This document shows positions 1-64,000 of a DNA stretch of 64,000 nt, one piece after another. The notes under the pieces are model-generated. The model worked only from the letters and a program-made list of their open reading frames with translations. It ran no database searches and was not told the origin of the DNA. Each line of letters begins with the position of its first letter. Position 1 is the first letter of the stretch. Source of the DNA: Sphingomonas hankyongi (GTDB taxonomy: Bacteria; Pseudomonadota; Alphaproteobacteria; Sphingomonadales; Sphingomonadaceae); the NCBI RefSeq assembly GCF_023516575.1, contig NZ_JAMGBE010000002.1, positions 558,001 through 622,000 of the forward strand, written 5' to 3'. A program made the translations under genes and the position numbers.

Positions 1-17
1 CCGCTAGGCGGCTTGCG

Positions 18-920
18 ATGACCAAGCCCCTTCCGCCCAAGCGCATATTCCCGTCGTCGAAAGTCGACGCAAAAGCCGCCGAGCACGTCCCATCCATCCC
101 GCAGACGGAAAGCCCTGCGTACAAGCTCGCTTTCCAGGATAGCGAATTCCTGCTTCGCGAGGATCTTCGTCCCGTACGCTTCCAGCTGGAACTGCTTAAG
201 CCCGAGCTGCTCCTGAACGAAGCGAAGATTGCTTCGACGTTCGTTTTCTATGGATCTGCCCGGATACCAGCACCCGAAGCAGCGGACGCCCTTATCGCGG
301 CGGCGACGAATGACGAGCAGCACGCGGTTGCCGAGAGATTGAAGGCCAAGTCACGGTATTACGAAGTTGCCCGCGCGCTCGCCCGGCTCGCGAGCAGGGC
401 CGGCGGTAAGGACGAAGAGGGCAACCGCCATTTCGTCGTCTGCTCCGGCGGCGGACCATCGATTATGGAGGCCGCCAATCGTGGCGCGGTCGAAGAGGGC
501 GAGGAGACGATCGGCCTAAACATCGTCTTGCCCCACGAGCAGCTGCCCAACCGATATGTCACTCCGGACCTCAGCTTCCAGTTTCACTATTTCGCACTGC
601 GGAAGATGCATTTCCTCCTGCGCGCGCGCGCGGTGGCCGTATTCCCCGGCGGCTACGGGACCTTCGACGAATTGTTCGAGCTGCTGACGCTCATTCAGAC
701 GGGCAAGGTTCGCCCCCTGCCGATACTGCTTTTCGGGAAGGACTTCTGGAGCCGCATGGTCAACTTCCAGGGGCTGGCCGACGAAGGCGTGATCTCACCG
801 CACGATTTGGACCTCATCCATTGGAGCGAGGACGCGCAGGAGGCTTGGGACTTCGTCACGCGCTTCTACGAGCGCGGCGAGGACAAGGACGAGGAAAGCT
901 CCGTCGCCGACGGGAGCTAG
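18..920 (+). CDS. LOG family protein (Rossmann-fold, lysine-decarboxylase-like)
   Basis: A 300-residue protein with the two LOG-family signatures. A glycine-rich loop CSGGGPSIMEAANRGA lies near residues 143-158 and PGGYGTFDELFE near 209-220; the latter matches the family PGGxGTxxE nucleotide-binding motif. Many members are cytokinin-type nucleoside 5'-monophosphate phosphoribohydrolases, but long bacterial members with an N-terminal extension, like this one, are often of unproven substrate. An AGGCGG sequence six bases before the ATG supports the start. The gene is convergent with the cytochrome c gene and ends three bases from it. The family call is firm; the substrate is unknown. Confidence 0.85.
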   Translation: MTKPLPPKRIFPSSKVDAKAAEHVPSIPQTESPAYKLAFQDSEFLLREDLRPVRFQLELLKPELLLNEAKIASTFVFYGSARIPAPEAADALIAAATNDEQHAVAERLKAKSRYYEVARALARLASRAGGKDEEGNRHFVVCSGGGPSIMEAANRGAVEEGEETIGLNIVLPHEQLPNRYVTPDLSFQFHYFALRKMHFLLRARAVAVFPGGYGTFDELFELLTLIQTGKVRPLPILLFGKDFWSRMVNFQGLADEGVISPHDLDLIHWSEDAQEAWDFVTRFYERGEDKDEESSVADGS

Positions 921-922
921 GC

Positions 923-1588
923 TTAGGGCTTCTTGGCCTCGGCGGGAGCGGCCTCGCCGGTCGGCGGACCCTTGCCCTGCGGCTCCTTTTCCGCAGTCTG
1001 CGGGCCGTTGTTCGGACCCGTTCCGGGCTTCTCGGCGGAAGCGTCCGTGGTTTCGGCTGGCGCAGCCGGAAGCGGCTGCGGTGCATCGCTCTTGGTGTTG
1101 AGGAAGGCGATCACGTTGGCGCGATCCTGCGGATTGCTGATGCCGGCGAAGGTCATCTTGGTGCCCGGCGCGAACGCCTTGGGGCTATGCAGCCAGGCGC
1201 CCAGCGTATCCCAGCTCCAGTTGCCGCCCTTTTCCGCAAGCGCCGGCGAGAAAGCAAAGCCTTTGCCCTTGCCGACCGGCTCGCCGAGGATGCCCCAGAG
1301 GTTCGGGCCGAGCTGGTTCGCCCCGCCCTTCTCGGCATTGTGGCAGGCCGTGCACTTGTTGAAGACTTGCTGGCCCTTGGCCGGGTCGGCGCTCGCCAGG
1401 TAGAAAGCGATCGGCTTCTCAGCCTCTGCCGCGCCACCTTCACCCTCAAGCTGTACGCCCTCGATCGGATAGCCCATCTTCTCGGGCCGTTCGCTGTGGA
1501 ACACCTCGCTCGCTACGATGGACGAACCGAGTGCGACAATGCCCGCGAACAGCACCCAGCCGGCAATGGTGTTGAAACGATCGTCCAT
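923..1588 (-). CDS. Membrane-anchored class I cytochrome c
   Basis: A 221-residue protein with an uncleaved N-terminal membrane segment (about residues 8-28) followed by one class I cytochrome c domain. The haem-binding CTACH is near residue 79 and a likely distal Met ligand lies in the GTKMTFAG stretch. This resembles the CycM/cytochrome c552 type that carries electrons between bc1 and terminal oxidases in alphaproteobacteria. The last 50 residues are a low-complexity Pro/Ala/Glu tail that is probably disordered. It lies downstream of mutY on the same strand with 73 bases between. The fold is certain; the exact electron partners are inferred. Confidence 0.88.
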   Translation of the reverse strand: MDDRFNTIAGWVLFAGIVALGSSIVASEVFHSERPEKMGYPIEGVQLEGEGGAAEAEKPIAFYLASADPAKGQQVFNKCTACHNAEKGGANQLGPNLWGILGEPVGKGKGFAFSPALAEKGGNWSWDTLGAWLHSPKAFAPGTKMTFAGISNPQDRANVIAFLNTKSDAPQPLPAAPAETTDASAEKPGTGPNNGPQTAEKEPQGKGPPTGEAAPAEAKKP

Positions 1589-1661
1589 GAATTTTCCCTG
1601 GTTTCTCGGAATGCGAGAGGGTTGGATATTGGCCGCCCTTTAGGGGCGACTTTGCCCATCT

Positions 1662-2657
1662 TCAAGCGGCGCGGCGTCGAGACGAGCGGTCGGTCAGGAA
1701 CGCCGCGACGGCCTTGCGATAAAGGGTCGGCAAGCCTGCATCCTCAAGTGTGTCCAGCGGCTGCCACCAGCCGTCGCCAATCGCAGAGGAACGGCGCTCG
1801 ATCCCAAGCTCCAGCGCGAAATGCGTAAAGATGTGGCGAACCGCTGGCCTCACCGGCAGCGGTCCATCCTGCCATTCGCTGCCCGGCAATGCCGCCATGC
1901 CGCCCAGCAACCCTTTTGCCGGGCGCCGCACTAGCCAGACGCAATCTCTCTGCTCGATCCAGTAGGCAACGCCATGACGCAGCGGGCGCACCCGCTTTGG
2001 CTTGGGTAGGGGAAAGCGCTCCGGAATCCCGCTTGCAAAGGCCGCGCAATCGGCGGCGATTGGGCATGACGCGCAGAGTGGATTCTTCGGCCGGCAGATC
2101 GTGGCCCCGAGATCCATCAGCGCCTGGGCAAGGTCCCCCGCCCTTCCGCTCCGAAGCATGTCCCGGACGAGCTGCTCGATCTGGGCGCGGGTGGGCCGGT
2201 CAATGGCATGCAGTCGCGCGACGACGCGCTCGACGTTCGTATCGACGGCTGCGGCATCCTCGCCGAAGGCGATCGCTGCAATCGCCGCCGAAGTATAATC
2301 GCCTATCCCAGGAAGCGAGCGGAGATCCGCCGCTGTCTCCGGGAAGCCTCCGCGACGCGCAACCTTTCTGGCGCAGGCGATCAGGTTGCGAGCGCGCGCA
2401 TAATAACCGAGGCCTGCCCATTCCGAGAGGACATCCTCGTCCTTCGCTTCAGCCAGCGCCTCCACCGTCGGCCACCTCGTGACGAATCGCTCGAATCGGG
2501 GCGTAACGGCGGCAACCGTCGTCTGCTGAAGCATGATCTCGCTCAGCCACACACGATAGGCGGGCGGCGGCGGCGTGCCCGGGGCCGAGCGCCATGGAAG
2601 ACGCCGGAAGTTATCCACATAATGTTGGAGCAGGCGCTCTGAGGCGTTGGCGGTCAC
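1662..2657 (-). CDS. mutY: A/G-specific adenine glycosylase MutY
   Basis: MutY removes adenine mispaired with 8-oxoguanine in DNA. The protein shows the N-terminal LPWR and LSEIMLQQTTV motifs, a helix-hairpin-helix LPGIGDYTS followed by the catalytic Asp in AVDTNVERV, and a 4Fe-4S cluster loop with Cx6Cx2Cx5C spacing. The C-terminal part is the NUDIX-like 8-oxoG recognition domain. I place the start at the GTG at 2657 (331 residues), because a longer reading frame would run far into the divergent dciA gene. No clear Shine-Dalgarno sequence precedes it, so the exact start is uncertain. Confidence 0.93.
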   Translation of the reverse strand: MTANASERLLQHYVDNFRRLPWRSAPGTPPPPAYRVWLSEIMLQQTTVAAVTPRFERFVTRWPTVEALAEAKDEDVLSEWAGLGYYARARNLIACARKVARRGGFPETAADLRSLPGIGDYTSAAIAAIAFGEDAAAVDTNVERVVARLHAIDRPTRAQIEQLVRDMLRSGRAGDLAQALMDLGATICRPKNPLCASCPIAADCAAFASGIPERFPLPKPKRVRPLRHGVAYWIEQRDCVWLVRRPAKGLLGGMAALPGSEWQDGPLPVRPAVRHIFTHFALELGIERRSSAIGDGWWQPLDTLEDAGLPTLYRKAVAAFLTDRSSRRRAA

Positions 2658-2666
2658 GTAACCGCT

Positions 2667-3236
2667 ATGGCATGCTCGCCACCGATGACGAAGCAAAAGC
2701 CCTTGAAAGACCAGCCTGAAAGGAGCTGCCGCACGCGTCGCGCCGGGGACCTGGTCGGCGATATCGGCGGACAATCCTTTCGACGATTCGGCTTCGTGCA
2801 AAGCGCGATCGTCAGCAGGTGGGCCGAAATCGTGGGCGAGCGCTATGCGAGGGTGTCATCGCCCGAATCCATTCGTTTTCCGACGGGCAGGAAATCGTGC
2901 GGGGTGCTGACCCTTCTCGTCGATGGCGCGCACGCCCCACTGATCCAGCATCTGACGCCGATGATCGTCGAGCGCGTGAACCGTTTCTTCGGTCATGCCG
3001 CGATCAACCGGATCGTCTTCAGGCAGGGAAAGCCTCAGGCGCAGGCGCTCAAACCGAAGCGGCCTGACTTGCGCCCGGTGCCCAAGGATCTCGGCGAAGG
3101 GTTGCGAGAGATCGCCGACCCGGAGCTGCGCGCATGCTTGGAGTCGCTTGCGGCGAGAATAGCCGCTACCAGCGGGCCGCCGTCGCTTCCTGTAGACGGC
3201 GAAACACCCATTCCCGTGATCGAGCGGAGCAAGTGA
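2667..3236 (+). CDS. dciA: DciA/DUF721 family helicase-loading protein
   Basis: A 189-residue DUF721 protein. The family includes DciA, which interacts with and helps load the replicative helicase DnaB in bacteria lacking DnaC or DnaI. The conserved W..IVGERYA segment is near residue 52 and the beta-rich core GVLTLLVDGAHAPLIQHL near 85-102. The C-terminal third is basic and low in complexity, as is usual. Start at ATG 2667 or ATG 2685; neither has a strong ribosome site. The gene diverges from mutY with only nine bases between start codons and is followed five bases later by the thioredoxin-fold lipoprotein. Confidence 0.82.
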   Translation: MACSPPMTKQKPLKDQPERSCRTRRAGDLVGDIGGQSFRRFGFVQSAIVSRWAEIVGERYARVSSPESIRFPTGRKSCGVLTLLVDGAHAPLIQHLTPMIVERVNRFFGHAAINRIVFRQGKPQAQALKPKRPDLRPVPKDLGEGLREIADPELRACLESLAARIAATSGPPSLPVDGETPIPVIERSK

Positions 3237-3241
3237 AACAA

Positions 3242-3994
3242 ATGAAGCCCACGAAATTTCTTGCCTGCGCCATTGCCGTCGTCGCGATGGCCGGCTGCAA
3301 CTCCAAAGACAGCGACGCTGCAACCAATGCACCGCTGAACATCACGCCAATCGCGGCCCCGAAGGGAGGCGACTGGACGCAGACTGTAACAGCCACGCCA
3401 GAGGGCGGATTCCTGATGGGCAATCCGGATGCAAAGGTGAAGCTGCTCGAATTCGGATCGATGACCTGCCCGCATTGCCGGGAGTTCGACGAGAAGGGCG
3501 GTCAGGCCCTGATCGACCGCTATGTGAAAACGGGCCAGGTCAGCTGGGAATTCCGCAATTATATCCGCGATCCGTTCGACCTCACGGCGGCGCTGCTCGC
3601 GCGCTGCAACGGCGCCGGGAGCTTCTTTCCGCTGACCCGCGCCCTGTACAAGGACCAGCCGACCTGGGTTGCGAAGATCCAGGCGACGGACCAGGCGCAA
3701 CTGGAGCAGCTCCAGAACCTGCCGCCCAACCAGCAGTTCGTGCAGGTCGCGAAGCTCGCCGGATTCCAGGATTGGGCGGCAATGCGCGGCGTCCCGCAGG
3801 CCAAGAGCGCACAGTGCCTGGCCAACGAGAACAGCGTGAACCAGCTGGTGCAAATGACCAGCGATGCGACCACGCAATTCCCGGACTTCCAGGGCACGCC
3901 AACGTTCGTGATCAACGGGAAGATGGTCGAAAAAACGGCGACCTGGGAAGCGCTCGAGCCGCAGCTTCGCAACGCGCTCGGCGAGCGCGGCTAG
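3242..3994 (+). CDS. DsbA-like thioredoxin-fold lipoprotein
   Basis: A 250-residue secreted thiol oxidoreductase. It opens with a lipoprotein signal peptide whose lipobox cysteine is in VVAMAGC, so it is probably anchored in a membrane facing the periplasm. The active site CPHC sits in FGSMTCPHCREF, followed by a DsbA-type helical insertion and a cis-Pro region GTPTFVING near the C-terminus. It likely oxidises or isomerises periplasmic thiols; a dsbB gene at 18904-19428 could supply reoxidation. The start is the ATG after the dciA stop, chosen because it gives an intact signal peptide. The gap before smc is 22 bases, suggesting a dciA-dsb-smc transcript. Confidence 0.88.
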   Translation: MKPTKFLACAIAVVAMAGCNSKDSDAATNAPLNITPIAAPKGGDWTQTVTATPEGGFLMGNPDAKVKLLEFGSMTCPHCREFDEKGGQALIDRYVKTGQVSWEFRNYIRDPFDLTAALLARCNGAGSFFPLTRALYKDQPTWVAKIQATDQAQLEQLQNLPPNQQFVQVAKLAGFQDWAAMRGVPQAKSAQCLANENSVNQLVQMTSDATTQFPDFQGTPTFVINGKMVEKTATWEALEPQLRNALGERG

Positions 3995-4016
3995 CGGGGC
4001 TACGGGGGGTAAAGAG

Positions 4017-7000
4017 TTGCGGATCAGGAGGCTCAAGCTCAGCGGTTTCAAGAGCTTCGTAGAGCCTGCCGAACTGCGGATCGAGCCGGGGCTGACGGGT
4101 GTCGTCGGGCCCAACGGCTGCGGCAAATCGAACCTTCTCGAAGCAATCCGCTGGACGATGGGGGAGTCCAGCCCCAAGTCGCTGCGCGGCGGCGGGATGG
4201 ACGACGTGATCTTCGCAGGGACCGCGACGCGACCACCGCGCGATTTCGCCGAAGTCTCGATTCTCCTTGAGCGGGACGCGGATGAAAATTCCGCGGCGGG
4301 CGAGAGCGAGGTCACGCGCCGCATCGAGCGGGGGACCGGTTCGGCGTACCGCATCGACGGCCGGGACGTGCGCGCGAAAGATGTCTCGCTGCTGTTTGCC
4401 GACGCGGCGACAGGCGCTCATTCGCCGGCGCTGGTAAGCCAGGGCAAGATCGGGGCGGTCATCGCAGCCAAGCCGGTCGAACGGCGCCTTCTTCTTGAAG
4501 AAGCTGCGGGCATCTCCGGGCTGCATGCGCGCCGCAAGGACGCCGAGCAGAAGCTGCGAGCGACGGAAGCCAATCTCGCCCGCCTCGGTGAAATGCTCAA
4601 CGATCAGGAGCAACGCGCAGCGCAATTGAGGCGCCAGGCTCGCGCGGCCGAGCGCTATCGCAAGATTACTGACCAGATACGCCTGGTTGAGGCGCGTTTG
4701 CTTCACGCGCGCTGGGCCGAGGCCGAAAAGGCGGCCGAGGCCGCGCTCGCCGACGCGAGGGGAGCAGGCGACGCGGTCGCCGCCATCCAGACCGCGATTG
4801 CCGACGCCCAGGCAGCACAGGAACGCACCAACGTGCTGCTGACCGACAAACGCAACGCGCTGACGCAAATGCGCGAGCAGGCCCATGAGCTTGCCCATCA
4901 ACTCGCGACGGCGCGAGCGCGGCGCGACACGGTGGCCCGCCGGCTTCTGGAGCTCGAACGGCTCGATGCGGCTCTGGCAGCGGACATCGGTCGCGAAGAA
5001 GCGCTTAAGGGGGACGCCGCGCGCGCCATCGCGCAACTGGAGGAAGAGCGCCAAGTCATCACGCAGCGGCTGGACGACGCGGAATCCATCGCTGCGCGCC
5101 TGGCGGCCGAGCTGACGGCGACGGAGGCCCTCTCCCGCGATGCCGAGGCGGCGCTTGCCGAACTGCTCGCGCGTCAGGCGGCGATGCGGGCGGAGCGCCG
5201 GGTCGCGGAAGCGGCGCTTGAATCCGCGAAAGCGCAATCGGTGCGCGTGCAGCAGGAGCGGCAGAAGCTTGCCCAGCAGCTCGAAGCTCTCGGCGGGGGC
5301 GTCGATCATGAGGCAGCCCGGGACGAGGCTCAGGCAAAGGCTGAGGCCGCGTCGCGACAACTTGCCGAGGCCGAGGCCCAGCGCGCTACCGCCGAGGAGG
5401 CACGTGCCGGCGCCGCCGAACAGCGCGATGCGGCCGAAAGCAGGCTTGCGGCGGCGCGCGCAACCTTTTCCGCCGCCAAGTCGGAGCATGAAGCGCTTGC
5501 CCGGGCGCTCGAACATGGCGCCGGCGGAGTCATCGCCAGCCTGAGGGCGCAGCCCGGCTATGAACGAGCGCTGGCGGCTGCCCTGGGTGAGGACGCGGAC
5601 GCCGCCGTCGGAGCTGAGGGAGGTCGGCGGTGGCAGGGAAGCGAACTGCAGGATGGCGACCCAGCGCTGCCCGCCGGAACGGAGTGCCTCGCGGACCATG
5701 TCAGCGCGCCCACTGAGCTGTTGCGTCGTCTGCGACAGATCGCGGTGGCCGATGAAGACACGGGGCAGCGGCTTGCGGTCGGTCAGCGGCTCGTCACCCG
5801 CGAAGGGGCGCTCCGTCGCTGGGACGGGTTCGTGGCGATCGGATCTGGCGCGGCGGCGGCAGAGCGGCTCCTTCGAGCGAACCGCCTGGCGGAGCTCGCG
5901 CGCGATCTGCCGTCGCTCGAAGAAGCGTCCAAGGAATGTGCGGCCCAGCGAGACGAGGCGTTGGCGGCGATGGAACAGTCGCGGGCACTTGCCGAACAGG
6001 CTCGCCATGCCGCGCTGGCGGCCGAACGCGACGCGCGCGACGCAGCCCGCGCCGGTGATGCCGCAACCGCCGCGCTGGAGCGGATCGAAGCGCATCGCTT
6101 GAGCCTGACGCAACGCGAAGGCGAACTCCGTCCGGTGATCGAGGCCGCCCTGGATTCTGTAAAAGCTTCCGAGCGAGCGCTTACCGCGCTTCCCGACCCA
6201 GCGGCATTGGAGCAGGAAGTCATTGCCGCCCGTGAGAAAGCCGGCGCCGCATCTACGACGGTTGCCGAAAAGCGCGCTGAGATCGCCACGCGCTCGCGCG
6301 AAACTGCGTCGGACCGCGAGCGGCACGCGACTGCCGGTCGAGAGCAATCGGAGTGGCGCAAGCGGCAAAGCGACGCCGAGCAGAGGCTTTCTCAGGCCAT
6401 CGAACGGCGCGAGCAACTGGCGGCCGAACGCAATGAACTTGAGCAGGAACCTGCTGAGCTCGACCGCCGCATAGGCGAGCTGGAGCAAGCCAACAGCGAG
6501 AGCCAGGTCCGCGTTGGCGAGGCGGCTGCTGCAGAGCGGGAGGCTGAGGAAGCGGTCGTCATTGCATCAACTGAAGTGTCCGCGGCCAACGAACGGTTCG
6601 CGGACGCGCGCGAACGGCGAGCATCGGCGGCGGCGCGAGCGGAGGCGCAACAAGCGCGCAGCTCCGACTTTGCTCGAAGCAGCGTCGACAAGTTCGAATG
6701 CGTTCCGCAGCGGTTGCCCGAATTATTTGCGTTCGACCCGACGGAAGTAGCGGACGCTGACGTGGAAGCCACGCAGCTTGAGCGGCTGGTGGCAGAACGT
6801 GAGCGGATCGGCCCCGTTAACCTGATCGCTGAAAAGGAGCTCGCCGAGCTCGACGAAGCTCGCGGCAAGGGCGCCGCGGAGGCCGAGGAGCTGACGCAGG
6901 CCATCCATCGCCTTCGTGGCTCGATCGGCAACCTCAACCGCGAAGGCCGCGTCCGTTTGCTTGAGGCCTATGAGAAAGTGGACGCCCATTTCCGTCGGCT

Positions 7001-7433
7001 GTTCACCACCCTGTTCGACGGCGGGCAGGCCCACCTGCAATTGGTTGAAAGCGACGATCCGCTGGAGGCCGGGCTTGAGATAATGGCGCAGCCGCCCGGC
7101 AAGCGGCTCTCGACCCTGACTTTGCTTTCGGGTGGCGAGCAGGCGCTGACGGCGGTGGCTCTGATCTTTGCGATCTTCCTAACCAACCCAGCCCCGATCT
7201 GCGTTCTCGACGAGGTCGACGCACCGCTGGACGACGCCAATGTCGAGCGCTTCTGCGACCTCCTCGATCGCATGACGCAGGAAACCGACACCCGTTACCT
7301 GATCGTCACGCACAATGCGGTGACAATGAGCCGGATGCACCGGCTCTACGGCGTGACGATGATCGAAAAGGGGGTCAGCCGCCTGGTCTCGGTCGATCTG
7401 GGTGGCGCCGAGACGCTCCTCGCCGCGGAATAA
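4017..7433 (+). CDS. smc: Chromosome segregation protein SMC
   Basis: A full-length 1138-residue SMC condensin ATPase that organises and segregates the chromosome with ScpA/ScpB. Walker A GPNGCGKSN is near residue 32. Long Ala/Glu/Arg coiled coils flank a central hinge around residues 495-620. The C-terminal head has the ABC signature LSGGEQALTA and Walker B CVLDEVDAPLDD. The start is TTG 4017, preceded by a GGGGGGTAAAGAG ribosome site; translation from there begins exactly with the conserved MRIRRLKLSGFKSF. Antisense frames of up to 858 codons across this gene are GC-rich shadows. Confidence 0.97.
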   Translation: MRIRRLKLSGFKSFVEPAELRIEPGLTGVVGPNGCGKSNLLEAIRWTMGESSPKSLRGGGMDDVIFAGTATRPPRDFAEVSILLERDADENSAAGESEVTRRIERGTGSAYRIDGRDVRAKDVSLLFADAATGAHSPALVSQGKIGAVIAAKPVERRLLLEEAAGISGLHARRKDAEQKLRATEANLARLGEMLNDQEQRAAQLRRQARAAERYRKITDQIRLVEARLLHARWAEAEKAAEAALADARGAGDAVAAIQTAIADAQAAQERTNVLLTDKRNALTQMREQAHELAHQLATARARRDTVARRLLELERLDAALAADIGREEALKGDAARAIAQLEEERQVITQRLDDAESIAARLAAELTATEALSRDAEAALAELLARQAAMRAERRVAEAALESAKAQSVRVQQERQKLAQQLEALGGGVDHEAARDEAQAKAEAASRQLAEAEAQRATAEEARAGAAEQRDAAESRLAAARATFSAAKSEHEALARALEHGAGGVIASLRAQPGYERALAAALGEDADAAVGAEGGRRWQGSELQDGDPALPAGTECLADHVSAPTELLRRLRQIAVADEDTGQRLAVGQRLVTREGALRRWDGFVAIGSGAAAAERLLRANRLAELARDLPSLEEASKECAAQRDEALAAMEQSRALAEQARHAALAAERDARDAARAGDAATAALERIEAHRLSLTQREGELRPVIEAALDSVKASERALTALPDPAALEQEVIAAREKAGAASTTVAEKRAEIATRSRETASDRERHATAGREQSEWRKRQSDAEQRLSQAIERREQLAAERNELEQEPAELDRRIGELEQANSESQVRVGEAAAAEREAEEAVVIASTEVSAANERFADARERRASAAARAEAQQARSSDFARSSVDKFECVPQRLPELFAFDPTEVADADVEATQLERLVAERERIGPVNLIAEKELAELDEARGKGAAEAEELTQAIHRLRGSIGNLNREGRVRLLEAYEKVDAHFRRLFTTLFDGGQAHLQLVESDDPLEAGLEIMAQPPGKRLSTLTLLSGGEQALTAVALIFAIFLTNPAPICVLDEVDAPLDDANVERFCDLLDRMTQETDTRYLIVTHNAVTMSRMHRLYGVTMIEKGVSRLVSVDLGGAETLLAAE

Positions 7434-7489
7434 ACGCCGATTACCGAGATACTTCGAGGTGGCGGAGAATTCTGTAGATTGAATGCTAT

Positions 7490-7504
7490 TGCGAATGACT
7501 ATCA
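7490..7504 (+). promoter_or_regulatory. Fur-box-like iron operator
   Basis: TGCGAATGACTATCA agrees with the 7-1-7 Fur consensus TGATAATNATTATCA at 11 of the 14 specified positions. It lies 40-54 bases before the ATG of a TonB-dependent siderophore receptor, in an AT-richer patch of an otherwise GC-rich region. Iron repression of the receptor is the expected role. The match was made by eye. Confidence 0.6.
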
Positions 7505-7543
7505 ATAACGATAGTCGGCGGTCATTGCTCAACAGGGGACGTG

Positions 7544-9637
7544 ATGAACCGCCTGCTTCTGTCTACGTACGCCGCGTCCTTAGCGTGGACTGCCGCACCG
7601 GCCTTAGCGGCCGAAGCTGCTGAGGCAGCAGACGCCGCTGACGCCCCAGTCATCGTCGTGACGGGGGAGCGACCTCAATATGGCATTCGCTCGACCAGCA
7701 CGGCCACGAAGACCGACACGGACATTCGCAACATCCCGCAGGCGCTCACCGTCATTTCGGAGCGACAGATCAAGGATCAGCAGCTGCGCTCGGTCGCCGA
7801 GCTTCTGACCTTTGTTCCTGGCGCGACCCCCGGCACAGGCGAAAGCAACCGCGACCAGATGACGCTCCGCGGCAACAACAGCACGGCCGACTTCTTCATC
7901 GACGGAGTTCGCGACGACGCACAATATTTCCGGGACTTCTACAACGTCGATCGCGTCGAGGTCCTCAAGGGACCAAATGCGATGATCTTCGGTCGCGGCG
8001 GCGGCGGCGGGGTCGTCAACCGCGTGCTCAAGCGCTCGAGCCTCAATCCATATCGCAGCGTCACCGGCTCGGGCGACGGCTTCGGCGGCTTTCGTTTACT
8101 TGCCGACGTGGATCAGCCGATCGCGACCGGCGCCGGGCTTCGCTTGAACGGCGTCTATGAAGACGGTGACAGCTTCCGCCGCCACGTCGACCTGAAGCGC
8201 TACGGCTTCAACCCCACCGCTGGTATCCAAGTCGGTGCAAACACCCGGTTCGACCTCTCGTACGAATATTTCCACGATCGCCGCACTGCCGACCGAGGGG
8301 TTCCGGCGGATGGAGACAGGCCGCTCGAAGGTTTCGACCGCACATTCTTCGGCAACCCCGACGAAAGCTTTGCCAAAGCCGACGTGAACGTTGCGACCTT
8401 TGCGGTCGAACACCAGTTCGGCGAAGGCCTAAAGCTCCGCAATCACACGCAGTTCGCGGACTACGACAAATTCTACCAGAACATCTACGGATCGAACCTC
8501 GACGAGGCGAGCCGGGTCGTGATTCTCGACGCCTACAACAACCAGAACGACCGCCGGAACCTGTTCAGCCAGACGGACCTCGTCTGGGACAATCATCTTG
8601 CAGGGATCGACCAGACCTTGCTGTTCGGCTTCGAGCTGGGCCGGCAGAAGTCGCGCAACCACCGGCTGACGGGATTTTTCGCGCCGGGAACGAACCACGT
8701 GCCGCTCAGCGAACCGACGGTCGACACCGACGTCACCTTCCTTCCGGCGGCGAGCGATGCCAACAATCGCACACATGCGACCGTGGCGGCGGTCTATGTT
8801 CAGGACCAGATCCGTCCGGCTGAATGGCTCGAGATTGTTGCCGGACTACGGTTCGACAGTTTCGATCTCGACGTCGACGACCTGCGCCCCGTGGGCGGCG
8901 GAGAGTTCAGCCGAAAGGACCGTTTGTGGTCGCCACGGCTCGGCATCGTGCTCAAGCCGCGCGACAACCTGTCCGTCTACGGCAGCTTGAGCCGGTCCTA
9001 CCTTCCGCAGTCCGGAGACCAGTTCGGCAGCCTGACAGTTGCGACCGAAGCGCTGAAGCCCGAGCGGTTCGACAATTACGAAATCGGTGCGAAGTGGGAA
9101 CCGCTGCACGGCCTTCTAGCGACGGCCGCGTTATACCGGCTCGATCGGACCAACACGCGCGCGGTCGATCCGATTACGAACCTGACGGTCCTGACCGGCG
9201 CGCAGCGCAGCAAGGGTGTGGAGCTGGGCCTGGAGCGCAGCATCACCAGCAACTGGCAGGTATCGGCGGGCTATGCGTGGCAAAAGGCGAAGATCACTGA
9301 GACCACGGCCGCGGCCCCCGCCGGACGCGAAGTCCCGCTCGTCCCGCGTCATAGCTTCGCTGTCTGGAACCGCTATGATGCGACCGACCGGATCGGTATT
9401 GGGCTGGGCGTGATTGCCCGTTCCAAGTCATTTGCTTCGATCAGCAACCAGGTCACGCTTCCAGGCTATACGCGTGTCGACGGAGCGCTCTTCTACAAGT
9501 TGCCCAACGGCATGGAGGCGCAGGTGAATGTCGAGAATCTGCTCGGCGCCGACTATTTCCCGACCGCCCACAACGACAACAACATCGCTCCCGGCGCGCC
9601 GCGCTCGATCAAGGCGACCGTCGGCTATCGCTTCTAG
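7544..9637 (+). CDS. TonB-dependent siderophore (catecholate-type) receptor
   Basis: A 697-residue outer-membrane receptor. A Sec signal peptide ends near residue 23 (ALAAEA), a TonB-box-like VIVVTGE follows, then the plug domain (IPQALTVISE, MTLRG, FIDGVRDD, VEVLKGPNAMIFGRGGGGG) and a 22-strand-type barrel ending in the canonical aromatic C-terminus GYRF. The plug features resemble Fiu/catecholate receptors, so the ligand is probably a ferric siderophore. I choose ATG 7544 over the overlapping GTG at 7541 because AGGGGA is better spaced from it. A Fur-like box lies upstream. The gene overlaps the convergent UdgX gene end by four bases. Confidence 0.93.
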   Translation: MNRLLLSTYAASLAWTAAPALAAEAAEAADAADAPVIVVTGERPQYGIRSTSTATKTDTDIRNIPQALTVISERQIKDQQLRSVAELLTFVPGATPGTGESNRDQMTLRGNNSTADFFIDGVRDDAQYFRDFYNVDRVEVLKGPNAMIFGRGGGGGVVNRVLKRSSLNPYRSVTGSGDGFGGFRLLADVDQPIATGAGLRLNGVYEDGDSFRRHVDLKRYGFNPTAGIQVGANTRFDLSYEYFHDRRTADRGVPADGDRPLEGFDRTFFGNPDESFAKADVNVATFAVEHQFGEGLKLRNHTQFADYDKFYQNIYGSNLDEASRVVILDAYNNQNDRRNLFSQTDLVWDNHLAGIDQTLLFGFELGRQKSRNHRLTGFFAPGTNHVPLSEPTVDTDVTFLPAASDANNRTHATVAAVYVQDQIRPAEWLEIVAGLRFDSFDLDVDDLRPVGGGEFSRKDRLWSPRLGIVLKPRDNLSVYGSLSRSYLPQSGDQFGSLTVATEALKPERFDNYEIGAKWEPLHGLLATAALYRLDRTNTRAVDPITNLTVLTGAQRSKGVELGLERSITSNWQVSAGYAWQKAKITETTAAAPAGREVPLVPRHSFAVWNRYDATDRIGIGLGVIARSKSFASISNQVTLPGYTRVDGALFYKLPNGMEAQVNVENLLGADYFPTAHNDNNIAPGAPRSIKATVGYRF

Positions 9638-11061
9638 GCTGCGAGTTCCTCCGCTCGCGCCCTGATGCGTTTAAGGTCGCGCACGAACAGCGCGCGCTCC
9701 TCCCGCCTCCGATCCTCCTCTGGAATCCGCAGCAGGAAGCTCGGGTGGACCGTGATCCAGCACTCGCTGCCGTCCTGCAGCTGGAGCGGGGAGCCGCGGT
9801 TCTTGCCGATCGCCATCGCCTTGCCGAAAAGGCTTTGCGCCGCCGTCGCGCCGAGCGCCACGGTGATCGGCGGCTTGATCAGCGCGCGCTCGTTTTCGAT
9901 CCACCAGCGGCAGGCCTCGATCTCTCCAGCATTGGGTTTGCTATGGATGCGCTTCTTGCCGCGCTGCACGAATTTGAAATGCTTTACGGCGTTCGTGACA
10001 TAGACGGCGGAGCGGTCGATTCCGGCCTTCTCCAGCGCGGCGTCGAAGAGCTGGCCCGCGGGCCCTACGAAGGGCCGCCCAGCAATATCTTCCTGGTCAC
10101 CCGGCTGCTCACCTACGAATGCGATCGATGCATCGAGGGGCCCTTCCCCAAACACCGTCTGGGTCGCGCATTCGTGGAGATGGCAACGCGTGCACCCGCG
10201 CGCCTCGCGGAACAGAGCTTCCCACGACGCGCGAACATTGCTGCGCGGCTGCAGCGCACGCTCGGCCTCAATCGCATCTTCGAGACCCTGCTTGGCGACT
10301 GAGCGGTCGATCATCTCCAGCTCCCGATTTCTCGCGCTCGCGATCAAGGGCTCAACGAGCGAGGTCTCCGGCATGTTGCGCCAATACTTCTTCGGCATCT
10401 CCTTCAGCATCGCGCCGACCTTCAGTCGCGCCGGATTGAAGATTGACGCGTAATAGGTGCGCCACATCTCCTCGAGCGGATCGCCCGCCGGCGCGTCAGC
10501 GCGCGTTGCGCCCGGGCCTTCAGCGAGCGTCTCGCCGTCCCAATGGATCGAAAGCTCCGGGGTCAGGATCGACCAGCGCATGTTGGTGAACCGGTTGACG
10601 AAGAAGCTCGCCGCCCTGCGAACGATGTGATGCTCAGGCTCGAAGAAGGCGACGAACCGCCCATCGAATTCGCGAAATCGGACGAAGGCGTGCATCTTGT
10701 GGATGTCGCGGCGCACCGCTTTGGCGAAATCGGCAAGGCGGCGAACCAAAGGATCGGCCTCGTCGTCGAGCGCGCGGCGGTGCGACTTCAACCGCAGCAG
10801 CATCGCGTAGAGCAAAGCGAAGCGCTCGCGGTCGGAATAACAGATCACGTTGCGCGCAAGGTTCACGAATTCGCGCGGGACCGGGAAGCTTGGCGCGGCG
10901 CGCTGCTGAACGGCGGAACCAAACAAATCTGCGTCGCCGCCCTCGACCTGCCACACCACCGCGCTTGCCGGCACGCCGGCTTCCGCAAGGTCGCGCGCCG
11001 CATCGCGCCAGCCTTCGAAATCGTCCGGCGCGGAAAGCATGACGCGATGTGCGTCGATCAT
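9634..11061 (-). CDS. udgX: UdgX-type uracil-DNA-binding protein fused to a DUF4130 domain
   Basis: A 475-residue two-domain repair protein. Residues 1-about 265 match the DUF4130 (TIGR03915) domain found beside radical-SAM repair proteins. Residues about 275-475 are a family-4-like uracil-DNA glycosylase of the UdgX type, with GEQPGDQEDIAGRPF at 317-331, a KRIH loop ending at His373 and HPS near 439. UdgX forms a covalent bond with the abasic site through that loop histidine. Cys290, Cys293, Cys384 and Cys434 probably bind a 4Fe-4S cluster. The ATG at 11061 has a GAAGG ribosome site and lies 19 bases after the radical-SAM stop. Confidence 0.9.
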   Translation of the reverse strand: MIDAHRVMLSAPDDFEGWRDAARDLAEAGVPASAVVWQVEGGDADLFGSAVQQRAAPSFPVPREFVNLARNVICYSDRERFALLYAMLLRLKSHRRALDDEADPLVRRLADFAKAVRRDIHKMHAFVRFREFDGRFVAFFEPEHHIVRRAASFFVNRFTNMRWSILTPELSIHWDGETLAEGPGATRADAPAGDPLEEMWRTYYASIFNPARLKVGAMLKEMPKKYWRNMPETSLVEPLIASARNRELEMIDRSVAKQGLEDAIEAERALQPRSNVRASWEALFREARGCTRCHLHECATQTVFGEGPLDASIAFVGEQPGDQEDIAGRPFVGPAGQLFDAALEKAGIDRSAVYVTNAVKHFKFVQRGKKRIHSKPNAGEIEACRWWIENERALIKPPITVALGATAAQSLFGKAMAIGKNRGSPLQLQDGSECWITVHPSFLLRIPEEDRRREERALFVRDLKRIRARAEELAA

Positions 11062-11080
11062 GGGACCTTCGCGCAGCACC

Positions 11081-12325
11081 TCAGGCCGTGAAGAGCTCCA
11101 GCTGCTGCTGCCTGGGTGCGACGAGCATGCGGAGGTCGGTGCGATCGGTGAGAAAAGTCGGACGCCAGTCCAGGGTAGTGATGAAGGGCCGGACTTTAGC
11201 GATCGACAATGTGAGACGCGCGACGTCATCCAGCCGGAGCTTCCGCCAACGGCGGGATGACATAATGCGGTCCACCGCCTTTGTGCCCAAACCCGGGATA
11301 CGCAGCAGCATCTCCTTGGGCGCGCGGTTCACGTCGACGGGGAAGCCGTCTCGAAATTTCAGCGCCCATGCGAGTTTCGGATCGATATCGAGCGGCAGCA
11401 TTCCTTGCGCGTCAGTCGCGCTCCGAACCTCAGCGGACGTGAAACCGTAGAAGCGCATCAACCAGTCGGACTGATAAAGCCGATGCTCACGCATCAGTGG
11501 CGGACGTTTCAGCGGGAGGACCGCGCTCGCGTCGGGGATGGGCGAGAACGCCGAATAATAAACGCGTCTCAAGCCGAAGCGGTCGTAAAGACTGCTCGAG
11601 CGCCGAACGATGTCGGCGTCGCTGGCGGCGTCGGCGCCCACGATCATCTGCGTCGATTGGCCGGCGGGGGCGAATTTGGGCGCTGACTTGAAGCGCTTCG
11701 CCGCGTCGTCGGCGTCGGCAATCGACGCCTTCATCTCCCGCATCGCGCCTTCGATTTGGCGCACGTCCTTTTCGGGCGCGAGCCGGGTAAGGCCGCTGGT
11801 GGTGGGAAGCTCAACATTGATGGACACGCGATTGGCATGAAGGCCTGCCTGCCGCACCAGCTCCGGATCGGCATCGGGGATCGTCTTCAAATGAATATAG
11901 CCACGGAAGTCGTGGTCCTCGCGAAGGCTGCGCGCGACCTCGACAATCTGCTCCATCGTATAGTTCGACGAGCGTATGATGCCGGAGGAAAGGAACAGGC
12001 CTTCGATGTAATTGCGCTTGTAGAATTCAAGCGTGAGACGGACGACCTCTTGGGCTGTGAACCGCGCGCGACGCACGTTGGAGCTCTTGCGGTTGATGCA
12101 ATAGGCGCAGTCGAAGATGCAACTGTTCGTCAGCAGGATCTTCAGGAGCGAGATGCAGCGGCCGTCAGGCGCGTAAGCATGGCAAATGCCCATGCCCTCG
12201 CTGGAGCCGACGCCCTTGCCCCCGCGGCTGTTGCGTTTGGCCGTTCCGGAAGACGCACAGGACGCATCATATTTGGCGGCGTCGGCAAGGATCGCGAGCT
12301 TCGCCTGAACATCGAGCTGGGCCAT
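11081..12325 (-). CDS. Putative DNA modification/repair radical SAM protein (TIGR03916)
   Basis: A 414-residue radical SAM enzyme. The cluster motif CxxxCxYC occupies Cys69, Cys73 and Cys76 within NSCIFDCAYCINRK. The C-terminal part carries a helix-hairpin-helix RIPGLGTKAVDRI near residues 345-357, suggesting DNA contact. This family is repeatedly found immediately upstream of a DUF4130/UDG protein, exactly as here, and is annotated as a putative DNA modification or repair protein; the reaction is not established. The pair is likely one transcript read toward lower coordinates. Confidence 0.9.
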   Translation of the reverse strand: MAQLDVQAKLAILADAAKYDASCASSGTAKRNSRGGKGVGSSEGMGICHAYAPDGRCISLLKILLTNSCIFDCAYCINRKSSNVRRARFTAQEVVRLTLEFYKRNYIEGLFLSSGIIRSSNYTMEQIVEVARSLREDHDFRGYIHLKTIPDADPELVRQAGLHANRVSINVELPTTSGLTRLAPEKDVRQIEGAMREMKASIADADDAAKRFKSAPKFAPAGQSTQMIVGADAASDADIVRRSSSLYDRFGLRRVYYSAFSPIPDASAVLPLKRPPLMREHRLYQSDWLMRFYGFTSAEVRSATDAQGMLPLDIDPKLAWALKFRDGFPVDVNRAPKEMLLRIPGLGTKAVDRIMSSRRWRKLRLDDVARLTLSIAKVRPFITTLDWRPTFLTDRTDLRMLVAPRQQQLELFTA

Positions 12326-12357
12326 GTGTTCCTATTATGTTCCGGATATTCCGGAGT

Positions 12358-12373
12358 CCAGCCAAATGGCTGG
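12358..12373. repeat. Perfect inverted repeat between radical-SAM gene and DUF1206 gene
   Basis: CCAGCCA and TGGCTGG form seven-base arms around AA. The site sits 33 bases before the radical-SAM start and 14 bases after the DUF1206 stop. There is no T-run on the minus strand, so an operator is as plausible as a terminator. Two TCCGGA hexamers lie beside it. Confidence 0.45.
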
Positions 12374-12386
12374 AATACGGTACAAA

Positions 12387-13214
12387 TCAGGTAAGCTTAC
12401 GCTCGACCTTCTGCTTGATCTCCTCCGGCGGCGGAGGCTCGTGAATTCGGCGGAACAGCGCCTCGATGATGCTGAACGCGCCGAACAATGCGAGGCCTAG
12501 CGCGACTGCCCACAGCACGGGTCCCGAGAAGAAATCGAGGGCCTGCTCCATCCCGCCGGCTTCGTTCGATGTTCCATCGAGAGCCGCCTTGCCGATCAGG
12601 TAAGCGATCGTAAGGAAGATCACTCCGCGCGCGGCATATCCGATACGCCCCAGCCATTTGGCGAGCGGAGCCTGAGCGCGGTAATCCAGATTGTAGAGGA
12701 AGGTGCACTTGCCGGCCTTCCTGAACTGATTGAGGCCCGCGACCGCCAGCACCGCCGCGGCGATCCCGAGCACGACGGCGCCGCCGGGAAGATCGAGAAC
12801 CGTGTCCGCCTGCTCCTGCGCGTTCATCGTCCCGGCATGACCGGCGAGGATGATCCGTACGGCCTTGTAGGAAAGGTAGAGGTAGATGAGGCCGATAAAC
12901 CCCGCCGCCGAGCGCTTGCGAAGCGCCTTGCCGTCGGGACCCGGATTTTCGATGCCGAACGCGGCATCGGCGAGTCTCCAGAGCCCGTAGGCCGCGAGGC
13001 CTGCCGCGATGACGATCAGCAGGATGCGTCCCGAGCCGTGGCCGAGATATTCGAGGGCGCCGGTCAGGTCCTCGGTCCGCCCGGTCTGGAGCGCCAGCCA
13101 GGCGATCAGGATGTATAATATGCCTCGGCCAAGGAAGCCGACGCGGCACAGCGTGAGGAAGCGGCTCTCGCGCGCGAGCTCGGCGGCGCGATCCAGCGGT
13201 GCGCTCGGGTTCAC
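12387..13214 (-). CDS. DUF1206 membrane protein
   Basis: A 275-residue integral membrane protein made of three similar two-helix units, each beginning with a Gly/Arg-rich segment such as RVGFLGRGILYILIAW, LYLSYKAVRIILAG and RIGYAARGVIFLTIAYL. This is the DUF1206 arrangement; its function is unknown. Translation starts at GTG 13214, which overlaps the stop codon of the upstream POT transporter (GTGA), so the two are translationally coupled. The C-terminus is a charged cytoplasmic tail rich in Pro, Glu and Lys. Confidence 0.85.
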   Translation of the reverse strand: MNPSAPLDRAAELARESRFLTLCRVGFLGRGILYILIAWLALQTGRTEDLTGALEYLGHGSGRILLIVIAAGLAAYGLWRLADAAFGIENPGPDGKALRKRSAAGFIGLIYLYLSYKAVRIILAGHAGTMNAQEQADTVLDLPGGAVVLGIAAAVLAVAGLNQFRKAGKCTFLYNLDYRAQAPLAKWLGRIGYAARGVIFLTIAYLIGKAALDGTSNEAGGMEQALDFFSGPVLWAVALGLALFGAFSIIEALFRRIHEPPPPEEIKQKVERKLT

Positions 13215-14611
13215 GACAATGCGGCGGCCTGCTCGCGTGGTCCGGTCGTCATGCGCTTGCCGAGCACCATCTTGAAGATCACGAACGCGACGAGGCCGAA
13301 GGAGGCGCTTGCGATGTGGATCAGCCAGAAGGTGGTCGTAGGCAGGCTGGAATAGAGGCCGCCAATGTAGCCGACCACGGCGTTCGCCGCGAAGAAGGCG
13401 AGATAATAAAGGCCGATGACGGTTGCGGTGATCTGCTTCGGTGCGATCTTCGAGAAGAGCGCGAGGCTGATCGGCAGGATATGCGCGAACCCGATGCTGT
13501 TCAGCAGGTGGAACATGATCGGCCAGAACAGGCTGATCTTGCCGCCCGCCGGCTGCGTTAGCGCGGCCATGAACAGGCAGACGCCACCCGCGATGGTGAA
13601 CACGCTGCCGATGATCATCTTGCTGATCTCGTCAGGCTCGCGCCGCGTCTTGCCCCACCATTTCCAGAAGGCCGCGACAGCGACGAGCATCGAGAAGCTC
13701 AGCGTCGCGTCGACGGTGATCAGCCAGCTGCTCGTGTTGTTGAGCAGCGTCAGGTCGAATTGCTGGTCGCCCCAAACGAGATAGGCGTTGAAGATCTCCT
13801 GGTTGGTGAGGAGCGCGATCGCCAAAACCGGGATCAGCAGCAAAAGCGAGACGAGGCAGACCCAGTCGTCCTTCGTAAGCTTTTCGCGCACGGCGGACTC
13901 GTTCGAGGCTCGCTCCCTGCGCTCCTCGGCCGGCAGGTAGCGCTGGCCCGAAAGATAGATGACCAGGCCGAGCACCATGACGACACCCGCGCAGCCGAAC
14001 CCATAATGCCAGCCGACCTTCTGGCCGAGCGTGCCGGAGATCAACGGCGCGATGATCACGCTGGCGTTGATGAAGATGTAGAAGATCTGGAACGCCATCG
14101 CGCGGCGGAGGTCGTTCGGCCCGTAAAGCCCGCCGACTTGCGTCGCGATATTGCCCTTGAAAGCGCCGACGCCCAGCAGAAGGGCGAGCAGCGCGAACAG
14201 GAATGCCGGTTCGATCGCCATCAGGAAGTGGCCGATCGCCATCAGCACACCGCCAACGATCAGGGTGACGTTCCGGCCCAGCCATTTGTCGGCGATGATC
14301 CCGCCAAGGATCGGCGTCGCGTAAACCAGCGCCGTGTAGGTGCCGAAAATCGCGGAAGCCAAAGGCTGCCCGGACAGGCCCGGGTAGACATGCGCGTTGA
14401 GCCAGTCGAGGCCGACGACCTTCTCCATGCGCCCGGGCACGAGAAGGTAATTGACCATGTAGAGCACCAGAAGTGTCTGCATGGAATAATAAGAGAAGCG
14501 CTCGCAGGCCTCAGTGAAACCGAGAAACCCGAGGCCTTTCGGGTGGCCCAGGAATGCGCGGTCGTCATCCCTTCCCTGTTCGAAATCAGGCGTGGCTTCG
14601 GCAACTGTCAT
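13211..14611 (-). CDS. POT/PTR2 family proton-coupled peptide transporter
   Basis: A 466-residue major-facilitator carrier with about 12-14 membrane helices. The N-terminus shows the POT signature HPKGLGFLGFTEACERFSYY, including an E-x-F-S-Y-Y motif in place of the usual ExxERFxYY context, and ALVYATPILGGIIADKWLG follows in helix 2/3. It should import di- or tripeptides with protons. It starts with ATG overlapping the stop of a second POT gene by four bases (ATGA) and overlaps the DUF1206 gene in the same way, forming a three-gene operon. Confidence 0.92.
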   Translation of the reverse strand: MTVAEATPDFEQGRDDDRAFLGHPKGLGFLGFTEACERFSYYSMQTLLVLYMVNYLLVPGRMEKVVGLDWLNAHVYPGLSGQPLASAIFGTYTALVYATPILGGIIADKWLGRNVTLIVGGVLMAIGHFLMAIEPAFLFALLALLLGVGAFKGNIATQVGGLYGPNDLRRAMAFQIFYIFINASVIIAPLISGTLGQKVGWHYGFGCAGVVMVLGLVIYLSGQRYLPAEERRERASNESAVREKLTKDDWVCLVSLLLLIPVLAIALLTNQEIFNAYLVWGDQQFDLTLLNNTSSWLITVDATLSFSMLVAVAAFWKWWGKTRREPDEISKMIIGSVFTIAGGVCLFMAALTQPAGGKISLFWPIMFHLLNSIGFAHILPISLALFSKIAPKQITATVIGLYYLAFFAANAVVGYIGGLYSSLPTTTFWLIHIASASFGLVAFVIFKMVLGKRMTTGPREQAAALS

Positions 14612-16143
14612 GACTTGCTCCTAACGCTCGAGCCCGCACCTGGCTGCGGTTCCAAAATACGGCCCATCGTGCGGCCGAACAGCAATGCAAGCACACCGCC
14701 GGCCGCGCCGATCCCCGCATGCATGCCCCAGAATTCGGCCGGTGACATCCGTTCGTAGAAGGTGCCGATCGAGCCGATCAGATTGTTGGCGACGAACAGG
14801 ACCAGGAAGGATGAACCCATCATCGTCGCGTTGATCCTTGCCGGAGCGACGCGCGATACGAGGGACAGCAAGGGCGGCCAGAAATACATGAAGCCGATGC
14901 CCTGCACCGCGCAGTAGAGGAATGGCCATATCCACAGCACTTGTCCCGTAGAAAGCAGGATCGCGGCAACCAGAATCAGGTTGGCTCCGCCGCAGATGAA
15001 CGACCCAATTGCGATCTTGCGCATTTCGGAAGGCTCGCCGGCACCTTGGCCCTGCCAGCTCCACAGCGCGAACAGCAAAGGCAGGCCGATGATGCTGAAC
15101 AACGGGTCGATAGATTGGTACCAGGGGATCGGAATCTCGAACTTGCCGGCGCTCATGTTCGCATGCCCCTGCAGCCAGACCGGAAGCACGTTGGCCAGCT
15201 GGTAATAAGCGATCTGAGGCAGGACGGTGATCGCCATGGCGACCAGGAGCGCCAGCACGACCTTGCGGTCCTTCCCGGTCAGCGGAGGAGCAGTGCCACG
15301 CGACTTTCGCTCGACGCGTGCCGGCAGGTAACGATAGCCGCTGAGATAGGTCGCGAGCGCGCCAAGCATGAACAGAGCGGCGGCGCCGAAGCCAACGTGC
15401 CAGCCGAATCGCTCACCCAGGTATCCGCACAGCAAAGGGCCTGCGACGGCACCGAAATTGATTCCGGTGCTGAAGATCGCAAAGCCCCGAGACCGCCGCT
15501 CCTCGTCATCGGGCGGGTAGACGCTGCCGACTTGGGCGGAGATGTTGCCCTTGAGCAGGCCGGACCCGATGATGAGCAGCAGGAGTGCGAGCAGGAAGCT
15601 CCGATCGAACGCCATTGCAAGGTGCCCGCCGCTCATCGACAGCGCCCCGAGCACGACGGCATTTCGCTGGCCGATGCGGTCACCGAGCCAGCCGCCAAGC
15701 ACCGGAGTGAAATAGACGAATCCCGAATAAAGCCCGAAGATCTGCGACGCGAGCGCCTGGGTCGACATCAGGCCGAACGTGCCTTCGATCATGCCGCGGA
15801 AAGTCGCGAAGCCCGCCACATTCTCGACATGGCCGGGAAGCAGCAGCTGGTTCACCATGTAGAGGACGAGCAGGGCGCTCATGCCGTAATAGGAGAAACG
15901 CTCCCAGGCTTCGGTGAACGCCAGGAAAGCGAGGCCTTTGGGGTGCCCGAACAGTTCGCGTCTTTCGAGTCCCGGTGCGTCGACCGGGCTGGCGGGAACT
16001 GTCGACAGCGGCTGATCTCCCTCAGTCGCCTTGGCTAACAGAGCTTGGCGCGGGGCAACACCGATTTGTTGCGCTTGCGCAACCCCCGGCAGAACGCAAC
16101 ACTGCGCCGGTCGATTTTCCGCCTGAGCCTTGGCGGGTGACAT
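14608..16143 (-). CDS. POT/PTR2 family proton-coupled peptide transporter, first gene of operon
   Basis: A second POT carrier, clearly paralogous to its neighbour: HPKGLAFLAFTEAWERFSYYG contains the canonical ExxERFSYYG motif, and FVYFTPVLGGWLGDRIG is the next conserved block. The only canonical start codon in the frame is ATG 16143, which adds about 63 residues before the conserved region, lacks a ribosome site and lies against the divergent DUF885 gene. The true start may be an internal non-standard codon; treat the N-terminal extension with caution. Two tandem peptide importers next to a secreted DUF885 peptidase suggest a peptide-feeding locus. Confidence 0.88.
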   Translation of the reverse strand: MSPAKAQAENRPAQCCVLPGVAQAQQIGVAPRQALLAKATEGDQPLSTVPASPVDAPGLERRELFGHPKGLAFLAFTEAWERFSYYGMSALLVLYMVNQLLLPGHVENVAGFATFRGMIEGTFGLMSTQALASQIFGLYSGFVYFTPVLGGWLGDRIGQRNAVVLGALSMSGGHLAMAFDRSFLLALLLLIIGSGLLKGNISAQVGSVYPPDDEERRSRGFAIFSTGINFGAVAGPLLCGYLGERFGWHVGFGAAALFMLGALATYLSGYRYLPARVERKSRGTAPPLTGKDRKVVLALLVAMAITVLPQIAYYQLANVLPVWLQGHANMSAGKFEIPIPWYQSIDPLFSIIGLPLLFALWSWQGQGAGEPSEMRKIAIGSFICGGANLILVAAILLSTGQVLWIWPFLYCAVQGIGFMYFWPPLLSLVSRVAPARINATMMGSSFLVLFVANNLIGSIGTFYERMSPAEFWGMHAGIGAAGGVLALLFGRTMGRILEPQPGAGSSVRSKS

Positions 16144-16154
16144 GGGGGATGATC

Positions 16155-17915
16155 ATGCGCCGACTGACCTTCGCGTTTTGCACAGCAGCATCGCTTGCCG
16201 TTTCCACGCCGGTCCTCGCGGGGCCGGTCGAGGACTTCCACAAGCTGATGGACGATTATTGGGCGACCCAGCTCAAGGAATCGCCGTTGCTCGCAAGCAG
16301 GGCGGGCGTGCACGATTATGACGCGCAGCTGGACGAGGTCGGCGTTGCCGCGCTCGACCGTCAGGCTCGAGAGGCCGCCGATTTCCTCAAACGGCTGAAC
16401 GCCATTCCGGCGGCCGCCCTGACGCCCGCAGACCAAACCAACGACGCGATCCTGCGCCGCAGCCTCGAAAGTGCGGTCGAGGCCAACCGTTTCGGCCAGC
16501 GCATGATCTTCTATTCGTCGAACGGCAGCCTGCATAATTATCTGGTCGACGCGGTAACCTCGGTATCCCTGCGCACGCGCTCCGATTACGAGAACTATCT
16601 CACCCGTCTTTCCCTCGTGAAATCGCGCCTCGACGCCTATGGCGCCATGAGCGCTGAAGCGGCGCGCAAAGGCTATGCGCAGCCTTGCGTAACAGTGACT
16701 TCGCTCCCGCAGTCGATCAGCGGCGTCGTTGCCGCCGATCCTGCCAAGTCGCGCTTTTACGAGCCATTTGCGGCGGCTCGTCCGGCCGCCATCGAGGCCG
16801 GGGACTGGGCCGCAATGCAGGCGCGCGCTCGCGACGTGATCGCGACGCAGATCAACCCCGCCTACACCAACTTGGGAACGGCGTTCGGCCGCGACATTTT
16901 GCCGCGATGCCTGAAGGACATCAGCGTTTCGGGGATGCCTCAGGGCAAGGAATATTACGCCTATCTCGTCCGGAACTACACGACCACCGACCTCACGCCG
17001 GACCAGATTCACGACCTCGGCCTCAAGGAGGTCGCCCGCATCCGCGCGGAAATGGACGACGTCGCTCACAAGGCGGGATTCGCCACCCGGGAGGCGATGA
17101 TCGCCGACATGCGAACCAACCCCAAATATTTCGCGAAGACGCCTGAAGAGCTGCTCGCGGCCACCGCGCTGATGGCCAAGACCATCGACGGGAAAATGCC
17201 GGGCCTGTTCGGCAAGCTTCCGCGCCTGCCGTACGGGATCAAGCCAATCCCGGCTGAAACGGCGGAAGGGAATACGACGGCTTATTATCAGGACGGCAGC
17301 CCGGACGCGGGCCGCGCGGGAACCTACTTCGTGAACACAACGCACCTCGACCAGCGCCCATTGTGGGAGCTCCCGCCGCTTACGGTGCACGAGGCCGTCC
17401 CGGGTCACCACAACCAGATTTCGCTGCAGCAGGAGCTCGATCTCCCGGAATGGCGCAAATACGGGACCTTCTTCACCGCGTTCGTCGAGGGTTGGGGCCT
17501 CTATTCGGAGCGGCTCGGGATCGAGATGGGTATCTACGACACCCCGCAGAAGAACATGGGCCGGATCGGTTACGAGATGTGGCGCGCGGCCCGGCTCGTC
17601 GTCGACACCGGAATGCATTCAAAGGGCTGGAGCAAGGAGCGCGCAGTTGCCTTCATGAAGGACAATACGACGCTGACTGACGCGAATATCGATGCCGAGG
17701 TCAACCGCTACATCTCCACGCCGGGACAGGCGCTCGCTTACAAATTAGGCGAACTGAAAATCCGTGAGCTCAGGACACGCGCGGAGCAGGAGCTGGGACC
17801 GAAGTTCGACCTTCGGCGCTTCCATGACGCGGTGCTTGGACAGGGTGCGGTTCCGCTGGACACGCTGGAAGCGCAGATCAACGCATGGATCGTCAGCGAG
17901 AAGGCGCGAAACTAA
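16155..17915 (+). CDS. DUF885 family secreted peptidase-like protein
   Basis: A 586-residue secreted protein with a Sec signal peptide ending near ALAG (residues 1-23). DUF885 proteins are predicted zinc peptidases; the signature HEAVPGHH (in TVHEAVPGHHNQ) supplies the HExxxxxH-like metal ligands, and the downstream FVEGWGLYSERLG adds the conserved Glu. I place the start at ATG 16155, six bases after GGGGG; ATG 16149 is an alternative. It diverges from the two POT peptide transporters, which fits a role in making importable peptides. Substrate unproven. Confidence 0.87.
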   Translation: MRRLTFAFCTAASLAVSTPVLAGPVEDFHKLMDDYWATQLKESPLLASRAGVHDYDAQLDEVGVAALDRQAREAADFLKRLNAIPAAALTPADQTNDAILRRSLESAVEANRFGQRMIFYSSNGSLHNYLVDAVTSVSLRTRSDYENYLTRLSLVKSRLDAYGAMSAEAARKGYAQPCVTVTSLPQSISGVVAADPAKSRFYEPFAAARPAAIEAGDWAAMQARARDVIATQINPAYTNLGTAFGRDILPRCLKDISVSGMPQGKEYYAYLVRNYTTTDLTPDQIHDLGLKEVARIRAEMDDVAHKAGFATREAMIADMRTNPKYFAKTPEELLAATALMAKTIDGKMPGLFGKLPRLPYGIKPIPAETAEGNTTAYYQDGSPDAGRAGTYFVNTTHLDQRPLWELPPLTVHEAVPGHHNQISLQQELDLPEWRKYGTFFTAFVEGWGLYSERLGIEMGIYDTPQKNMGRIGYEMWRAARLVVDTGMHSKGWSKERAVAFMKDNTTLTDANIDAEVNRYISTPGQALAYKLGELKIRELRTRAEQELGPKFDLRRFHDAVLGQGAVPLDTLEAQINAWIVSEKARN

Positions 17916-17918
17916 GAC

Positions 17919-18323
17919 CTATTGTTCCGGAGCGGTGGTCGCCTGCTGCTCCTGTTTGCGGGTCTGCTTGTTCTGCTCGATTTCCTGCACCAGGCAGCCG
18001 CTGGTCCCGCCGGGGCCGACTGCAGTGCAGCTACCAATGCCGGTATTGCCCAAGGTAGCGGCCGTACGCGCCTTGTTCGTCCAGGATTGCTTCTCCTGGA
18101 ACGTCGCTCCCGGCCGATATTGCTCGGGCAGGCGATACCGCATCGCTTCCGGGAGCCGGCGGCAGATGACGACCGTATCGTCGGTCGCGCGGGGGCACGG
18201 GTCGGTGCCATAGACCACGATTTCGCCCACGGTCTGGGTTTGCGCCGTCGCTGGCGCCGGCAGCGCGGCGATGCCCGCGACTGCGGTTGCAGCGGCACTC
18301 AGCATCATGGTCAGCTTGCTCAT
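17919..18323 (-). CDS. Secreted conserved hypothetical protein
   Basis: A 134-residue protein with a clear signal peptide ending at ATAQTQ near residue 28. The mature part begins VGEIVVYGTDPCPR and contains four cysteines that could pair in the periplasm, followed by a Gln/Glu/Lys-rich tail. AAAGGAAG precedes ATG 18323, which fixes the start; the longer open frame upstream is a shadow of coq7. It is convergent with the DUF885 gene, three bases apart. No function recognised. Confidence 0.72.
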   Translation of the reverse strand: MSKLTMMLSAAATAVAGIAALPAPATAQTQTVGEIVVYGTDPCPRATDDTVVICRRLPEAMRYRLPEQYRPGATFQEKQSWTNKARTAATLGNTGIGSCTAVGPGGTSGCLVQEIEQNKQTRKQEQQATTAPEQ

Positions 18324-18370
18324 CGTCTTCCTTTCGACGGTTAAGCGGGCAAGCCCGCCGACCGGTTCCC

Positions 18371-18907
18371 TCAGATTCGCTTCGACAATTCTATCGCTAC
18401 CCTGCATCCAGCACGGATCGCCGCGGTCAATACAGGATAACCCACGGCGTTGGTTGCGCCAGCCTCGCGCGCGGTCTCGCGATGCTCCAGTTCGTCCTCG
18501 CGAAAGGCCTCGATATCTGCGGAAAGCTCGGGATCGTCCTCGCCGAGCTGCTCCAATTGCTGCGAATAATGACGGTCGATTTCGGTCTCGACGGCGTCCG
18601 TGCAGGCGAGCGCCGCTTCTTCCGACATTAACGCAGAAACTGCGCCAAGAGCGAAGCCCGCGACATTCCAGATCGGCTGCAGCGCCGTCGGACGTACCCG
18701 TCGGCCGCCCATCAACGTGTTGAAACGGTCGAGGTGCTGCTGCTCCTGCGCGGCCATGCGCGCGATCAGCTTGGCTTCTGGACAATTACGCCGGAGCACC
18801 GCCAATTGGCCCGCGTAGATCCGTGTCGCGCCATATTCGCCCGCCTGGTTAACCCGTAGCATCGATGCACGGTCGGGCCGTCTGTCGCCGGGCCTCCAGC
18901 TCGTCAT
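18371..18907 (-). CDS. coq7: Demethoxyubiquinone hydroxylase Coq7
   Basis: A 178-residue di-iron monooxygenase that hydroxylates demethoxyubiquinone, the penultimate step of ubiquinone synthesis. The ferritin-like ligands are visible: E in NQAGEYGA, E/H in AQEQQHLDRF, E in SEEAALACTDAVETEI and the closing EDELEHRETA. This is the short alphaproteobacterial form. The ATG overlaps the dsbB stop by four bases, so it is coupled to dsbB and lies at the end of the nadD-to-coq7 chain. Confidence 0.94.
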   Translation of the reverse strand: MTSWRPGDRRPDRASMLRVNQAGEYGATRIYAGQLAVLRRNCPEAKLIARMAAQEQQHLDRFNTLMGGRRVRPTALQPIWNVAGFALGAVSALMSEEAALACTDAVETEIDRHYSQQLEQLGEDDPELSADIEAFREDELEHRETAREAGATNAVGYPVLTAAIRAGCRVAIELSKRI

Positions 18908-19428
18908 GCCTGCCGATCCCTCGTCAGCAGGAAGGCGATCAGTGCTGCGCCACCCAGCGATAGGATGGCGTTCCATCCGGCCATGGAAATCCCGAGGAAG
19001 CTGAACTGCACCTGGTCGCAACGCACCAGCGGCGCATGGGTGATCTGCTTCAGCAGGTCCGCCGTGCTTCCTCCCGAAGCTAAAGCCGTGCAGGTCGTGA
19101 TGCCCTCGAAAATCTTGGCTTCGACGCCGGCATGATAGACGCCGATCGCGCCCGATATGGCGATCGCTGCCGCGGCAAGCGACGTCAGCGCGCGTGCCCG
19201 CGAGTGATCCGAGGGTGAGGTGAACGCGAGCGCCGCCAACAGGATCGCCGCGGCGTGCGGCCAGCGCTGCCAGTAGCACATCTCGCACGGGTGGAGGCCG
19301 CCGAGATATTGCGAGCCGAGCGCGCTGCCGAGCAGCGCTAGCGGCAGCAACAACGCGATCAGCCTGGCGATCGCTGACGGCCGCATGGCTTCGGGGCCGC
19401 GAAAGGTGGCGGCGGCCGCGTCAGTCAT
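18904..19428 (-). CDS. dsbB: Disulfide bond formation protein DsbB
   Basis: A 174-residue four-helix membrane protein that passes electrons from DsbA to quinone. The first periplasmic cysteine pair is CEMC, followed by YWQRWPH as usual. The second pair is the Cys in GITTCTA and the Cys in PLVRCDQ. Adjacent coq7 makes the quinone it uses. It follows ctpA by three bases and overlaps coq7 by four. The DsbA-like partner may be the CPHC lipoprotein at 3242-3994. Confidence 0.93.
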   Translation of the reverse strand: MTDAAAATFRGPEAMRPSAIARLIALLLPLALLGSALGSQYLGGLHPCEMCYWQRWPHAAAILLAALAFTSPSDHSRARALTSLAAAAIAISGAIGVYHAGVEAKIFEGITTCTALASGGSTADLLKQITHAPLVRCDQVQFSFLGISMAGWNAILSLGGAALIAFLLTRDRQA

Positions 19429-19431
19429 AGA

Positions 19432-20775
19432 CTATTTCGACTTCTTCGTTCCGGCCGCGGACGCGATGTAGGGTGGCGCCGCCAGCCTTTTCAGCGTCTT
19501 CATCGCATAGTCGAGCTGGAAGTCCTTGATGCCCTTCTTCTCGAGCTCGGCAGACGTCATTGCGAAACGCGGATCGGGCGTGTCGTCATTTTCGAGAAGC
19601 TTGTCCTCGACCTTCGCCTGCGCAAGCAGGTGACGCCGAAGATCCGCCTCGCGGATGCGCGGGCGATCCTTGTAATCCTCGTCGGAGAGCTGCGGAACGA
19701 CGATGTCCGGATCGATTCCGCCGGCCTGCACGGAGCGGCCCGACGGCGTGTAATAGCGCGCGGTCGTCAAACGAAGGGCGGCCTGGGGGCCGGTCTGGAC
19801 GACGGTCTGCACCGAGCCCTTGCCGAAGCTCTTCTCGCCCATGACGATGGCGCGGCGATGATCCTGCAGCGCGCCCGCAACGATCTCTGAAGCTGACGCG
19901 GTTCCTGCGTCGACGAGCACGATGACCGGCAGGCCATGGGCCATGTCGCCCGGCCGCGCGTAATAACGTTCGATGTCGTTGCGATCGCGCCCGCGCTGCG
20001 AGACGATCTCGCCGCCTTCGAGGAATGCGTCGCTGATCTCGACAGCCTGGTCGAGCAGCCCGCCGGGGTTTGAACGTAGATCGACGATATAGCCGAGCGG
20101 CTTTCCGCCCGTCGCCTTGTCGATCGACAGCAGCGCCGATTTCGTCTGGTCCGCGACATTGCCGGAGAAGGTATTGATGTTGATGATTCCGATCCCGTCC
20201 TTGATCTCCCATTTGACGGGACGGAGCTCGATCCGCTCGCGAACGAGCGCGACGTCGAACGGCTTGTTGCGGCCGGGCCGGACGATCGTCAGCTTGATGC
20301 TGGTGCCTGGCTGGCCGCGCATCTTCTCGACGGCCTCGTCGAGCGTCAGGCCGTAGACGAGCTCGCCATTGATATGCGTGATGAAGTCGCCCGACTTGAT
20401 GCCTGCGCGCCAGGCCGGCGTGTCCTCGGTTGGAGCGATCACCTTGACCGCTCCATCCTCGGTCGAAACGGTGATGCCGAGGCCTCCGTAATTCCCGTCG
20501 GTGGTCGTCCGAAGCGTATCGAAGTCGGAGGCTTCGACATAGCTCGAATGTGGATCGAGCGCGGCCAGCATGCCGTCGATCGCGCCCTTGATGAGCGTAT
20601 GGTCGTCGACCGGCTCGACATAATTCGCCTTCACCCGCTCATAGACGCTCATGAATTTCTCGAGCTCTTGGTAATTGGTCGTGTCGGCTGCCGCGAACGA
20701 GCTTGCCGTAACCGGCACGAGCGCGAGCGCGCCCACAAGGGCCAGTGGCGGAAGCAGTTTACGATTCATCTTCAT
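19432..20775 (-). CDS. S41 family C-terminal processing peptidase (CtpA type)
   Basis: A 447-residue periplasmic serine protease. A signal peptide ends near SSFAAAD. A PDZ domain (YGGLGITVSTEDG to DEAVEKMRGQPG) is followed by the S41 core with FSGNVADQTKSAL, the catalytic Ser in GTASASEIVAGAL and the general-base Lys in SFGKGSVQT. Enzymes of this type trim C-termini of envelope proteins and cell-wall hydrolases; the neighbouring envC-like gene fits. ATG 20775 is chosen because it starts directly at the signal peptide and 31 bases after the envC stop. Confidence 0.92.
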   Translation of the reverse strand: MKMNRKLLPPLALVGALALVPVTASSFAAADTTNYQELEKFMSVYERVKANYVEPVDDHTLIKGAIDGMLAALDPHSSYVEASDFDTLRTTTDGNYGGLGITVSTEDGAVKVIAPTEDTPAWRAGIKSGDFITHINGELVYGLTLDEAVEKMRGQPGTSIKLTIVRPGRNKPFDVALVRERIELRPVKWEIKDGIGIININTFSGNVADQTKSALLSIDKATGGKPLGYIVDLRSNPGGLLDQAVEISDAFLEGGEIVSQRGRDRNDIERYYARPGDMAHGLPVIVLVDAGTASASEIVAGALQDHRRAIVMGEKSFGKGSVQTVVQTGPQAALRLTTARYYTPSGRSVQAGGIDPDIVVPQLSDEDYKDRPRIREADLRRHLLAQAKVEDKLLENDDTPDPRFAMTSAELEKKGIKDFQLDYAMKTLKRLAAPPYIASAAGTKKSK

Positions 20776-20806
20776 AGGTCGCGTCCTGATGAGCTCGGGC
20801 AAGCGT

Positions 20807-21988
20807 TTACCCGGCTTTTCCGCCCTTTGACAGGCTCTGAGATGAACCTGCGATGAGAGCTGGCGAGTAGCGGTGTCCATTTTGGGACAATTCGACGCCC
20901 AGCGGGCCGATCGTTCGACCAACGTCTTGTCCCAGCGCGACTTTGTCGCCTTTTCGAAGAGATGAGGAGACGTTGAGGAGCAACGTCATCCATCCCTTTC
21001 CATGATCGATGATCAGTATCCCATCATGGTCGCGGAACGGTCCCACGAATTGCACCACTCCCGAAGCGGGCGCGGCGACGGGAACGCCGCGGGGCGTATT
21101 CATGGTGATGCCTCTCGCGCGGATGCCGGCGGCGCTGACCGATCCCATTCCTTCCACGAGCGGCGCTTCGACAGGCAAGCGATAAGCAAAGGGCAAATGC
21201 GGCTTCGCGCCCTCTCCCGCGGCAGGGCGCGGTGGAGCGGAGCCAAGTGCCGCGAGAGATGCAGCGAGGGCATTGGCTGCCGCCCTGCTACCTTGCGACG
21301 TCTGAAGCGCCTGGATGTCCTCCCCGGCCGCGAGGGCCACGTCGCCGGCGATCAGTGCTTGGCCTTCCGCGCCGGCTGCGAGCCGTAAAGCACGCTGTTC
21401 GAGCTCCGCGAATTGCTGGCGCCTCTCGCCAAGTTGCTCCCGGCTCCTGGCGAGCTCGCCTCGCGCTTCGCGTGCGGCCTGCTCTAGCTGTTCGCCGCGA
21501 CGGAGTTCCTGCGACAGCGCCGCCGTGCGGGCGCGGATCACCGGCACAGTGCTGTCGAGCAGGATTCGAAGCTTCACCAGTTCGTCTCCGCTCCGCGGGT
21601 CCGCCGCCGCGAGCAGGGGCGGTTTGCCGGCCATGAGTGCTAACCCCCCGAGGAGGCTGGAGACCGGCATTTGCTCCTTTGCCAGTCTTCCTTTCCGACT
21701 TTCGATGTTCGCGGACAGCAGCCGGAGCCGGGCATCAGCGGCGGTGAGCCTCGCTTCGGCCGCAGCGAGGCCTTCAGCTGCCGAGGCCTGCTTGGCTCGA
21801 AGCTGCGCCGCCTCGCCCCGTGCCGATTTCGCGGACGACTCCAGTTGTGCCGCCCGCGCCTCTGCCTGCGCCTGCTCCTTCTCCGCCCGATCGAGAGTCC
21901 GATCCAGTGTTTCACCTGGAGGCACGACCGGAGCGCTCGCCGCCAGCGATACGGGGGCGACAATAAGAAGGAGGTATAGGTGCCTCAT
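20807..21988 (-). CDS. EnvC-like murein hydrolase activator with degenerate LytM domain
   Basis: A 393-residue periplasmic protein: signal peptide, long Ala/Glu/Arg coiled coil (about residues 28-215), then an M23/LytM-like domain. The metal ligands of active LytM enzymes are not seen: the HxxxD strand reads GITMNTPRG, the Y-x-H strand reads LLLNV and the H-x-H strand reads VELSQNG. This is expected for EnvC, which activates amidases during division instead of cutting wall itself. The start has a GGAGG ribosome site. Neighbours ctpA and rlmH are three to 31 bases away. Confidence 0.9.
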   Translation of the reverse strand: MRHLYLLLIVAPVSLAASAPVVPPGETLDRTLDRAEKEQAQAEARAAQLESSAKSARGEAAQLRAKQASAAEGLAAAEARLTAADARLRLLSANIESRKGRLAKEQMPVSSLLGGLALMAGKPPLLAAADPRSGDELVKLRILLDSTVPVIRARTAALSQELRRGEQLEQAAREARGELARSREQLGERRQQFAELEQRALRLAAGAEGQALIAGDVALAAGEDIQALQTSQGSRAAANALAASLAALGSAPPRPAAGEGAKPHLPFAYRLPVEAPLVEGMGSVSAAGIRARGITMNTPRGVPVAAPASGVVQFVGPFRDHDGILIIDHGKGWMTLLLNVSSSLRKGDKVALGQDVGRTIGPLGVELSQNGHRYSPALIAGSSQSLSKGGKAG

Positions 21989-21991
21989 GCC

Positions 21992-22414
21992 CTAACCTTC
22001 GCGATGATAGGGATGGTTCGCAAGGATCGATGTTGCGCGAAAGAGTTGCTCGGCCAGCATCGCGCGGACCAGCAGATGGGGCCACGTCGCCGAGCCGAAC
22101 GACAGCAGCAGATCCGCGGAGCGGCGTTCGGCATCGTCGTGACCGTCCGCTGCGCCGATCAGGAAGCGTGCCTCGCGTTTGCCCTCGTCCCGCCATGTCT
22201 CGAGCTTGCGAGCGAATTCCAGGGAGGACAGCGTCGATCCTCGCTCATCGAGGACCACGCTGACGCTGTTCGTCGGCAGCGCGGCGACATTTCCGCCTTT
22301 TTCGGGCAGCTCGCTCAGCTTCGTGGGCCAAGGGATGCGCTTCAGATAACGGTCCACCAATTCGGCTTCGGCCGACCGGCCGATCTTGCCACGAGCCACG
22401 ATGTGGAGAAGCAT
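21992..22414 (-). CDS. rlmH: 23S rRNA (pseudouridine-1915-N3)-methyltransferase RlmH
   Basis: A 140-residue SPOUT methyltransferase that modifies pseudouridine 1915 in helix 69 of 23S rRNA. The deep-knot SAM-binding motifs are present: FLIGAADGHD near residues 83-92 and the C-terminal LLVRAMLAEQLFRATSILANHPYH. Length is normal. It begins at the base after the stop codon of the serine-hydrolase gene and ends three bases before envC, in the conserved rsfS-rlmH-envC order interrupted by that hydrolase. Confidence 0.95.
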   Translation of the reverse strand: MLLHIVARGKIGRSAEAELVDRYLKRIPWPTKLSELPEKGGNVAALPTNSVSVVLDERGSTLSSLEFARKLETWRDEGKREARFLIGAADGHDDAERRSADLLLSFGSATWPHLLVRAMLAEQLFRATSILANHPYHREG

Positions 22415-23260
22415 CTACCTTGTTGTGGAGAGCGCCGGCGTGAAGTTCCAGGTCAGCACCGACCGGAACCCGTCGTAGATGGTGCGCGCGGCCTCGGCGA
22501 TCGCTCGCGGCCGATCATTCCCTCCGCGGGCGAACATGGCCACTGCGACCCGGCGGCCGTCGGGCAGGCTGATGAAGCCGACATCGCTCGTGTAGCCGTT
22601 GAGGGTCCCGGTCTTGTGCTCGACGGGCGTGCCGAAGGGCAGCAGGGCCTTGATGCGGTTTTTGCCGGTCTGGCAGCGGGCCATCACATCGAGCAGATAA
22701 TCACGGCTTTCGGGCTTGATCAGTTCCGCCCGATATATCTTCGTCAGCAGGTAAACCATCGCATGGGGCGTGGCCGAGTCCCGACGGTCCCACAGGTCAC
22801 GCTTGTCGGCGAGGAGCTGGGCAATCGTGCGGTCGACCCGAAGCCCGGTGACGCCCTGCTCGCGCAACCAATTGTCCAGCACCCTCGGTCCACCTAGGTC
22901 CGCGAGCAGCATATCGGTCGCCCGATTGTCGCTGTGGATCATCATGCGCTCGAGCAGCGACCGCGCAGACACGCCACTGATCGTATCGTCCAGCGAACGG
23001 CGGCCATGGTCGACCTGCGCGAGGTAAAGCGCGGCTATGGCGACCTTGACTGTGCTCGCCATGGGAAATGCGACGTCCCCGCGGACGCTCACATTCTCGC
23101 CGCTCTTCATGTCGAGCGCATAGACGCCGACGTCCGCGGACTTGTTCGAGATGAGCGAGGAAAGCTGCTGCTCAAGCGACTGGAAGTAAGGTGACGAGGC
23201 CGCAGAAACGGGCTGCGCGAACAGCGCCAGTAGCGACAGGAAGATAGCAATAAAGCGCAT
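22415..23260 (-). CDS. Class A beta-lactamase-like serine hydrolase lacking Glu166
   Basis: A 281-residue secreted penicillin-interacting serine hydrolase. A signal peptide ends near PVSAASS. The three motifs of the fold are present: STVK (Ser69-Lys72), SDN (110-112) and KTG (216-218). By hand alignment the omega loop reads RTIAQLL where class A enzymes have RWEPELN, so Glu166 and Asn170 are absent. The segment between SxxK and SDN is also about 19 residues shorter than in TEM. It may be a peptidase or a very slow lactamase. ATG 23260 is chosen over GTG 23269 because GTGAGGG then serves as ribosome site. It lies between rsfS and rlmH. Confidence 0.82.
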   Translation of the reverse strand: MRFIAIFLSLLALFAQPVSAASSPYFQSLEQQLSSLISNKSADVGVYALDMKSGENVSVRGDVAFPMASTVKVAIAALYLAQVDHGRRSLDDTISGVSARSLLERMMIHSDNRATDMLLADLGGPRVLDNWLREQGVTGLRVDRTIAQLLADKRDLWDRRDSATPHAMVYLLTKIYRAELIKPESRDYLLDVMARCQTGKNRIKALLPFGTPVEHKTGTLNGYTSDVGFISLPDGRRVAVAMFARGGNDRPRAIAEAARTIYDGFRSVLTWNFTPALSTTR

Positions 23261-23265
23261 GGCCC

Positions 23266-23649
23266 TCACCCGCGTGCAGCAGCACTCATGGAATCATCGC
23301 CAAATGCCCACATTCGTTCCAAATTGTAAAAATTTCTTACTTCGGGACGGAATATGTGGACGATTACGTCGTCGGCATCGATCAGCACCCAGTCGGCTGC
23401 AGGGAGTCCCTCGATCCGCGGCGTTCGGCCAAATCGCTCTTTGATCTTGTCTGCAAGCTTAACCGCCATGGAAGCGACCTGCCGCGTCGAGCGGCCGGAC
23501 GCGACCACCATATGGTCGGCGATGTTGGACTTGCCGGCGAGAGGAATGGAAACGACCTCCTGTGCCTGGTCGTCGTCGAGCGACTGGAGCACGAGCCGGT
23601 GGAGGTCTTCGACGTCGTTTGCAGCTGTTTCAGCGGGACGTTCGGTCAA
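23266..23649 (-). CDS. rsfS: Ribosome silencing factor RsfS
   Basis: A 127-residue RsfS/Iojap protein, which binds ribosomal protein L14 and blocks subunit joining under starvation. The family core is clear: DLHRLVLQSLDDDQAQEVVSIPLAGKS, ADHMVVASGRSTRQV and GLPAADWVLIDADDVIVHIF. Translation begins at a TTG (23649) with AGGAG six bases upstream; the frame overlaps the end of nadD by 20 bases, so the two are coupled. Length is typical. Confidence 0.94.
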   Translation of the reverse strand: MTERPAETAANDVEDLHRLVLQSLDDDQAQEVVSIPLAGKSNIADHMVVASGRSTRQVASMAVKLADKIKERFGRTPRIEGLPAADWVLIDADDVIVHIFRPEVRNFYNLERMWAFGDDSMSAAARG

Positions 23650-24289
23650 GTTGTCTCCTGGCGATTGAGGCAGGCCTGGACTGTTTCGGACGCATAACGC
23701 TCGAAGTGCCGCGGCGTTGCCAATTGGGGTCGAGCGCGCGGATGGCCGTCGATGAAGTGGGGTCAGGCGGCAGGCGAAGCATCAAGATCGCCGGTGCACT
23801 CCACTGCGTCCAACGGCTCGCTTGGCTGGAAGGTCGGACAAACCTTCGCAGCCAGCCCATCGCGCGCGCCGCGTGGGCAGCTGAATCATAACCGGGCCGC
23901 CGAATCACCGCAATCGGCACTTTTCGAGCTAAGTTCCTCCAATCACGCCATTTGTGAAAATTTGGCAGAGTGTCGCTTCCAAGCAACCAAATGAACTGAT
24001 AGTGCGGATAGCGCTTCTGCAGTTTTCCAATCGTATCAATCGTATAGCGTGTGGCCTCACGCTGCTCGAAGTCGCTGACGCGAATGCGACCGCTGGCCAG
24101 GCGCTTGGCAGAGGCGAAGCGCGCTTCGAACGGCGCCATGTCCTTCACCCCTTTCTTCAGCGGGTTTCCGGGCGATACCAGCCACCAGACCTCGTCCAGC
24201 CCAAGCACGCGCATGGCATGCTCGCTGATGCGCAGGTGGCCGCGGTGGGCCGGATTGAACGAACCGCCGAGGAGGCCGATGCGCGCCAT
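23630..24289 (-). CDS. nadD: Nicotinate-nucleotide adenylyltransferase NadD
   Basis: A 219-residue nucleotidyltransferase that adenylates nicotinate mononucleotide in NAD synthesis. The N-terminus carries GGSFNPAHRGHL, the GSFDPxHxGH active-site motif, then VWWLVSPGNPLK. The C-terminal ISSTxIR-type motif appears as DPTSSTAIRAL. It is the first gene of the minus-strand chain running to coq7 and has a GGAGG sequence at its ATG. Confidence 0.94.
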   Translation of the reverse strand: MARIGLLGGSFNPAHRGHLRISEHAMRVLGLDEVWWLVSPGNPLKKGVKDMAPFEARFASAKRLASGRIRVSDFEQREATRYTIDTIGKLQKRYPHYQFIWLLGSDTLPNFHKWRDWRNLARKVPIAVIRRPGYDSAAHAARAMGWLRRFVRPSSQASRWTQWSAPAILMLRLPPDPTSSTAIRALDPNWQRRGTSSVMRPKQSRPASIARRQLDRTSR

Positions 24290-24346
24290 CCTCCGCAGCT
24301 AGCATGGCGGGCTGGTCGCTCCTAATATGATGCCCGGGGGTATTAA

Positions 24347-25378
24347 ATGGGCGATCTCGAAGCTGTCGGCGACGCTGTGACCGGGGCAATGCTGGCTCGA
24401 GCCGTGGAGCCGGAAGCCGGCGACACCGGCCATACCCATGAGGGCGCCTGCCTCAACTGCGGAACCAGGCTCGTCGGCCCATTCTGCGCGGTTTGCGGCC
24501 AGAAATCGCACGTTCACCGCTCGCTCAAGGGTTTCTTCCAGGACTTCGTTGCGGGCCTCTTCAATTTCGAGGGCAAGTTCTGGCGGACGCTGCCGATGCT
24601 CGCCTGGATGCCGGGCGAACTGACCCGGCGGTACATCGCCGGCGAACGCGCCCGCTTCATCTCGCCCATCGCGCTTTACCTGTTCACCGTGTTCCTGACG
24701 TTTGCCGTGCTCAATCTGACCGGCGCGCTCGGTGGAGAAAAGCCCAGCGTCGTCGGGTCGAGCCTCGATGTGGCGGCCAAGGAGCAGAAGGCCGATATCG
24801 CAAAGCTTGAGAAGTTTCGGGCGCAACAAGCGAAAGCCGGCAAGCCCGTCGCCAACCTCGACCGCAAGATCGCTTCCGACAAACATGACCTCGCGCAGCT
24901 CGAAAAGGTCCGCCGCGGAGACATCGCGATCGAAGGCGACATGCAGCGCGATTCACCGCAGTGGCTCCGCAACGCGGTGAGAAAGGCCCAAAAGAACCCC
25001 GAGCTTGTCGTCACCAACATGCAGGACGCGGCGTCCAAGTTCAGCTGGCTGCTGATCCCGTTGTCGGTCCCGTTCCTCTGGCTGCTGTTCCCCTTCCGCC
25101 GTCGTCACAACCTCTACGACCACGCGGTCTTCGTAACCTACTCGCTCTCCTTCATGATGATGCTGGTCATCGCTGCGGGACTGCTGGTGGCGGCTGGAGC
25201 GAGCTCGATCGCCGGTTTCCTCTTCTTCGTCCCGCCCTTCCACATGTATCGCCAGCTGAAAGGTGCGTATGAGCTCAGTCGCTTCGGGACGTGGTGGCGG
25301 ACGATCCTGCTGACGACATTCGCGTTCATCGCCGGAGGGCTATTCTTCCTGGTCGTCGCCGCCGTGGGCATGTCCTAA
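24347..25378 (+). CDS. DUF3667 membrane protein with zinc ribbon
   Basis: A 343-residue protein. Residues about 35-53 form a CxxC...CxxC zinc ribbon (CLNCGTRLVGPFCAVCGQ), followed by the DUF3667 core FFQDFVAGLFNFEGKFWRTL and PGELTRRYIAGERARFISPIALYLF. About four membrane helices follow, split by a charged Lys/Glu helical region near 145-215. Function unknown. GGGGG seven bases upstream supports the ATG. It diverges from nadD and converges with a small secreted-protein gene. Confidence 0.8.
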   Translation: MGDLEAVGDAVTGAMLARAVEPEAGDTGHTHEGACLNCGTRLVGPFCAVCGQKSHVHRSLKGFFQDFVAGLFNFEGKFWRTLPMLAWMPGELTRRYIAGERARFISPIALYLFTVFLTFAVLNLTGALGGEKPSVVGSSLDVAAKEQKADIAKLEKFRAQQAKAGKPVANLDRKIASDKHDLAQLEKVRRGDIAIEGDMQRDSPQWLRNAVRKAQKNPELVVTNMQDAASKFSWLLIPLSVPFLWLLFPFRRRHNLYDHAVFVTYSLSFMMMLVIAAGLLVAAGASSIAGFLFFVPPFHMYRQLKGAYELSRFGTWWRTILLTTFAFIAGGLFFLVVAAVGMS

Positions 25379-25379
25379 C

Positions 25380-25754
25380 TCAGCCCCGGCAGGGATATTT
25401 CTTCGCTGCAAAGCCGCCGAACGCCTGGTCGAAACTTTCGCCGCGGCGCTGCGGCGGGAGCGAGCGCAAATAGGCCAGCAGCTCGTCCGGACTGACCGAA
25501 GCCCTGCCCTTCGGAAGGCAAGTGTCGGTCGGACGGCCGGCGGCACGGTCGGCCTCGACCCTAACCCGCGTCTTCCTCGCGGCTTCGCCGACAATCTTCA
25601 TCAGGGTCTTGGCCTCGGAAGAGAAGAGCAAGGTGACCTTGCTTTTCTGCATCAGCGGCTCGGCGCGGGCCAGGAATTCCCCCGCGGTGATCGGGGCTGT
25701 TGCGCCCGCCACTGAAGACGCGGCAGTCACGAGTACAGCCAGTAAGACGCGCAT
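25380..25754 (-). CDS. Small secreted hypothetical protein
   Basis: A 124-residue protein with an N-terminal signal peptide (residues 1-18, ending near AGATAP). The mature part is mainly helical and has two cysteines (in DTCLPKG and KYPCRG) that may form a disulfide. It ends with the strand-like GGFAAKKYPCRG. No family recognised. It is convergent with the DUF3667 gene and 62 bases downstream of ftsH on the same strand. Confidence 0.65.
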   Translation of the reverse strand: MRVLLAVLVTAASSVAGATAPITAGEFLARAEPLMQKSKVTLLFSSEAKTLMKIVGEAARKTRVRVEADRAAGRPTDTCLPKGRASVSPDELLAYLRSLPPQRRGESFDQAFGGFAAKKYPCRG

Positions 25755-25816
25755 GAGCCCTCCCCGTTTGTAAGGAGGGATTCAGCGCGGCCGCGTGAAC
25801 GGCTGTTGAACCGGCG

Positions 25817-27769
<1,953 letters not shown>

Positions 27770-28193
27770 CGCTCTCTCAAAAGCGCAAAAGGCGCGTGCC
27801 CCTTAAAATAGGCGCATCCCCTTCAATAACAATGCGCCCTTAGGGAGTGGTGAACGCACCGTGCCGGCAGTCCGTCGAAAATCACGAAGTTGCCGGTGCC
27901 CCGCGCGGATCGGATCCGGCCGCAAGGTCGTAGCGAGCCGAGCGAAGTTGACTCTTTTGTGACCTTCGCGTCGCGCGGTCGCGCCAGCAGTTTTTCGGCT
28001 GAAAGTGGAAGAAACGGGGGTCCTTCCACTTCGTGCCGTTCCGGGGTCGGCAAGTGCTTAGTAGACGAACGGGAGCCATGATCGACCGGTGGCATGAAAC
28101 GGCAGCTGTAGGACAGACGATTCTGAACGCCTGCCATGCGTGCGGAAATTCTGACGAAATCCGTAGCTGGCATTTCTCGATAATCGCCCGCAA
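27770..28193. other. Intergenic region between ftsH and the antiporter gene
   Basis: About 420 bases without a convincing gene. Open frames here lack ribosome sites and family resemblance. The stretch holds divergent upstream regions for ftsH and the antiporter and a strong inverted repeat at 28003-28031. It also marks the likely left edge of accessory DNA inserted between ftsH and tilS: base composition falls just after it. I saw no duplicated tRNA end or integrase. Confidence 0.5.
28003..28031. repeat. Nine-base inverted repeat (hairpin)
   Basis: AAGTGGAAG and CTTCCACTT are perfect nine-base complements around an 11-base loop. No T-run follows on either side, so it is not a standard intrinsic terminator. 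It could be an operator, an RNA hairpin in the antiporter leader, or an insertion scar. Confidence 0.6.
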
Positions 28194-29468
28194 ATGAAAG
28201 GCATGCATGGACTTGCTCTGAGCGCCTTCGACGCCGCCGCTATCCTTGTCGTTCTGACCGCTGTCCTGGCATGTCTCAATCATCGACTTATTGGCTTGCC
28301 CTCCTCTGTAGCGATGACAGTCATGGGTGCGGTGGCATCTCTGATGGTCATCGCCATCGATTACCTGCTTCCAGCGAGCGACTTGTCTGCAATGGTAGGC
28401 ACGTTCCTCGCTGGAATCGACTTTGAGACGACACTCATGGACGGCATGCTCTCATTCCTGCTTTTTGCCGGGGCCTTGCATGTCGATTGGGGTGACATGC
28501 AGCGCGGCCGATGGCCCATCCTCGTATTGAGCACGATCGGCGTTCTTCTTTCGACGCTGATCGTCGGCGGAGGATTCTTTTTCCTCACCTGGGCAATCGG
28601 AGTTCCCTTGCCGCCATCCTGGTGCTTCGTGTTCGGAGCCTTGATCAGCCCGACCGACCCGGTTGCTGTCATGGGCGTGCTCAAACGCGCAGCCTGCCCA
28701 CCGACTTTGCAAGCGACGGTCGCGGGCGAGAGCCTTTTCAACGACGGAGTGGGAGTTGTCGTAGTTGCTATCTTATTGGCGGCAGCCACCGGCTCCGAGC
28801 CTTTCACGGCGATGTCCGCAATGCAGTCATTTGCGCTGGAAGCAGGAGGCGGAGTGCTTTTGGGACTGGCTGTAGGCTCGATTGGCTTCTGGGCGATGCG
28901 TAGCATCGACGAGTACAACGTTGAATTGATGATCACTCTCGCGATGGTCATGGGAGGATATTCCCTGGGACGTTGGCTCCACGTTAGCGGACCGGTTGCA
29001 ATGGCGGTGGCGGGCCTATTGATTGGCAATGCAGGGGTTGCGTTCGCGATGAGCGAAGAAACACGAGACCACGTGCTTAAGTTTTGGGCACTAGTCGACG
29101 AACTCTTGAATGCGATCCTGTTTTTGCTGATCGGGCTGGAACTGATTGCTATTGCTCCGGATGGTCGGCTTGTCTTGATTGGCGCGATTGCCGTTCCCTT
29201 GGTGCTATTGGCCCGCGCTCTGTCAGTTGCCGCACCACTGGCTGCGCTCAAGTGGATTGCGCTGACGGAAGGTTTGTCTTTGCCGGTACTACTCTGGGGC
29301 GGCATGCGAGGCGGAATATCGGTTGCCCTCGCACTGTCCCTACCAGATGGCCCAGGACGGTCCATCATTCTCGCAGCAACCTATGTCGTCGTGCTATTTT
29401 CCGTAATCGTCCAAGGCATCACTATAGGACCATTTTTCAGGCGGTTCGGGCCTTGCGAGGGGAGTTGA
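28194..29468 (+). CDS. CPA1-family Na+/H+ antiporter
   Basis: A 424-residue monovalent cation:proton antiporter with about 12 membrane helices. The ion-binding helix shows ISPTDPVAVMGVL and the next block is GESLFNDGVGVVVV, both CPA1 hallmarks. A late GGMRGGISVALALSLP segment also matches. The large C-terminal cytoplasmic domain of some CPA1 proteins is absent. Third codon positions contain many more A and T than in flanking core genes, which suggests acquisition. ATG 28203 is an alternative start. It converges with the DUF5985 genes. Confidence 0.9.
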   Translation: MKGMHGLALSAFDAAAILVVLTAVLACLNHRLIGLPSSVAMTVMGAVASLMVIAIDYLLPASDLSAMVGTFLAGIDFETTLMDGMLSFLLFAGALHVDWGDMQRGRWPILVLSTIGVLLSTLIVGGGFFFLTWAIGVPLPPSWCFVFGALISPTDPVAVMGVLKRAACPPTLQATVAGESLFNDGVGVVVVAILLAAATGSEPFTAMSAMQSFALEAGGGVLLGLAVGSIGFWAMRSIDEYNVELMITLAMVMGGYSLGRWLHVSGPVAMAVAGLLIGNAGVAFAMSEETRDHVLKFWALVDELLNAILFLLIGLELIAIAPDGRLVLIGAIAVPLVLLARALSVAAPLAALKWIALTEGLSLPVLLWGGMRGGISVALALSLPDGPGRSIILAATYVVVLFSVIVQGITIGPFFRRFGPCEGS

Positions 29469-29478
29469 AACGGACCAG

Positions 29479-29751
29479 TTATGAGGAGGGCTGCCGGTTC
29501 TTCCGCAACACGGCAAGCAAGATCAGGCCGAATGCTGCCAGCCGGAGGACAAATATCGACCCACGCTCCTCAGTGGGTATATTGGCAAGAGCCAGGAGAG
29601 CCTGCCCAACACCCAGAAGTCCGAAGGCCAGCGCGAACGCCACGAACAACTGGTCATGAGTTCGCCGCCAAGCGCGCACGAAGAGCAACGAGCCGACGAA
29701 GAACCCAAACACTACTGCGCCCGAGAGGAAGCTATAAGCTGTCACTTCCAT
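29479..29751 (-). CDS. DUF5985 small membrane protein (copy 2)
   Basis: A 90-residue protein with three membrane helices and a basic C-terminus. RAWRRTHDQLFVAFALAF and the following helices resemble the DUF5985 family, which is typically found as adjacent pairs, as here. Function unknown. ATG 29751 with GGAAGG upstream is preferred; GTG 29760 is in frame. It overlaps the preceding DUF5985 gene by 20 bases, so translation is coupled. Confidence 0.7.
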   Translation of the reverse strand: MEVTAYSFLSGAVVFGFFVGSLLFVRAWRRTHDQLFVAFALAFGLLGVGQALLALANIPTEERGSIFVLRLAAFGLILLAVLRKNRQPSS

Positions 29752-30022
29752 CCTCTTCACCTTCCCAAATGAAGCCCCAAATCAATGATGAAACTGCCGC
29801 TAAGGACAGGGCTAGTCGCACTAGGCTAAGATCAACGTCCGGCCAGACCATGAGGTCTAACACCAGCACGAGGTTGTTCCCTGCCAGGAAAATGAAACAA
29901 ATACTGCTCCACAGTAGCAGGCGCATGCCGGTGCGTTGGAAGCTTCGGCCCAATAACCACGCACAGGCGGCGCTGGTCAGTAGGCAAAGCAAATAAACTG
30001 CGGCGGGAAAGGCTTCAGTCAT
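29732..30022 (-). CDS. DUF5985 small membrane protein (copy 1)
   Basis: A 96-residue membrane protein: AVYLLCLLTSAACAWLLGRSF, then RLLLWSSICFIFLAGNNLVL and PDVDLSLVRLALSLAAVSSL, ending in GFIWEGEE. The DLxLxR signature and three to four helices are typical of DUF5985. The ATG at 30022 overlaps the stop of the winged-helix gene by eight bases and is preceded by GGAGTGG. It probably forms a small complex with its neighbour; the role is unknown. Confidence 0.72.
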   Translation of the reverse strand: MTEAFPAAVYLLCLLTSAACAWLLGRSFQRTGMRLLLWSSICFIFLAGNNLVLVLDLMVWPDVDLSLVRLALSLAAVSSLIWGFIWEGEEDGSDSL

Positions 30023-30392
30023 TCGATCCACTCCGAAGCTTGAATGCCTCCGCAAATGCTGCTGCGCCGCTTGTGCGCGCTCTTACGATTGCACGACACA
30101 CCGTATTAGGCCGACGGCGATAGAGATCCTCAGCGCGATCAACGCTTGCTTCAGCGCCTCGGTTTGCTGGCACATAGACGGCTTCGTCGCCTTCCATGGA
30201 GACGAGCCCGACGGCGACGAGGGCCTCAAGTGCCTTCGACACCACAGCTTCGCTACCTCGCAGCCTAGCGATCAGATCTTGCCGGGCGCAGCTACCATCG
30301 CGGCGCTTGAGCATCAGCAGTAGCTCTAGCGCCCAAACCGACGGGAAGCTGGCCGTGATGAAACGAAGGGTTTCTTCGTCGGAGCTACTCAC
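30015..30392 (-). CDS. Winged-helix-like hypothetical protein upstream of DUF5985 pair
   Basis: A 125-residue soluble protein. Residues 9-75 read as a winged-helix domain: SVWALELLLMLKRR, a turn, DLIARLRGSEAVVSKALEAL as candidate recognition helices and VGLVSMEGDEAVYVPA as the wing. The basic C-terminal part may contact a partner. It starts at a GTG and overlaps the first DUF5985 gene, so it may regulate or sense through the membrane pair. No named family recognised. Confidence 0.65.
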   Translation of the reverse strand: MSSSDEETLRFITASFPSVWALELLLMLKRRDGSCARQDLIARLRGSEAVVSKALEALVAVGLVSMEGDEAVYVPANRGAEASVDRAEDLYRRRPNTVCRAIVRARTSGAAAFAEAFKLRSGSND

Positions 30393-30621
30393 GCGCTCCG
30401 TACCGCCCGCACAGACTGCATAGCGGGTTCCCTAAAATCCCGATCCTCCAATGGCAACCATTGCTCCATCTCGCGCCTTCTCAACGGCCCCAATAGGTCG
30501 AAAGCGGACGCACAGTTTAATTGCCTGCAATGGGATCGGAAGCACACGCAGTTCCGGCCAGTGGAACGCCTCAGTGATTTACCCGACTGACATTGCGGCC
30601 GGCCCGGAACAGCCATCAGCA

Positions 30622-31590
30622 ATGAAGCAAATGTCGATCGCGCCCATTGCCGCGGCGCTCCTCCTTTCCGGCAGCGCAGCAGCCGAGCAGGTCGCGCTGA
30701 ACGGCCGTCCCATCCTAAAGGTCGCCACAAAGCTGAAGCCCGGGCAATATGTCTGGGAGCCGGGGCGAGCGCTGAGCGGCCCGGCCCTCGTCGTCGTCAA
30801 TCTCCATACGCAGCGGCTGCTGTTCTTCCGCAACGGGGTACCTATTGCCGCGTCGACCGTGTCGTCGGGGAAGACGGGACATGAAACGCCGACGGGCGTG
30901 TTCACCATCCTGCAGAAGAACGAGAACCATTTTTCCAAGACCTACAACAATGCGCCGATGCCCAACATGCAGCGCCTCACCTGGAAGGGCGTCGCGCTGC
31001 ACGCCGGGAACCTCCCTGGCTATCCCGCCTCGCATGGATGCGTCCGACTGCCCCTCGCCTTTTCCAAGCTATTGTTCGGCGAGACGGCGGTCGGGATGAC
31101 CGTGGTCATAACGAGCCATCCCGACTTCCCCCACGAAGCTTCGCCGCCGGACCTGGAAGTTGAGGCGGCGCGCAGCCGAGCGTCCCTCGCAAACGCAAAA
31201 TACGAATGGCATCCGGAGCGCGGGCCGGACTTGAACGGGGACGCGATCGTTTCGGTCGTCGTCAGCAAGGCGGACCATCAGGCGGTCGTGATGAAAGGCG
31301 GCGCGAAGATCGGATCGGCGCCCGTCTACGTCCGCGGCAACGTGGTCGGAGCAGAAGCCTATGTCCTGGAATCGTGGGACCACAGCGGGCAGCATTGGGT
31401 GAAGCTGCACTTTTCCGAGACTGGGAAAGGGACGGTTACGAAGCCGAATGAGGCGGAGCATTTCGATGCCCCCACGCAGTTCCGCCATGACCTTCATACT
31501 GTGTTGCGGCCCGGGAGCATCGTCGTCGTCACGCCAGCGAGCCTGCGATCGGGCTTACCCGGCACGCGGGAAACCGTCTTCGAGGGTTGA
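30622..31590 (+). CDS. L,D-transpeptidase (YkuD domain), secreted
   Basis: A 322-residue cell-wall enzyme with a signal peptide ending near GSAAAEQ. The YkuD domain spans about residues 50-160: LVVVNLHTQRLLFFRNG opens it and the catalytic HAGNLPGYPASHGCVRLP supplies His and Cys. L,D-transpeptidases make 3-3 crosslinks or attach proteins to peptidoglycan. The C-terminal half (about 200-300) is an extra domain of unknown type. ATG 30622 begins the signal peptide; the open frame extends further upstream without support. Confidence 0.9.
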   Translation: MKQMSIAPIAAALLLSGSAAAEQVALNGRPILKVATKLKPGQYVWEPGRALSGPALVVVNLHTQRLLFFRNGVPIAASTVSSGKTGHETPTGVFTILQKNENHFSKTYNNAPMPNMQRLTWKGVALHAGNLPGYPASHGCVRLPLAFSKLLFGETAVGMTVVITSHPDFPHEASPPDLEVEAARSRASLANAKYEWHPERGPDLNGDAIVSVVVSKADHQAVVMKGGAKIGSAPVYVRGNVVGAEAYVLESWDHSGQHWVKLHFSETGKGTVTKPNEAEHFDAPTQFRHDLHTVLRPGSIVVVTPASLRSGLPGTRETVFEG

Positions 31591-31621
31591 GCCTAAAAGA
31601 TCGCGAGGACCAAGGCCGAGG

Positions 31622-31873
31622 CTAGACTTCGCTGAGATAGGCCCGCAACCACTTTCGCTGCTCTTCGCCGAACCGCCAGTCGAGGCGGCGCTGAAGGAAG
31701 CCAGCGAGGTAATTCATCACCTGCTCGCGAGGGAAACCGGGCGGCGTCCCGTAATCCGCCAGCCGCGCGTAGATGCGCTGGGAAAGGAACTCGATGACGT
31801 CCCAGTTGGCGGCGGGTTCCTCCTCCGCGGCCAGGATGGCGGACAATTCGGTTCTCAGCTCATCGACGGTCAT
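31622..31873 (-). CDS. Small hypothetical protein
   Basis: An 83-residue soluble, acidic and helical protein: MTVDELRTELSAILAAEEE, then FLSQRIYARL and LAGFLQRRLDWRFGEEQR. No signal peptide or membrane segment. Start at ATG 31873 is chosen because residues upstream in the open frame are low-complexity. It converges with the L,D-transpeptidase gene. Function not recognised. Confidence 0.55.
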   Translation of the reverse strand: MTVDELRTELSAILAAEEEPAANWDVIEFLSQRIYARLADYGTPPGFPREQVMNYLAGFLQRRLDWRFGEEQRKWLRAYLSEV

Positions 31874-32134
31874 GTTCGTTAGCCGCAGACTAACGACGCG
31901 CGTTGTGCCCGCTTCACCGATTGCGACGGCACCTGCGCCGATTGCGACAGCGAAACGCGACCTGGCAGGCAGCGGCCGCAAAGCCCCTAACCCACTTTAA
32001 TTCCATTGTTTTTCCGAATCGCGTATAATTGCCCGGGGACTCGCTCTTCCCATCCCAGCAGGCGAGCCCTCATGCCCTATGCGGCTCGGCGCGATACCCC
32101 TCCGCCGGGCCGCATCCCTTATGAGACCTTCGAT

Positions 32135-32323
32135 CTAGAACAGCAGGCTGTAGCCTCCGACCAAAGTAATGAAGGTGGCGGAGGTGGTCGCGATCATCAT
32201 GCCCGCAACACGCGGCAGCAGTTCCGAGCCAGGACGACGGCTTTCGCGTGCAGCGTCGCGATTCTCGGGAAGGCACTCAGTGCGGACCAGCAGCGTGGCG
32301 TCGACGATTGCGGCGTCAGCCAT
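32135..32323 (-). CDS. Small single-span membrane protein
   Basis: A 62-residue protein with a polar, Arg/Glu-rich N-terminal half and a C-terminal hydrophobic helix (about residues 40-62, MMIATTSATFITLVGGYSLLF). Its ATG overlaps the stop region of the preceding 43-residue gene by eight bases and has little ribosome site of its own, which suggests translational coupling. Together the two look like a secreted peptide and a membrane partner. No family known to me. Confidence 0.5.
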   Translation of the reverse strand: MADAAIVDATLLVRTECLPENRDAARESRRPGSELLPRVAGMMIATTSATFITLVGGYSLLF

Positions 32324-32447
32324 TGACCGGGGCCTGGAGGGTGCTGGCCTGGGCCGGACCGACGGCAGCGCCGACCGCCAGCGTGCTCATGGCGAAGGCG
32401 GCGACGAGGGCAACGAGCGTGCGCTTGGACGAGGACTGAACCGACAT
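32316..32447 (-). CDS. Very small secreted peptide precursor
   Basis: A 43-residue ORF with GGGAG seven bases before its ATG. It has a textbook signal peptide: basic SSSKR, a hydrophobic core of about 18 residues and a predicted cleavage after PAQA. That would leave only about nine residues (STLQAPVNG). The next gene starts inside its end. It lies downstream of the mreB paralogue on the same strand. Coding status is inferred from start, signal and coupling, not homology. Confidence 0.55.
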   Translation of the reverse strand: MSVQSSSKRTLVALVAAFAMSTLAVGAAVGPAQASTLQAPVNG

Positions 32448-32612
32448 TTGAATTCTCCCATTTTTGTTGTCCCGCATCACTTGCGGGCCATGATGGAAGC
32501 TATTCAAAGGCCGTGCCAATGGCGGAAAAGCTTGCTTTTCCGATGAATTGCCGGGCGACACCGAAGCGTTTCAGCCGAGAGTTGGGAGATATTCCCAACC
32601 CGTTCCCGCGGT

Positions 32613-33656
32613 TCACGCCGCGCAAAGCGCGCCCCGGAACTCCGCGTCCTCCAGCATCCTGCCTGCGCCCAACGCGACGGAGAGAAGAGGGGTTTCGGTC
32701 ACGCGAACCTGGAGCCCGGTCTCGTCCGCAAGCACTTTGTCGATGTTGCGCAGAAGCGAGCCGCCGCCGGTCATCGTTATGCCCTGGTCGATGACGTCGG
32801 ACGCAATTTCCGGAGATGCGTGCTCAAGGGCGCTCATGACAGTCTCGACGATATGGTCGATAGGCTCGCGAAGGGCCTCCGCGATCTCCTGCTGACTGAT
32901 GCTGATCTCTTGCGGACATCCGCTTGATACGGCGCGCCCGCGTACCGGACCCACGATGTGGGCGCTTTCAGGCGTGGCAGCAGCAGATCCGATCTGCTGC
33001 TTGATGCGTTCCGCCGCGCCGTCGCCGATCACCAGATTGTGCCTGCGGCGGACATAAGAGGCGATCGCCTCGTCCATCTTGTCGCCGCCGATGCGCACCG
33101 ACGTGCCGTAGGTCAGCGTCTTCAGCGAAGTGATACCCACTTCCGTCGTCCCGCCGCCAATGTCGACCACCATAGCACCGATCGGTTCGGCGACGGGCAG
33201 GCCAGCTCCGATGGCCGCCGCGAGAGGCTCATCGACGAGCCATACCTCCCGCCCGCCGGCATTGAGCGCGGCCGCCCGGATCGCCCTGCGCTCGACGGAC
33301 GTCGCCGCGGACGGCACGCATATGACGATCTCCGGCCCGCGCGACACCCTGGAATGCACGCCGTCGGCCTTCGCGATGAAATGCTGGATCATGGCCTCGG
33401 CGATTTCGAGGTCGTTGATCACGCCGCCAGTCAGCGGCCGGTACGTCCGGATATTGTCCGACGTCTTGCCGGTCAGGATCTTGGCGTCGCGACCCACCGC
33501 GAACACGCGGCGAACGCCGTCGACGGCCTCGATTGCAACGACGGACGGTTCGTCAACGACGATGCCCTGCCCAGGGACATATACGAGTGTGTTGGCCGTC
33601 CCCAAGTCAATTGCGAGGCCGGATGCGCCTGACGAGCCGAAGAAGTTGAAGTCCAT
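32613..33656 (-). CDS. mreB: MreB/Mbl-type actin-like rod-shape protein (paralogue in accessory region)
   Basis: A 347-residue MreB family protein. The phosphate-1 motif [13 protein letters not shown], phosphate-2 [13 protein letters not shown] and adenosine motif [15 protein letters not shown] are intact, so it should bind ATP and polymerise under the membrane. A second mreB lies at 48508-49545; the two are clearly homologous throughout. No mreC or mreD is adjacent to either. This copy sits in the interval that separates ftsH from tilS, diverging from two lipoprotein genes. Confidence 0.9.
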   Translation of the reverse strand: MDFNFFGSSGASGLAIDLGTANTLVYVPGQGIVVDEPSVVAIEAVDGVRRVFAVGRDAKILTGKTSDNIRTYRPLTGGVINDLEIAEAMIQHFIAKADGVHSRVSRGPEIVICVPSAATSVERRAIRAAALNAGGREVWLVDEPLAAAIGAGLPVAEPIGAMVVDIGGGTTEVGITSLKTLTYGTSVRIGGDKMDEAIASYVRRRHNLVIGDGAAERIKQQIGSAAATPESAHIVGPVRGRAVSSGCPQEISISQQEIAEALREPIDHIVETVMSALEHASPEIASDVIDQGITMTGGGSLLRNIDKVLADETGLQVRVTETPLLSVALGAGRMLEDAEFRGALCAA

Positions 33657-33824
33657 GGCGGCTGCTGTCCCGAGGAGCGCATTGGTGGCTCAGCGAGGTG
33701 CCTGTTGGCATCGGGAAATCTGCTGAGGATTCAATAGGGTATCTGCTCGCCCCATCGACTTGACCGAATTGCGCAACCCAAAGGCAATTCGATGCGTTAG
33801 CGCGACGAACAGAGGGATTAGTAT

Positions 33825-34316
33825 ATGCGTACTAAATATTGCGTCGCGCTTTGCGCAATCGCGTTGCTTTCCGCCTGCAAGACAGCATCGAGTGCTGCGG
33901 ATGGCGTGAAAAGCGCCGGTTCAGCAGTCGCGGATGGGGTCGGCAGCGTCACCACATCGCTGGTTAACGTAAATCTTTCGAACGTTCTGAACGATCTCGC
34001 GCTCGACCTTAAGATCGACAAGGCGAACATCCCGATCAACGCCCAAATCCCGATCACGGTCGCTGCAAATGTGTGCGGCGTATCGATCAACATCTTGTCG
34101 ATCGGCGCAGGCGGCGGATCCAGCCAGGGCTGCACCGCCAACAGCATCTCGCCGGAACTGAAGCAGTATATCCAGCAGCAGCTAGCCGCGAACGGCAATG
34201 TCGGCGGGGGTGCGCAAACCAATACGGGCACGACCACGCAGCAGCCGCAACCCCTGGTTTCGCCCACGCCGCAGCCGGGGACCGAGGCGCCCGGCACCAC
34301 AACTCCACAGCAGTAA
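33825..34316 (+). CDS. Lipoprotein with chaplin-like segment (copy 1)
   Basis: A 163-residue lipoprotein; the lipobox LLSAC puts the lipid on Cys18. A region of coiled Ala/Ser/Gly is followed by VNVNLSNVLNDLALDL and then PINAQIPITVAANVCGVSIN, with a second cysteine 18 residues after the first. That beta-strand pattern and Cys spacing resemble Streptomyces chaplins. The tail is Thr/Pro/Gln rich. It is a tandem paralogue of the next gene, 20 bases downstream. Function unknown; an adhesive or surface-active role is only a guess. Confidence 0.68.
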   Translation: MRTKYCVALCAIALLSACKTASSAADGVKSAGSAVADGVGSVTTSLVNVNLSNVLNDLALDLKIDKANIPINAQIPITVAANVCGVSINILSIGAGGGSSQGCTANSISPELKQYIQQQLAANGNVGGGAQTNTGTTTQQPQPLVSPTPQPGTEAPGTTTPQQ

Positions 34317-34336
34317 AGTTCAACGGGAGGATCGGA

Positions 34337-34795
34337 ATGTCAGCAACTTCCTGGAAGTTGGCTATCGCGGCGGCAACCGCCGCATCGCTCGCCATCGGCG
34401 GATGCAAATCGCAGTCCGCGGCCCCGGTCTCGGCCGGAGACACTGCCGCCGGCTCGCCGACCGGAACGAGTGGCGGTTCCGGAACGGGCGGGACCAGCGT
34501 CCCGACTTTGGTCAGCGTGAACCTCCAGAATGTTCTCAACAACCTGTCGGTCGAGCTGAATGTGAATCGCGACAATATTCCCGTCACCGCTCAGGTGCCG
34601 ATCGACGTCGCCGCCAGCGTGTGCGGCGTATCGGTGAGCGCGCTGGCGGCGTCCGTAGCCAACGGCCACGCAAGTTGCACCGCGACAACGACGTCTTCAC
34701 AGCTCTCTCAAGCCGTTCAGCAGCAGATTGCGTCGGGGGGATCTGTCACCGGCGGCGACCAGAACATGGGATCGCCGACGACGAACCAGATGTAG
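34337..34795 (+). CDS. Lipoprotein with chaplin-like segment (copy 2)
   Basis: A 152-residue lipoprotein (lipobox LAIGGC, Cys23) with a Gly/Thr/Ser linker. VSVNLQNVLNNLSVELNVN and PVTAQVPIDVAASVCGVSVS align with copy 1 at nearly every position, and the two cysteines are spaced C-x17-C as in chaplins. GGGAGG precedes the ATG. The pair probably arose by tandem duplication. The downstream oxidoreductase gene follows after 63 bases. Confidence 0.7.
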   Translation: MSATSWKLAIAAATAASLAIGGCKSQSAAPVSAGDTAAGSPTGTSGGSGTGGTSVPTLVSVNLQNVLNNLSVELNVNRDNIPVTAQVPIDVAASVCGVSVSALAASVANGHASCTATTTSSQLSQAVQQQIASGGSVTGGDQNMGSPTTNQM

Positions 34796-34858
34796 CGAAC
34801 ACGGGCCGAGGATTCGCAAAACAGCGGTTTTCCTATAACCGTCCCGGCAGGGGGCGGC

Positions 34859-35977
34859 TTGAAGGATCCCATTGCCATCGTTGGCGCCGGCATTGCCGGT
34901 GCCTATCTCGCCTACCGGCTTGCACGCGACGGGCACGCGGTCCTGGTCGTCGACGATGCGCGGCCCGGACGCGCGACGGGCTGGAACCCGGGCGGCATCA
35001 ACCCGCTGCACGGGCCCGGATTTCCCGGAGCGATGGAGGGCTTCTACCGCGACGCCTTCCGCTTGCATGCCGAGCATCACGAATATGTCCAAGCGCGTTC
35101 GGGTACCGACTTCGGCTGGCGCGTGGTGGACCGTCTTTTCCTCGCGAAGGACGAGCAGGAGGCGGTCCAGCTAAGGAGTCTCGCCGACAAGTATAACGAG
35201 CTGGAAGGCTTCTCCGCGCAATGGATGGACCCGGCCGAAATAGGCCGATGGGACGCGCGTGTGGGCGAATCCTGGGTTGGCGGACTGATGACGAGGGGCA
35301 ACGTACGCGTGGATGCCGAGCGGTACAGGCAGGCGTTGCTCGCCGTCGCCGGGTCGATGGGCGCGGAGATCATAAGCGGCACGCTGAAGGCGGTGGCGAC
35401 GCGAGACAGGGCGATCGAGAGTATCGACTGGGGACACGGCGCGGTCGCGATCCGTCATCTCTGCATGGCTACCGGCTCCAGGTCTGACGACCCGATCGCG
35501 GGCTGGTCACCCGGCAAGATCGTCCCGGTGACACCGGCGATCGGCGATCTCCTGCTGGTCAGATCAAGCGATGCACCGCCGTTGGCCGATGTCAGCAACG
35601 GGCTGACGGCCATCTATCAGCATGACGGCGATCATTTCTGGATCGGTGGAACCGTTCGCGCCGACGGTCCGCTCGGCGAAACGAGCGAGACGATCGAGCG
35701 CGCACTACTGGCCGGGGCGCATTCGCTCATGCCGGGGTGGAAAGCGCCTGAAGTGGTCGCTCGTTCTTCGGCCGCAAGGCCCGCCACAGCCGATGGATTG
35801 CCCGCAGTCGGGCAGACGCCTAATTACGCAAACGGCTGGATCATCAATGGCCTGGGGGGCAAGGGCATCTTGTTATCGGCGTGGACCGCGGAAATCGTCG
35901 CGAGAATGATCGGCGCCGAGGCGGCGCTCAACGAATTCGCGACAGTGTCACCTGATCGGCCGGCCGACCATGGCTGA
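34859..35977 (+). CDS. FAD-dependent amine/amino-acid oxidoreductase (DAO family)
   Basis: A 372-residue flavoenzyme. VGAGIAGAYLA (residues 8-18) is the dinucleotide fold, and the closing NGLGGKGILLSAWTAEIVA is the second FAD contact typical of D-amino acid/glycine oxidases. It starts at TTG 34859 with AGGGGGCGG just upstream; translation from there begins at MKDPIAIVGAG. Its end overlaps the next gene by eight bases, so oxidoreductase and PLP enzyme are one unit. It likely oxidises a C-N bond of an amino acid or amine in the pathway of the NRPS gene opposite; substrate unknown. Confidence 0.82.
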   Translation: MKDPIAIVGAGIAGAYLAYRLARDGHAVLVVDDARPGRATGWNPGGINPLHGPGFPGAMEGFYRDAFRLHAEHHEYVQARSGTDFGWRVVDRLFLAKDEQEAVQLRSLADKYNELEGFSAQWMDPAEIGRWDARVGESWVGGLMTRGNVRVDAERYRQALLAVAGSMGAEIISGTLKAVATRDRAIESIDWGHGAVAIRHLCMATGSRSDDPIAGWSPGKIVPVTPAIGDLLLVRSSDAPPLADVSNGLTAIYQHDGDHFWIGGTVRADGPLGETSETIERALLAGAHSLMPGWKAPEVVARSSAARPATADGLPAVGQTPNYANGWIINGLGGKGILLSAWTAEIVARMIGAEAALNEFATVSPDRPADHG

Positions 35978-37181
35978 AAGCTACAGGCTCATCTGCAAGG
36001 ACTGCGGCTCGGACCAGTCGGCGACCTTCGCGTCCTTCTGCGATTGCGGCGGCCTCATCGAAGCTCGCTACGATCTCGGCTCGGTCAGGCTGCGCGACAG
36101 CGACGATCCTCACCAACGCTATTTCGACCTGCTGCCCGTGCGGGACCAGTCCCTCCTCGCGCCGGGCATAAGGACGCGCACCGTTCACGCCCGCAACCTC
36201 GGGTTGCGGCTTGGGCTCAACCATCTTTACCTCAAGGACGAAACCGAAAACCGCACCGGCACGACGAAGGACCGGATGGCGGCCGTGGCGCTGCCCTTCC
36301 TCTATGAAGGAGGTGTCCGGCATTTCTGCACATCCTCGACCGGCAACAGCTCGACAAGCTACGCGCAGGCGATGGGGCAGATCCCGGAAATGCAGATGGA
36401 GCTGTTCACCGCGGAGGACTTCAAGGACCGCGTCCACTATGCCGCGACGCCGCAGGTTCGGCATCATGTGCTCAGGGAAGCGAGCTTCGTCGACGCGGGC
36501 GACCATTCCATCACTTATGCGCGGGAGAATGGGCTCGTTGCCGAGCGCGGCTTCTTCAACCTTGGCCGGCGCGAGGGCCTAAAGCTGCCCTGGCTGGAAG
36601 CGCTCGAACAGGTCTCCCGGTCGATCGACTGGTACGTGCAAGCGGTATCGAGCGCGATGGGGGTCCACGGAGTTTACAAGGCCGCCAAGGAAGCCGTCAC
36701 GATCGGCGCGGCCGCCAAGGTGCCGAGCCTGCTCTGCGTGCAGCAGGAAAGCTGCCGGCCCATGGTGCACGCCTGGGAAGAGGGCAGCACAACCATCCAG
36801 CCTCATCATATCGTTAAGCGTCCGACCGGGATTGCCGAAGCGATCCTGCGCGGAAACCCGACCAAGGCTTACCCGATCATCCGCGAAATCGTCGTCGAAA
36901 GCAGCGGGACCATGAACTCGGTCAACGACGCGGAAATCCGCGAAGCGCAGGCGCTTGTGCTCGAAGATGAGGGGATCAAGATCTGCCCTTCCGCAGCGAC
37001 CGCCGTCGCCGGGCTGATCAAGCTGGCAAAGAGCAGCGATGCGCTAGCTGACCAGAAGATCCTGGTGAACCTGACTGGAAGTGTCCGCGAGGGCGCCACC
37101 CCCGCTCCCATCGATCAATGGTGGGAAAAAGGTGCCGACGAATGGGTGGAAGCCGGGCAGCCGGTTGATCTGCCTGCCTAG
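35970..37181 (+). CDS. PLP-dependent threonine-synthase-like enzyme
   Basis: A 403-residue fold-type II PLP enzyme. An N-terminal zinc ribbon (Cys9, Cys12, Cys24, Cys26) precedes the core. The probable Schiff-base lysine is Lys100 in GTTKDRMA, the phosphate cup is TSSTGNS (121-127) and the C-terminal LNLTG-type segment is VNLTGSVREG. It resembles threonine synthases and cysteate synthases, which do beta or gamma replacement on phosphorylated amino acids. The window shows no thrA or thrB beside it, and it is coupled to an oxidoreductase and faces an NRPS gene, so a secondary-metabolite role is more likely. Confidence 0.82.
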   Translation: MAESYRLICKDCGSDQSATFASFCDCGGLIEARYDLGSVRLRDSDDPHQRYFDLLPVRDQSLLAPGIRTRTVHARNLGLRLGLNHLYLKDETENRTGTTKDRMAAVALPFLYEGGVRHFCTSSTGNSSTSYAQAMGQIPEMQMELFTAEDFKDRVHYAATPQVRHHVLREASFVDAGDHSITYARENGLVAERGFFNLGRREGLKLPWLEALEQVSRSIDWYVQAVSSAMGVHGVYKAAKEAVTIGAAAKVPSLLCVQQESCRPMVHAWEEGSTTIQPHHIVKRPTGIAEAILRGNPTKAYPIIREIVVESSGTMNSVNDAEIREAQALVLEDEGIKICPSAATAVAGLIKLAKSSDALADQKILVNLTGSVREGATPAPIDQWWEKGADEWVEAGQPVDLPA

Positions 37182-39775
37182 ACCCGATTGCGGAGATGCG
37201 CTCTTTGCTCGACCGTACCCCGGTTTGTGCGGTTCGCCTGCATTTTGGCGCGGTATTCCCGATCAATCTGACGCACGCGAGCGAGACAGTTTTTCAGAAT
37301 GCCGGCGAACTCCTGATTGTCCGGGGACAGCATCTCGCCGTGGCCTCCATCGACCATGAACACTTCGGCCTGCTTGCCGAAAACATGCTGCACGTTTCCA
37401 TCCACAAACCAACGCTCCCTGGTTGCGATGATCATGGATGTGACGGGTAGCGGGTTGGGATCGTAGACGCGAAGAGCCCGCTCGATCGCGCGCCCGACGT
37501 CTATTGCTGCTTTCACGGCGCTGGTGTCGTGAATATCGATGTTCCAGTCGCCGACGACGGCGCGGCGTGCCATCTGTTCCAGCAAATGCTCTTCGTAACA
37601 TTGGTCGTCGGACTGTTGCGTGCGATTGAGAAACGGCGGGTCGATCAGCAGCGGACGATAGAATTTCTCGCCCATTCGATGGAGCAGACGGATCATCTCC
37701 AGCGCCACATAACAACCGGCGCAGAACCCGCCGAGGAAGTAGGGACCCTCAGGCTGCACGGTCTTGATGGCGCGCACATATTCCGCCGCCATCGCCTCGA
37801 GGGTCTCGTGGGGCTTTTGCTTGCCGTCGAGCCCGCGGGCCTGGAGCGCATAGAGTGGCTGATCCTCGCCCAGCAGCTCGATGAAATGTGGGCCGACATG
37901 GGCCTGCCCTCTGCGTCCGTGAACCACGAACAAGGGCGGCGACGATCCCTCGGTCCTGATCGGCAAGAGGATCGGCGTATGGATTTCGCCGTCGGTTGCA
38001 TGCTGGCGCAGCCAGGCCGCGACGCCTTTGACCGTGGCATCCTCGTGCAGCTCCGAGAACTGCCAGCCGAAATTCTCGGTCGCGAGAATCTGCAAGTTGA
38101 CTAGGCTCAGCGAATCCCCGCCAAGCAGGAAGAAATCGTCCAGGCGTCCGACCGATGGCTGGTTGAGGACTTCCGAGAAGATCGCCGCGACCCTCTCCTC
38201 AATCTCGTCTTCCGGAGGAACATAGCCAGGGCGGAAACGCACCTCGTCGAGGTTGAGCGCTGCCAGCGCGTTGCGATCGACCTTGGAGGTCGCCGTATAA
38301 GGAAATGCGTCGAGGAAAACGTAGCCGCCGGGAAGCATATAAGTGGGAAGCAAAGTCGCCAGCGTCTTGCGGATGTCACCGACCTGATGCTCACCGTCGG
38401 CGCCGCCAGTCACGTAAGCGAGGATTTCCTGCACTTCCTGTCCCGATCCGCCGCGCGGCAGGACCACCGCCCCGGTTACCCCGGCGCATTCGTAGAGCGC
38501 CGCCTCCACCTCGGCGAGGTCGACGGCCTGTCCGCGAAGCTTGATGCGGGATCCCGAACGGCCAATGAAATTGAGATTTCCGGCCTCGTCGATGAAGCCG
38601 AGGTCGGCGCTCCGGTAGCGCCGCCAGACCGGCCGTCCGTCGACATCAGCGAAGGCCTGCGCATCGAGATCGGCGCGATTGAGGTAGCCGGTGCAAATGT
38701 GCGGGCTGGCAATTGCGATGTTTCCGCTTTCGCCAACGTCGGCGACGCTTCCGTCTTGGCGGACGATCCCGATCTCGACGCCTTTGGGCGGTTTTCCGAC
38801 AGGCAGCGGGCCTTCGATTTTCTCGTGCGCGCTCGTGACTTCGAGGCTGCTGATGAAAGACGCCTCGGTCGCCGCGAGCCGATTAAGGATGCGGCAGTCG
38901 GCGCGAAAATGCGGACGCATCCGGGTGACATCGCTGGCGAACAGCATCTCACCCGCCAAATCGACCACGCGAACGCTGTCGAAGACCTTGCGCTCGCCGA
39001 TCGCGCCGCACAGCTCCCGCACGACGGTGGGCACGGTGTGAAGAAGGACGATGCCTTGCTCGTCGATCCATCGGGCCATGGCCGCGAAGGATTCGTCCTT
39101 CACCTCGAACGCGCACAATCGCGCGCCGGTGAAGAGAGCGCCGTAGATATCCATGTTCGACGCGCTCGCGCCATGCGCGAACAGCCAGGAGATTGGATCG
39201 CGTGCGCCAATCTCCATCGCCGAAATGTAGGCGTCGACATAGAAACAGAGGTTACGGTGCGTCTGGCAGACGCCCTTTGGCTGACCGGTCGAGCCCGACG
39301 TGTAGGACACATAGACAAGGCTGTCCGGCGAAAGGGCCGGTCCAGCCGTCTCCGGTTCGTCGCCCGGTTTCAGGCTGTCGAGATCGATGATGCCCGCGCC
39401 GATGGCGGCCAGGCTTTCGCCACGCGACATCAGGGCCTGATCTGCCATGATCGCAAACGGCCTGACTTCGTTGAGAATATGCCCCAGCCTCTTGTCGGGA
39501 TCGTTGACGTCGAGGAGGACGTAGGCGTGGCCCGAACCCGCGACGCCCAGCATCGCCACCAATGCATTGACCCGATCTGCCGTCAGGATGGCGACGAAGC
39601 CCGGTGCCGACGGACCAATCGCAAGTATCTGCGCTCGAGCGGTCGCGGCCAGCGCAGCGAGCTCCGCGTAGCTGAGCGAAACATCGGCGTTCGAGTAAGC
39701 GACTTCCGATGGGTAAGCATCGGCGATCGATGCGAACCGCTCGTATACGGTCAGCTCAGCTTTTTTAGCCCCCAT
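37178..39775 (-). CDS. Single-module NRPS (adenylation-PCP-thioesterase) with Cys-type TE
   Basis: An 865-residue enzyme. Adenylation domain, about 8-505: SYTSGSTGQPKG (157-168), RLAATEAS (299-306), YRSADLGF (387-394), GRSGSRIKLRGQAVDLAEVE (405-424) and a SKVDR lysine motif (497-501). PCP: LGGDSLSLV, carrier Ser555. Thioesterase, about 612-835: the nucleophile motif is GFCAG, Cys685, instead of GxSxG. Asp712 and His812 lie 27 and 127 residues on, the same spacing as Ser80, Asp107 and His207 of the surfactin TE. There is no condensation domain. The residue matching Asp235 of A domains appears to be Ser. The stop codon is shared (CTAG) with the convergent PLP gene. Confidence 0.9.
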   Translation of the reverse strand: MGAKKAELTVYERFASIADAYPSEVAYSNADVSLSYAELAALAATARAQILAIGPSAPGFVAILTADRVNALVAMLGVAGSGHAYVLLDVNDPDKRLGHILNEVRPFAIMADQALMSRGESLAAIGAGIIDLDSLKPGDEPETAGPALSPDSLVYVSYTSGSTGQPKGVCQTHRNLCFYVDAYISAMEIGARDPISWLFAHGASASNMDIYGALFTGARLCAFEVKDESFAAMARWIDEQGIVLLHTVPTVVRELCGAIGERKVFDSVRVVDLAGEMLFASDVTRMRPHFRADCRILNRLAATEASFISSLEVTSAHEKIEGPLPVGKPPKGVEIGIVRQDGSVADVGESGNIAIASPHICTGYLNRADLDAQAFADVDGRPVWRRYRSADLGFIDEAGNLNFIGRSGSRIKLRGQAVDLAEVEAALYECAGVTGAVVLPRGGSGQEVQEILAYVTGGADGEHQVGDIRKTLATLLPTYMLPGGYVFLDAFPYTATSKVDRNALAALNLDEVRFRPGYVPPEDEIEERVAAIFSEVLNQPSVGRLDDFFLLGGDSLSLVNLQILATENFGWQFSELHEDATVKGVAAWLRQHATDGEIHTPILLPIRTEGSSPPLFVVHGRRGQAHVGPHFIELLGEDQPLYALQARGLDGKQKPHETLEAMAAEYVRAIKTVQPEGPYFLGGFCAGCYVALEMIRLLHRMGEKFYRPLLIDPPFLNRTQQSDDQCYEEHLLEQMARRAVVGDWNIDIHDTSAVKAAIDVGRAIERALRVYDPNPLPVTSMIIATRERWFVDGNVQHVFGKQAEVFMVDGGHGEMLSPDNQEFAGILKNCLARVRQIDREYRAKMQANRTNRGTVEQRAHLRNRV

Positions 39776-39836
39776 GGGATTAGGCTACGTTCCCGCGCGA
39801 ATGTCCGCAACGGTCGCGCTTGCGGCCCGAGGAACT

Positions 39837-40061
39837 TCAGAAGCTTCGGCGCGATCCATTCCGCCAATCGAATGCAGGCGTTCCCGCCGCAGTCGCAAAA
39901 TCGATTTCGGACGACCCGCAAGTTTCAAGAGTCTTCAACCGGTCGAGGAAGATGCCCGCCAGGATCATGCGTCGCTCCCGCGCCGCCTGCGTGACTGCGC
40001 GGCCGGCAGCCGCAAGCTCCTCATTCGCGCGGCGGCGATAGAAACGTGCATCCGATTCCAC
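39837..40061 (-). CDS. Small helical protein with GTG start
   Basis: A 74-residue ORF beginning at GTG 40061 with a strong GGGGGAGGAA six bases upstream. The first 46 residues are highly charged and helical (SDARFYRRRANEELAAAGRA, then ARERRMILAGIFLDRLKTL), giving an amphipathic helical hairpin; the rest is polar. It lies 49 bases after tilS on the same strand. Short charged proteins of this look occur in sphingomonads, but I cannot name a family. The strong ribosome site is the main evidence. Confidence 0.6.
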   Translation of the reverse strand: MESDARFYRRRANEELAAAGRAVTQAARERRMILAGIFLDRLKTLETCGSSEIDFATAAGTPAFDWRNGSRRSF

Positions 40062-40110
40062 GGATTCCTCCCCCGCCGATCGTAGAAACCCCGAGTCGGC
40101 AAACGCGAAT

Positions 40111-41106
40111 TTAACGGCTGTTGCGGGTCCGTCGAGTCCGGTTCGGGGCCGGAATGAAGCGCCACGTTTTCCCGCCGTTGCAGAGCACTCCGCGCAGGGT
40201 CGCGCGCTTGCCGGACCGGAGCAACGGAAGCAGCTGATCGAGCTCCCGCCCGCGCAGGTCGACGCCTTCTCCCTCGGTCGCCAGCTGAAGCACCGCACGG
40301 CGCGCGAACCGCCACAGAATCTCCTCGGGCAAACCGGCCGGATCGAACTGAATGTCCTCATCGTTCGTCGTGACGCGCTGTTCCCATGCCTGCGTCGTTG
40401 CCCAGTGCAGGGCGGCATCGGCCGATGCGAGATTAGCGGCGCTACGGGAGATCGCGAGGGGGTCTAGCCAGGCCATCTCGGCCAAGGCCCGCCTGACGCG
40501 AATGCGTTCGAATTGTTCGTCCCGGTTGCTCGGATCCGCGACGGGTTCGAGGCCGACTGAACGACATACCTCCTCAAGTTCCGAGCGGCGCCACCCGAGC
40601 AAGGGTCGAATCAGGTTGAGACCTTCACCGCGGGATCCAGGCACCGGCGCGACCGGACGCATGGCCGCGAGTCCCTTGATGCCCGCGCCACGGTTGAGTC
40701 GCATGACGAATGTCTCGGCCTGGTCGTCCGCATGATGCGCAGTCAGCAAGGCGGCGGCGCCGCACCCTTTCGCCCACTCTCCGAGAAGCCGGTAGCGCTG
40801 GTTGCGGGCTCGTTCCTGAAGCCCGGCGTCGGGCTTCCTGGCCCACTGCACCTCGAGGATCTGGTGGGGGATATCCAGGCCCGCGCAGACACCCGCGACG
40901 AAGCGCGCTTCCTCGGCGCTTTCCGGGCGCAGCTTATGATCGACGGTGGCGACGCAGATCGACCCCGGGCGGGTTTCCGCCGAGAGCAGCAGCATCGCAA
41001 GGCTGTCCGCACCGCCGGATACGGCGAGGCCGAGGCGAGCATCAGGAGCTACTCGGCGGTCAAGCTCCCGGGCGAAGCGATCGATCAGCTCAGCGGCAAT
41101 TGCCAT
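40111..41106 (-). CDS. tilS: tRNA(Ile)-lysidine synthase TilS
   Basis: A 331-residue ATP-dependent enzyme that converts C34 of tRNA-Ile(CAU) to lysidine. The PP-loop LAVSGGADSLAML is at residues 26-38 and the adjacent VATVDHKLRPES and LLTAHHADDQAETFVMRL are conserved. The C-terminal tRNA-binding part is short, as in many alphaproteobacteria. It follows cpoB by 17 bases. The usual next gene, ftsH, lies 12 kb away. Confidence 0.94.
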   Translation of the reverse strand: MAIAAELIDRFARELDRRVAPDARLGLAVSGGADSLAMLLLSAETRPGSICVATVDHKLRPESAEEARFVAGVCAGLDIPHQILEVQWARKPDAGLQERARNQRYRLLGEWAKGCGAAALLTAHHADDQAETFVMRLNRGAGIKGLAAMRPVAPVPGSRGEGLNLIRPLLGWRRSELEEVCRSVGLEPVADPSNRDEQFERIRVRRALAEMAWLDPLAISRSAANLASADAALHWATTQAWEQRVTTNDEDIQFDPAGLPEEILWRFARRAVLQLATEGEGVDLRGRELDQLLPLLRSGKRATLRGVLCNGGKTWRFIPAPNRTRRTRNSR

Positions 41107-41123
41107 CCGCGCGCACTAGCACG

Positions 41124-42038
41124 TCAGCTGCAGTTTGCGCTCGCCTTCGCCTGGTCCAACTGCTTCCTGAGGTCGGCGCGAACCTTGGCGCCATAGACGG
41201 CGTCGAGTTCCTGATAAGCCTTGCAGGCCTGCGCCGGCTGGCCGAGCCGCATGAGCGACTGCCCGAGATAGTAAAGGCTGTCCGGCGCGCGCTCGCCTTT
41301 GGGATTGTTGCGGTAATTTGCGAGCAAGGCCTCGGCGGCGGCGCGGGGCTGGCCCTTGTCCAGCAGCGCGCGCCCGATGAGGTTGTTCGCGTAAGAAGCG
41401 CGGCGGTGCTTCGGATAGGCCGAAGTGAATGCGCGCAGCGAGTTGATCGCCTGATCGTACTGGCCGGCTTCCCACAGCTTGAACCCTTCGGTGTAGGCTT
41501 CTTCGCCAGCATCGAGGGCAACGGCCGCGTCGGGTCCGCCAGTCGCGGCGGTTGTGCCAGTCGTCGCCGGTTTTGGCGTGCCCGGCTTTGGCGTGGTCGG
41601 CTTCGGCGCGGCGGGCTGGGGTTCGGAGATCACCGGAACGGTCGCTGCTGCGTCGGCGATCCGCTGTTCCAGCGCATTGATCCGTTGCTGCTGCTCGTCC
41701 CGTGCGCGCTGCAGGTCTGACGTAAGCGTCCGCAGCTGGTTACCATTCTCCTCCGACATGCGCAGGATGTCCGCCATCTGGCGCTCGAGCGCGTCAAGGC
41801 GCTGATCGAGAGACGCGACGGAGGACTGCGTCGCCGCGGGCTCATCGCTGAAGCCGGCGGTATCAGCAGGGCGCCCGCGCGGGAATATTTGCCGCTGCAT
41901 CTGCTGGATCTGCCGTTCCAGCCGCTCGATCCGCTGCTCGGGCGTCGGCTGCGGCCGCTGCGCAAGCGCGCCCGATACCGGCAATATTGAGATCATCGCG
42001 CCAAGCGCGACGGCGGCATATCGAACCCGAAACTTCAC
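41124..42038 (-). CDS. cpoB: Tol-Pal system coordinator CpoB/YbgF
   Basis: A 304-residue periplasmic protein. Signal peptide ends at SGALAQ. Next is an N-terminal coiled coil (two segments, about residues 30-125), which trimerises in E. coli YbgF, then a Pro/Thr/Lys linker with a 15-base DNA repeat, then TPR repeats (EAYTEGFKLWEAGQYDQAI and following). It coordinates peptidoglycan synthesis with outer-membrane constriction. The GTG at 42038, preceded by GGGGA, is preferred because it begins right at the signal peptide. Confidence 0.9.
   Translation of the reverse strand: MKFRVRYAAVALGAMISILPVSGALAQRPQPTPEQRIERLERQIQQMQRQIFPRGRPADTAGFSDEPAATQSSVASLDQRLDALERQMADILRMSEENGNQLRTLTSDLQRARDEQQQRINALEQRIADAAATVPVISEPQPAAPKPTTPKPGTPKPATTGTTAATGGPDAAVALDAGEEAYTEGFKLWEAGQYDQAINSLRAFTSAYPKHRRASYANNLIGRALLDKGQPRAAAEALLANYRNNPKGERAPDSLYYLGQSLMRLGQPAQACKAYQELDAVYGAKVRADLRKQLDQAKASANCS
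41569..41613. repeat. Three 15-base tandem repeats inside cpoB
   Basis: Three near-identical 15-base units of the form GGYTTYGGCGTGSYC encode KPTTP-KPGTP-KPATT in the linker of CpoB. The repeats keep frame, so copy-number change would only alter linker length. Confidence 0.7.
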
Positions 42039-42105
42039 AATGAGATTCCCCACGCTTTGATTTTGCGACTGTGGCCCGCCGCAGCTTGCGGAGGGATGAA
42101 TCCGC

Positions 42106-42933
42106 CTAGCCCGCCGTGTTGCCGGTCGCTGGCGGGGCACCGGTCGCCGGACCCGCTTGCGCTGGCGCACCCGGCCCGCGCATCAGGTCAGCCGGAAGAA
42201 GGCTGACCTTCGATGCGACCTTGCCCGGAGGCCCCACCGGCGGTGCGACGGCGGTGCCGACGTTGATCCTGAGCGCTTCAGGCTTGCCCGCCTTCAATAA
42301 AGGCGCCGTAGCTGTCGCGGGGACGGTGAAGCTCTGGCCCGGAGCCAGCTCACCCGAGAACAAGGTCTTGCCCTGGTCCGTGACCTGGATCCACGCTGGA
42401 CCGGTGGCGGTCAGCACGACCGGGCCCTGGGCCGTGGCAGCTGGTTGTGCCTGCTGCGGCTGTTGAGCCGGCTGCGGCGCAGGGGGCTCCTGCTTTGTCA
42501 CTTCGGCGGCCGAAGGCTCGTTGCCGGAATCCAGCGACCTCTCGTTGAGATAGCTCATCAAGAGCACGATCACGATGACCGCCGCGATCGCCCCGAGGAC
42601 AAGCCACTTCGGCATCGTCCGGGCAGGATCGGCCGGCTCGAATATCTCGGTGTTCGTAACGGCGGCGCGCTGGCCGCCCATTTCGGCGCGCAGTTGCTCG
42701 CCGATCTCGGTCCGGTCGAGGCCAACGGCGCTCGCGTAGCTCTTCGCAAAGCCCGTGCTGTAGGTCGGAGCAGGCAGCTTGTCCCACTCGCTCGTCTCCA
42801 GGCTTTCAAGATGCCGCCTCGGGATGCGCGTCTGCGCGGCGATATCCTCGAGAGTGAGCCCTTTTTCCTCGCGCGCGGCGCGCAGGCGCTCCCCGACCGT
42901 TGGAATATCAGTCTGGGGTAGTTCCTCGTCCAT
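42106..42933 (-). CDS. rodZ: RodZ-type cell-shape protein (HTH-TM-DUF4115)
   Basis: A 275-residue bitopic membrane protein. Residues 10-80 are a Cro/CI-type helix-turn-helix (GERLRAAREEKGLTLEDIAA, IPRRHLESLE) that in RodZ binds MreB. One membrane span lies near 109-127 (WLVLGAIAAVIVIVLLMSYL), then a Pro/Gln/Ala periplasmic linker and a C-terminal DUF4115 domain beginning VVLTATGPAWIQVTD. ATG 42933 is the start; a longer open frame upstream lacks support. Its partner MreB is encoded twice in this window. Confidence 0.88.
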   Translation of the reverse strand: MDEELPQTDIPTVGERLRAAREEKGLTLEDIAAQTRIPRRHLESLETSEWDKLPAPTYSTGFAKSYASAVGLDRTEIGEQLRAEMGGQRAAVTNTEIFEPADPARTMPKWLVLGAIAAVIVIVLLMSYLNERSLDSGNEPSAAEVTKQEPPAPQPAQQPQQAQPAATAQGPVVLTATGPAWIQVTDQGKTLFSGELAPGQSFTVPATATAPLLKAGKPEALRINVGTAVAPPVGPPGKVASKVSLLPADLMRGPGAPAQAGPATGAPPATGNTAG

Positions 42934-42998
42934 CGCCTCGCCCTGTAAGCCCCGGGATTCCTGTTTGAAGGCTGGGGCGGTGGTGTCAACCGCCACGG

Positions 42999-45266
42999 TC
43001 AACCAATCGTTACGGAGTGCCGCCGAGCCCAGTCGTTGAGCGCGCGCCGCATGTCTTTCGGGGGCCGCGCCAGCAGCTGCTCGACACGGCTTCGGACCGC
43101 CGATGCGTCCAGCGACCTGATCATCGCCTTGACCGGCCCCACCCCCGCAGGAGTGATCGAGAAATTCTCCGCGCCGACCCCAATCAGCGCCATCGCTTCC
43201 AAAGGTCGGCCTGCCATCTCGCCACAGATGCGCGCGGGCACGTCGTGCGCGCGGCAAAGGTCGAGCACCCGCTTCAGATAGCGAAGGATTGCCGGGCTCA
43301 GCCAATCGTAGCGCTGCGCAAGCCGCGGCTCCGAACGATCGGCTGCGAACAGGAATTGCGTCAGATCGTTGGTGCCGATGGAGAGGAAGTCGACACGCGG
43401 CAGCAGCTGGTCGAGCATCTCGGCGAGGCTCGGCACCTCCAGCATCGCCCCGAACTCAATCTGCTTGGGAATCTTGCGATGCGCGTGGCGCGCCCATTCG
43501 ACCTGTTCCTCGAACAGCGCGCGCGCTTCCTCATATTCCCACGGCTCCGACACCATCGGGAACATCACGCGCAGCACTTTGCCGCCGGATGCTTCGATGA
43601 GCGCGCGGGCCTGCGCTTTCATCAAGGTCGAACGCTCCAGCGACAAACGAAGCGCGCGCCAGCCCATGGCCGGGTTCTCCGCCTCGTCGTGCACGTCGCT
43701 GAGATAGGGGAGCGCCTTGTCTCCACCTATGTCGACGGTGCGGAACACGACCGGCTTGTCCTTCGCCGCGTCCAGCACCTTAGAATAGAGCCGGTGCTGC
43801 CGTTCCCGCCCCGGCAGGGTCGCCGAAATCAGGAACTGGAACTCGGTGCGGAATAGGCCGATCCCGTCGGCCCCCGTCATTCCGAGCGCCGCGGCATCTT
43901 CAGCGAGGCCGGCATTGACCATGACGCTCACGCGCAGCCCGTCCTTTGTCTTGGCGGGAAGGCTGCGCCCTGCCGCGAACTCGGCGCGGCGCTTCTGGCT
44001 GAGCGCCATGCGATGCTCGAAGCCGGACAGCAGGGCACGGTTCGGGCGGATGATGATGCTTCCATTGTCGCCGTCGACGAGGATCGCCTCGCCTTCTTCG
44101 ACGCTGTGCCGGATGTCGTTGAGACGCCCAATCACCGGCACACCCATGGCGCGCGCGACAATGACCATGTGCGAGGTCAGCGATCCTTCCTCGAGCAGCA
44201 CGGCCTTGAGGCGCCGGCGATCATATTCGAGGAGCTCGGCGGGCCCCAGGTTGCGGGCGATCAGCACCGTGTCGCGCTGCAGGCCCGTCTGCGCCGCCGT
44301 ACCCATCCGTCCCGACACGATCCGCAACAGCCGGTTCGACAGATCCTCGAGATCGTGCATCCGCTCCTGGAGAAGGGCGTCGTCGATTTCGAGCATGCGA
44401 GCGCGCGTGCGCTGCTGGACGCGCTCGATCGCAGCCTCGGCGGTGAGGCCGCTGTCGATCGCTTCGTTGATTCGCCTCGACCAGCCTTCGTCGTAGGCGA
44501 ACATGCGGTAGGTCTCGAGGATTTCCTGATGCTCGCCGGCCGTTCCGAACTCGGCCTCCTTGGCCATATTGTCGATCTGCTCGCGCATCTTGCGGAAGGC
44601 GCCGTAGACGCGCTCGCGCTCCGCCTCGATGTCCTCTGCGACCGTATGCTCGACCACGACCCGAGGCTCGTGAAAGACCGCCTCGCCCTTCGCCATCCCG
44701 GCGACAAGCTTGAGGCCGGAAAGGCGCAGCGGGCCGGCGCTGCGGAGGCGTCCGCGCCGCGCTCCATCGACCAGCCGCGCGGCGGCGATCATCTCCGAGA
44801 GCACCATCGCCACCGTCTGCAATGCCTCGATCTCGACGTCGGCGTAGCGGCGCGGCTCCGCGTGCTGGACTGCCAGAACCCCTATCGGGCTTTCGAGACG
44901 AACGATCGGGACACCGGCAAAGCTGTGGAAGCGCTCCTCTCCTGTTTCCGGCCGATAGGCGAAGGCCGGATGATCGGCCGCTTCGGCCAGGTTGAGGATA
45001 CGGCCTTCCGCGGCGATCGTGCCGACGAGACCCTCGCTCATTGCGAGGCGCGTGACGTGCACCGCCTCCTTGCGCAGGCCGTGCGTCGCGAAGAGCTCCA
45101 GCTTGCCGTCGCGGAGCAGGTAGATCGAGCAGACCTCGCTCGCCATCTTATCGGCTATCAGGTCGACGACGCGGTCCAGCTTGGACTGGGCATTGCCGCG
45201 CGCCGCCATCACCGCGTGAAGGCCCGTCAATATCTCACGAGCGGACGCGGCGGCGGTCAACGGCAT
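42999..45266 (-). CDS. ptsP: Phosphoenolpyruvate-protein phosphotransferase PtsP (EI-Ntr)
   Basis: A 755-residue nitrogen-type enzyme I. An N-terminal GAF domain (about 1-165; VCSIYLLRDGKLELFATHGL) precedes the EI domains. The phosphorylated His is in SLTSHMVIVARAMGVP. The PEP-binding barrel shows GIGLFRTEFQFL, the GTNDLTQFLFAADR motif and the catalytic-Cys region ARICGEMAG. It passes phosphate to NPr and on to EIIA-Ntr, linking nitrogen status to regulation; those partners are not in the window. It follows the nitronate monooxygenase-like gene by 59 bases. Confidence 0.94.
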   Translation of the reverse strand: MPLTAAASAREILTGLHAVMAARGNAQSKLDRVVDLIADKMASEVCSIYLLRDGKLELFATHGLRKEAVHVTRLAMSEGLVGTIAAEGRILNLAEAADHPAFAYRPETGEERFHSFAGVPIVRLESPIGVLAVQHAEPRRYADVEIEALQTVAMVLSEMIAAARLVDGARRGRLRSAGPLRLSGLKLVAGMAKGEAVFHEPRVVVEHTVAEDIEAERERVYGAFRKMREQIDNMAKEAEFGTAGEHQEILETYRMFAYDEGWSRRINEAIDSGLTAEAAIERVQQRTRARMLEIDDALLQERMHDLEDLSNRLLRIVSGRMGTAAQTGLQRDTVLIARNLGPAELLEYDRRRLKAVLLEEGSLTSHMVIVARAMGVPVIGRLNDIRHSVEEGEAILVDGDNGSIIIRPNRALLSGFEHRMALSQKRRAEFAAGRSLPAKTKDGLRVSVMVNAGLAEDAAALGMTGADGIGLFRTEFQFLISATLPGRERQHRLYSKVLDAAKDKPVVFRTVDIGGDKALPYLSDVHDEAENPAMGWRALRLSLERSTLMKAQARALIEASGGKVLRVMFPMVSEPWEYEEARALFEEQVEWARHAHRKIPKQIEFGAMLEVPSLAEMLDQLLPRVDFLSIGTNDLTQFLFAADRSEPRLAQRYDWLSPAILRYLKRVLDLCRAHDVPARICGEMAGRPLEAMALIGVGAENFSITPAGVGPVKAMIRSLDASAVRSRVEQLLARPPKDMRRALNDWARRHSVTIG

Positions 45267-45325
45267 GTTGAACGCGCTATCAGATGCAACGCTACCGTGT
45301 CACGCAGCGGGAGCGGTTTTGAGCG

Positions 45326-46384
45326 TCAACCGCGGCTTTCGAGCGCCGCCGCCGCCTCGTCGACCAATTCCTGGATGATCGCGGTGACAGGCTCCTCGCG
45401 AGTGACCATGCCGACTGACTGACCGGCCATCACCGAGCCCGTCTCGACGTCGCCGTCGATGACTGCACGGCGCAAGGCCCCTGCCCAATAATGTTCGATC
45501 TGAAGCTGCGCTTCGGCCATCTCGACGTCGCCCTTGTCGAGCAGGTCCGCGACCTCGCGCTGCTTGGCGGCGAAGCGTTCGGTTTCCCGGTTCTTGAGCG
45601 CGCGCACGGGGATCACCGGGAGGCGCGGGTCGATCTGCACCGAAAGGATCGCATCGCGCGCCGACGCGCGGATGAACGCCTTCTTGAAATTGGCATGCGC
45701 GATGCTCTCATGGGCACAGACCAGCCGGGTGCCGATCTGCACCCCGACGGCGCCCATCTCGAGGTATGCCGCGACGGCCTCGCCCCGACCGATTCCGCCG
45801 GCGATGAAAACCGGAATGTCGTGGCAAACGTGGGGCAGGATCTCCTGGGCCAGGACGGACGTCGAGACGGGCCCGATATGCCCCCCCGCTTCCATCCCCT
45901 CGATCACCAGCGCATCGACCTTGGAGCGCATGAGCTTCTTCGCCAGCGCGAGCGCGGGCGCGAACGCCATCAGCTTCGCGCCGCTGGCCTTGATCTTGTC
46001 GATGGCCCAGCCGGGCGGAAGGCCCCCCGCCAGAACGACATGGCCGACGTCATGCTTGGCGCAGACGTCGATCAGCTCCGAAAGCTGCGGGTGCATGGTG
46101 ATGAGATTGACGCCGAACGGACGATCCGTGAGCGCCTTCGTCGCCGCGACTTCGGTGTCGAGAAGCTCGGGCGACATGGCGCCGCACGCGATCACCCCGA
46201 AACCGCCGGCGTTCGAGATCGCGGAGACGAGGTTGCGCTCGGAGACCCAGCTCATCGCGCCGCCCATGATCGCGACGTCGCAGCCGAGAAACTCTGTGCC
46301 GCGATGCATCAGCTCCTTGAGGCGCGCGTGCCCGACCGACGCGTGGACGGCCCGGGGTTCAGCGATCAGCCCTTCGCCGCTCAT
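45326..46384 (-). CDS. NAD(P)H-dependent flavin oxidoreductase / nitronate monooxygenase-like
   Basis: A 352-residue TIM-barrel FMN protein. IMGGAMSWVSERNLVSAISNAGG opens the barrel, EGMEAGGHIG is the phosphate-contact loop with the active-site His common in nitronate monooxygenases, and FIAGGIGRGEAVAAYLEMGAVGVQIGTRL closes it. Members oxidise nitronates or reduce quinones or enoyl compounds, so the substrate is open. The start overlaps the lysC stop by four bases (ATGA). Confidence 0.88.
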   Translation of the reverse strand: MSGEGLIAEPRAVHASVGHARLKELMHRGTEFLGCDVAIMGGAMSWVSERNLVSAISNAGGFGVIACGAMSPELLDTEVAATKALTDRPFGVNLITMHPQLSELIDVCAKHDVGHVVLAGGLPPGWAIDKIKASGAKLMAFAPALALAKKLMRSKVDALVIEGMEAGGHIGPVSTSVLAQEILPHVCHDIPVFIAGGIGRGEAVAAYLEMGAVGVQIGTRLVCAHESIAHANFKKAFIRASARDAILSVQIDPRLPVIPVRALKNRETERFAAKQREVADLLDKGDVEMAEAQLQIEHYWAGALRRAVIDGDVETGSVMAGQSVGMVTREEPVTAIIQELVDEAAAALESRG

Positions 46385-47613
46385 GCTGCCTGCTCCTCGT
46401 CGAGGCCGAACGCCGTGTGCAACACGCGCACGGCCAGATCCAGCTGCTCTTCCGCGATCAGTGCGCTGACCTTAATCTCGCTCGACGACACGGCGAGCAG
46501 GTTGATCTGCCGCTCCGCCAGTACATCGAACATCTGCGCGGCGAGCTGCGGATTGGAGCGGATGCCGACACCGACGATGCTGACCTTTGCGACGGCATCG
46601 TCATGGATGACATCCGCATAGCCGATTGCGCTCTTGCGCTGCTCGATCACGGACATTGCCTGCGCAAGGCTCGGGCGCGGAACGGTGAAGGTCAGGTCTG
46701 ACGAGCCGGTGTTCGGGGTCGCCGCATGAACGATCATGTCGACCTGGATACCCGCTTCGGCGACCGGTCCGATGACGGCCGCCACCGTGCCCGGCTGATC
46801 CGGAACCCCGGTCAGGGTGATGCGGGCCTCGTTGCGGTCCGCAGCGATGCCGGCAATGAGGTTGCGTTCCATTTGCTCTCCTGAAAGCTCGGCGACAATG
46901 TCGGTGCCCGGCTTGTCCTCAAAGGCCGAAAGCACGCGAAGCGGCAAGTTCTCGCGCATCGCAAGCCCGACCGAGCGCACCTGCAGCACCTTGGCGCCGA
47001 CCCCCGCAAGCTCCAGCATTTCCTCAAACGTCACCTGGGCGAGCTTGCGGGCTCGCGGAACGATGCGCGGATCGGTCGTATAGACGCCGTCGACGTCGGT
47101 GTAGATGTCGCAGCGATCGGCCTTTACGCCTGCGGCGATCGCGACAGCGCTGGTGTCGGAGCCGCCGCGTCCCAGGGTCGCGAGCCGCCCGTCCGTCGAG
47201 ACGCCCTGGAAACCCGGGATCACCGCCACCGTTCCGCCGCTCAGCGCCTCGTCGAGGGTCGCCGCTTCGATCGCCTCGACGCGTGCGTTGCCGTGCACGC
47301 CGGAAGCGCGAACGAGCTGCCAGCCCATGAAGCTCCGCGCCTTCACGCCCATTGCCTGAAGGGTCATTGCAAGGAGGCCGGCGGTGACCTGCTCGCCGGA
47401 TGCTACGACCACGTCATATTCGGTCGGGTCGTGCAGCGGCGCCGCCTCGCGGCACAGCTGGACCAGGCGGTCCGTTTCGCCCGCCATGGCGGATACGACC
47501 ACAAGCACCTGGTTGCCGTCCTCCGCCTCCCGTCGAACCCGTTCGGCGACGTTCCGGATGCGCTCGATGCCGGCCATCGACGTGCCGCCGAATTTCATGA
47601 CGATGCGGGACAT
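46381..47613 (-). CDS. lysC: Aspartate kinase LysC
   Basis: A 410-residue aspartokinase, first step to Lys, Thr and Met. The N-terminal kinase has VMKFGGTSMAGIERI, VSAMAGETDRLV and GRGGSDTSAVAIA. Two C-terminal ACT domains (about 265-410; ITLTGVPDQPGTVAAVIGPVAEAG and VSIVGVGIRSNPQLAAQMFDVLAE) give feedback control. ATG 47613 starts the conserved MSRIVMKFGG. It diverges from ubiG with 42 bases between and overlaps the next gene by four bases. Confidence 0.96.
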   Translation of the reverse strand: MSRIVMKFGGTSMAGIERIRNVAERVRREAEDGNQVLVVVSAMAGETDRLVQLCREAAPLHDPTEYDVVVASGEQVTAGLLAMTLQAMGVKARSFMGWQLVRASGVHGNARVEAIEAATLDEALSGGTVAVIPGFQGVSTDGRLATLGRGGSDTSAVAIAAGVKADRCDIYTDVDGVYTTDPRIVPRARKLAQVTFEEMLELAGVGAKVLQVRSVGLAMRENLPLRVLSAFEDKPGTDIVAELSGEQMERNLIAGIAADRNEARITLTGVPDQPGTVAAVIGPVAEAGIQVDMIVHAATPNTGSSDLTFTVPRPSLAQAMSVIEQRKSAIGYADVIHDDAVAKVSIVGVGIRSNPQLAAQMFDVLAERQINLLAVSSSEIKVSALIAEEQLDLAVRVLHTAFGLDEEQAA

Positions 47614-47655
47614 AGGCTCCTTGGGTGAAAGGCGGCGTCCTGTTAGGAGGCGCGA

Positions 47656-48375
47656 ATGGTCCAGACAAGCATTGTGCCGGAAGAGGCCGAACACTTCGGC
47701 AAGCTCGCCGACGACTGGTGGGACCCCAAGGGCGCATCGGCGATGCTGCACAAGCTCAACCCGGTGCGCCTCAAGTACATCCGGGACATGATCGACCAGC
47801 ACTGGCAGTGCGACGAGTGCAGCCGCGCCCCGCTAGAGGGCAGGAAAGCGCTGGACGTGGGCTGCGGCGCGGGCCTTCTGGCAGAACCGCTGACGCGGCT
47901 TGGAGCGGAAGTTACGGGCCTCGATGCCTCGGCGGAAGTCGTCGCCGCCGCCCGGGCGCATGCAGCGGCAATGGGCCTCGCAATCGATTACCGCGCGGGC
48001 GACGTCCAGGAGCTGGTGGGCCAGTTCGACCTCATCACCGCCATGGAGGTTATCGAGCATGTCGCCGACCCGGCTGCATTCATTGGCGCACTCGTCGAGA
48101 GGCTCGCGCCCGACGGTCTGCTGATCCTGTCCACGCCGAACGCGACCAACTGGTCGAGACTGATGATGATCACCTTGGGCGAAGGCCTCGGCCAGATCCC
48201 CAAGGGCACGCACGATTTCGACAAATTCATCGGCCCGGAACGGATGAACGTCCTGCTCGCCGACGCCGGGCTCGCATGCCTGGACGTCGAGGGGATCGCC
48301 TGGTCGCCGACCCGCGGACTGCACCTCAGCGACGACGTCCGCCTCAACTATCTCGTGGCCGCCGTCCGCCAATAA
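47656..48375 (+). CDS. ubiG: Ubiquinone biosynthesis O-methyltransferase UbiG
   Basis: A 239-residue class I SAM methyltransferase carrying out both O-methylations in ubiquinone synthesis. HFGKLADDWWDPKG is the typical UbiG N-terminus, LDVGCGAGLLAEPLTRLGAEVTGLDAS is motif I, and AMEVIEHVADPAAFI and LSTPNATNWS follow. GGAGG lies just before the ATG. It diverges from lysC and is upstream of mreB; coq7 at 18371 belongs to the same pathway. Confidence 0.95.
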   Translation: MVQTSIVPEEAEHFGKLADDWWDPKGASAMLHKLNPVRLKYIRDMIDQHWQCDECSRAPLEGRKALDVGCGAGLLAEPLTRLGAEVTGLDASAEVVAAARAHAAAMGLAIDYRAGDVQELVGQFDLITAMEVIEHVADPAAFIGALVERLAPDGLLILSTPNATNWSRLMMITLGEGLGQIPKGTHDFDKFIGPERMNVLLADAGLACLDVEGIAWSPTRGLHLSDDVRLNYLVAAVRQ

Positions 48376-49545
<1,170 letters not shown>

Positions 49546-49547
49546 AG

Positions 49548-50219
49548 CTAGAAATCGACCTTGTCATAGTGCGACGGGGGAACGATCACTTCCATCCGCT
49601 CGCCGAGCAAAGGCCGGAAGCCAGGCCGCGATTTCATCACGGCATACCAATCCTTGGTCTGCTTGTGGCCGCGCCAGTCGAGCGCGCCGAGATAGTCGAT
49701 CACGCTGAGGTGCGCCGCCGCGGTGAAGTCGGCGAGGCTGAGCCCCGGGCCAGCGAGCCAGCGGCGATGGTCGAGGAGATAATCGACATAGTCGAGATGC
49801 TCCGACGCGGTGCGCATGGCTTCGCGGAGGATTCGGGTATCGGGTGACTCCCGGTTCACCAGCCGCTTGCGCATGCGCTCGTTCATCAAAGGCTCGACCG
49901 CTTCCCGATAGAGCTTGATGTCGAACCATTCGGTCATTCGCCGGATCTCCGCCCTGAGGACGGCGTTGCCGTGGATCATCGGCATCCGGTCCATCGTCTC
50001 GTCGAAATATTCGACAATCGGCTGGGAACCGATGAGGGTGATGCCCTGGTCCGCATCGACCATCACCGGAGTTTCGCCGGCGGGGTTCAGGTCGACGAAC
50101 TCATCCCGCTTCTCCCACGGATTCTCGCGAACCAGCTCATGCGCCACCCCCTTCTCGGCAAGGACCAAGCGGACCTTGCGGGAAAAGGGGCACAGCGGGA
50201 ATTGGAAGAGCTGCCACAT
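49548..50219 (-). CDS. Glutathione S-transferase family protein
   Basis: A 223-residue GST. The thioredoxin-like N-terminal domain starts LFQFPLCPFSRKVRLVLAEKG with CPFS as candidate active site, followed by NPAGETPVMVD and the glutathione-contact QPIVEYFDE. The helical C-terminal domain has GPGLSLADFTAAAHLSVIDY, the N-capping motif. Substrate unknown. It converges with mreB. Confidence 0.9.
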   Translation of the reverse strand: MWQLFQFPLCPFSRKVRLVLAEKGVAHELVRENPWEKRDEFVDLNPAGETPVMVDADQGITLIGSQPIVEYFDETMDRMPMIHGNAVLRAEIRRMTEWFDIKLYREAVEPLMNERMRKRLVNRESPDTRILREAMRTASEHLDYVDYLLDHRRWLAGPGLSLADFTAAAHLSVIDYLGALDWRGHKQTKDWYAVMKSRPGFRPLLGERMEVIVPPSHYDKVDF

Positions 50220-50252
50220 CGTGGCCAGCTTTAGCGTTTGCGGGCCTAGCGT

Positions 50253-50696
50253 CTAGCGCTTCGGATAGGTTGGATCGGGCATATTTGCCGCGGCGCGCTC
50301 AAGCGCCTTTTCCGCCTGCTGCATCCCCTGCATCATGGCGGGGAGCGCAGCGGCGAGCGCCTTCATGCTCTGGTCGATCATCGGCTTCGCATTGGCGACC
50401 TGCTGCTGCAGGTCCTTTTCGAAGTTCGGGTCGTCGCGCCGGCCAAGGTCGCGCACGGTCATCTTCCTTTCGGAGGGCGTGGCCTGCCGTCCCTCGAGAG
50501 CAGCCTGGACCTCGCCAACACGGAGGTCGAGGAACGCCTTCGATATTGCCTGCATGGAGTTGGCCAGCTTCTGCGTCATTGCGGGGTCGGTCAGCTCTGG
50601 CGGCACCTGCATTTGCGGGGCCGCGGCCCTAGGCGCCTGTGCGGCCACCGGCGCAGCGCCGAGGAGGAACGGAACAATCAGCAATCCGGCACGCAT
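50253..50696 (-). CDS. Secreted helical hypothetical protein
   Basis: A 147-residue protein with a signal peptide (MRAGLLIVPFLLGAAPVAAQ). The mature part is helical with several Met/Gln-rich stretches (FLDLRVGEVQAALEGRQATP, DLQQQVANAKPMIDQSMKA). No catalytic motif or family recognised. It lies between uppP and the GST gene on the same strand. Confidence 0.62.
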   Translation of the reverse strand: MRAGLLIVPFLLGAAPVAAQAPRAAAPQMQVPPELTDPAMTQKLANSMQAISKAFLDLRVGEVQAALEGRQATPSERKMTVRDLGRRDDPNFEKDLQQQVANAKPMIDQSMKALAAALPAMMQGMQQAEKALERAAANMPDPTYPKR

Positions 50697-50766
50697 GACC
50701 TACCCTCCAGCCAAGTGACTGAAATTAAGCGCGGATCATCTTAGCCCAAGCTGAACGCGAGATAAA

Positions 50767-51579
50767 TCAGCGCAAGGTGAGCCAGGCGAGCGCGGCCGCT
50801 CCGGCGACGATCCGATACCAGGCGAAGGGCGCGAAGCCGTGCCGCGAGATATAGGCGACGAAGGCTTTGACCACGACAATCGCGACGATGAAGCTGACGA
50901 CGAAGCCGATTGCGACCGTGCCGAAGCCCACGTCTCCGGCGCCCGCGAGAAGCGCATCGTGATGCCGGAGGATTTCCAGCGTCGTGGCTCCCAGCATCGT
51001 CGGAATAGCGAGGAAGAAGCTGAATTCCGCCGCGGTCCGGCGCTCGACGCCGAGCGACAGCCCGCCGAGGATCGTCGCACCCGATCGGCTGACGCCGGGA
51101 ATCATCGACAGGCACTGGATCAGGCCAACGCCGGCGACCGTCCTCAGCGGCATTTCCGCCACTCCCACAATCTCGCCGGGCCTGGCGAAACGCTCGATGG
51201 CGAGGATCGCGAAGCCGCCGACGATCAGTGCCCAGGCGACCACAACGGCATTGCCGAGCAGCGCCTCGATATTGTCGATCAAGAGGACGCCGAGGATTGC
51301 CGAAGGAACGAAGCCGATGACGATGTTGCGCACGAATCGCCACGACATCGGATTCTTGCGCAGCAGGCCCTCAAGAACTGCCCAGAAGGTGCGCCAGTAT
51401 AGGACCACGATCGCGAGGATCGCGCCGAGCTGGATGATGACGTTGAACGCCCCCCACTTCTCCGCGTCGAAGCCGAGAAGCTCCGTCGCCAGTATCAGAT
51501 GGCCGGTGGAGGAGACCGGGAGGAACTCGGTGACGCCCTCGACGATGCCGAGGATGATCGCGATCAGGAGGATCGGCAC
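50767..51579 (-). CDS. uppP: Undecaprenyl-diphosphate phosphatase UppP/BacA
   Basis: A 270-residue membrane phosphatase that recycles the cell-wall lipid carrier. Signature motifs are ILGIVEGVTEFLPVSSTGHLIL at the N-terminus (with the catalytic Glu and Ser region) and SMIPGVSRSGATI near residues 165-180. About eight helices. It starts with GTG 51579, only four bases after the stop of the NDUFA9-like gene, implying coupled translation. Its role is linked to the cell-wall genes elsewhere in the window. Confidence 0.95.
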   Translation of the reverse strand: MPILLIAIILGIVEGVTEFLPVSSTGHLILATELLGFDAEKWGAFNVIIQLGAILAIVVLYWRTFWAVLEGLLRKNPMSWRFVRNIVIGFVPSAILGVLLIDNIEALLGNAVVVAWALIVGGFAILAIERFARPGEIVGVAEMPLRTVAGVGLIQCLSMIPGVSRSGATILGGLSLGVERRTAAEFSFFLAIPTMLGATTLEILRHHDALLAGAGDVGFGTVAIGFVVSFIVAIVVVKAFVAYISRHGFAPFAWYRIVAGAAALAWLTLR

Positions 51580-51583
51580 GCTG

Positions 51584-52540
51584 CTACGACGTCGCGGTCA
51601 GGTTGATGCGCCGGCCCGCGAACTTGCCGCCACGGTGGAAGCGGCCGAGCCATTCGTAACCGACCGCCGCCAGCGGCGTCGGCTCAATGCCGAAAGCTTC
51701 GAGCCCCGCTGAGCCCTTCGCCGGCACGTTGTCGCGCTGAAGCATCAGCCATTGATCCTGCGTGAGCGGCGCGCCCGGCAGCCAGCCGAACCAGGAAATG
51801 AATTTCCCGACCACGTCCGGCAGCTTGACGATGTCGGCCTTTTGCCCCGTCAGTTCGAGGACAGCGCGGTGAAGCTCTTCCATGCTCATCGTGCGAGGGC
51901 CGCCGATCTCATAGGTCTTGCCGGCATGGGTCCGGGGCTCCAGCGCCGCCTTGGCGATCGCCCGGGCGAGGTCGCGGACATAGACGGGTCGGAAATTACG
52001 CTTCGCCGCGAGCACGGGCAGCACCGGCAGCCGCGCCATGGCGGCGAAGCGGTTGGTCAGCTCGTCTTCCGGCCCGAACACGACCGATGGCCGGATGACG
52101 GTTGCGCCTGGATAAGACTTGCGGACGGCCTGCTCGCCCTCTCCCTTGGTGCGGCCGTAAACCGCCTCCGAGTTGGGGTCCGCGCCGATGGCGGACACGT
52201 GCACGAGCGAGTTCACGCCCTCGGCCGCCGCCGCTTCGGCGACATTGCGAGCACCATCCACGTGAACCGATTGCATGGCACGGCCGAACACACCGCACAG
52301 GTTGATTGCGGAAGTCGCTCCGCGAAGCGCCCGGCCGACGCTTTCGGCATTGGTGACGTCGGCCTGCACGAAGCCGAACTGGCCGACCTGTCCCAACGGC
52401 TGGATGATATAGGCTTGCTTGGGGTTGCGCTGCGCGACCCGCACGCGAGCCCCGCTCTTCATCAGGAATTCGCAGACGTAGCGGCCGATGAATCCGCCGC
52501 CGCCGAAGACGGTTACCAGCTCTTCCGCACGCTCGATCAT
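51584..52540 (-). CDS. Complex I NDUFA9-like NAD(P)-binding protein
   Basis: A 318-residue atypical short-chain dehydrogenase. VTVFGGGGFIGRYVCEFLM is the Rossmann glycine motif, and NLCGVFG, VHVSAIGADPNSEAVYGRTKGEGE and TVIRPSVVFGPEDELTNRF are family positions. The usual YxxxK appears as YGRTK. Mitochondrial NDUFA9 is an accessory subunit of complex I; bacterial relatives are mostly uncharacterised. It is upstream of and nearly touching uppP. Confidence 0.88.
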   Translation of the reverse strand: MIERAEELVTVFGGGGFIGRYVCEFLMKSGARVRVAQRNPKQAYIIQPLGQVGQFGFVQADVTNAESVGRALRGATSAINLCGVFGRAMQSVHVDGARNVAEAAAAEGVNSLVHVSAIGADPNSEAVYGRTKGEGEQAVRKSYPGATVIRPSVVFGPEDELTNRFAAMARLPVLPVLAAKRNFRPVYVRDLARAIAKAALEPRTHAGKTYEIGGPRTMSMEELHRAVLELTGQKADIVKLPDVVGKFISWFGWLPGAPLTQDQWLMLQRDNVPAKGSAGLEAFGIEPTPLAAVGYEWLGRFHRGGKFAGRRINLTATS

Positions 52541-52597
52541 GAGCGGCGCGATAGCTCCCCCCGCTCGTCGTTGACAAGCGGGGAGAGCTAGGCCGCG

Positions 52598-53788
52598 TCA
52601 GTAATAATCCTGCAGGGTGACGGTGACCTTGGTTCCGTCGGCCCGCTCCAGCGTGACGGCCTCGCCGGCCGGCCCACGCGTCCAGTCGCTGCGTGAGTAA
52701 TAGTCGGCCGTGACCTTCCGGCCGTCGACGGCAACGATCTCGTCGCCTTCCTTCAGGCCGGCCGCCTTGGCGGGGCCTTGCGGCGAGATGAAAGCAACTT
52801 TCAGCCGATCGCCGGCGAGATCGAGGCGCGTTCCCGAGCGGTCGCGGTCGAACGGCGACGCGTCCTTGCGGGGGGCGAGATAGATCCGGTCGCGACCGAG
52901 ATCGAGGTCGACATGGAATTGCTTGAGCAGGCCGATCCCGACATTCGCCATCTTCTCAGGATCTTCGTCATTGCCCGAATCCGAAAGCGTGGCCGGCACG
53001 GCTGAGACCGTCGTCCCTGCCAGCTGTACGCTGGGTATAAGCGCGACCCTGGCGGGGTGCAGTCCACCGACGCCGCCGAGGCGGGATTCGGCGTAGCGGA
53101 GACCCGAAAGGTCTGCGCGCTTGCCCCAGTAGCTTCGCGGCAAGGACAAAGCACCGCCGTTGCCGAGGTCGAGCAGCGCCGGAATCGGCTCCGCGCCCGC
53201 GATTGCGATCGGAATGGTGTTGAACGGACCGCGCTTGGTCAGCGCGACGGCGGTCGACGCGGCAGCTGGCTTGAACGCCGCGTGCGAGCTCACCCGAAGC
53301 CGGTTCGAGCCCCAGTCGATGGAGACGACCGCCGAATTGAAGAATTCGCGGCCGAGAACGATGTTCATCGGGCGGCCGATGGCCCGCGCCACGGGCTGCA
53401 GGTCCATCACCGCGACGGTCATGTTCTCGAACCGCATGCCGCCGACCTCCAGCGTCACGTTCGGCACGATCTCGGCTTCGACGACGCCGCCAGCCCCACG
53501 AGCATCGACCTTGCGGCCTTCGGGCAGGCCGATGGAGCGCGCGAAGGCCCTGTCGACGGTCGTCGCGCTCGCCCCAGTGTCCAGAATCATCTGCGTCGCA
53601 TGGCCGTTGATCTTGCCTGGAGCGACGACGCGATTCCCGCGGAACAGTTCGAACGGAACCATATGCTCCTCGCTCAGGAAGGTGACTTTGGGGGGCGCCA
53701 GCCGCTCTTCCTGGGCCTGGGCAACGGCAATGCCCGCGGGAACAACCAGCGCTGCGGCGGCAAGCAGTCCAACTATCGACTTCCTCAT
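52598..53788 (-). CDS. Secreted retropepsin-like aspartyl protease with PDZ domain
   Basis: A 396-residue secreted protein. Signal peptide ends at IAVAQAQ. The first pepsin-like lobe has the catalytic ILDTGAS near residues 67-73. A second lobe carries ALLDLGNGG, where DTG has become DLG, so only one canonical half-site remains and activity may need dimerisation or be lost. A C-terminal PDZ domain (about 310-390; FISPQGPAKAAGLKEGDEIVAVDG) follows. ATG 53788 starts the signal peptide. The promoter region holds tandem repeats shared with the divergent DUF2975 gene. Confidence 0.85.
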   Translation of the reverse strand: MRKSIVGLLAAAALVVPAGIAVAQAQEERLAPPKVTFLSEEHMVPFELFRGNRVVAPGKINGHATQMILDTGASATTVDRAFARSIGLPEGRKVDARGAGGVVEAEIVPNVTLEVGGMRFENMTVAVMDLQPVARAIGRPMNIVLGREFFNSAVVSIDWGSNRLRVSSHAAFKPAAASTAVALTKRGPFNTIPIAIAGAEPIPALLDLGNGGALSLPRSYWGKRADLSGLRYAESRLGGVGGLHPARVALIPSVQLAGTTVSAVPATLSDSGNDEDPEKMANVGIGLLKQFHVDLDLGRDRIYLAPRKDASPFDRDRSGTRLDLAGDRLKVAFISPQGPAKAAGLKEGDEIVAVDGRKVTADYYSRSDWTRGPAGEAVTLERADGTKVTVTLQDYY

Positions 53789-53810
53789 CTTGCGACTCCA
53801 AAATGATTCG

Positions 53811-53848
53811 TTGTAAGATGACAATTGATTATTGTAGGACGATAATTG
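53811..53848. promoter_or_regulatory. Tandem 17-base direct repeats, 21-base period (operator candidate)
   Basis: TTGTAAGATGACAATTG at 53811-53827 and TTGTAGGACGATAATTG at 53832-53848 match at 14 of 17 positions and repeat every 21 bases, two helical turns. They lie in the divergent control region of the protease and DUF2975 genes, near a gene for a small XRE regulator, which is the likely binder. The second copy overlaps the presumed ribosome site of the DUF2975 gene. Confidence 0.6.
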
Positions 53849-54357
53849 TGTCAAGCGATACAACAAGCGCCCCGCTTTTCCGTTCGGCTGCCCGCCTGCG
53901 CTGGGCCGTCTTTGCCGCGATGGCGCTGATGCTGCTTTTCTATCTCTCCGCGAGATTGGGCGGGCAACTCGGACCCGTCCGCGTCGAAGCGCAGGAGCAT
54001 GGACCGCCCGCCTGGGCGCGGCCGATCGGCGACGTGCGCATCCTGCTGCTGATGATCGCGCTGTTTCAGCTTACCCAAATGCTGGGCCGGATCGCTTCGG
54101 GCGAGATGTTCTCCTCCACGGTTATCGGGAAGTTCCGAAGCTTCGCATTCTGGCTGCTGCTGATGGCCCTTTTCTCATTGACCGCCCCGATCGTCGCCGA
54201 GCTCCTGGGCCAGCCGGCGACCGGCGAGTTGCGGCTGGCGGTCCGCATCGACTTTCGAGAGGTGCTCACCGTCGGCGTCACATTGGTGCTTTTCCTGCTC
54301 GCGCGGCTTCTCGAGCGCGCCCGCGCGCTGGACGAAGAGATGCGGGAATTCGTCTGA
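53848..54357 (+). CDS. DUF2975 membrane protein
   Basis: A 169-residue protein with four membrane helices in two pairs (near 15-35, 60-80, 96-116 and 133-153 from the chosen start), the layout of DUF2975. Such genes are normally followed by a small YozG-like XRE regulator, as here. GTG 53848 with AGGAC seven bases upstream is preferred; ATG 53818 and 53803 are in frame but lack support. The stop overlaps the regulator start by one base (TGATG). Function unknown. Confidence 0.8.
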   Translation: MSSDTTSAPLFRSAARLRWAVFAAMALMLLFYLSARLGGQLGPVRVEAQEHGPPAWARPIGDVRILLLMIALFQLTQMLGRIASGEMFSSTVIGKFRSFAFWLLLMALFSLTAPIVAELLGQPATGELRLAVRIDFREVLTVGVTLVLFLLARLLERARALDEEMREFV

Positions 54358-54593
54358 TGCCGATCATCGTCCGTCTCGATGTGATGCTCGCGCTTCGGAA
54401 AGTGCGATCCAAGGACCTTGCTGCGGCAATCGACATCACCGAGGCCAACCTTTCCCTGCTCAAGTCAGGCAAGGTGAAGGGCATCCGCTTCGCCACGCTG
54501 GAGGCGATCTGCGACTACCTCGACTGCAAGCCCGGCGACATCCTGGATTATGATGGAGACAGGGCCAAATCGCTCGCGCCACAAGCGGATTGA
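54357..54593 (+). CDS. Small XRE-family transcriptional regulator (YozG-like)
   Basis: A 78-residue protein that is essentially one helix-turn-helix: LDVMLALRKVRSKDLAAAID, ITEANLSLLKSGKVKGIRF with the recognition helix, then LEAICDYLDCKPGDILDY. This is the YozG/Cro-CI subgroup coupled to DUF2975 membrane proteins. It is translationally coupled by TGATG. The 21-base-period repeats upstream of its operon are a plausible target for autoregulation. Confidence 0.9.
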   Translation: MPIIVRLDVMLALRKVRSKDLAAAIDITEANLSLLKSGKVKGIRFATLEAICDYLDCKPGDILDYDGDRAKSLAPQAD

Positions 54594-54647
54594 CAGGCCG
54601 CCGCCGCACCTTCTAAGCGCCGCCGCCTGCCTACAAGCTGACACTGT

Positions 54648-54734
54648 GCCCAGGTGGCGGAATTGGTAGACGCACCAGCTTCAGGTGCTGGCGCTCGCAA
54701 GGGCGTGGAGGTTCGAGTCCTCTCCTGGGCACCA
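54648..54734 (+). tRNA. tRNA-Leu(CAG)
   Basis: Class II tRNA with acceptor GCCCAGG/CCTGGGC, D-arm containing GGTAG, anticodon stem CCAGC/GCTGG with loop TTCAGGT (anticodon CAG), a long variable arm (GCTCGCAAGGGCG) and T-arm GGTTCGAGTCC. CCA is encoded. It reads CUG. Confidence 0.96.
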
Positions 54735-54805
54735 TCCCCAATCGTCGAGTTCAGGGTCCAGCGCGATCGGGAGCCGGCAATAGGCATTTTCCTATTGAAC
54801 TGAGG

Positions 54806-54820
54806 GAACAAATAGGGAAC
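54806..54820. promoter_or_regulatory. LexA-type SOS box (GAAC-N7-GAAC)
   Basis: GAAC, seven bases, GAAC is the reverse complement of the alphaproteobacterial LexA consensus GTTC-N7-GTTC. A third GAAC lies at 54797-54800, and CCTATT/AATAGG arms at 54791-54796 and 54811-54816 frame the site. It is 24-38 bases before a small membrane-peptide ORF. DNA-damage control of that ORF is predicted. Confidence 0.6.
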
Positions 54821-54843
54821 ATGGTGGACCGGAGTCGCACGTC

Positions 54844-54936
54844 ATGCTTGTTCTCGATCCAGCTCTCTTGATTGCCCTTGCCGCGCTGATCAGCAGCCTT
54901 TCCGCCTTCGTGTGGGCGGTCCGGCGGAAGCCCTAG
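54844..54936 (+). CDS. Candidate SOS-induced small membrane protein (30 aa)
   Basis: A 30-codon ORF with GGAG nine bases before its ATG. It encodes a single hydrophobic helix (LLIALAALISSLSAFVWAV) ending in a basic tail RRKP, so it should sit in the inner membrane with the C-terminus inside. The LexA-type box just upstream suggests damage induction. Size, topology and regulation recall SidA, the 29-residue SOS division inhibitor of Caulobacter; I see no sequence proof of homology. It lies between tRNA-Leu and the convergent GGDEF-EAL gene. Confidence 0.5.
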   Translation: MLVLDPALLIALAALISSLSAFVWAVRRKP

Positions 54937-54939
54937 TAG

Positions 54940-56583
54940 TCAGCGGCGGCGCAGCCTCGGCGTGAAGCGCACGGCGTCTTCCGGATCGGGCAGCGGGTCG
55001 GCCGCATCGTCTGGCTCGCGCATGCCAAGGAAAGTGCGAACGGTGTCGGCCGAGACGGCTCGGCCGAACAACCAGCCTTGGGCTTCGGAGCAGCCGAACT
55101 TCTTCAGCTCGTTGCGGATCTGCTCGGATTCGACGCCTTCCGCGGTGATCGGAACCTTCAGCGTATGGCCCAGGCTCGCGATGCTGTTGACGATTGCCGC
55201 AGTCTGCTCGCTCTTAACAATCGTGCTGATGAAGCTCTTGTCGATCTTGATGCGGTCGATCGGCAGCGTGTTCACCTGCGCGAAAGAGGCATAGCCGGTC
55301 CCGAAATCATCGAGCGAAATGCTGATCCCGAGGTTCTTGAGGCTCTGCATGATGGTGCGGACCTGGTCGCGGTCTTCGAGCAACGAGCCCTCGGTCACCT
55401 CGATCTCAAGCCGGTGGGCGGCGAAGCCTGTGCGCGTCAGAACCTTGGTGATCTGCTCCGCAAGCGTCTTGTCCCGGAATTGAACGGGCGAGACGTTCAC
55501 CGCAAGCTTGAGATGCTGAGGCCAGGAGCGGGCCTCGGTCAGCGCCTGCTCCATGATCATCATGGTCAGGGGACCGATCAGCCCGGTGGACTCCGCCGTC
55601 TCGATGAAGGCCTCGGCCTCGACGAAACCACGGGTCGGGGATCGCCAGCGCGCGAGCGTTTCGAACCCGACCAGCTCGCGGGTTTCCAGATCGATGAGTG
55701 GCTGGAAGAAGGGGACGAACTCCTTGTTCTGGATACCGAAGCGAATGTCTTCTTCGAGCTTGAGCCGCTCGCTGAGCTCGCGCTCCAGCTCACGGTCGAA
55801 CCAGGCGAAGCAATCGCGGCCCGCGCGCTTGGCGGCATAGAGAGCGACATCGCTCTGCCGAAGTACGTCTTCCTCGCGCATCGCTCCGGCCATCGCGGCA
55901 AGGCCGATCGAGACCGACACGCGGACTTCGGACTTGTCGACCGGTACCGGCTTTGCAAAGCCGCGCAGGATGGCATTGGCGACGCGCTCGGCTTCTGCGC
56001 TTCCAATGCCCTCGAGCATGACCGCAAACTCGTCGCCCCCGATGCGCGCGCAGCAGGATCCGGCGGGCGCCGACTTGACGAGCACCTCACCGACGAACCG
56101 CAGCAGGTGGTCCCCAGCGAGATGGCCGTGCAGATCGTTGACGCGCTTGAAGTGGTCGAGGTCGAGGAGGAGGACAACGCCGCTCTTCTTCGCCTCGATC
56201 GTGTCTTCGAGACTGCGCATCAGCTCGCGCCGGTTCGACAGTCCGGTGGTGGGGTCGGTGTTGGCATTGCGCCGCGCCAGCTTCTCTGCCTCTTCGTAGG
56301 CGGCGAGCGCCTCACCCAAATCCTTGGACCGCCGCCATCCGAACAGCACGATCGCGATGTTGAGCAGGAACGCGACCTTCAGCGTGTCGGCGTTCTCGGG
56401 AAGATGGGCATGAGCGAAGGCCGGAGAAAGCACCTGGCTTCCGAGGACAACGAACATCAACAGCGCGGCGATTGTCGCGCAAGTCGTAATGATATGGCTG
56501 CTCGCGATGCGAACTGCCTTGTTCGTCGGTCCCTTCAACGTCCCACCCGCAACTAGAGTTGAGGGACCCTGGGTATCTAACAT
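54940..56583 (-). CDS. GGDEF-EAL cyclic-di-GMP enzyme, membrane-bound
   Basis: A 547-residue protein: two N-terminal membrane helices (about 30-52 and 68-84), a GGDEF domain (about 105-265) with intact GGDEF at 183-187, and an EAL domain (about 275-520). The EAL motif is FETLARW (Glu309), and NVSPVQF, EVTEGSLL, DDFGTGYAS, IKIDKSF and AEGVE are present, so both synthesis and hydrolysis of c-di-GMP look possible. No sensor domain is visible in the short N-terminus. It diverges from the CAP gene. Confidence 0.93.
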   Translation of the reverse strand: MLDTQGPSTLVAGGTLKGPTNKAVRIASSHIITTCATIAALLMFVVLGSQVLSPAFAHAHLPENADTLKVAFLLNIAIVLFGWRRSKDLGEALAAYEEAEKLARRNANTDPTTGLSNRRELMRSLEDTIEAKKSGVVLLLDLDHFKRVNDLHGHLAGDHLLRFVGEVLVKSAPAGSCCARIGGDEFAVMLEGIGSAEAERVANAILRGFAKPVPVDKSEVRVSVSIGLAAMAGAMREEDVLRQSDVALYAAKRAGRDCFAWFDRELERELSERLKLEEDIRFGIQNKEFVPFFQPLIDLETRELVGFETLARWRSPTRGFVEAEAFIETAESTGLIGPLTMMIMEQALTEARSWPQHLKLAVNVSPVQFRDKTLAEQITKVLTRTGFAAHRLEIEVTEGSLLEDRDQVRTIMQSLKNLGISISLDDFGTGYASFAQVNTLPIDRIKIDKSFISTIVKSEQTAAIVNSIASLGHTLKVPITAEGVESEQIRNELKKFGCSEAQGWLFGRAVSADTVRTFLGMREPDDAADPLPDPEDAVRFTPRLRRR

Positions 56584-56687
56584 AGATGAAGATTGTCCTA
56601 CTGCAGGCCCCGCTCAGGAAGCTTGCAAACAGGCCTTAACCACCTCTGCTGACCACAATTTAGCAATAAGAAGCGATCCTCCCGTGA

Positions 56688-57254
56688 ATGATCAGGAGGA
56701 TTCTCGCAGCCAGTCTGCTCGTGCTCGGCGGATCGGCCGTGGCCGCCGCCCAGACACCGGTGGTCATGATGCCGATGGCCCTGCCCGGCGCGACCGGAGA
56801 ATTGGCGCAGCGACTGCTTGCGGCCCAGAATCGGGAGCGGATCGCGGTGGGTCACGCTCCGCTGCAGTGGGACCCGGCCCTCGCGGCGTCCGCAGCGACC
56901 TATGGCCCCACCCTTGCGAGCTTGCGGCGTCTGGTCCACTCGCCCCGCGAAACCCGTCCCGGGCAGCGCGAGAACCTCGCAATGGCGTTCCACGGGACGC
57001 TCAGCCCCGAGCAGATGGTCGACATGTGGAGCCGCGAGAAAAAACTCCTCCAGCCGGGGCTATTCCCGACGGTCAGCCGCACCGGCAATTGGGCCGACGT
57101 CGCGCATTACACCCAGATGGTTTGGCCGACGACGACCCATGTCGGGTGCGCCCTTTATTCGGCCGACTGGGATTATCTGATCTGCCGCTATTCGCCGCCA
57201 GGCAATATCGACGGCAAGCCGGTGTTCACGACGGCTGCGCTGGCCAGGCCATGA
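56688..57254 (+). CDS. CAP (SCP/PR1) domain secreted protein
   Basis: A 188-residue secreted protein; signal peptide ends at AVAAAQT. The CAP fold is indicated by LLAAQNRERIAVGHAPLQWDPALAASAATY, GENLAMAF (here RENLAMAF), MVDMWSREK and the HYTQMVWPTTTHVGCAL block, followed by LICRYSPPGN. Bacterial CAP proteins have varied, mostly unknown extracellular roles. Two cysteines may form a disulfide. Confidence 0.9.
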   Translation: MIRRILAASLLVLGGSAVAAAQTPVVMMPMALPGATGELAQRLLAAQNRERIAVGHAPLQWDPALAASAATYGPTLASLRRLVHSPRETRPGQRENLAMAFHGTLSPEQMVDMWSREKKLLQPGLFPTVSRTGNWADVAHYTQMVWPTTTHVGCALYSADWDYLICRYSPPGNIDGKPVFTTAALARP

Positions 57255-57355
57255 TTTGCCCTGCCGTCTCGTCAGGGAATCTCCCGTCTCCCGCTCGCGA
57301 ACGCGCTGCGCTATTCGCCGCCACGAAATCTCGCGGGATTCAACAAGGTTGATCC

Positions 57356-58663
57356 ATGGGGCATCGGCGACTTTGGCTATCGGGCGGCATCTGCGCGGCG
57401 GTGCTAGTTGCGCCCGCCGCCGCCCAAGCAGACTCGCCTGACACATCCGCAATCTCCAGCCAGTTCGGCGCGCCGGCATCGAGCAGCGCCAGCGCGGTCG
57501 ACGATTTCTACGCAAGCCGTCCGGGCGCTCTCGTCTGGCTCCGCGATGCGGACACGAAGACGGCGGCGTGGAAGCTACCCGACATCCTCCGCAGGGCGCC
57601 GATTGACGGGCTCGATAACGGGGCTCAACTCGCCGCCGCCGTAGAGGCTGCGATCGCACGCGGACAGCCGGAAGACGACCGGGTCATCTCGAATGCCTGG
57701 GTAAGCTATGTGCGGACGCTGCGCCGCCCCGTCGAGGGCGTCAGCTACGGCGACACTGCGCTCCGGCCGCAAGTCCCTTCTGCCAATGAGATTTTGGCGG
57801 ACGCGCGGCGGGCGGGGTCGCTGTCGGCGCACGTCGACGAGATCGCCGCGGTCAATCCTTTCTACTCGCAGCTCCGAGAGGCTTCGATCGCGCAAGGAGC
57901 GGCAGCCGATCCGCGAGTACGCGCGACGCTCGATCGGCTTCGTCTCATCCCGGCGACGGGCCGCGCGATCCTGGTCGATGTGGCCAGTGCGCATCTCTTC
58001 ATGCTGGAGAACGGGAAGCCGGTGGATTCGATGAAGGTGATCGTCGGTAAGACCAGCTCGCCGTCGCACCTGCTGGCGAGCACGATCCATTATGTCACCT
58101 TCAATCCCTATTGGAACATCCCTGACGACGTTGCTCGCGGCAGGGTTGCGCCGGTCGTGCTGAAGCGCGGCGTCTCCTACCTCAAAGCCGCGCGGTACGA
58201 GACCTGGTCCGCGCTGGGCTCGAAGGGCGAGCGGATCGATGCCGACAGCGTCGACTGGAAGGCCGTGGTGGCCGGAGAGGCGCCCGTCTACCTGCGCCAG
58301 CTTCCGGGCGACGCGAACATGATGGGCGCGATGAAGTTCGGCTTTGCCAATCCGTTCGACATTTTCCTCCACGACACACCGAAGAAGCAATTGTTCGCGA
58401 AGGACAAAAGGACGCTGAGCATGGGCTGCATCCGGCTGGAGCATGCCGACGTCCTCGCGCGCTGGCTCCTCGGGAGAGAGCCAGTCCCACCGAGCAGCGA
58501 GCCCGAACAGCATGTGCAGCTGGACAAGGGCGTGCCCGTCTACGTCACGTCGCTGACGGCGACAGTGTCGGACGGCCAGCTTGCGTTCGGCGAAGACGTC
58601 TACGGTCTCGATGCGGGCCTGCCGCAGACCGCGGCAGTCTCGCCGACGACGACCGCCAATTAG
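57356..58663 (+). CDS. L,D-transpeptidase of YcbB type
   Basis: A 435-residue secreted protein. Signal peptide ends around AAAQADS. A YcbB-like N-terminal scaffold (about 45-190) precedes the YkuD domain beginning AILVDVASAHLFMLENGKP. The catalytic block is FLHDTPKK followed by RTLSMGCIRLEHADVLARWLL, with Cys as nucleophile. It forms 3-3 crosslinks in peptidoglycan. It ends four bases into the convergent cmk gene. A smaller L,D-transpeptidase lies at 30622-31590. Confidence 0.92.
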   Translation: MGHRRLWLSGGICAAVLVAPAAAQADSPDTSAISSQFGAPASSSASAVDDFYASRPGALVWLRDADTKTAAWKLPDILRRAPIDGLDNGAQLAAAVEAAIARGQPEDDRVISNAWVSYVRTLRRPVEGVSYGDTALRPQVPSANEILADARRAGSLSAHVDEIAAVNPFYSQLREASIAQGAAADPRVRATLDRLRLIPATGRAILVDVASAHLFMLENGKPVDSMKVIVGKTSSPSHLLASTIHYVTFNPYWNIPDDVARGRVAPVVLKRGVSYLKAARYETWSALGSKGERIDADSVDWKAVVAGEAPVYLRQLPGDANMMGAMKFGFANPFDIFLHDTPKKQLFAKDKRTLSMGCIRLEHADVLARWLLGREPVPPSSEPEQHVQLDKGVPVYVTSLTATVSDGQLAFGEDVYGLDAGLPQTAAVSPTTTAN

Positions 58664-59331
58664 GCTTTAGCCAGCTTTTCCTCGACCAGCCGGATCGCGG
58701 CCGAGATGGCCTCGTCGACATCGAGCTCGCTCGTATCGAGGTGCAACGCGTCGGCTGCCTCGCGGAGAGGCGCGGCGTCACGGCTCGAATCCCGCTCGTC
58801 GCGTGCATGGATATCCGCGAGCACGTCTTCGAAGCGAACGTGCATTCCGCGCCCGTCGAGCTCCTTCTGCCGTCGCACGGCGCGCACCTCGGCAGAGGCG
58901 GTGACGAACAGCTTTACCTCCGCATCCGGCGCGATCACCGTACCGATGTCGCGGCCATCGAGGACGGCTCCGCCCGGCTGGCCCGCGAAATCCTGCTGCC
59001 GCTCCAACAGCGCCGCGCGCACCGAAGGGTAGGCCGAAACCGCCGACGCGATCTTCGAGACGGGCTCGCTTCGCAGTTCCTGATCGCTCGGATCGAGGTT
59101 GAGCTCATGCGTGGCGCGCAGCGCCTCGAACTCGCTGGCGGGGTCGCCGCCCCATCGCCACAGGTTGAGCGCGACCGCGCGGTAAAGGAGGCCAGTGTCC
59201 ATGTGAGGGAGGCCGAAGTGCCGAGCGAGCGCGCGTGCGATGGTTCCCTTGCCGCTCGCCGCCGGCCCATCCACGGCGATCACGATCGGTCCTCGTGCGG
59301 CAGCGTCGGCGGATGATTGCTGCTGTTCCAA
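58660..59331 (-). CDS. cmk: Cytidylate kinase Cmk
   Basis: A 223-residue (d)CMP kinase. GPAASGKGTIARALARHFG is the P-loop, HMDTGLLYRAVAL and DGRDIGTVIAPDAEVKLFVTASAEVRAVRR are conserved substrate and lid regions, and the DERDSSRDAAPL stretch contacts ribose and phosphate. It diverges from the TIGR02300 gene, a common sphingomonad arrangement. Confidence 0.95.
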   Translation of the reverse strand: MEQQQSSADAAARGPIVIAVDGPAASGKGTIARALARHFGLPHMDTGLLYRAVALNLWRWGGDPASEFEALRATHELNLDPSDQELRSEPVSKIASAVSAYPSVRAALLERQQDFAGQPGGAVLDGRDIGTVIAPDAEVKLFVTASAEVRAVRRQKELDGRGMHVRFEDVLADIHARDERDSSRDAAPLREAADALHLDTSELDVDEAISAAIRLVEEKLAKA

Positions 59332-59433
59332 GGCGGGCGCTTTGACAGGGCCGAATCCCTATGGCAAGGCGCGCCGCCGAATGCCGGGCGCCATCGTGAG
59401 CCGCTCGCCAATTGCAACTGGAGTTGACCGAAA

Positions 59434-59754
59434 ATGGTGAAGCCCGAATGGGGCACCAAGCGCACTTGCCCCAAGTGCTCGACCCGATTTTACGACCTCG
59501 GCAACGAGGACCCCGTGCATTGCATCACGTGCGGCACGGACTTCATTCCCGAGCCGGTGCTGAAGTCGAAGCAGCCGCTGGCCTTCGAAGCGGCGGCGCC
59601 GCAGGCCAAGGAAACCCAGCAGGACGACGAGCTCGCCGCGGACGATCTGGCGATCGACGAGGACGAGGAGGTCAGCGCCGACGAGGAAGTCGATCTCAAT
59701 ACCGGAGACGAGGACCTCGGGGTTGAAACCGCGGGCGAAGACGACGAAGTCTAA
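59434..59754 (+). CDS. TIGR02300 family zinc-ribbon protein
   Basis: A 106-residue alphaproteobacterial protein. The N-terminal half is a zinc ribbon (CPKC near residues 12-15, CITC near 30-33) with the family signature FYDLGNEDPVHC. The C-terminal 50 residues are almost entirely Asp, Glu and Ala and probably disordered. Function unknown. It lies directly upstream of tRNA-Ala. Confidence 0.93.
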   Translation: MVKPEWGTKRTCPKCSTRFYDLGNEDPVHCITCGTDFIPEPVLKSKQPLAFEAAAPQAKETQQDDELAADDLAIDEDEEVSADEEVDLNTGDEDLGVETAGEDDEV

Positions 59755-59822
59755 AGTCGCGTGATTGCCGCGATTTCCCCCTTTTCCAGCGGGGGAAACT
59801 TCGCCTAAGGGCGAAAGGACGT

Positions 59823-59898
59823 GGGGCCGTAGCTCAGCTGGGAGAGCGTCGCAATGGCATTGCGAAGGTCAGGGGTTCGATCCCCCTCGGCTCCACCA
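59823..59898 (+). tRNA. tRNA-Ala(GGC)
   Basis: Acceptor GGGGCCG pairs with CGGCTCC, D-arm AGCTCAGCTGGGAGAGC, anticodon stem TCGCA/TGCGA with loop ATGGCAT (anticodon GGC), T-arm GGGGTTCGATCCCC, CCA encoded. An integrase gene begins 95 bases after its 3' end, so it is the probable attachment site of an integrative element. Confidence 0.97.
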
Positions 59899-59904
59899 AC
59901 CTTC

Positions 59905-59927
59905 CCTAAGCCCTAGCAGGGCCTAGG
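59905..59927. repeat. Hairpin just after tRNA-Ala
   Basis: CCTAAGCCCT and AGGGCCTAGG pair at nine of ten positions around AGC. No T-run follows. It may end tRNA transcription or form part of the attachment region. Confidence 0.5.
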
Positions 59928-59962
59928 AAAAACCCGGAAATCAGACACTTATCCCAAGCGGG

Positions 59963-59978
59963 TGTTACATCTGTAACA
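59963..59978. promoter_or_regulatory. Perfect palindrome upstream of integrase
   Basis: TGTTACA and TGTAACA are perfect seven-base arms around TC, ending 15 bases before the integrase ATG. The size and location fit an operator for a repressor or excisionase controlling integrase expression. Confidence 0.6.
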
Positions 59979-59993
59979 GGGATGTAGGACCCC

Positions 59994-61538
59994 ATGTGTA
60001 CGTACCTCGATCAAGTCGGCTCGACCTATTATTTCCGGCGCGTCGTTCCTTCTGAACTGCGCCCCTATCTACTCACCAAGACTGGCAAACCGCGAACTGA
60101 GTTCAAGATTTCGCTCGGGACAAAGGACCGCGCCGATGCGAAGCGGCTCCTCCCTGATTACGTTCGGATGACTGATCGCCTCTTTGACGAGGCGCGGGCC
60201 AACCTTGCAGCCGATGCACCAACGGAAGCGGCCCCTGCTGCGCCGGTTGATGGTGGATGGCTCGGTGAGTTCGCACAGGAGCAAGCGGAGTTCGCAGCGA
60301 GGCAGGATGCCGAACGGGAGAGGCGGCGCGCAGATCGTCGGCACTACCGAGACGAGTGGCGAGAACGACTGAAGTATTCCACGGCGCGGATGCCACAACG
60401 GTATGCAGCCATGAAGGACCTTATTCGGGAGCAGGAGGAACGCGCAGCCGCCGCCGAAGCACGCCTAGCGGCCATGCAGGCCGTCGCTGCGTCATCGCCA
60501 AACTCGACGCCTGCGGAACCTTCTGGCGCGCCCGTGTGGCTAGACGACGGGATTATCGACGGTTGGGCTGCTGAGCGGAAGCCGACCAGAAAGACCATTC
60601 AGATGCATCGATCGGTCGCAGACTGGTTCTATGAGCGAGTGGGCCGAAAGCCGGTCAGCCAGATCACTCGGCAGGATGCCTTCGCCTTCAAGAACAAGCT
60701 CCTTGAGGAGGGGCAGAACCCCGGCAACATCAAGATGAAGCTAAGCCGCTTACGCACGTTGCTCCAATGGGCAACCGACAATGGCCACGCCGAGACGAAT
60801 GTAGCCCATCGCGTCACCATTAAGGACCCTCAGGCTGCGAAGAACAAGCGCAAGCCGTTCGACCTTCAGGCGCTCAATGCGATCTTCGGTAGTCCCGTTT
60901 TCGCTAATGGGGAGCGCCCTGCGCAGGGTCGTGGAGAAGCAGCCTACTGGATACCGCTACTTGCACTTTTCACGGGCGCTCGAATGGAGGAGCTTGGCCA
61001 ACTCCGTCCCGTCGATGTGGTCCGCCTAACCTACCCCGACCCCGATGACCGGGAGCAGTCTAGTTGGTTTCTTCATCTGATTGAGGTTGAGGGGGACGAC
61101 GGCCCTAAGCTGAAGAACGCGGCTAGTGAACGCCTTGTCCCCATCCACCCAGAGCTTGAGCGGCTTGGCTTTATTGCCTTTGCCCAAGCCATGAAAGATC
61201 AGAACCAGGAGAGGCTGTTCCATCAACTCACACGCGGTCCGTTCGGGAACTTCACTCATAAGTGGGGGCAATGGTTCAGCACCTATCTGCGGAAGGTTTG
61301 CCTAGTCTCCGACAAGCGCATGGTGTTCCACTCCTTCCGCCACACGTTCACTGACTACGTGCGCCGCCCTGACATTCCCGAGGGCATCCAACGGCAGCTA
61401 GTCGGCCACAGCAGCAAGGACGTCCATGACGACTATGGTGCTGGGTACAACCTCTATTGGCTGGTGGAAGCCATGCGTCTCTACAAGGTACCGGGCCTAA
61501 GGTTGCCCAGCCCACCATCAGTCCAAGTGGCTGCCTAG
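59994..61538 (+). CDS. Tyrosine-type site-specific integrase
   Basis: A 514-residue tyrosine recombinase. The N-terminus (YLDQVGSTYYFRRVVPSELR) is of the DUF6538 type, followed by a long charged helical insert (about 95-165) and a core-binding domain (about 185-275). The catalytic set is visible: Arg in FTGARMEELGQL, HSFRHTF with His and Arg, GHSSK and the nucleophile Tyr in DDYGAGYN. AGGA precedes the ATG. It should integrate its element into the adjacent tRNA-Ala. Confidence 0.93.
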   Translation: MCTYLDQVGSTYYFRRVVPSELRPYLLTKTGKPRTEFKISLGTKDRADAKRLLPDYVRMTDRLFDEARANLAADAPTEAAPAAPVDGGWLGEFAQEQAEFAARQDAERERRRADRRHYRDEWRERLKYSTARMPQRYAAMKDLIREQEERAAAAEARLAAMQAVAASSPNSTPAEPSGAPVWLDDGIIDGWAAERKPTRKTIQMHRSVADWFYERVGRKPVSQITRQDAFAFKNKLLEEGQNPGNIKMKLSRLRTLLQWATDNGHAETNVAHRVTIKDPQAAKNKRKPFDLQALNAIFGSPVFANGERPAQGRGEAAYWIPLLALFTGARMEELGQLRPVDVVRLTYPDPDDREQSSWFLHLIEVEGDDGPKLKNAASERLVPIHPELERLGFIAFAQAMKDQNQERLFHQLTRGPFGNFTHKWGQWFSTYLRKVCLVSDKRMVFHSFRHTFTDYVRRPDIPEGIQRQLVGHSSKDVHDDYGAGYNLYWLVEAMRLYKVPGLRLPSPPSVQVAA

Positions 61539-62015
61539 TGATTTGTCCCAGAGATGAGACAGATGTCTCTCTCAAAGGGAGAGCTGCTATTCTTACTATC
61601 CATATATGAACCAGAGCGGGCCTAGCGGGGTGAAGCAGTCCGGCTCTCCCCCCTGTATCCGATGGCAGGTAAGCCATTCCAGCCTAGGGCCGTGAAATAG
61701 ATACAGGGTGGATGTGCCGGTGCGCCATGAACCGTCGGGTCGCTGAGCGGTCTTGAAGGCAGCCCGGTGACGCCAACCGCAAAGCGGCCTCTCCCAAGCG
61801 TCATGATGATTTAAGTCGTCCCCGACTGAGCAGAGAAAATGGTTTCCTGCTCGAGACGGTACCGATTTAAATGTATAGGTTTATCAGTGGTTTACTGGAT
61901 TATGGCGAGATTTCCGTAGGACTTCATGTAAGTCTCTGTTCTCAAACGTAAATGTCGCTCAAAGCGAAGTCGCGTCGCTAAGCTGTCCTCAGCTCGCAGG
62001 ATGGCAGGCTTTCCC
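61539..62015. other. Intergenic region between integrase and arsenic operon
   Basis: About 480 bases without a supported gene; open frames lack ribosome sites and recognisable products. It contains short inverted repeats just after the integrase (GAGACA-GA-TGTCTC at 61556-61569 and CTCTC/GAGAG nearby), perhaps transcription stops. An AT-rich stretch lies near 61865-61930. Confidence 0.5.
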
Positions 62016-62031
62016 TTCGAGTATTCTCGAA
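62016..62031. promoter_or_regulatory. ArsR-type operator 1
   Basis: TTCGAG and CTCGAA are six-base arms around TATT. A TTGACA hexamer that could be a -35 element starts seven bases after it (62038-62043). The same arms recur 47 bases downstream, which supports specific binding by the ArsR encoded here. Confidence 0.6.
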
Positions 62032-62062
62032 ATGTCATTGACAGGTGATGCGGGGGGTGTCA

Positions 62063-62080
62063 TTTCGAGTTTTCTCGAAA
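62063..62080. promoter_or_regulatory. ArsR-type operator 2
   Basis: TTTCGAG and CTCGAAA are perfect seven-base arms around TTTT. The right arm overlaps the GAAAGG ribosome site of the leader ORF that starts at 62090, so bound ArsR could block both transcription and the leader's start region. Confidence 0.65.
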
Positions 62081-62089
62081 GGTCATATC

Positions 62090-62194
62090 ATGCGCCTCAT
62101 GCTCAAGTTCATGTCAGCCCTGTGGGACATCATCATCACCCCGCCACCACCACCGTGCTGTGCCAGTGCCATCCATTGGGCAGGGCCGCGCTGA
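62090..62194 (+). CDS. Leader ORF (34 aa) coupled to arsR
   Basis: ATG 62090 has GAAAGG six bases upstream, a better ribosome site than that of arsR. The ORF encodes 34 residues: a hydrophobic start, DIIIT, then five prolines followed by CC and a basic end. Its stop overlaps the arsR start as TGATG, so ribosomes finishing it could restart on arsR. The proline run could stall ribosomes and the vicinal cysteines could bind As(III); both ideas are untested. Confidence 0.45.
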   Translation: MRLMLKFMSALWDIIITPPPPPCCASAIHWAGPR

Positions 62195-62532
62195 TGAAGC
62201 CGCAGACTGCCGTCGAAGCACTCGGCTCACTTGCCCATGAGCATCGCTTGGCGTTGTTCCGCTTGCTTGTTCAGGCTGGCGAGGCTGGCGTCTCGGCAGG
62301 TTCTCTCGCTGAGGCCCTGTCAGTCCCGAACTCGTCGCTGTCCTTCCACCTAGCGCACCTCTTTCGGGCGGGCTTGATAGAACAGCGCCGAGAGGGACGG
62401 TCATTAATCTACACCGCCAACTACGCAGTCATGAACGACCTAGTTGGCTACCTCATGGAAAACTGCTGCGCGGGGGCCGACTGCGGCACCGATGCGGCTT
62501 GCGAACCTGCCCAAGAAAGGAAGTCTGCATGA
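62194..62532 (+). CDS. arsR: ArsR family arsenite-responsive repressor
   Basis: A 112-residue winged-helix repressor. LGSLAHEHRLALFRLLVQAG, then SAGSLAEALSVPNSSLSFHLAHLFRAGLI is the DNA-binding part. A C-terminal cysteine cluster (Cys91, Cys92, Cys97, Cys103) fits the AfArsR-type As(III) site instead of the helix-4 CVC type. ATG 62194 begins the conserved domain; the open frame upstream is not typical. It overlaps arsI by four bases. It probably binds the two TTCGAG palindromes. Confidence 0.92.
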   Translation: MKPQTAVEALGSLAHEHRLALFRLLVQAGEAGVSAGSLAEALSVPNSSLSFHLAHLFRAGLIEQRREGRSLIYTANYAVMNDLVGYLMENCCAGADCGTDAACEPAQERKSA

Positions 62533-62978
62533 AGCGCCTGCACGTCCATGTCGGGGTCAACGACCTCGCCAACTCCATCCAGTTCTACTCGACGCTGTTC
62601 GGCGCACAGCCGACGGTCCTGAAGGACGATTACGCCAAGTGGATGTTGGACGACCCACGGGTGAACTTCGCTATTTCGGAAGGCAACCACGCTCGCAAAG
62701 GTATCGAGCATCTTGGTATCCAGGTGGAAAGCACTGAAGAGCTGTCCGAGGTGTACGGTCGTCTGAAGGCCGCAGACCGCCCGGTGCTTGAGGAAGGCCA
62801 GACGACCTGCTGCTATGCCAAGTCCGAGAAGAGCTGGATTGCCGACCCTGATGGTGTCGTGTGGGAAGCGTTCTTCACGAATGGCGAGGCGACTACCTAC
62901 GGCGACAGCCCTGCGCTTGGCACCCTTTCTGACAGCGTTGGCGACAAGTGCTGCTTGCCAAAGGCGGCAGCGGCATGA
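62529..62978 (+). CDS. arsI: ArsI/CadI family C-As lyase (glyoxalase fold)
   Basis: A 149-residue VOC-fold dioxygenase that cleaves the carbon-arsenic bond of trivalent methylarsenicals. Expected metal ligands His5, His61 and Glu113 and the vicinal Cys94-Cys95 (in QTTCCYAKSEKSWIADPDG) that binds the arsenical are all visible. A C-terminal CC pair (GDKCCLP) is also present. The ATG overlaps the arsR stop and the end overlaps arsC, each by four bases. Confidence 0.93.
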   Translation: MKRLHVHVGVNDLANSIQFYSTLFGAQPTVLKDDYAKWMLDDPRVNFAISEGNHARKGIEHLGIQVESTEELSEVYGRLKAADRPVLEEGQTTCCYAKSEKSWIADPDGVVWEAFFTNGEATTYGDSPALGTLSDSVGDKCCLPKAAAA

Positions 62979-63484
62979 CCCGCCCCTACAATGTGCTGTT
63001 CCTCTGCACGGGGAACTCAGCCCGATCGATCATGGCCGAGGCTATTCTCAACAAGGACGGTGGAGGTCGCTTCCGTGCTTTCTCCGCAGGTAGCTTCCCC
63101 AAGGGCGAAGTGCATCCGGAGGCTATGAGGCTGCTCAACGAGCTGGGTTTTACAACCGATGGCTATCGGTCCAAGAGTTGGGACGAGTTTGCAGCAGACG
63201 GAGCGCCGCTGCTCGATTTCGTCTTCACCGTTTGCGACAACGCAGCCGGAGAGGTTTGCCCAGTTTGGCCGGGGCAGCCGATGACCGCGCATTGGGGCAT
63301 TGAGGACCCAGCCGCTGTCGAGGATGAGCGACAACCTCAGGCTTTCCGCAATGCCTTCTACGCGCTCCAGCGGCGCATTGGCTTGTTCCTGGCTCTGCCA
63401 TTGGAGAGCATTGACGAGCTGAGCTTGCAGACCCGCCTCCGCGAGATTGGAAGGTCCGACGACCGCGCTCCTAATGCAGCGTGA
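62975..63484 (+). CDS. arsC: Arsenate reductase ArsC (low-molecular-weight phosphatase fold)
   Basis: A 169-residue LMW-PTP-like arsenate reductase. The nucleophile loop CTGNSARSIMAEAI (Cys-x5-Arg) is at residues 11-24, and TVCDNAAGEVCPVWPGQ supplies the resolving cysteines. It reduces As(V) to As(III) for export. Translation is coupled to arsI (ATGA) and overlaps the aquaporin gene by 11 bases. Confidence 0.94.
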   Translation: MTRPYNVLFLCTGNSARSIMAEAILNKDGGGRFRAFSAGSFPKGEVHPEAMRLLNELGFTTDGYRSKSWDEFAADGAPLLDFVFTVCDNAAGEVCPVWPGQPMTAHWGIEDPAAVEDERQPQAFRNAFYALQRRIGLFLALPLESIDELSLQTRLREIGRSDDRAPNAA

Positions 63485-64000
63485 CCGACCCTCGATTGGA
63501 CGACGCTTGGCCGCAGAGGGGACAGGATCTTTCTTCCTCTTCGCCACCGTGATCGGCTCTGGCATCATGGCCGAACACCTGGCCCAGTCTAACGGTGCGA
63601 TTGCACTGCTCGGCAACACGCTGGCCACTGGAGCCATGCTATTCGTACTTATCACCATGCTAGGGCCAATCTCGGGCGCTCACATGAACCCCGCGGTGTC
63701 TTTGGTATCCGCATCAAGGCGCGAGCTGCCATGGCCAGATGCCGGCGCGTATATCCTTACCCAGCTTGTGTTTGGCATCCTCGGGGCTTGGGTCGCTCAC
63801 CTCATGTTCGACCTGCCCCTGTTTCAACTCTCAGTGAGAGCGAGGACGGGCCTCGGGCAATGGACGGGCGAGGCCATGGCTACATTCGGCCTAATCCTCA
63901 CTATCATAGGGACGGTGCGGCATCGTCCAAGCTGGGTGCCAGCTAGCGTGGCCTTATACATCACGGCAGCTTACTGGTTCACATCCTCAACCAGTTTCGC
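63474..64000 (+). CDS. MIP-family aquaglyceroporin, partial (arsenite channel)
   Basis: The first 175 codons of a channel protein cut by the window end; the frame is open to base 64000. Helix 1 begins LAAEGTGSFFLFATVIGSG and the first half-helix carries the NPA motif in SGAHMNPAVS. The second NPA should come just after the edge (TSSTSF). In operons with arsC, such a channel (AqpS type) lets arsenite leave the cell. ATG 63474 lies inside the end of arsC. Confidence 0.88.
   Translation, partial: MQRDRPSIGRRLAAEGTGSFFLFATVIGSGIMAEHLAQSNGAIALLGNTLATGAMLFVLITMLGPISGAHMNPAVSLVSASRRELPWPDAGAYILTQLVFGILGAWVAHLMFDLPLFQLSVRARTGLGQWTGEAMATFGLILTIIGTVRHRPSWVPASVALYITAAYWFTSSTSF

Follow-up and report, generated by a model that had tools for sequence, protein, structure and literature searches.

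A recurring three-gene locus in Sphingomonas hankyongi encodes a flavoenzyme, a threonine-synthase-like PLP enzyme and an A-PCP-TE protein

Three adjacent genes of Sphingomonas hankyongi quite possibly constitute one pathway, which would combine a unit derived from a phospho-amino acid with a 2-oxo or 2-hydroxy acid into a small molecule of non-peptide type. They were located in a stretch of 64,000 nucleotides analyzed as a whole (the window). Gene calls and domain scans place a FAD-dependent oxidoreductase of the DAO/glycine-oxidase fold at 34859 to 35977 on the plus strand (372 aa, TTG start), a fold-II PLP enzyme of the threonine-synthase/cysteate-synthase superfamily at 35970 to 37181 on the same strand (403 aa), and an opposing single-module NRPS-like protein at 37178 to 39775 on the minus strand (865 aa). 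This confirms the layout described in the initial annotation, including the eight-base overlap of the FAD and PLP genes (35970 to 35977) and the common CTAG at 37178 to 37181, in which TAG is the PLP stop codon and the reverse complement that of the convergent NRPS gene. The domains that had been called from motifs were likewise recovered by profile: DAO at 148.9 bits, PALP at 124.5 bits, and AMP-binding, AMP-binding_C, PP-binding and Thioesterase domains in the NRPS, with no condensation domain. All three reading frames are intact.

The PLP enzyme, in which cysteines 9, 12, 24 and 26 near the N-terminus are invariant, shares its superfamily and fold with threonine synthases but occupies a separate clade. 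In our tree, 15 family members and the L050 protein, the latter on a very long branch, separated from 11 rows of threonine synthases of the order with support of 100/100 (L046, which is cut, and L049, whose frame is broken, were excluded from alignment and tree). Against the threonine synthase profile PRK08197 (NF006050) the PLP enzyme scored 124.1 bits, below the curated cut-off of 303, whereas ten comparison proteins, the genome's own included, scored 583 to 647 bits. Its TIGR00260 score was 70.7 bits (curated cut-off 167.1), a profile that alone does not discriminate, because comparison proteins listing it also fall slightly below the cut-off. The initial annotation had set the enzyme outside threonine synthesis, and had specified beforehand a test of whether it is the cell's only threonine synthase; that role is ruled out by the tree and by a second threonine-synthase-type protein in the same genome, G000:C2:371457-372359, at 583.2 bits on PRK08197. 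In a hand-read alignment, Ser155 and Asn188 of T. thermophilus threonine synthase, which contact the substrate phosphate, correspond to Phe195 and Ser228, while Arg160 is retained as Arg200. The nearest other match in the order, a G156 protein (31%, locus L029), proved to be a threonine synthase on both its profile score and its place in the tree.

The closest fold to the predicted PLP enzyme structure (pLDDT 90.6) is the cysteate synthase CapA2 of Alistipes finegoldii (PDB 9k3c; TM 0.82 by query length), and in this model the fold is closer to CapA2 than to threonine synthases. CapA2 and the PLP family have in common the pattern E..G..N..RR.G and D.Y.QAV.S..G; they differ in context, the PLP enzyme being accompanied by a FAD enzyme or LarA homologue and an adenylating enzyme. 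The FAD enzyme shares the fold of glycine oxidase ThiO and the DAO family (best PDB match 4ysh), and scored 126.9 bits on TIGR02352 against a curated cut-off of 250.8. Its Arg307-Pro308 is invariant in all eight FAD proteins and aligns with the Arg-Pro of glycine oxidase, the arginine of which has a known role.

A scan of a genome collection identified 17 PLP loci in scattered phyla, 16 of them at 48-58% identity (best segment); as most are metagenome bins (the titles of L043 and L049 carry no bin label), their organism labels may be wrong. The gene preceding the PLP gene could be assigned in the window and 15 of these loci, the contigs of L034 and L046 ending at that point. Profile searches of the loci, which also recovered the LarA of L042 and L048, placed a FAD gene there in eight cases, a homologue of the LarA nickel-pincer 2-hydroxyacid racemases in five, and neither in three. 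The suggested check on co-occurrence of the three genes gave partial support: the partners recur in distant bacteria, but the FAD enzyme gives way to a LarA homologue in five loci. In 20 control loci of threonine-synthase-like proteins (approximately 1.4 kb per side) we found no LarA, no A-PCP-TE and three weak DAO matches, with E values of 1e-9 to 1e-11 versus 1e-155 or better inside the family, a gap that is partly by construction, since family sequences went into the profiles.

A-PCP-TE genes were present in seven of the 17 loci in addition to the window, and L047 carries FAD, PLP and A-PCP-TE genes in one row. The adenylating enzyme stands alone in five loci, which counts against our main reading, and was not found in L043, L049 and L050 or on the short contigs L036 and L046. 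Identities of the partners were correlated, with r 0.89 for PLP and FAD (0 of 5000 permutations) and r 0.73 for PLP and NRPS (p 0.003; stand-alone A matches L041, L042 and L045 excluded). Removing one member of a close pair gave r 0.79 or 0.75 for PLP and FAD (values reached in 19 and 22 of 5040 permutations) and r 0.50 for PLP and NRPS (reached in 181 of 5040). Given that distant bacteria carry the same partners and that these have diverged in a correlated way, the arrangement goes beyond chance, and the same two observations lend support to the shared pathway that had been proposed from the window alone. The FAD proteins of other loci are only 26-33% identical to that of the window, which counts against it.

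Both LarA homologues scanned (L035 and L042) contain Lar_N and LarA_C domains. The catalytic residues H108 and H174 and cofactor residues K184 and H200, as given in the relevant passages of PMC11770544, are retained in all five homologues; Arg75 occupies the exact column in only two of the five, a further point against the main reading. No LarA was found in a search of the window's own genome. By term search, the main text of PMC7583248 names no threonine synthase and no nonribosomal enzymes, PMC12611868 does not mention threonine synthase, and in PMC11770544 threonine comes up twice, as a residue in the passages concerned.

Closer to the source genome, the ftsH-tilS interval that contains all three genes (27770 to 40110) measures 12.3 kb; of four relatives from the genus that were compared, three have about 1-3 kb there. 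No orthologue turned up among 60 relatives, 395 genomes from the order and 397 from the phylum, samples that overlap one another, and 18 pattern matches on viral contigs included no relative. The 68 plasmid records that match the PLP enzyme are all below 60% identity, the best among the 20 of 68 matches listed being 30.0%. Sequence comparison supports a patchy distribution of the three-gene pathway, very probably through horizontal transfer, and its retention as a unit.

The A-PCP-TE order of the window enzyme is found in seven related proteins, with the L039 thioesterase slightly under the cut-off (25.7 versus 26.4). Motif reading assigns the phosphopantetheine site to Ser555 in GGDSL (38111 to 38113, minus strand) and the thioesterase nucleophile to Cys685 in GFCAG (37721 to 37723, minus strand), a cysteine where serine is usual; the predicted structure has a pLDDT of 77.3. 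We read the A-domain pocket, a check suggested at the outset, from residues 204-308 (38852 to 39166, minus strand): the code at positions 235, 236, 239, 278, 299, 301, 322, 330 and 331 is SAMHDARFI, with Ser204 at 235. The register is backed by an LgrA alignment and two controls, whose codes, DFWNIGMVH and DFWNVGMVH, correspond to threonine. The amine-binding Asp235 is missing in all eight A-PCP-TE proteins and present in nine of 11 control A domains, and the code S/A-A-M/L-H-D occurs in six of the eight and none of the 11. Lacking Asp235, the A domain probably loads something other than an alpha-amino acid. The proposal that one acid is activated and then released is supported.

Several observations on this enzyme count against the main reading. 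The residues at 322 and 330 in the window enzyme are unlike those of its kin; L047, which has both FAD and A-PCP-TE, reads GAVHAGTPV, L039 also differs, and the shared code links a FAD locus with LarA loci through the window alone. Moreover, a PF01648 search of the genome (E <= 0.001) returned no Sfp-type phosphopantetheinyl transferase and a single match, AcpS (TIGR00516, 82.6 bits; cut-off 59.8), so that PCP activation here is only putative; AcpS might be the activating enzyme. L038 carries a HetI/Sfp-like gene.

In the pathway that we propose, the PLP enzyme would take an O-phosphorylated amino acid, with O-phosphoserine as the best guess from fold and family, and replace or eliminate the phosphate to yield an amino acid modified at the beta position, or the corresponding oxo acid. 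The FAD enzyme would act on a free carboxylic acid, abstracting hydride at C2 and converting an amino (or hydroxy) acid to a 2-oxo acid; the LarA-type nickel-pincer family, which fills the same slot elsewhere, likewise takes a C2 hydride, from 2-hydroxy acids. The A domain would then load a polar acid without an alpha-amine (2-oxo or 2-hydroxy) onto the PCP, and with no condensation domain the thioesterase may release it by dimerization, cyclization or transfer to a small acceptor, possibly the PLP enzyme's amino acid.

Two narrower outcomes of the release step compete with this proposal. The A-PCP-TE enzyme might join two 2-oxo acids made by the FAD enzyme into a furanone- or quinone-like product, in the manner of the fungal non-reducing NRPS-like enzymes, which couple pairs of aromatic alpha-keto acids (PMC9047271). 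The domain order, the missing Asp235 and the adjoining oxidase are all in keeping with dimerization; nevertheless, we consider it unlikely, as polar residues (His, Asp, Arg/His) line the pocket and an oxo acid is not an obvious product in LarA loci. RalA and XfsA are bacterial A-T-TE enzymes comparable to the fungal dimerizers, and the known dimerizers, these two included, presumably also lack Asp235. The likeness, by description, rests on domain order, absence of a condensation domain and pocket, and the window enzyme differs in its polar code, its PLP partner class and its cysteine nucleophile. Alternatively, an acylated amino acid could result if the thioesterase handed a loaded 2-hydroxy or other acid to the amino acid supplied by the PLP enzyme, at its amine or hydroxyl group. 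The missing condensation domain would suit such a transfer and the LarA slot in five loci hints at a 2-hydroxy acid, but the acceptor is putative and thioesterase transfer is not readable from sequence, and we give this outcome a similarly low chance.

A cysteate-type pathway, with a cysteate synthase as the PLP enzyme and a sulfonated acid that the FAD enzyme oxidizes before it is activated, draws on CapA2 as best fold match, on the common pattern and on cysteate synthase (TIGR03844) as top NCBIfam match. That match, at 129.7 bits, lies far below the cut-off of 324.9, identity to CapA2 is 22%, and the A-pocket Asp is unsuited to a sulfonate, making this reading improbable. Least credible of all is a chance or decayed island, in which the oxidase would be ordinary, the PLP enzyme a redundant threonine synthase and the NRPS a non-functional remnant: although the region is strain-specific and AcpS the sole carrier-activating enzyme, frames and motifs are intact, and the recurrence of the same partners with correlated identities in distant bacteria already disfavors it.

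The proposed pathway could, more doubtfully, represent a wide but thin family of mobile mini-pathways, with an undescribed phospho-amino-acid PLP enzyme at the center, a C2 hydride step that either a flavin oxidase or a nickel-pincer enzyme can perform, and an A-PCP-TE protein that converts the acid so prepared into a non-peptide signal or antimetabolite of a new class. The initial annotation knew of no described cluster with this set; in the open PMC literature, judged mainly by title and abstract start, we found none of this kind, although L047 makes the set itself not unique. That the locus recurs in records from many phyla points to a product useful in many settings. A flavin/nickel-pincer swap in one operon slot would link the poorly understood LarA family to specialized metabolism. 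Comprising only three genes, the pathway is of a manageable size to express and work out, and it would be missed by searches aimed at large multimodular NRPS.

The three genes stood where the initial annotation had placed them. Gene calling returned an FAD oxidase-fold gene at 34859-35977 (+; Pfam DAO), a fold-II PLP enzyme gene at 35970-37181 (+; PALP) and an opposing one-module NRPS-like gene, A-PCP-TE, at 39775-37178 (-; AMP-binding, AMP-binding_C, PP-binding and Thioesterase), all with intact reading frames. The sequence confirmed the 8-base overlap of the FAD and PLP genes and the single CTAG (37178-37181) common to the PLP and NRPS ends, and a Pfam scan agreed with the domains first proposed, including the absence of a condensation domain from the NRPS protein. 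Its motifs were complete, with GGDSL in the PCP and GFCAG, bearing a Cys nucleophile, in the thioesterase.

The best NCBIfam match of the PLP protein was cysteate synthase (129.7 bits against a cut-off of 324.9), followed by threonine synthases, all below their cut-offs. Its structure model (pLDDT 90.6) fitted best to CapA2 of Alistipes finegoldii (TM 0.82), again ahead of threonine synthases. Alignment found Lys100 and the G-N-S of the STGNS motif invariant in the family; read by hand, it had two positions changed that we take to be phosphate contacts of threonine synthase, Arg200 retained, and an RR pattern in common with CapA2. We infer that this enzyme works with a phosphate leaving group and has its own second substrate. 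That it is the cell's only threonine synthase is ruled out: a second PALP protein, at C2:371457-372359, scored 583.2 bits against the PRK08197 (threonine synthase) cut-off of 303, where the window's protein scored 124.1.

Searches of related genomes found no orthologue of this enzyme. In overlapping samples, a PLP match was present at E <= 0.001 in 43 of 61 genomes (all but the window's own 24-30% identical), at E <= 1e-20 in only G156 and the window's own genome among 396 from the order, and, when the family profile was used at a threshold of E <= 1e-80, in the window's own genome alone among 398 drawn from the phylum. Nine of the 24-30% matches, the genome's second protein and that of G156 formed the other clade of the tree; the 10 of these 11 that were scanned were threonine synthases by cut-off. 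Scanning a genome collection with the window's PLP protein identified 17 loci, a lower bound because the peptide patterns were derived from that protein. Sixteen were 48-58% identical to it over the best segment; among them, L049 (Streptomyces) has a disrupted reading frame and L046 is truncated at the contig edge. L050, at 32%, was counted separately. Most are metagenome bins, and their labels span Pseudomonadota, Spirochaetota, Chlamydiota, Nitrospirota, Planctomycetota, Acidobacteriota, Cyanobacteriota and Actinomycetota. An APH-type phosphotransferase (kinase) domain lies near the broken PLP gene of L049 (L049:2475-5147) and might supply a phospho-amino acid.

The position directly before PLP (the slot) could be read in the window and 15 loci, as L034 and L046 lacked upstream room. 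It held an FAD gene in eight (window, L036, L037, L041, L043, L044, L045 and L047), a homologue of LarA, the nickel-pincer 2-hydroxyacid racemase family, in five (L035, L038, L040, L042 and L048), and neither in three (L039, L049, with a DAO fragment ~6 kb away, and L050). FAD and LarA occurred together in no PLP locus examined (profile search, E <= 1e-5), and the window's genome had no Lar_N match. An A-PCP-TE gene was found in the window and 7 of the 17 loci (L034, L035, L038, L039, L040, L047 and L048), adjoining PLP except in L048, where one gene intervenes; Pfam confirmed the domains, the L039 thioesterase falling slightly below cut-off. L047 has exactly the window's gene set, in one row. 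The adenylating enzyme was stand-alone in five loci (L037, L041, L042, L044 and L045), accompanied in two by a carrier-protein match of its own (PP-binding confirmed for L041), and was not found in L036, L043, L046, L049 or L050, the contigs of L036 and L046 being under 4 kb. Around 20 control threonine-synthase-like loci (~1.4 kb each side) there were no LarA or A-PCP-TE genes and three weak DAO matches. Related proteins at L041:4744-6540 (with TPR repeats by Pfam) and L045:4867-6720 sit next to the adenylating enzyme and carrier protein and are oriented divergently from FAD-PLP.

Across eight loci, pairwise identities of PLP correlated with those of FAD (r 0.89; 0 of 5000 permutations as high) and, across eight, with those of A-PCP-TE (r 0.73, p 0.003). 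Near pairs account for part of this: the first fell to 0.79 or 0.75 without L041 or L045 (19 and 22 of 5040 permutations), the second to 0.50 without L040 (181 of 5040). In the PLP tree, where labels from different phyla stand as neighbors, FAD required 3 changes and LarA 2. Counts this low arose in 0 and 3 of 500 shuffles, respectively; the shuffles take in threonine synthase rows and so set a lower bar. Ten of the 24 inner branches were starred and 9 open. Identity to the window's protein stays at 47-55% for PLP (L050 excepted) but drops to 26-33% for FAD and 27-33% for NRPS, which suggests that the PLP step is the core under constraint.

The FAD enzyme shares the fold of glycine oxidase and fails the NCBIfam ThiO cut-off. 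Its Arg-Pro pair aligns with that of glycine oxidase and is invariant in 8 of 8; because we take this pair to hold the substrate carboxylate, it suggests a free-acid substrate. In the LarA proteins, His 108, His 174, Lys 184 and His 200 (L035 numbering), catalytic and cofactor residues according to PMC11770544, were kept in 5 of 5. Arg75 of that paper lies at the exact column in two of the five; in an alignment of three of the proteins, an Arg stands one column earlier. The LarA family racemizes 2-hydroxy acids via hydride transfer, as described in PMC11770544 and PMC12611868. Both slot enzymes belong to families that abstract a hydride from the C2 position of carboxylic acids.

Position 235 of the A-domain pocket, where we take Asp to hold the alpha-amine in amino-acid-activating domains, was occupied by Ser, Ala or Gly in all eight A-PCP-TE proteins. 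Six (window, L034, L035, L038, L040 and L048), ~30% identical overall, share the pocket S/A-A-M/L-H-D-G/A-H/R-V/F-x, the window being the sole FAD-locus case of sharing with LarA loci; those of L047 and L039 are unlike it. The pocket was absent from all 11 A domains used as controls, which came from ten stretches of plasmid. Asp235 was present in nine (the exceptions in L092 and L093), and two read as the threonine code, which supports the register. With the pocket shared and Asp235 absent, the six likely have one substrate in common, probably not an alpha-amino acid. The L093 pocket resembles that of L039, its two readings disagreeing in the last two letters; the pattern xGRHYAG is common to L039 and this 840-aa AMP-binding protein of an Emticicia plasmid, which had no PCP or TE match in Pfam and whose gene follows a uroporphyrinogen-decarboxylase family gene.

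Since the slot families take a C2 hydride and the A domain, judged by its pocket, would prefer an acid without an alpha-amine, we propose that PLP would make a building block, the slot enzyme carry out an oxidation or epimerization at C2, the A domain activate a 2-oxo or 2-hydroxy acid, and the thioesterase free a dimer, ring or conjugate. Presence, recurrence, correlated divergence and pocket are supported; each substrate, and the product, we infer. The chief weakness of this proposal is carrier activation: the only phosphopantetheinyl transferase match in the window's genome was an AcpS, and no Sfp-type partner was found there. The individual enzymes come from known superfamilies. To our knowledge the gene set, partner swap and pocket are new, and no comparable cluster was found in the open-access literature searched.

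The genome (2.55 Mb, 99.96% complete) separates ftsH (25817-27769) from tilS by 12.3 kb (27770-40110). FtsH lies ~1-3 kb past TilS in three of four relatives with flanks compared (L082, L085 and L089) and ~8 kb away in L083, with other genes inverted in between. The PtsP-YbgF-TilS block was retained in all 10 same-genus relatives inspected (TilS and FtsH named by cut-off, PtsP above that of the general PTS_I model, YbgF by eye), and none had a FAD, PLP or NRPS match within ~9 kb of tilS. The GC content of the three genes was 0.61-0.645 versus 0.66-0.67 on the tilS side. The three-gene region would thus appear to be a strain-specific insertion.

In L082 and L085 the ftsH-tilS interval is occupied by genes other than the window's. 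The window's interval also carries a Na+/H+-antiporter-like protein (28194-29468, +; below cut-offs), an L,D-transpeptidase (YkuD; 30451-31590, +) and an MreB/Mbl protein (32613-33656, -; 403 bits), which lacked a counterpart within ~9 kb of tilS in the ten relatives and may be the genome's second MreB. Two small lipoprotein-like genes, similar by eye and without Pfam match, stand in tandem at 33825-34316 and 34337-34795 (+); the latter, encoded on the strand of the FAD gene, stops 63 bases short of it and might be part of the operon.
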